From contig CP168944.1 of assembly GCA_041871065.1 (NCBI GenBank), forward strand, positions 1 to 15,904: a stretch of 15,904 nucleotides of DNA, given 5' to 3'. Both the position numbers and the translations under genes were made by a program. The stretch is from Weissella confusa (GTDB taxonomy: Bacteria > Bacillota > Bacilli > Lactobacillales > Lactobacillaceae). Shown here in pieces: positions 1 through 15,904 of this stretch (positions are counted from its first letter, which is position 1; each line of letters starts with the position of its first letter). The notes under the pieces are model-generated. The model was given only the letters and a program-made list of their open reading frames with translations. It ran no database searches and was not told the origin of the DNA.

Positions 1-366
1 TTGGAGAATAAATCGTTTGCCATAGAAGATATGACCTGTGCGTCTTGTGCGCAGACAGTAGAAAAAGTGGCAAAAAAAGTGCGTGGGGGCACACAGGCTT
101 CCGTGAACCTAGCAACAGAAAAGTTGAGTATAGAATACAATGAACCAACTTTTTCGGTAGAAAATCTACAAAAAGCGGTGGATAATTCAGGGTATGAACT
201 GATTGCCCAAGAGGGAAAGACGCAAACCTTTGCAATTGAAGGGGCTGAATCTGTAGAGGTTGATTTAGCGACTAAAAAAGCAGTACTTGAAAGTCAAACA
301 GAGATTGATACCGAAACGCTCAATGCTGCTTTAGCAGAAACTAACTATTCAGTATTAAGTGCATAA
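1..366 (+). CDS. HMA-domain copper-binding protein of the cop operon
   Basis: A small cytosolic metal-binding protein of 121 aa, probably a Cu(I) chaperone or buffer for the CopB pump encoded downstream. Residues 1-70 form a complete heavy-metal-associated (HMA) domain with the Cu-binding loop MTCASC at 11-16 (Cys13, Cys16). Residues 74-121 look like a second HMA fold (start TFAIEG, end LAETNYSV) that has lost the CxxC loop and first helix, so it should not bind metal in the same way. The start is TTG at the first base of the window. If the window is circular, the codon frame continues back to the CopY stop codon 15 nt upstream, so TTG is the only usual start codon available. The upstream Shine-Dalgarno is poor. 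A 138-bp gap separates it from copB. An alternative is a remnant of the N-terminus of a CopA/TcrA-type ATPase whose body was deleted. Confidence 0.8.
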   Translation: MENKSFAIEDMTCASCAQTVEKVAKKVRGGTQASVNLATEKLSIEYNEPTFSVENLQKAVDNSGYELIAQEGKTQTFAIEGAESVEVDLATKKAVLESQTEIDTETLNAALAETNYSVLSA

Positions 367-504
367 AGTACGAATACCATTTATTCATAGATAGTAGATA
401 GAGATAAAGTATAGAACCCTTTTCATGAGAATTATATGCAGTGTTAGATGAGGAAGTTCTAAAACCTTAAATCCAGTCTCTAATATAATAAGGAGGAATT
501 AAAA
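367..504 (+). other. Spacer between the HMA gene and copB
   Basis: This 138-bp stretch shows no ORF and no clear terminator. It ends with a strong ribosome binding site (AGGAGG, 491-496) placed 8 nt before the copB ATG. The two genes are probably co-transcribed. Confidence 0.5.
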
Positions 505-2700
505 ATGAGGAATAACAAACAACATTCGTCGCATAGTCATCATAATAACGGCAACATGGATCACTCAAAACACGACCATAATGAAATGGATCACAGCAAG
601 ATGAATCATAGTGCGATGGATCACAGTGAAATAGATCATGGCGCAATGGAAGGGCATGCCCACCACCATCACGGCGACATGGATCACTCAAAACACGACC
701 ATAATGAAATGAAACATAGTCAGATGGATCACAGTGAAATGGATCATGGCGCAATGGGAGGGCATGCCCACCACCATCACGGTAGCTTTAAGGATATTTT
801 CTTGAAGTCACTCCCATTAGGAATTGCAATCTTACTCATTACTCCTTTGATGGGTATTCAGTTGCCTTTCCAAATTATCTTTCCTTATGCAGACGTTGTA
901 GCAGCTGTATTGGCAACAATTCTATACATTTTTGGCGGAAAACCATTCCTCATGGGTGCGAAAGATGAGTTTAATTCAAAAGTTCCAGGCATGATGTCCT
1001 TGATTACTTTGGGAATAACGGTTTCTTATGCCTATAGTGTTTACGCAGTGGCCGCTCGATATGTGACCGGAGAACCTGTCATGGACTTCTTCTTTGAGTT
1101 TACAACGTTAATTTTAATCATGTTATTAGGACACTGGATTGAAATGAAGGCATTGGGTGAAGCAGGGAACGCGCAAAAAGCATTGGCTGAGTTGGTGCCG
1201 AAAGATACTCATGTTGTTTTAGAAGACGATTCGATTGAGACTCGTCCAGTTGCTGACTTGCAAGTAGGTGATTTGATTCGTGTTCAAGCCGGAGAAAATG
1301 TTCCAGCAGATGGAACGATCCAGCGTGGCGAATCACGTGTAAACGAAGCGCTTGTGACTGGGGAATCGAAACCAATTGAAAAAAATCCCGGAGATGAGGT
1401 CATCGGTGGATCAACCAATGGTGACGGAGTCCTCTATGTGGAAATAAAGCAGACAGGCGATAAGTCCTTCATTTCTCAGGTTCAGACATTAATCAGTCAA
1501 GCTCAAAGACAACCTTCTCGAGCAGAAAATCTTGCACAAAAAGTTGCAGGATGGCTCTTTTATATTGCGGTTATTGCAGCTCTTATTGCCCTTGTCATAT
1601 GGATGGTTATAGCTGATGTACCAACGGCAGTTATTTTTACAGTCACCACATTAGTTATTGCTTGTCCGCATGCCCTGGGTCTGGCTATTCCATTGGTGAC
1701 TGCTCGTAGTACCAGCTTAGGGGCCAGTCGGGGATTATTAGTGAAAGACCGGGATGCTTTGGAGTTGACTACAAACGCAGATGTTATGGTTTTAGATAAA
1801 ACTGGAACTTTAACAACTGGTGAGTTTAAAGTATTAGATGTTGAACTCTTTAATGATAAATATACGAAAGATGAAATCGTTGCCTTATTGTCAGGTATCG
1901 AAGGTGGATCTAGTCACCCTATCGCTCGGTCAATTATTAGTTACGCAGAACAGCAAGGGATACGTCCAGTAAGTTTTGATTCGATTGATGTTATGTCTGG
2001 CGCTGGTGTAGAAGGTCAAGCTAACGGACATCGTTATCAATTAATCAGTCAAAAAGCATATGGACGTAATCTGGATATGGATATTCCAAAAGGAGCAACC
2101 ATCAGTGTCTTAGTAGAAAACGACGAAGCAATCGGTGCTGTAGCTTTAGGAGATGAATTAAAACCGACAAGTAAAGACTTAATACAAGCCCTTAAAAAGA
2201 ACAAAATTCAGCCGATTATGGCAACGGGGGACAATGAAAAAGCGGCTCAAGGAGCTGCAGAAATTTTAGGTATTGATTATCTAGCTAATCAATCTCCTCA
2301 AGACAAATATGAGTTAGTTGAAAAACTTAAAGCAGAAGGAAAGAAAGTTATCATGGTCGGTGACGGGGTCAACGATGCACCTTCTCTTGCATTAGCAGAC
2401 GTTGGTATAGCTATTGGTGCTGGAACTCAAGTAGCATTGGATTCAGCCGATATCATCTTGACACAGTCAGACCCTGGCGACATTGCATCCTTTATCGAGT
2501 TGGCTCAGAAGACCACACGTAAGATGAAAGAAAATCTTGTTTGGGGAGCAGGGTATAACTTTATTGCGATCCCAATAGCTGCAGGAATACTAGCACCAAT
2601 TGGCATAACATTAAGTCCAGCAGTCGCTGCCGTCTTGATGTCACTTTCGACTGTAATTGTTGCTATCAATGCTATGACATTGAAATTAGAGCCAAAATAA
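505..2700 (+). CDS. copB: CopB-type copper-translocating P1B ATPase
   Basis: A membrane pump of 731 aa that exports copper at the cost of ATP. Residues 1-92 form a cytosolic tail with about 27 His and many Met in MDHS/HHHH repeats, in place of an HMA domain. The P-type ATPase core follows: actuator TGES at 285-288, the transmembrane metal site CPH at 387-389, the phosphorylation motif DKTGTLT with Asp431, the P1B HP pair at 471-472, and GDGVND at 619-624. CPH together with a His-rich tail is the signature of the CopB/P1B-3 group (Enterococcus CopB, TcrB), as opposed to the CPC motif of CopA. The ATG at 505 is fixed by AGGAGG at 491-496. Length is normal for the family. It lies downstream of the HMA gene and would be controlled by CopY. 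Paired stretches in the His-rich region show that it grew by internal duplication. Confidence 0.96.
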   Translation: MRNNKQHSSHSHHNNGNMDHSKHDHNEMDHSKMNHSAMDHSEIDHGAMEGHAHHHHGDMDHSKHDHNEMKHSQMDHSEMDHGAMGGHAHHHHGSFKDIFLKSLPLGIAILLITPLMGIQLPFQIIFPYADVVAAVLATILYIFGGKPFLMGAKDEFNSKVPGMMSLITLGITVSYAYSVYAVAARYVTGEPVMDFFFEFTTLILIMLLGHWIEMKALGEAGNAQKALAELVPKDTHVVLEDDSIETRPVADLQVGDLIRVQAGENVPADGTIQRGESRVNEALVTGESKPIEKNPGDEVIGGSTNGDGVLYVEIKQTGDKSFISQVQTLISQAQRQPSRAENLAQKVAGWLFYIAVIAALIALVIWMVIADVPTAVIFTVTTLVIACPHALGLAIPLVTARSTSLGASRGLLVKDRDALELTTNADVMVLDKTGTLTTGEFKVLDVELFNDKYTKDEIVALLSGIEGGSSHPIARSIISYAEQQGIRPVSFDSIDVMSGAGVEGQANGHRYQLISQKAYGRNLDMDIPKGATISVLVENDEAIGAVALGDELKPTSKDLIQALKKNKIQPIMATGDNEKAAQGAAEILGIDYLANQSPQDKYELVEKLKAEGKKVIMVGDGVNDAPSLALADVGIAIGAGTQVALDSADIILTQSDPGDIASFIELAQKTTRKMKENLVWGAGYNFIAIPIAAGILAPIGITLSPAVAAVLMSLSTVIVAINAMTLKLEPK

Positions 2701-2766
2701 ACAGTTATTTTGCACATGAAATAATTGAATAACCTTATCGTTTAAAAATACAATAGTTTCACAGGA

Positions 2767-2809
2767 AAGGAAGAGATGAAATAATTTAAAAAATCATCTC
2801 TCCCTTTTT
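2767..2809 (+). terminator. Rho-independent terminator after copB
   Basis: An 8-bp perfect stem (AGAGATGA / TCATCTCT), extended by GG/CC across one mismatch, has an A/T-rich loop and is followed by TTTTT at 2805-2809. It lies about 70 bp after the copB stop and should end the cop transcript. Confidence 0.75.
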
Positions 2810-3063
2810 GCTCATAAGTCAATAAATTGGACTATTTTTATTCAGTTCCTTAGGCAACATTTGAGATACGATTACGATTATAAAAATTGATATACCAACC
2901 AATGGCTGCTTGGAAGACTGACATATTAGCCTCGATATCATCGAATAACTAAATACAGAAAAATACAATAAATATTATCAAACTAGGGACTATACTAGAA
3001 AACATCAGTACATTCCTTAACTCAGGGTCTATAATTACATAATCGCCCCTCGAAAAGACTATT
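2810..3063. other. Gene-free spacer around an IS remnant
   Basis: Between the copB terminator and the recombinase there is no intact gene. The stretch holds a transposase tail (separate entry) and A/T-rich sequence. Minus-strand reading frames here have no ribosome binding site or recognisable product. Confidence 0.6.
2850..2942 (-). pseudogene. C-terminal remnant of an IS transposase (IS3-like)
   Basis: Read on the minus strand, this stretch encodes about 30 codons ending in a TAA at 2852-2850, including FQAAIGWYINFYNRNRISN. The pattern of an aromatic-rich helix followed by YN-x-x-R-I is what is seen near the C-terminus of IS3-family OrfB integrase-type transposases. The frame is closed by a stop codon just upstream, so only the tail survives. 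The family assignment is tentative because the decisive DDE residues are missing. Confidence 0.45.
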
Positions 3064-3112
3064 AAAACAGCCCCCATTATCTGACTAGTAGATAATGGGG
3101 GCTGTTTTTTTG
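3064..3112. terminator. Strong bidirectional terminator before the recombinase
   Basis: A perfect inverted repeat of about 19 bp (3064-3082 against 3090-3108) has core CAGCCCCCATTATCT and a 7-nt loop. It is followed by a run of seven T on the + strand and preceded by AAAA, so it can work in both directions. It insulates the recombinase from the cop module. Confidence 0.85.
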
Positions 3113-3214
3113 TTAAGTGATATAATAAACCATAAAAGAAGTTTAGAAATACGGTCCTGGTCATCAATAAATAAACAATTTAATTATTTAATTTCAGAAA
3201 GGTATATTTGAATC

Positions 3215-3805
3215 ATGGCGCAACAAATTGTCCTACCCATCAAAGACTCCAACGTTTTAAAGATGGTACAAGATACACTTCTCGATAGTTTCCGTGCTGG
3301 TCGCCGAAATTACACAGTTTTTCAAGTTGGTAAGGCCACGCTACTACGTGTGAGTGATGTCATGACATTGAAAAAAGCAGATGTCTATAATCCAGACGGC
3401 TCTGTCAAAAATACAGCCTTTATTCATGATAAAAAGACTGGTAAAGCAAACACGTTATATTTAAAGCCTGTTCAGCAAGACTTGTTGCAATATCATGATT
3501 GGCTGGTCCAAGAAAATATCAATTCTGAGTGGTTATTCCCCTCGACAGCCCATCATGATTGCCATATCACCGAGAAACAGTTTTATAAAGTGATGGCGCG
3601 TGTTGGTGATCTACTAGGTATCAACTATTTAGGCACGCACACTATGCGTAAAACAGGTGCTTATCGCGTCTATACACAATCAAACTACAACATTGGCTTA
3701 GTCATGCATTTATTGAATCACTCAAGTGAAGCCATGACACTGACTTATCTTGGGTTAGACCAAGCTAGTCGTGAAACGATGTTAGATCAAATTGATTTTG
3801 GTTAA
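3215..3805 (+). CDS. Small tyrosine recombinase / integrase
   Basis: A site-specific recombinase of 196 aa that consists almost only of the catalytic domain; the N-terminal core-binding domain of larger integrases is absent. The full catalytic set can be placed: Arg45 (in LLRVSDVMTL), Lys73 or Lys74 on the beta-hairpin (HDKKTGK), His142-x-x-Arg145 (THTMRK), His169 (LLNHSS) and the nucleophile Tyr178 (LTYLGL). The protein is therefore likely active. The start ATG has only a weak ribosome binding site (AGAAAGG, 12 nt away). Its last part, including the stop codon, recurs in damaged form at 5302-5427 and 9415-9505, so this 3' end marks cassette borders. It is followed directly by an IS5-type fragment. 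Plasmid-borne recombinases of this size may resolve multimers or shuffle cassettes, but the target site is unknown. Confidence 0.88.
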   Translation: MAQQIVLPIKDSNVLKMVQDTLLDSFRAGRRNYTVFQVGKATLLRVSDVMTLKKADVYNPDGSVKNTAFIHDKKTGKANTLYLKPVQQDLLQYHDWLVQENINSEWLFPSTAHHDCHITEKQFYKVMARVGDLLGINYLGTHTMRKTGAYRVYTQSNYNIGLVMHLLNHSSEAMTLTYLGLDQASRETMLDQIDFG

Positions 3806-4039
3806 CCTATAAAAAATTTTGCTAATGAGATTAGCAGTTTAACGTCAGCCAAGGTAATCGTCGTTAAAAGAAATGAGTTACACCAATTTTCGGTTATCCC
3901 CCAACGGTGGCTCATTGAACGTTCATTTAGTTGGTTGGGAAATTATCGCCGTTTATGGCGTAACTGTGAGCGTAAGCTCAACACTAGTCTCATGATGGTT
4001 TCGTTAGCCTTTATCAGACTACTTCTTAAAAGATACTAA
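3806..4039 (+). pseudogene. C-terminal remnant of an IS5-family transposase
   Basis: The frame opens immediately after the recombinase stop codon and runs for about 77 codons to TAA at 4037-4039. It contains QRWLIERSFSWLGNYRRLWR followed by a Glu, then SLMMVSLAFIRLLLKRY. The W-x-x-E-R-x-F-x-W-L...R-R-L...E block is the C-terminal catalytic region of IS5-family (IS427/IS1031-like) DDE transposases. The first two thirds of the gene are missing, so it is inactive. The junction with the recombinase stop codon is abrupt. Confidence 0.8.
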
Positions 4040-4199
4040 ACAGCTTCTTAAAGACCTTCATAAAAAATAAGTAGGTTTCCGTTATATTCTTTATAAAAGT
4101 GTTTAGCAGTTGGGAGTCGTTGACAATTTAAAAATTTGTCTGCAGTTTCTTTTCTTTTAGTCTAAAATAGAGGTTAATAACTAACAGGGGAATTACTAA
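4040..4199 (+). promoter_or_regulatory. Upstream region of corA with a possible promoter
   Basis: An exact TTGACA lies at 4120-4125 and a TAAAAT at 4163-4168, but they are too far apart (37 bp) to act as a pair. No well-spaced -10 partner is obvious. The corA ribosome binding site is AGGGG at 4186-4190. Confidence 0.3.
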
Positions 4200-5111
4200 A
4201 TGATCAAACCCGAAAAGACAATCAATGGAACCAAATGGATTGAAACGATTCAAATCAATGCCGAAGAACGGGCAACCCTCGAAGATCAGTATGGCATCGA
4301 TGAAGATATTATTGAGTACGTCACTGATAATGATGAAAGTACTAATTATGTTTATGATATCAATGAGGACGACCAATTATTCATCTTTCTGGCGCCGTAT
4401 GCCCTCGACAAAGATGCGCTGAGATACATTACCCAGCCATTTGGCATGTTGCTCCATAAGGGCGTTTTATTCACGTTTAATCAAAGCGACATACCTGAAG
4501 TCAACACGGCACTTTACTCGGCATTGGATAATCCCGAGGTTAAGAGCGTCGATGCATTTATTCTGGAAACACTGTTTACAGTTGTTGACAGCTTTATCCC
4601 AATTTCTCGCGCCATTACCAAGAAACGCAACTATTTGGATAAAATGTTGAACCAGAAGACGAAGAACAGTGACTTGGTTTCACTTTCATATCTTCAACAG
4701 ACGTTGACCTTTTTGTCCAGCGCGGTCCAAACCAATCTCAGTGAACTCGCTCGTTTGCCAAAGACCCATTTTGGTGTCGGTGCTGACCAAGATAAAATTG
4801 ATTTATTCGAAGACGTGCAAATTGAAGGAGAACAGGTCCAACGGATGTTTGAGATTGAAACCCAAGTCGTTGACCGAATCGATCATACCTTCAACAGCCT
4901 TGCTAATAACAACCTGAACGATACAATGAAATTTTTGACAATTTGGTCACTGACCATGGCTGTGCCAACGATCATTACCGGATTCTATGGGATGAACGTG
5001 AAGAAACTCCCGTTAGCCGGGATGCAATATGCTTGGATGCTGACTTTGGGGATTTCTGTCGCCTTGATTGTGGCGATGCTGATTATGCTGAAGGTCTGGC
5101 GGAAGATGTGA
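4200..5111 (+). CDS. corA: CorA-family divalent cation transporter
   Basis: A membrane channel of 303 aa for Mg2+ and possibly Co2+ or Ni2+ uptake. The N-terminal two thirds form the acidic cytosolic funnel domain with long helices. The C-terminus has two transmembrane helices, and the first ends in the diagnostic YGMN motif at 263-266 (GFYGMNVKKLP). The second helix runs from about 276 to 298 and is followed by a short basic tail (KVWRKM). Length and motif placement are normal. The ATG has AGGGG about 9 nt upstream. The gene stands alone between an IS5 fragment and a decayed recombinase end, so it looks like an independent cassette. Why a plasmid carries it is not shown by the sequence; restoring divalent cation balance under metal stress is a guess. 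Confidence 0.93.
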   Translation: MIKPEKTINGTKWIETIQINAEERATLEDQYGIDEDIIEYVTDNDESTNYVYDINEDDQLFIFLAPYALDKDALRYITQPFGMLLHKGVLFTFNQSDIPEVNTALYSALDNPEVKSVDAFILETLFTVVDSFIPISRAITKKRNYLDKMLNQKTKNSDLVSLSYLQQTLTFLSSAVQTNLSELARLPKTHFGVGADQDKIDLFEDVQIEGEQVQRMFEIETQVVDRIDHTFNSLANNNLNDTMKFLTIWSLTMAVPTIITGFYGMNVKKLPLAGMQYAWMLTLGISVALIVAMLIMLKVWRKM

Positions 5112-5201
5112 TGGGTGGGGGACTTTTTTGGAATGTGTATAGTTGAGCAGTTATGCTATTTTGAGCACCCTTCGGCTTCTGAAATACGCTCCGACGACCC
5201 T

Positions 5202-5283
5202 GACCCCGGCCACATAAGACAAAAAATCCAGTAACGAACAAAAACCGTTCGCTACTGGATTTTCTGCCTTATGCTCTGGGGTC
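5202..5283. terminator. Terminator hairpin inside a larger imperfect palindrome after corA
   Basis: The inner stem pairs AAAATCCAGTA-CGAAC with GTTCG-TACTGGATTTT at about 5223-5262, with one mismatch and a short A/C-rich loop; T or A runs on both sides allow termination in both directions. The palindrome continues outward: GACCCC with CATAAG on the left (5202-5218) pairs with CTTATG and GGGGTC on the right (5268-5283). Confidence 0.7.
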
Positions 5284-5301
5284 AACCCGGGTCTTGTCAC
5301 A

Positions 5302-5427
5302 TGTTGGTGATCTATTAGGTATCAACTATGCTAGGCACACACACCATGCGTAAAACAGGCGCTTACTTATCTTGGCCTGTATCAAGCTAGTCGTGAGACT
5401 ATGTTAGATCAAATTGATTTTGGTTAA
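5302..5427 (+). pseudogene. Decayed copy of the recombinase 3' end (copy B)
   Basis: This repeats the end of the recombinase gene, from the VGDLLGINY region to the stop codon, at high identity. It has a 1-nt insertion and an internal deletion of about 80 bp (equivalent to about 3663-3742 of the intact gene) between short CTTA repeats. It still contains THTMRK coding sequence and ends in the same LDQIDFG plus stop. Nothing upstream of this part is present. Confidence 0.88.
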
Positions 5428-5527
5428 ACTCATGCCCTAACTAGACTTAAGCGATACTTTAGTTACTTATCAAGCTAAAATTTGTATTAAATATATAAGA
5501 GATAAGAGTTGATCATATGCAATTAGT

Positions 5528-5707
5528 TTACAGGGCAGAAGAAAATCTGTCCGTAAATCTAGCATAAGAGCAGTTATTAAAGAGCCTGGAAACTACAGGT
5601 GAATTCAGAAACATACTAAGCAGCACGTTGCCACCATCCGAGGTAATTGGTGCCCCATTGTCTGAAACTGCAACTAAAGGGTTGCTAGGTAATACTTTTT
5701 GAGTCAT
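5528..5707 (-). pseudogene. N-terminal stub of an IS1380-like transposase
   Basis: The minus strand encodes 59 aa starting MTQKVLPSNPLVAVSDNGAP, then ITSDGGNVLLSMFLNSP, and ends in FTDRFSSAL plus TAA. The Thr-Ser-Asp-Gly-Gly segment followed by a Leu-rich helix resembles the N-terminus of IS1380-family transposases (LTSDGG-type). Everything carrying the catalytic residues is absent. The last 14 codons and the stop recur at 15213-15257, so the truncated form itself has been copied. The family assignment is by motif only. Confidence 0.55.
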
Positions 5708-5807
5708 AATTTTAGACGCTCCAATTTTTGAGTATTTGGTTTGTTTTTCACTAGCAAAATATCATAACAAAGAGCTCCTATGGTTTTCACCCAACGGGTG
5801 AAAGCGC

Positions 5808-5852
5808 AAAACCCGCTGAAACGGTATTAACTTGCTGTTTCAGCGGGTTTTT
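5808..5852. terminator. Terminator hairpin after the regulator gene
   Basis: A 15-bp perfect inverted repeat, AAAACCCGCTGAAAC (5808-5822) against GTTTCAGCGGGTTTT (5837-5851), has a 14-nt loop and flanking T/A runs. It lies 40 bp past the stop codon of the minus-strand Crp/FNR regulator gene and can end that operon; on the + strand it is also a good terminator. Confidence 0.8.
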
Positions 5853-5893
5853 GTTTGTCTTGATGAATAATCTGGGTTTAAGTATAAATCAAC

Positions 5894-6586
5894 TTAACTT
5901 GATACAAATAATAATTCATCTAAATCAAATATCTCAACACATTTTTGGGTATGCCGTTTAATTAGACCTCTCTCTTCCAATGATGAGAACTTACGGCTTA
6001 TTGTTTCTGGGGTTGTCCCCAGGTAAGTAGCCAAATCTTTTTTTGACATGGGTAAAGTCACATAAGTATGGTTTTTTTCATCTTCAACATTTTCTGATAG
6101 AAAATCAATAATTCGAGCTTCAACAGGTTCAATACTGACTTGCACAGTTTGTTTTTCTGATAACTGTAGCCGTTTTGTAATATCCGATAATATTCGTCGC
6201 ATGATTTCTGGATAGCGATCTAAATATTGATCTAAATCCTTTTTATGAATCCTACAAATACTTGTTTCTGATATTGCTTCAGCATAATTCGAATGATAAC
6301 CTTCAGTCTGTAAAACAGCAAATTCCCCCATAAAATCACCCGGATGTAGGATACGTATGGTTTGCTCACGACCAGACTCACTTAGGCTATAAATACGTAC
6401 ACGTCCATTGTTTATGATATATAATGTGTCATCTTTATCACCAAACCTAAATAATAGCTCATTCTTTACGTATTGTACTTCATTCGCTGATTGAGCAATT
6501 AGATGCATTTGTTCATCATTGAGATGATTGAAAATCGGCACTAAACGTATACAATCTACATGACTATGATGATTATGGTATGCCAT
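5894..6586 (-). CDS. Crp/FNR-family (FLP-like) redox or metal regulator
   Basis: A transcription factor of 230 aa. Residues 18-130 form a cyclic-nucleotide-binding-type beta barrel (GDKDDTLYIINNGRV; HPGDFMGEF at 81-89), a long dimerisation helix follows, and a winged helix-turn-helix at about 179-212 carries the recognition segment TTPETISRKFSSLEERGLI. Glu194, Ser197 and Arg198 match the FNR recognition pattern that reads TTGAT half-sites. Cys12 and Cys111 are spaced almost like the redox-active pair Cys5/Cys102 of Lactobacillus casei FLP; there is no FNR iron-sulphur Cys cluster. The N-terminus HNHHSH could bind metal. The start ATG has AGGAG 9 nt upstream. It is the last gene of an operon with the HMA gene and dps, and that operon's promoter carries a perfect FNR box, so autoregulation is likely. 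Confidence 0.88.
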   Translation of the reverse strand: MAYHNHHSHVDCIRLVPIFNHLNDEQMHLIAQSANEVQYVKNELLFRFGDKDDTLYIINNGRVRIYSLSESGREQTIRILHPGDFMGEFAVLQTEGYHSNYAEAISETSICRIHKKDLDQYLDRYPEIMRRILSDITKRLQLSEKQTVQVSIEPVEARIIDFLSENVEDEKNHTYVTLPMSKKDLATYLGTTPETISRKFSSLEERGLIKRHTQKCVEIFDLDELLFVSS

Positions 6587-6602
6587 ACCGTTTGTCTCCT
6601 AA

Positions 6603-7154
6603 TTAATCGTTGTCTATATAGTCATCGTCTTCTAAGGCATCCTTATTAATAAATGCTTGAAGTTGCCAAATATTTACGTCTAAATAAGCTTTATAACTAA
6701 TGAGTGAATCTTCCAAAGCATCATTTCCTTCTTCTTGTGCTAAGCGAATTGCACGAATAGTAAATTCACGATTAGATCTAAAATCTTCTACTATCTGTAG
6801 GACCATCTCATCAGCAGTGTAATATTTTTCCGAAGAATCTTCAGAAATCGTTGTAAATTCTTGGAATTCAGTAGTTGTTGATGCCGGCTTAAATCCTGAA
6901 GCTAGTAAACGTTCTGCAATTTTATCAAACCATGCCTCATTCTCGTTATATAAATTTTCAAAAACATTATGCAATGCATAGAAATTTTTGCCTTTTACAT
7001 ACCAATGATATTGATGCAACTTTACATGTAATGTATGAATATTAGCAAGTATATGATCTGTAACAGCTGCAGAATTAATCTTAGTATGATGAATGTGTTC
7101 TTTATATGCTTGTTCGGCGGCTAATTTTTCTTGCCTTTCATTTACCGTTGTCAT
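6603..7154 (-). CDS. dps: Dps-family ferritin-like DNA-protection protein
   Basis: Forms a spherical dodecamer that oxidises Fe(II) with peroxide and stores the iron, which prevents Fenton damage. The 183-aa protein has the typical four-helix layout. The inter-subunit ferroxidase ligands align well: His50 (QYHWYVKG), His62 (ALHNVFENLY), Asp77 and Glu81 (FDKIAER), close to E. coli Dps positions 51, 63, 78 and 82. The ATG at 7154 is preferred over a GTG at 7163, because AAGGAAGG stands 8 nt before the ATG but abuts the GTG. The ATG lies one base past the stop of the HMA gene, so translation is probably coupled. Its place between a metal chaperone and an FNR-like regulator suggests a role in iron or redox stress. 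The acidic C-terminus (EDDDYIDND) is an extension. Confidence 0.93.
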   Translation of the reverse strand: MTTVNERQEKLAAEQAYKEHIHHTKINSAAVTDHILANIHTLHVKLHQYHWYVKGKNFYALHNVFENLYNENEAWFDKIAERLLASGFKPASTTTEFQEFTTISEDSSEKYYTADEMVLQIVEDFRSNREFTIRAIRLAQEEGNDALEDSLISYKAYLDVNIWQLQAFINKDALEDDDYIDND

Positions 7155-7155
7155 T

Positions 7156-7392
7156 TTATGCACCTTCCTTTACTTTTGAACTAATTACTGGATATCCTAA
7201 GTCTTCAATTGCTTTTTCAATTGTATTCAAATTGACCTGATTTTCATCAAAATCCACTTTTACCTTACTCGCATTGAAAAGTACTTTTACAGAATCTTTT
7301 TTTACACCAGCAGTCTGTTTTAAACCACGTTCGATTTTTTGTAAACATGATGGACAAGTTAATGTTTCTAATTTTAATGTTGCTTTAGTCAT
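7156..7392 (-). CDS. CopZ-like HMA metallochaperone
   Basis: A 78-aa cytosolic protein consisting of one HMA domain with the metal-binding loop TLTCPSC (Cys13, Cys16). The fold is completed by the typical ending of HMA domains, AIEDLGYPV. The frame extends 21 codons further upstream to a TTG, but the ATG at 7392 is chosen: AGGAG lies 8 nt before it, and the longer form would run through the promoter. The ATPase gene upstream has no N-terminal HMA domain, so this protein may supply the missing domain in trans. It heads the HMA-dps-regulator operon. Metal specificity cannot be read from the loop alone; Cu(I), Zn(II) and Cd(II) are all possible. Confidence 0.88.
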   Translation of the reverse strand: MTKATLKLETLTCPSCLQKIERGLKQTAGVKKDSVKVLFNASKVKVDFDENQVNLNTIEKAIEDLGYPVISSKVKEGA

Positions 7393-7413
7393 ATCTATCG
7401 CTCCTTTAAATAA

Positions 7414-7455
7414 ATTATATAGGCCATTCTTTTTAAGATACTTGATATAGATCAA
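7414..7455 (-). promoter_or_regulatory. FNR/FLP-controlled promoter of the HMA-dps-regulator operon
   Basis: An exact FNR consensus, TTGAT-N4-ATCAA (TTGATATAGATCAA, 7442-7455; palindromic, so the same consensus on both strands), lies directly next to the ATPase stop codon. Read on the minus strand, a perfect TATAAT at 7419-7414 follows, with no -35 hexamer. If transcription starts about 7 nt beyond the -10, near 7407, the box is centred at about -41.5, the classical class II activation position of FNR/CRP proteins. Confidence 0.82.
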
Positions 7456-9306
7456 TTATCTTAATTGATAACCTCTTAATCTCATTGCATTTAAAATAAC
7501 TACTAAAATACTGGCCTCATGAACCAACATCCCAATTGACATAGACATCCATTCACTAAATATTAAACTAGCCAATAGTATTATCACGACGCCAACAGCA
7601 ATTAGAATATTTTGTCGCATATTCGCATATGTTACTTTTGCTAGGCCTAAAGCATGAGGAAGGCGGTTAAAGTTAGAATTCATTAAAACAATATCTGAAC
7701 TTTCAATTGCGACATCTGTTCCATTCCCCATAGCTATACCCACCTCTGCAGTAGCCAGAGAGGGACTGTCATTAACGCCGTCACCGATAAAAACAACTAT
7801 TTCACCTGAGTCCTGTCGTCTTTTTAGAAATGCTTGTTTGTCCTCTGGTAGCATATCACCATGGGCTTCCGTTAAACCTAGTTCCTTTTTAACTGAATTA
7901 ACTGTACCTTGGTTATCACCTGATAATACAATGAGATTTTTAATACCAAGTGATTTTAATTTTTGTAAGTCCTGCTTAACACCTGGTCGAACTTTGTCGC
8001 GGATACCCATTAACATGATTAACTTATGATCAACTGCCGTTAATACAATTGAATTACCGGTTGTTTCTAAATTATTCAATTTTTTAAGAACATCATCAGA
8101 TAGCGGTATACTTTCTTGTTTCATTAAGGTTTTATTTCCTACTGAAACAACGTGCCCATCTACGTGAGCAATTACGCCCCCACCTTTTACAACCTGTGTA
8201 TTTTCTATAGGCCTTACTTTATATTGTGCTAATTTATTTACAATAGCGACAGCTAATGGATGATCAGACTCACTTTCAACCGAAAGCAATAGAGATAAAT
8301 CCTCCTCCTGATTATTTCCATAATAAATAATATCGCTCACTTCAGGCTTTCCTTCAGTTAAGGTACCTGTTTTATCGAATAACACTGTATCTGCATTGGC
8401 AAAATGACTAATCACTTCAGAACCTTTAAATAAAATACCATTCTTTGCGCCATTTCCTATCCCCGCAACATTTGAAACAGGTACACCAATTACCAAGGCT
8501 CCTGGGCAACCAAGTACTAATACGGTAATCGCAAGTTCTGTATCTTTGGTTAATACCCAAACCAACAGCCCGATTGTAAGTACTGCAGGTGTATACCAGC
8601 GAGAAAACTGGTCAATGAATCGTTCTGCTTCTGATTTAGAATCCTGTGCTTCTTCTACCAACTCAATAATTTTTCCAAATGTAGAATCTTCCCCTACTCT
8701 GTCAGCCACTATTTGAATAGTACCGTTGTCCATAATAGTACCGGCAAATACTTCATCGTCTTTTTCTTTCTTTAAAGGTAAAGATTCACCTGTGATATTA
8801 GCCTCATTTACATATCCTTTTCCAGTAGTTACCCTACCATCTACGGGAATCTTGGCACCAGTCTTTACTAGGAGAATATCCCCTTCTTCTACTTCATCAA
8901 TATCTACTTCTGCAAATTGTCCCCCTGTCAATTGCTTAAAAGCAGTTTCTGGAGCCATTTCCGTCAACTCTTTAATAGCTGATCGTGTTTGGTTAAGTGT
9001 TCGTTGTTCTAAATATGATCCAAACAAAAATAAAAAAGTAACAATTGCTGATTCTTCATAATTTTGAATAAAGAGAGCACCAATGACCGCTATCGTTACT
9101 AAAACATCAATACTTACTACTTTTACTTTCATAGCCTGATAAGCCTGTAAAGAAATGGGGGTAACGCCTAATATCGAAGCTATAATAAAAGCACTATTAG
9201 AAATTGTTGTATTGGCAAAAATAAAGTGTGCGATTAGTGCTAAAGCAATGAGTAAGCCACTGATACTAGTAATTTTATTTTTATGTTTAAGAATATTATG
9301 TTGCAT
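7456..9306 (-). CDS. P1B-type heavy-metal ATPase with an atypical CPG motif
   Basis: A membrane metal-export pump of 616 aa. It has no N-terminal HMA domain; about four transmembrane helices come first (residues 12-100). Actuator TGES is at 172-175, the membrane metal site reads CPG at 267-269 (LGCPGALVIGVP), the phosphorylated Asp311 is in DKTGTLT, the HP pair is at 349-350 and GDGVND at 508-513. The last helices contain His596-Glu-Ala-Ser599, which recalls the HEGGT signature of P1B-4 pumps (Co, Fe, Zn; for example PfeT) and differs from the Asp of CadA-type pumps. CPC, CPH and SPC are the well-known motifs, and CPG is unusual. The ATG at 9306 has GGGAG 7 nt upstream. It precedes the HMA-dps-regulator operon and has its own FNR-box promoter. 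Dps and the HE motif suggest Fe(II) or a similar ion, but databases may label such proteins Cd or Cu ATPases. Confidence 0.9.
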   Translation of the reverse strand: MQHNILKHKNKITSISGLLIALALIAHFIFANTTISNSAFIIASILGVTPISLQAYQAMKVKVVSIDVLVTIAVIGALFIQNYEESAIVTFLFLFGSYLEQRTLNQTRSAIKELTEMAPETAFKQLTGGQFAEVDIDEVEEGDILLVKTGAKIPVDGRVTTGKGYVNEANITGESLPLKKEKDDEVFAGTIMDNGTIQIVADRVGEDSTFGKIIELVEEAQDSKSEAERFIDQFSRWYTPAVLTIGLLVWVLTKDTELAITVLVLGCPGALVIGVPVSNVAGIGNGAKNGILFKGSEVISHFANADTVLFDKTGTLTEGKPEVSDIIYYGNNQEEDLSLLLSVESESDHPLAVAIVNKLAQYKVRPIENTQVVKGGGVIAHVDGHVVSVGNKTLMKQESIPLSDDVLKKLNNLETTGNSIVLTAVDHKLIMLMGIRDKVRPGVKQDLQKLKSLGIKNLIVLSGDNQGTVNSVKKELGLTEAHGDMLPEDKQAFLKRRQDSGEIVVFIGDGVNDSPSLATAEVGIAMGNGTDVAIESSDIVLMNSNFNRLPHALGLAKVTYANMRQNILIAVGVVIILLASLIFSEWMSMSIGMLVHEASILVVILNAMRLRGYQLR

Positions 9307-9323
9307 ATGATTTCTCCCTTAAT

Positions 9324-9338
9324 TTTAGTTCAACTAAA
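9324..9338. promoter_or_regulatory. Palindrome at the predicted start site of the ATPase gene
   Basis: TTTAGTT-C-AACTAAA is a perfect 7+1+7 palindrome. It touches the predicted -10 of the ATPase promoter and covers the predicted transcription start, so it is placed like a repressor operator. It does not match a cop box, Zur box or PerR box that I recognise. Confidence 0.4.
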
Positions 9339-9379
9339 GTGTATTAGCTTTTGGGAGATATAAACTTGACGTCCATCAA
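9338..9379 (-). promoter_or_regulatory. FNR/FLP-controlled promoter of the ATPase gene
   Basis: TTGACGTCCATCAA (9366-9379) matches the FNR consensus except for one base, and its flanks extend the palindrome by three bases on each side. On the minus strand, TACACT at 9343-9338 (4 of 6 -10 bases) stands at exactly the same distance as the TATAAT does from the box of the HMA operon. The predicted activator position is again about -41.5. An overlapping TAATAC is an alternative -10. Confidence 0.68.
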
Positions 9380-9414
9380 GTTTATGAAATAGTTCTAAAT
9401 AAGTAAAAATATTA

Positions 9415-9505
9415 TAATATTGGCTTAGTCATGCACTTATTGAATCATTCGAGTGAGGCTATGACACTGGCTTATCTTGGGTTAGATCAAATTGATCTTG
9501 GGTAA
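9415..9505 (+). pseudogene. Decayed copy of the recombinase 3' end (copy C)
   Basis: This repeats the last part of the recombinase gene from the IGLVMHLLNHSSEAM region to the stop codon. A clean 27-bp in-frame deletion, flanked by the short repeat TTAGA(C/T)CAA, removes nine codons before the final QIDLG. The catalytic His and Tyr codons are present but all upstream parts are absent. It marks the right border of the ATPase-Dps-regulator cassette. Confidence 0.86.
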
Positions 9506-9574
9506 TAACGCCAACTAATCTCCCTAAATTAGCCCGTATTTGTTCATTTTGGCACCACCATGGAGGTATTTTTA

Positions 9575-9754
9575 ATGACTAGGATTACTAAGGCACAATT
9601 AGACAACATCATTACAGTGTCAGATAAACAAGGCCCGGATACAGCTAGCCAGACTTATTTTTCAGATGCCTTTGATGCAACCATGGATAATACTGGTGAT
9701 ACTGACTTACTGGGTTATCTATTACTGGATCATTATTTTGGTGATGAATCATGA
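9575..9754 (+). CDS. Small acidic protein, first gene of a three-gene cassette
   Basis: A 59-aa protein that I do not recognise. It starts MTRITKAQLDNIITVSD and ends in a short hydrophobic segment followed by acidic residues (LLGYLLLDHYFGDES). It has no signal peptide and no transmembrane helix long enough to span a membrane. The start at 9575 is preferred over the ATG at 9560, because GGAGG (9562-9566) lies 8 nt upstream and overlaps the earlier ATG. Its stop codon overlaps the next ATG in an ATGA, so translation is coupled. It follows 70 bp after recombinase copy C. Confidence 0.7.
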   Translation: MTRITKAQLDNIITVSDKQGPDTASQTYFSDAFDATMDNTGDTDLLGYLLLDHYFGDES

Positions 9755-10041
9755 CTAATTTTGATGAGTACATGACCAATGATAATTTAGCTTTACAAGC
9801 TATTATTCGCTATGATGACGGCCGTGAAATCCGCGTGTTTAATGTGAGAAATAAACGGTGCTGTGTGTTTATTCAAAATGATAATGAACATTTCTGGTTG
9901 CTACGTGAACGTATCTTAGAACCGCCCATGCTACACAACATCACGGAAGCGATGTATCAAGCTGGTATCTATGATAATTATTACCATTTGAGCATTGAAG
10001 TATTTCATGGCGATGATAGTAAAGTTTACTATCCGCGGTGA
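9751..10041 (+). CDS. Hypothetical protein, second gene of the cassette
   Basis: A 96-aa soluble protein of unknown function. It begins MTNFDEYMTNDNLALQAI and has a beta-rich middle (YDDGREIRVFNVRNKRCCVF, HFWLLRERI) with a Cys-Cys pair at 37-38. It overlaps the previous gene by 4 nt (ATGA) and has only a weak ribosome binding site, consistent with translational coupling. No domain is recognised. Small coupled gene pairs on plasmids can be toxin-antitoxin pairs or mobilisation accessories, but nothing in the sequence decides this. Confidence 0.7.
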   Translation: MTNFDEYMTNDNLALQAIIRYDDGREIRVFNVRNKRCCVFIQNDNEHFWLLRERILEPPMLHNITEAMYQAGIYDNYYHLSIEVFHGDDSKVYYPR

Positions 10042-10082
10042 ATATTTTGTCTTGTAACCATGACACATTAGGAGGACTATTC

Positions 10083-10442
10083 ATGGAATTAGATTTAGGT
10101 AATAACGCATATGATATTTTAAATGATTGGCATCCCAATGCTGCTAAGGAAGAATTAACGGCACAACTCACAAAACAAGTGTTAGTTGAGAAAGAGCAGT
10201 TACCAAAACTTTTATCACGAGAAGATCTAAAAGAACGTTGGGAGATGAACTCACGGCAAAGCGTACATCAGGTTGCGACCAGACCTGATTTTCCAGCACC
10301 GATTTTAACTTTTAATCATGGTAAAACACTCCTGTACTTAGAAACGGAAATACAAATTTTCGAAGTCAATCATCCGTGGTTAATTACGATGAGTGCCCGG
10401 TTATCTTATAGCCATTGGATCCTGCATAATGTGATTAATTAA
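10083..10442 (+). CDS. Putative small DNA-binding protein, third gene of the cassette
   Basis: A 119-aa protein. An N-terminal amphipathic part is followed at about 43-80 by LLSREDLKERWEMNSRQSVHQVATRPDFPAPI. This resembles a MerR/AlpA-type helix-turn-helix (HTH_17), with the usual R-x-D-FP-x-P wing before a strand (LTFNHGKTLLYLETEI). The C-terminus is hydrophobic and aromatic. The start at 10083 is fixed by GGAGG 7 nt upstream; a GTG at 10038 in the same frame lacks a site and overlaps the previous gene. Such proteins act as excisionase-like or autoregulatory DNA-binding factors, which would fit a mobile cassette. The role is inferred. Confidence 0.7.
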   Translation: MELDLGNNAYDILNDWHPNAAKEELTAQLTKQVLVEKEQLPKLLSREDLKERWEMNSRQSVHQVATRPDFPAPILTFNHGKTLLYLETEIQIFEVNHPWLITMSARLSYSHWILHNVIN

Positions 10443-10779
10443 TGGTTGGCGTTAGCCTTCTGATACAAGGAAAAACCAAGGATGAAATCCTTGGCAAACT
10501 ACTATTGACAGGTGTCAAGAGTGTAAGTGCGCATTGCCCTCATTTCATTCGGTTATGATCCTTGTAAATAATGGCTTGTACATTGAACCTTTTTAAGACT
10601 TAATGCCATTATTTTGTGATCGATGGCCATTTAATAAAATGATTAGTCATTACTGTTTTTAGTCATCCGATTTTCAGAATAGACTAGTAATTTGATTGTT
10701 AATTGATACGTTAAACGCGAATATAGATAAAATGTTCTTGGTTAGTAAGGCATTAACTTTAATCTGTGCAAAAAAACAC

Positions 10780-10844
10780 CTATAACGAATAAAACGCCAT
10801 GAAAAGCTCTTTGTAAGCCTTTTATGGCGTTTTATTCGTTATAG
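10780..10844. repeat. Long perfect inverted repeat (21 bp arms)
   Basis: Positions 10780-10800 and 10824-10844 are perfect reverse complements. Inside, AAAAG and CTTTT extend the stem past a one-base bulge. The arms contain CGAATAAAACGCCAT and its complement. There is an A run on the left (10769-10776) but no strong T run on the right, so on the minus strand it could serve as a terminator. Confidence 0.8.
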
Positions 10845-10883
10845 ACAATATTTTATATGGATGATTCTTAATTGCGCTCAAAA

Positions 10884-10930
10884 GCTCTTATACGGCCTGT
10901 AAATTAATAGCAGAAGAGCATTCTTTCTTC
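10884..10930 (+). repeat. Short relative of the IS1380-like stub family
   Basis: GCTCTTAT is followed by CTGTAAATTAATAGCA and GAAGAGCATT. The central block is the same as that after the stub's stop codon at 15252-15268, and the interior of the element is missing. The ends GCTCTT and AAGAGC form an inverted repeat. Confidence 0.5.
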
Positions 10931-11081
10931 TTTTATTACTCAACCACTTCAGAATTACCTTATCTCTTCCTTTATTACCTAAGTAACTCCCGAAGTCCTC
11001 CTTATTGTAAGAATGCCAAATCAACTTTTTGACCACGGTACTCCCAGATACATATGTCAAACCACACACAATGCCAAAATA

Positions 11082-11118
11082 AGCCCCGTAGCATGTTCCT
11101 GAGGAGTGCTACGGGGCT
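11082..11118. terminator. Bidirectional terminator-like hairpin
   Basis: AGCCCCGTAGCA (11082-11093) pairs perfectly with TGCTACGGGGCT (11107-11118) around a 13-nt loop. It is followed by ATTTGTG on the + strand and flanked by AAAATA on the left, so it works better in the minus direction. Confidence 0.65.
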
Positions 11119-11526
11119 ATTTGTGTACCAATTATATGTCAGATGTCATTGACACCCACGTCAACAGTGTCCCCTCTGGTGGGTGCGTGTATCACGCCTA
11201 TCATCGACCTCCGTGTCGACACCAGCAATGCTATGGCACCCGATTATGGGCACGTCTGCGAGTGATATGTTGTCCATCATTGGACACTGAAAGGTGCTGT
11301 GGCGTGCCTCTATGGTTGGTCAACGGTGGGAACCTAACCGAACGTTATATTTCACATTTTTGTAATAATCTGCGGAAACACTTAGCACTCCTACACATAG
11401 CGCTGTCAAGCACTTTATTTCAACAATTTAACAGGTTGTAATGACTGCGTTACGATGCCATACTAAAGCTTGTCAGTAATTGTCTGAGGGTACGTTCTGA
11501 GCCTTAATCAGCTTGGAGGTGCTCAT
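11119..11526 (+). other. Non-coding leader region upstream of the candidate toxin
   Basis: About 400 bp with a GC content visibly higher than the surrounding spacers. It holds small palindromes such as TGTCCA-TCAT-TGGACA (11271-11286). A 111-codon frame at 11106-11441 lacks a ribosome binding site and has an implausible Cys/His/Arg-rich composition, so I do not call it a gene. It may hold an RNA or the toxin promoter. Confidence 0.4.
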
Positions 11527-11652
11527 ATGGAGAATACACTAAGGATTACCACGATGAACTGGGACATGATTGTCTCTAACGTTCTATCAAATGCGACCAT
11601 TTATCTTCTTGGTCGCCTGATGGATAATTGGCTTAACCGCCGTAACAAGTAA
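11527..11652 (+). CDS. Candidate Fst-like type I toxin peptide
   Basis: A 41-aa peptide with a good ribosome binding site (GGAGG at 11515-11519, 7 nt upstream). It has a single short hydrophobic helix (MIVSNVLSNATIYLLGRLM) and ends in NWLNRRNK. One membrane helix followed by W-L-N-x-R-x-K is the pattern of Fst/Ldr-family plasmid toxins in lactobacilli and enterococci. An internal ATG at codon 10 or 14 would give a more typical length of about 30 aa. As in par loci, a terminator stands just downstream that is strong on the opposite strand, where an antisense RNA could end. The usual Pro in the Fst helix is absent, which lowers confidence. Overexpression would be expected to damage the membrane if the call is right. 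Confidence 0.5.
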   Translation: MENTLRITTMNWDMIVSNVLSNATIYLLGRLMDNWLNRRNK

Positions 11653-11674
11653 CCTTGGTGCTTCATGAGGACAT

Positions 11675-11718
11675 AAAAAAAGACCATGCTTTTAACTTTG
11701 GACGGTTAAGCAGGGTCT
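11675..11718. terminator. Convergent terminator after the candidate toxin
   Basis: AGACC-AT-GCTTTTAAC (11681-11696) pairs with GTTAAGC-AG-GGTCT (11705-11718). The A run at 11675-11681 becomes a T run on the minus strand, so minus-strand transcription (the DUF536 operon or an antitoxin RNA) ends here. It can also end the toxin mRNA. Confidence 0.72.
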
Positions 11719-11840
11719 CTGTGTGTACATGAAGTACTAATGTCGAATTTTGTAAGAATGTACCTATCAGAATAGATCTGACAGAGAGTTATGGGAACTG
11801 CAATTCCTGTGGCTCTTTTCTTTATGCCCTTATTGTATCA
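11719..11840 (-). ncRNA. Possible antisense (antitoxin) RNA region
   Basis: On the minus strand, an extended -10 element TGATACAAT (about 11843-11835) could start an RNA near 11828 that runs left into the terminator at 11675-11718, giving about 150 nt. The region also holds the hairpin TCAGA-ATAGA-TCTGA. The location fits an antitoxin RNA convergent with the candidate toxin. I found no convincing repeats shared with the toxin leader, and a -35 box is lacking, so this stays tentative. Confidence 0.3.
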
Positions 11841-11864
11841 CAAGTTATATATATAAACACGTCT

Positions 11865-11993
11865 TTACTTATTCATCGCGTCAACAACCTGTTCAGTTAC
11901 ATCAGGATCATCTGCGGGCACGTCATCAGTCACCAGCTCAGGTAATGGCACCAGTTGCTTCTCAAGTTCGTTTAACTTCTTATCACCGGTCAC
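11865..11993 (-). CDS. 42-aa acidic protein, last gene of the DUF536 operon
   Basis: The GTG at 11993 has AGGAG 7 nt upstream. The product of 42 aa is strongly acidic: MTGDKKLNELEKQLVPLPE, then a Pro/Asp-rich linker with DDVPADDPDV, and EQVVDAMNK at the end. It has no recognisable domain. It is the third gene on the minus strand after the DUF536-like and membrane-protein genes, with a 173-bp gap that includes a small hairpin. The clean ribosome binding site is the main evidence for a real gene. Confidence 0.5.
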   Translation of the reverse strand: MTGDKKLNELEKQLVPLPELVTDDVPADDPDVTEQVVDAMNK

Positions 11994-12064
11994 GATATTA
12001 CTCCTATACCATTTTCAGGTTTACATAAATCACAGTTATACTAAGTGCCCCAATTACCAAGGGC

Positions 12065-12091
12065 TGGGATAACTTTGCTTAGTTATCCAAT
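12065..12091. promoter_or_regulatory. Small hairpin between the last two operon genes
   Basis: GGATAACT and AGTTATCC pair around TTTGCTT near 12067-12089. There is no T run, so it is more likely an RNA-processing or stability element than a terminator. Confidence 0.35.
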
Positions 12092-12166
12092 TTCACAAAG
12101 TCAGCTCAGTCCATCTAAGACACTGCACAAGCGTCCTCTGGGGCCAAATTTCACAATCTATACCAC

Positions 12167-12394
12167 TCAGTCCTCATAAAGCTTAGGGTGCTCTGTGCCA
12201 GCATGATTGTGTGATTTTATTTTTCCCTTGGTTAGTTCCTTGAATGTTGCGACTGATAAAATTACGGTTAGAATTACGGATATAATGACCGCCCCAACTG
12301 GGACCGGCGTCACTGGATTATAGTAGTAGTCTTTTATGTCATTCCATTGAGCAATAAGAAGCAGCCACGCCACGGTATATGCTAGAAATTTCAT
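12167..12394 (-). CDS. Small membrane protein, second gene of the DUF536 operon
   Basis: A 75-aa protein with two predicted membrane helices (about 4-19, LAYTVAWLLLIAQW, and about 33-52, VGAVIISVILTVILSV). A polar, charged C-terminus follows (KELTKGKIKSHNHAGTEHPKLYED). The frame begins four codons earlier at an ATG (12406), but GGAG lies 6 nt before the second ATG and overlaps the first, so 12394 is preferred. It starts 30 bp after the DUF536-like gene and is probably co-transcribed with it. Function unknown; proteins of this shape can be holin-like, toxin-like or maintenance accessories. Confidence 0.68.
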   Translation of the reverse strand: MKFLAYTVAWLLLIAQWNDIKDYYYNPVTPVPVGAVIISVILTVILSVATFKELTKGKIKSHNHAGTEHPKLYED

Positions 12395-12424
12395 TATATT
12401 CTCCATTTATTAGAAAATAGTTTC

Positions 12425-12925
12425 TTACCCGAACAATCGTGTAAGCCAGCCCCTTTTAGGCTCATTAGCGGTTGTCTGTGACTCCGTCTCTGTCTCAATC
12501 ATCTTGATACTGGCCAATTCTTCCTCAGCTTTAGCTAATTTCTTCTCTGTCATCAGCTGGAGTTGCTGTGATTGGCTAACCAGTTGCTGTGCTTCACCTA
12601 ACTTATCAAGCAAAACAGTCTCACGCTCATCGTTTCGTTTCCGTTCCATATCGTATCGTTCTTTTTGAGACGAAATCTCAGTCTTGAGACTAGCGATAAT
12701 ATCAGACATCTCCGAGACTTTGATACGATACTTTTCAACGTCTTCCGAACCCTTTTGCTTCCCAGAATTTTGAAGTGGCTTCTTTAATTTCTCGATCTCA
12801 TCGTCCGAGAGACCCGAAGACAAATCAGACAACGAAATATCATATTTACGAGCTCTGCGATAAGCAGTGGCACGACTTATGCCAAGCTCCTTGAGAAGTG
12901 CATCGACATTATCAAATTTATTCAT
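12425..12925 (-). CDS. DUF536/RepB-like plasmid protein (HTH plus coiled coil)
   Basis: A 166-aa protein. Residues about 4-30 form a helix-turn-helix (VDALLKELGISRATAYRRA). A long charged coiled coil covers about 62-145, with the block QQLVSQSQQLQLMTEKKLAK typical of DUF536 proteins, and the end RGWLTRLFG matches their usual short aromatic-basic tail. DUF536 proteins, often called RepB, accompany theta-type replicons of lactic acid bacteria and affect copy number or stability. No RepA initiator is seen next to it, which is unusual. The start at 12925 is set by GGAGG about 8 nt upstream; the frame extends ten codons further without a ribosome binding site. The DNA upstream carries several GATAC motifs that may be its binding sites. 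Confidence 0.78.
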   Translation of the reverse strand: MNKFDNVDALLKELGISRATAYRRARKYDISLSDLSSGLSDDEIEKLKKPLQNSGKQKGSEDVEKYRIKVSEMSDIIASLKTEISSQKERYDMERKRNDERETVLLDKLGEAQQLVSQSQQLQLMTEKKLAKAEEELASIKMIETETESQTTANEPKRGWLTRLFG

Positions 12926-12935
12926 AATCTTTCCT

Positions 12936-13103
12936 CCATGTATCAGTATTGTCAACCATAAGATACCACATTATCAGTATCAAACAAGGGTATACTGATA
13001 CAACTTAAACAAAACACGAGACGATACAAAAAAGAATAACAATTCATTTAAATGATGACACCGTATCATCTCACAGTATTATTCAAGTTTCGTTGTATCG
13101 TCT
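12936..13103. repeat. Array of GTATC/GATAC motifs upstream of the DUF536-like gene
   Basis: Seven copies stand at 12940, 12962, 12977, 12997, 13023, 13063 and 13095, in both orientations. Some extend to TATCAGTAT (12941-12949, 12972-12980) or to its inverse ATACTGATA (12992-13000), and others to ACGATACAA or TTGTATCGT (13021-13029, 13093-13101). This is an iteron- or operator-like layout in the promoter region of the gene. Confidence 0.65.
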
Positions 13104-13131
13104 TAACTGAATAGAGTCTGTTATGATTGCA

Positions 13132-13165
13132 CAAAAAAAGACACCCCAGATGGTGCTCTGGAATG
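13132..13165 (-). terminator. Weak leftward terminator
   Basis: A seven-A run (13133-13139) is followed by CCAGA-TGGTGC-TCTGG, so on the minus strand a short stem precedes a T7 run. The stem is only 5 bp plus partial flanks. It could end a minus-strand transcript from the ORF-poor region. Confidence 0.4.
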
Positions 13166-13487
13166 CCTACTCAAGGATTACGCTGGTTAAGCAATTAAGT
13201 ATATCGCCATAACATTGATATTGCTATAGTGAACTGCTGAAGGCTGTGTTGGATTGGCTATCGCACGATGTTAACCATAAGGATTCTGGTAACGCTATCC
13301 ACCAAACGCACGCTGTACAGAGTTCGATGATGTAAAGCCGATTCAGTTAGTATCACGCACGTTAGGTAACAACCGGCACTTGGTGATCCTCAGCCGGCAG
13401 GCCTTAATCAATTGATTTCATCAAAAAAACCATTGAAAAACCAAAACAAATCAGCCACTTTGAGCGCTTGTCATGCTCCGGAGATAT

Positions 13488-13546
13488 AGTTGTCCCCTGT
13501 GATTGAGAAATAAGTTAAAAAATAACTTACTTCTGTTAGGACAACT
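13488..13546. repeat. Nested hairpin
   Basis: The outer arms AGTTGTCC (13488-13495) and GGACAACT (13539-13546) enclose an inner perfect hairpin, TAAGTTA-AAAAA-TAACTTA (13511-13529). There is no T run, so it looks like a structured DNA or RNA element and not a simple terminator. Confidence 0.6.
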
Positions 13547-13816
13547 GCTTGAATAGCCACTTCTCACGAAGCCACGACCATCGAAACTCATCTCGTTGAT
13601 TCAGTACCTTACTACCACAGCTCTGACATTCCTCTGTGTTGCCGTTTCCGACTGGTTGTACTGCCTTACATGCCTCTGCCGTCAAATGCCCTTAGAGAGC
13701 CTCTGACAGCCTTTTAGCCACCCTGTCTGTTACCGGTAAGTAACTTCTGTTTTCACCGTATCCTTGTCGGACTTAGGCTTTGCCATTTGGCTTGGACGTA
13801 TCAAAGACCGCTTCAC
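13536..13816 (-). pseudogene. Possible decayed small gene with a CxxC motif
   Basis: On the minus strand, a GTG frame (13816) gives 28 codons including MAKPKSDKDTVKTEVTYR and stops at 13732-13730. A one-base frame shift at that stop continues as VTDRVAKRLSEAL, then a stop, then a 49-codon open frame (13685-13536) with EECQSCGSK, a single zinc-knuckle-like CxxC, and DEFRWSWLREKWLFKQLS. The joined product reads like one small protein broken by a frameshift and a stop. This could be chance; the family is not recognised. Confidence 0.3.
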
Positions 13817-13951
13817 GCCCCACACCCCTTAGTGATGGAGATTACACCACGCTTGGGCACCTTTTTGAATCATCGGGGTTGGTGTTCCCCGCCATTTCTG
13901 GATAACCTGATAACGGTAGTCTGCACCGTTGCCGGATGATTCCATAAGTAC

Positions 13952-14007
13952 AAAAAAGGATTCCATACGTTACGTGCCTTTCAATCAACACGCTTGTACG
14001 GAATCCT
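13952..14007 (-). terminator. Leftward rho-independent terminator
   Basis: AGGATTCC-A-TAC (13957-13968) pairs with GTAC-GGAATCCT (13996-14007) with one mismatch and a loop of about 27 nt. Six A at 13952-13957 give a T6 run on the minus strand. Its existence implies a minus-strand transcript coming from 14010-14430. Confidence 0.6.
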
Positions 14008-14075
14008 CTTGGTAAGTCCTGACTTTTTATGTCCTGTTTGTGGAGCTTACCTGTTGATTCAACCTATGATTATTG

Positions 14076-14090
14076 GTATACTGAGTATAC
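14076..14090. promoter_or_regulatory. Palindromic operator-like site
   Basis: GTATAC-TGA-GTATAC is a perfect 15-bp palindrome. It resembles GTATACTGATAC in the GATAC array upstream of the DUF536-like gene (12990-13001), so the same protein may bind both. It lies 20 bp before a possible small peptide gene. Confidence 0.4.
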
Positions 14091-14110
14091 GAAATCAGGG
14101 AGTTAAAAAC

Positions 14111-14188
14111 GTGTCAAATGAGTCGTGTCATCTGGCACAGCTTGTAAGTGGAATTGGCGTTCCTCTTACTCGCCTTTCTGATATTTAA
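14111..14188 (+). CDS. Possible 25-aa peptide
   Basis: A GTG start with AGGGAG 8 nt upstream encodes 25 aa (MSNESCHLAQLVSGIGVPLT, then RLSDI). It is preceded by the palindromic site at 14076-14090. The peptide is neither clearly hydrophobic nor similar to a known toxin. The same frame extends upstream to a TTG at 13994 without a ribosome binding site. It may be chance. Confidence 0.25.
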   Translation: MSNESCHLAQLVSGIGVPLTRLSDI

Positions 14189-14432
14189 TTGATGTGTTAA
14201 TCATATCAATTAAGCGGTTTCAAGTCAAGATTGCCTCGTGCTATCAAGGTTTGGGACAGTAAACAGTAATTACTACTCCCATAGTAAGACTGAATATATT
14301 TAAGTCGGTTATGTGTCCTCCAAAGACGATAACTGGCTTTTTTATTGCTCTGAAATGCACTGAGAGGTCAAAGTTGCACCGCTTAGTGGGTAATCCATCA
14401 CAGAAGGCTCTTATATGACGCCGTAATAGTAC

Positions 14433-14488
14433 AAAAAAAAGACCCTATGGTTAACCGGATTATTTCCATCCCGCCATAGGGTCTTTTT
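14433..14488. terminator. Strong bidirectional terminator after the glycosylase gene
   Basis: AAAAAGACCCTATGG (14436-14450) and CCATAGGGTCTTTTT (14474-14488) are perfect 15-bp arms with A and T runs on the outer sides. It ends minus-strand transcription of the glycosylase gene, about 90 bp past its stop codon. Confidence 0.88.
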
Positions 14489-14578
14489 ATTTATTCTGCA
14501 AAACTAGCTTGCAACCAAACTGGTTCCTGGTCAATTTTGGGGTTCAGTTCACCTGGTTATAAATCAGGTCGGCCTGTT

Positions 14579-15151
14579 TTATTTCTTTAAGATATCTGCG
14601 ACACGTTTTTGTAGTGCGGGCACGACGTCCGTTTCAAACCACGGATTCTTGGCAAGCCAGATGTTGTTGAGTGGTGATGGGTGCGCCAACGGCAAATACC
14701 GTGGCCCAAAATCCGCGAATCGATGTACCACACTGGTTAACGATTCACTCGCTTTGATTGGCAAATAATGCTGTTGCGCATATTTTCCGACTAGCAAAAT
14801 CAATTCGATATCCGGCATCGTATCAAGTAGTCGTTGGTGCCATTCACCCGCCACAAATTTGCGTGGTGGTAAATCACCCCTCTTCCCCTTGCCTGGAAAA
14901 TAGAAATCCATCGGTAGCACACCAATTAAGCCAGAGTCATAGAAGGTTGTCCGGTCGATACTCATCCACTCGCGTAATCGATCACCACTTTTATCATTGA
15001 ACAAAATCCCGGTTTGCTCAACAACTGCGCCCGGTGCTTGGCCAATAATCAATATTTTCACGGTTGGTGCAATCATATAAATCGGCTCAAGTCCTTGCGA
15101 TGTAAATGACGCATTACGTGAATCAGCCATTATTTCCTGTTTTAAATCCAC
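14579..15151 (-). CDS. Uracil-DNA glycosylase family protein
   Basis: A 190-aa protein of the uracil-DNA glycosylase superfamily, which removes uracil from DNA for base-excision repair. The N-terminal motif GQAPG at 37-41 corresponds to the catalytic water-activating loop of families 4 and 5. The C-terminal motif is AHPSPLNN with His157, the DNA-intercalation loop of the superfamily. The four Cys of the iron-sulphur forms are absent, so it is closer to the short families common in lactobacilli. Start choice: GGAGG at 15159-15163 lies 8 nt before the GTG at 15151 but only about 2 nt before the ATG at 15157, so GTG is preferred. A hairpin with a T7 run stands directly before the ribosome binding site. 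It is a single-gene unit ended by the terminator at 14433-14488. Its part in plasmid life is unknown. Confidence 0.85.
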   Translation of the reverse strand: MDLKQEIMADSRNASFTSQGLEPIYMIAPTVKILIIGQAPGAVVEQTGILFNDKSGDRLREWMSIDRTTFYDSGLIGVLPMDFYFPGKGKRGDLPPRKFVAGEWHQRLLDTMPDIELILLVGKYAQQHYLPIKASESLTSVVHRFADFGPRYLPLAHPSPLNNIWLAKNPWFETDVVPALQKRVADILKK

Positions 15152-15163
15152 AACCATTACCTC

Positions 15164-15200
15164 CAAAAAAATCGGTACTACATCAATTATAGTACCGATT
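15164..15200 (-). promoter_or_regulatory. Hairpin with a T-run directly before the glycosylase ribosome binding site
   Basis: AATCGGTACTA (15170-15180) and TAGTACCGATT (15190-15200) are perfect arms. On the minus strand the hairpin is followed by T7 and then GGAGG. It can be read as a terminator/attenuator in the leader or as an operator: TATAAT lies at 15189-15184 within the palindrome. A good -35 for that TATAAT is not seen. Confidence 0.55.
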
Positions 15201-15210
15201 CATATTAACC

Positions 15211-15275
15211 CTGCTCTTATGCTAGATTTACGGACAGATTTTCTTCTGCCTTGTAAATTAATAGCATAGGAGCAT
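15211..15275 (+). pseudogene. Second copy of the end of the IS1380-like stub
   Basis: Positions 15211-15253 match the complement of 5531-5573 with one difference, in inverted orientation to the first copy. It encodes CSYARFTDRFSSAL plus the same stop (15255-15257). The shared sequence goes on past the stop (TGTAAA-TTAATAGCATA). GCTCTTATGC and GCATAGGAGC at the two ends nearly form an inverted repeat. Confidence 0.7.
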
Positions 15276-15357
15276 TTTTTAATTAGTATTGGGTAAAGAT
15301 AGGTAAAGATAGGAAAACAAAGGCAATAATAGCCGGTTACATTTATTTAAAAAAGAC

Positions 15358-15418
15358 TTGATAAGAATGGTTTACAATAGTAAACTTATCTCAAACATTT
15401 ACGTTTACGCATGTAGAC
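15358..15418 (+). promoter_or_regulatory. copY promoter with two cop-box-like operators
   Basis: TTGATA (15358-15363) and TAAACT (15381-15386) form a promoter with a 17-bp spacer. Operator 1, GTTTAC-AATA-GTAAAC (15370-15385), covers the spacer and -10. Operator 2, GTTTACGCATGTAGAC (15403-15418), has core TACGCATGTA, one base off the cop box TACANNTGTA. Two operators around the promoter are usual for CopY-controlled operons. Confidence 0.78.
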
Positions 15419-15436
15419 AATAAGGAGGGAAAAAGA

Positions 15437-15892
15437 ATGAGTACAATAGTAGTTAGCCCTCATATCACCGATGCTGAATGGGAAGTTATGCGTGTAGTCT
15501 GGGCGAATGGTCGAGTGACTAGTAAAGAAATCATCTCCATATTGAAAGAAAAAATGGACTGGAAACAAGCCACTATCAAAACGCTCTTAGGTCGACTGGT
15601 TGAAAAAGGCGTACTAAATACAGAGCAAGAAGGTAGAAAATTTATTTATACTACCAATATTGAAGAGAAAGAAGCCGTAGGAAATTATACAGACGATATT
15701 TTCAACCGTATTTGTCGAAAGAATGTCGGGAATGTAGTAGGGAGTGTCATTGAAGATCATGTCTTAAGCTTCGATGATATCCAGCGACTAGAAGAAATAT
15801 TAGAGATGAAAAAAGCTTTCGCAGTAGAAGAAGTGGATTGTCAGTGTACAGAAGGGCAATGCGAATGCCATTTACATCATCATGGAGAATAA
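15437..15892 (+). CDS. copY: CopY/TcrY copper-responsive repressor
   Basis: A 151-aa repressor of the BlaI/MecI/CopY family that leaves DNA when Cu(I) replaces its bound zinc. The N-terminal winged helix-turn-helix (about 7-75: DAEWEVMRVVWANGRVTSKE, ATIKTLLGRLVEKGVL) binds cop boxes. The C-terminus carries the complete metal motif Cys135-x-Cys137-x4-Cys142-x-Cys144 (CQCTEGQCEC), followed by a His-rich tail (HLHHHGE). The ATG has AAGGAGGG about 8 nt upstream. The gene ends 12 nt before the end of the window. In enterococcal and lactobacillar operons copY is followed by the chaperone and pump genes, here found at 1-2700, so the window ends probably join. It should repress itself and the whole cop operon. 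Confidence 0.95.
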   Translation: MSTIVVSPHITDAEWEVMRVVWANGRVTSKEIISILKEKMDWKQATIKTLLGRLVEKGVLNTEQEGRKFIYTTNIEEKEAVGNYTDDIFNRICRKNVGNVVGSVIEDHVLSFDDIQRLEEILEMKKAFAVEEVDCQCTEGQCECHLHHHGE

Positions 15893-15904
15893 GTAGCGAA
15901 AAAA

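Follow-up and report, generated by a model that had tools for sequence, protein, structure and literature searches.

A likely plasmid-borne metal-ATPase and Dps cassette of Weissella confusa with two predicted class II FNR/FLP-type promoters and its own putative activator

In class II FNR promoters the regulator box lies at about -41.5, and those of Escherichia coli FNR combine a TTGAT-type box at about this position with the absence of a -35 element, as does the locus described here. Operons of a related kind are known from Lactococcus lactis: work attributed to Gostick in 1999 and to Scott in 2000 reportedly describes the flpA and flpB operons, of the order orfX-orfY-flp, which are said to bring together, like the present cassette, an FNR-like regulator with HMA and Dps genes. 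The FLP of Lactobacillus casei is a two-cysteine FNR-like protein with predicted FNR-type recognition, as is the regulator studied here, and a His-rich tail is not known for it. In excerpts of PMC5039431, which cites L. casei FLP, FNR-like proteins of Gram-positive bacteria are described as often having two cysteines and not four, cluster binding by non-cysteine residues is mentioned for Lactococcus FlpA, and the FLP precedents are linked to redox or oxygen. Among metal pumps, the PIB-4 exporters PmtA, PfeT and FrvA appear in excerpts of PMC7012047 as P1B-type iron exporters controlled by PerR, Fur or other regulators and not by an FNR-type protein, and PMC7012047 and PMC8880997 give HEGST as a motif of the PIB-4 iron exporters. 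A literature search that had most subscription journals outside its reach returned no title or abstract describing the regulon reported below or a metal ATPase with a CPG motif.

The stretch of DNA analyzed here, hereafter the window, comprises the 15,904 nucleotides of contig C3 (1-15904), one of three contigs in a 2.35-Mb Weissella confusa genome. This contig is likely a plasmid, because its region 5700-9500 is 97.7-99.0% identical to Weissella and Leuconostoc plasmids among the best 39 matches listed. Four genes follow one another on its minus strand, in the order ATPase, HMA, dps and Crp/Fnr-family regulator. The first (7456..9306) encodes a heavy-metal P1B-type ATPase of 616 aa that contains the motifs CPG (residue 267) and HEAS (residue 596); the second (7156..7392) a 78-aa HMA protein with the motif TCPSC. 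The HMA frame can also be read from a TTG at 7455, but we regard the ATG at 7392 as the likelier start because the longer frame overlaps the promoter described below and an annotated relative starts at the corresponding ATG. The third gene (6603..7154) specifies a 183-aa Dps/ferritin-like protein that exceeds the cut-off of PF00210 and has the ferritin/Dps structure 1qgh as its closest solved match (E 1.7e-29). It contains what we take to be, by eye, the His, Asp and Glu positions of a ferroxidase site. Its ferritin-like domain places it with solved Dps proteins, and it may have ferroxidase activity or bind DNA. The fourth gene (5894..6586) encodes the FLP-type regulator of 230 aa, distinguished by an E-x-x-S-R helix, the cysteines C12 and C111 and a His-rich N-terminal tail. 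A terminator-like stem-loop 3' of it (5808..5851) is listed for the plus strand, with only four T after the stem on the minus strand.

A counterpart in gene content is a Lactococcus plasmid (L023) with ATPase, HMA, Dps and Crp/Fnr genes and with box-promoter composites before its ATPase and HMA genes, as in our cassette; its Dps matches L. lactis DpsA (1zs3) with 393 bits over 181 residues. It is nevertheless distant from the cassette, with identities of 54% for the ATPase, 53% for HMA, 36% for the regulator and 28% for Dps. On account of this gene set, the DpsA match and the reported orfX-orfY-flp work, we assign the cassette to the known kind of FLP-type operons. It is a variant of that kind by virtue of its closed plasmid regulon with a CPG pump, the strict promoter rule followed across Bacilli and the His tail. 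A Listeria/Enterococcus plasmid version (L017, L018, L021) shares all four kinds of gene, every one of them preceded by its own box with a -10 at gap 22, but has them in the order dps, regulator, HMA, ATPase and with four promoters instead of two; its ATPase is 68% and its regulator 51-53% identical to those of the cassette. An excerpt of PMC5663981 tabulates the genes of pLM58, covering gene content and not regulation. On the Listeria plasmid L017 genes for a cupin, an ABC ATPase and fetB (iron export) lie at 2438-4358, upstream of dps and the regulator gene and without a box of their own. In related plasmids (L005, at 840-1325, and other relatives listed) a VIT1/CCC1 transporter gene adjoins the regulator, with no composite before it in L005; the ORF list of the window has no VIT1/CCC1 frame by the cassette.

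An earlier note on this DNA had reported two FNR/FLP boxes, before the HMA-dps-regulator operon (HMA ATG at 7392) and before the ATPase gene (start 9306), and we recovered both, read on the minus strand towards these genes, at the positions and with the mismatches it gave. Box 1, TTGATATAGATCAA (7442-7455, 0 mismatches; listed as TTGATCTATATCAA on the minus strand), starts directly 3' of the ATPase stop codon. Box 2, TTGACGTCCATCAA (9366-9379; listed as TTGATGGACGTCAA on the minus strand), has one mismatch to TTGATNNNNATCAA and none to the relaxed pattern TTGAYNNNNRTCAA. As that note had also maintained, each box precedes its -10 by the same distance, which is exactly 22 nt. A -35 is absent: the hexamers 17 nt upstream of the -10s are AGTATC and AGTTTA, unlike TTGACA. 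The two -10 hexamers themselves differ, being TATAAT (7414..7419) after box 1 and TACACT (9338..9343) after box 2. From a 14-nt box, the 22-nt gap and a -10 at -12 to -7, arithmetic predicts a box centre at -41.5; the gap and the missing -35 hexamer are those of a class II FNR promoter. Because box 1 directly follows the ATPase stop and no minus-strand terminator-like site is listed at that point, read-through from the ATPase unit into the downstream operon is possible. Ordinary sigma-70 promoters in 5700-9600 are as frequent as expected (18 against 18.4), and the -10 hexamers of the cassette belong to none of them. As to other regulators, a PerR-type box, TTATAATNATTATAA, has 7 matches with at most 3 mismatches in the window against 3.94 expected, and the one found upstream of box 2, at 9403-9417, has 3 mismatches; the sole match to a copper-repressor-type box, KACANNTGTA, is at 11049, away from the cassette.

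Taken alone the boxes carry little weight, with four matches at one mismatch or fewer in the window where 1.48 would be expected, a number that shuffled sequence reaches in 15 of 200 cases; exact TTGATNNNNATCAA has 25 sites genome-wide, 24 of them outside the window contig. It is the composite TTGAYNNNNRTCAA-N22-TANNNT that is rare: its two sites in the 2.35-Mb genome, C3:7414-7455 and C3:9338-9379, both belong to the window, and its reversed control is found once. A third relaxed palindrome in the window, TTGACAGGTGTCAA at 10505, has no -10 at 22-nt spacing. The 24 exact TTGATNNNNATCAA sites on chromosome C1, where the reversed control pattern has one, likewise lack a -10 at this distance; they may be in use or reflect an effect of coding sequence.

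Homologous ATPase loci were assembled from named contigs (21 loci), annotated plasmids and genome sets of the order and class, with at most 30 loci per search drawn from the genome matches and with copies of the window's own locus (L007, L011) left out of the counts. At E 1e-120 the ATPase had matches in 174 of the 395 order genomes and 67 of the 398 class genomes, the class list including CPC-type pumps. The earlier note had proposed a search for the box before homologous operons, and its outcome bears the proposal out: in 66 of 68 loci with distinct ATPases the composite lies no more than 1.5 kb away to one side or the other, and none has the reversed pattern. When the ATPases are clustered at 90%, 75% and 60% identity the counts become 30/32, 15/16 and 9/9. 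By contrast, the composite was found in 0/20 control loci of CPC-type relatives from the same class, and the box in 1/20, the sequence examined in these controls being confined to the 2 kb on the upstream side of the match. Relatives are not independent, and we therefore give weight to the counts by cluster and to those loci in which ATPase identity is just 44-60%. The two misses are a Lactiplantibacillus plasmid (L022), in which the ATPase gene lies 41 nt from the locus end and a single box about 4 kb away, common to divergent HMA and regulator genes, has a -10 at gap 22 on both sides, and a locus (L037) in which the single box is not followed by a -10 at gap 22 and no regulator was found. 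Among the 22 loci longer than 7 kb, a relative of the regulator occurs in 21, Dps in 21 and HMA in all 22.

Within 200 nt, an exact box lies in 48 of 65 distinct ATPase upstreams and 59 of 80 distinct HMA upstreams, against a mean of about 0.1 regions in mononucleotide shuffles and none for the reversed pattern; it is absent from that interval in 17/65 and 21/80, respectively, and some of the box-less ATPase genes lie after an HMA gene having an exact box. Given the exact box, TANNNT follows at gap 22 in 48/48 ATPase and 55/59 HMA upstreams. Exact boxes before dps (4/24) and before the regulator gene (6/50) are few, as expected for genes inside an operon. These counts omit hits starting past residue 12, ATPase hits below 33% identity, starts 40 nt or less from a locus end, N-containing upstreams and repeats of an identical 120-nt upstream, which reduces 78 ATPase rows to 65 and 103 HMA rows to 80.

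At the level of whole genomes, 198 from the order were compared: 45 contain the strict composite and 4 the reversed pattern, and an ATPase relative is present in 43 of the 45 as against 39 of the 153 others, a comparison uncorrected for kinship. Among the 43 the weakest ATPase match is at 2e-177; the other two have no match at E 1e-120. Conversely, the strict composite is absent from 39 of 82 ATPase-bearing genomes of the order, a designation that extends to E 1e-120 and can admit some CPC-type pumps. Of 24 genomes picked for holding the ATPase, 22 have the strict pattern and none the reversed one. The core claim of the earlier note, that two class II FNR/FLP-type sites define one regulon, is thus upheld by 66/68 loci, 0/20 CPC-type controls and 43/45 strict-promoter genomes, and we regard the architecture and the regulon as strongly supported. 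Of 89 distinct composites, many in loci chosen for holding one, 71 stand before an HMA, ATPase, dps or regulator gene (61 of them HMA or ATPase), 14 precede other ORFs, several of which are probably spurious, and 4 precede none. The other targets include genes for RIC-like and Ohr proteins and an unassigned, secreted-looking protein of 228 aa (the site at 1501 in L111 and L129; L105, L116, L118 and L091); of the RIC-like genes three are short and one is full length, all below the curated cut-off, and there is one Ohr gene.

The pump itself departs from the usual P1B types. All 68 ATPase homologs have CPG where such pumps usually have CPC or SPC, a feature that the earlier note had not remarked upon, and all 68 have HE-x-S near the C-terminus, followed by I or V in the rows printed; this set drops proteins below 43% identity (including L040-L045), those below 85% length and identical ones. 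They differ from the CPC-type (Cu or Zn/Cd) pumps, in that 20/20 control relatives have CPC, and from PmtA, PfeT and FrvA in having CPG and not SPC and in having an HE-x-S that is related to HEGST, without its final T, and not the same. The general heavy-metal P1B model TIGR01525 scores 550 bits (cut-off 346), and the solved copper (340), zinc (322) and 'cadmium' (316 bits) pumps match about evenly (3rfu, 4umv, 7qbz). The protein is a heavy-metal P1B-ATPase of uncertain subclass, and it is from its family that metal export would follow. The Dps gene, the VIT1/CCC1 and fetB neighbors in relatives, and the RIC-like and Ohr genes behind the same promoter elsewhere lead us to favor iron, the cargo that PmtA, PfeT and FrvA have in the excerpts of PMC7012047, as the exported metal; this is a tentative preference, held at slightly less than even confidence. 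That zinc, cadmium or copper is the cargo has a comparable, nearly even claim: the HMA protein scores best with CopZ models, albeit below cut-off, the family models rate the ATPase as Cd- and Cu-type alike, and one cited title ties Lactococcus FNR-like proteins to zinc uptake. Against a metal other than iron speak, besides the contextual genes named for iron (Dps in the operon itself, VIT1/CCC1 by the cassette in relatives, fetB by the Listeria version, and RIC-like co-targets), the presence of a copper-type CPH ATPase on the same plasmid and the lack of CPC in the cassette ATPase.

The regulator combines a cNMP-binding domain (PF00027) with a Crp-type helix-turn-helix (PF13545), both over their cut-offs, and its best solved matches are FNR-type and Crp-family regulators, among them 5cvr, the FNR of Aliivibrio. 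The FNR-type recognition helix noticed earlier is present, the protein reading T191-T-P-E194-T-I-S197-R198; 54 of 55 regulator homologs preserve E-x-x-S-R and the remaining one has E-x-x-A-R. This set excludes identical proteins and those below 85% length, some of which are cut by a locus end. C12 and C111 are present in 55/55, and C111 aligns with a cysteine of solved FNR-type regulators. The resulting pair, one N-terminal cysteine and one equivalent to an inner FNR cysteine, is the layout of FLP-type regulators. FNR proper has four cysteines for its [4Fe-4S] cluster, whereas this protein has C12, C111 and a non-conserved C216 only, so that the oxygen sensor of E. coli FNR, with its four cysteines against two conserved ones here, cannot be assumed. 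A further feature, which the earlier note did not mention, is that the up to 12 residues before C12 are 33% His, versus 2.7% in the rest of the protein; at least two His occur in this tail in 46/55 proteins, 19/27 clusters at 90% and 8/14 at 60% identity.

Of the earlier interpretation as a redox-controlled, two-site class II regulon, the regulon stands, with redox control as a candidate. The two invariant cysteines are consistent with an FLP-type thiol or cluster switch, and we hold a redox switch of this sort to be evenly balanced; the His tail would also suit cluster binding by non-cysteine residues. The same tail is compatible with direct metal sensing, in which binding of Fe(II), Zn(II) or Cu(I) by tail, C12 and C111, in place of an oxygen or redox signal, would turn the regulator into an activator of the cassette. 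This is a possibility that we rate clearly below even. The His enrichment and the preponderance of metal-handling genes behind the distinct composites (61/89 HMA or ATPase, partly owing to the choice of loci) point in its direction; against it, the tail varies (one or no His in 9/55 regulators) while the two cysteines are invariant, the RIC-like and Ohr co-targets point to nitrosative or oxidative stress, and the FLP precedents in the excerpts of PMC5039431 are redox- or oxygen-linked.

The best reading, in our view, is a mobile, self-regulated, plasmid-borne cassette for metal export and Dps, controlled by a class II activator of the FLP type. The FNR-like protein, as a dimer, would bind the two TTGAT-type boxes, which at about -41.5 take over the role of a -35 element, and recruit RNA polymerase to the ATPase and HMA-dps-regulator promoters, and the location of its gene within the latter operon would bring about autoactivation. 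A redox-linked signal acting through C12 and C111, either as a disulfide or at a cluster or metal site to which the His-rich tail contributes ligands, would switch DNA binding. The ATPase would export a transition metal, with Fe(II) the likeliest candidate; the HMA protein would pass the metal on or buffer it, and Dps would oxidize and store iron. We consider the regulatory core of this proposal, class II activation by the encoded regulator, to be probable. Position alone leaves the sign of control unfixed, and the boxes might instead be operators, with the bound regulator keeping polymerase out at -41.5 and a signal lifting the block; the lack of a -35-like hexamer in both promoters and the exact 22-nt spacing across loci, which fits an activator needing contact with polymerase, make such repression improbable. 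Still less probable is use of the boxes by another, chromosomally encoded Crp/Fnr-family protein of the host: one further match exceeds the cut-off (C1:707538, 30 bits) and two more fall below it, but the strict composite is nowhere on the chromosome and the regulator gene travels with the boxes. Chance palindromes, conceivable inasmuch as the boxes alone are not rare in window or genome, are already contradicted, and we reject them given the fixed spacing, the genome-wide rarity and the conservation across loci and genomes.

These findings turn two boxes into a promoter rule testable in dozens of species, and offer a small regulon for asking what FLP-type proteins sense. They also present a transferable circuit by which pump, store and activator enter food-fermenting and other Bacilli together. 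A broader proposal, speculative and on balance unlikely, is that such regulators form a widespread mobile class of metal-sensing FNR-like activators, in which the tail, C12 and C111 constitute a metal or Fe-S site reading iron (or another metal) and redox, and which through strictly placed class II boxes switch on a new CPG subgroup of P1B-ATPases along with the Dps and HMA genes and, where a genome has them under this promoter, RIC-like and Ohr genes. Were this true, an iron-efflux and Fe-S-repair regulon would exist that has no need for Fur or PerR and is transferred as a single cassette. Should the CPG ion site prove to transport iron or some other ion, the metal ATPases would gain a further substrate class.

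The remainder of the contig presents several further features. An intact 196-aa integrase frame (3215-3805) is accompanied by two truncated remnants, one (5295-5430) between a CorA-type gene and the cassette and the other (9413-9490) just past box 2, suggesting module exchange by recombination. A Penicillinase_R/CopY-type repressor gene (15437-15892), an HMA protein (1-366) and the CPH-type copper ATPase (505-2700), which has a His/Met-rich N-tail, may form one copper operon across the join if the contig is circular. Internal repeats at 531-755 of the window fall within the His/Met-rich N-terminal part of that ATPase gene. An inverted repeat of 71 nt (89%) has its arms, 5503-5573 and 15211-15281, 9.6 kb apart, and an imperfect 57-nt hairpin with a 7-nt loop lies at 10752-10872.
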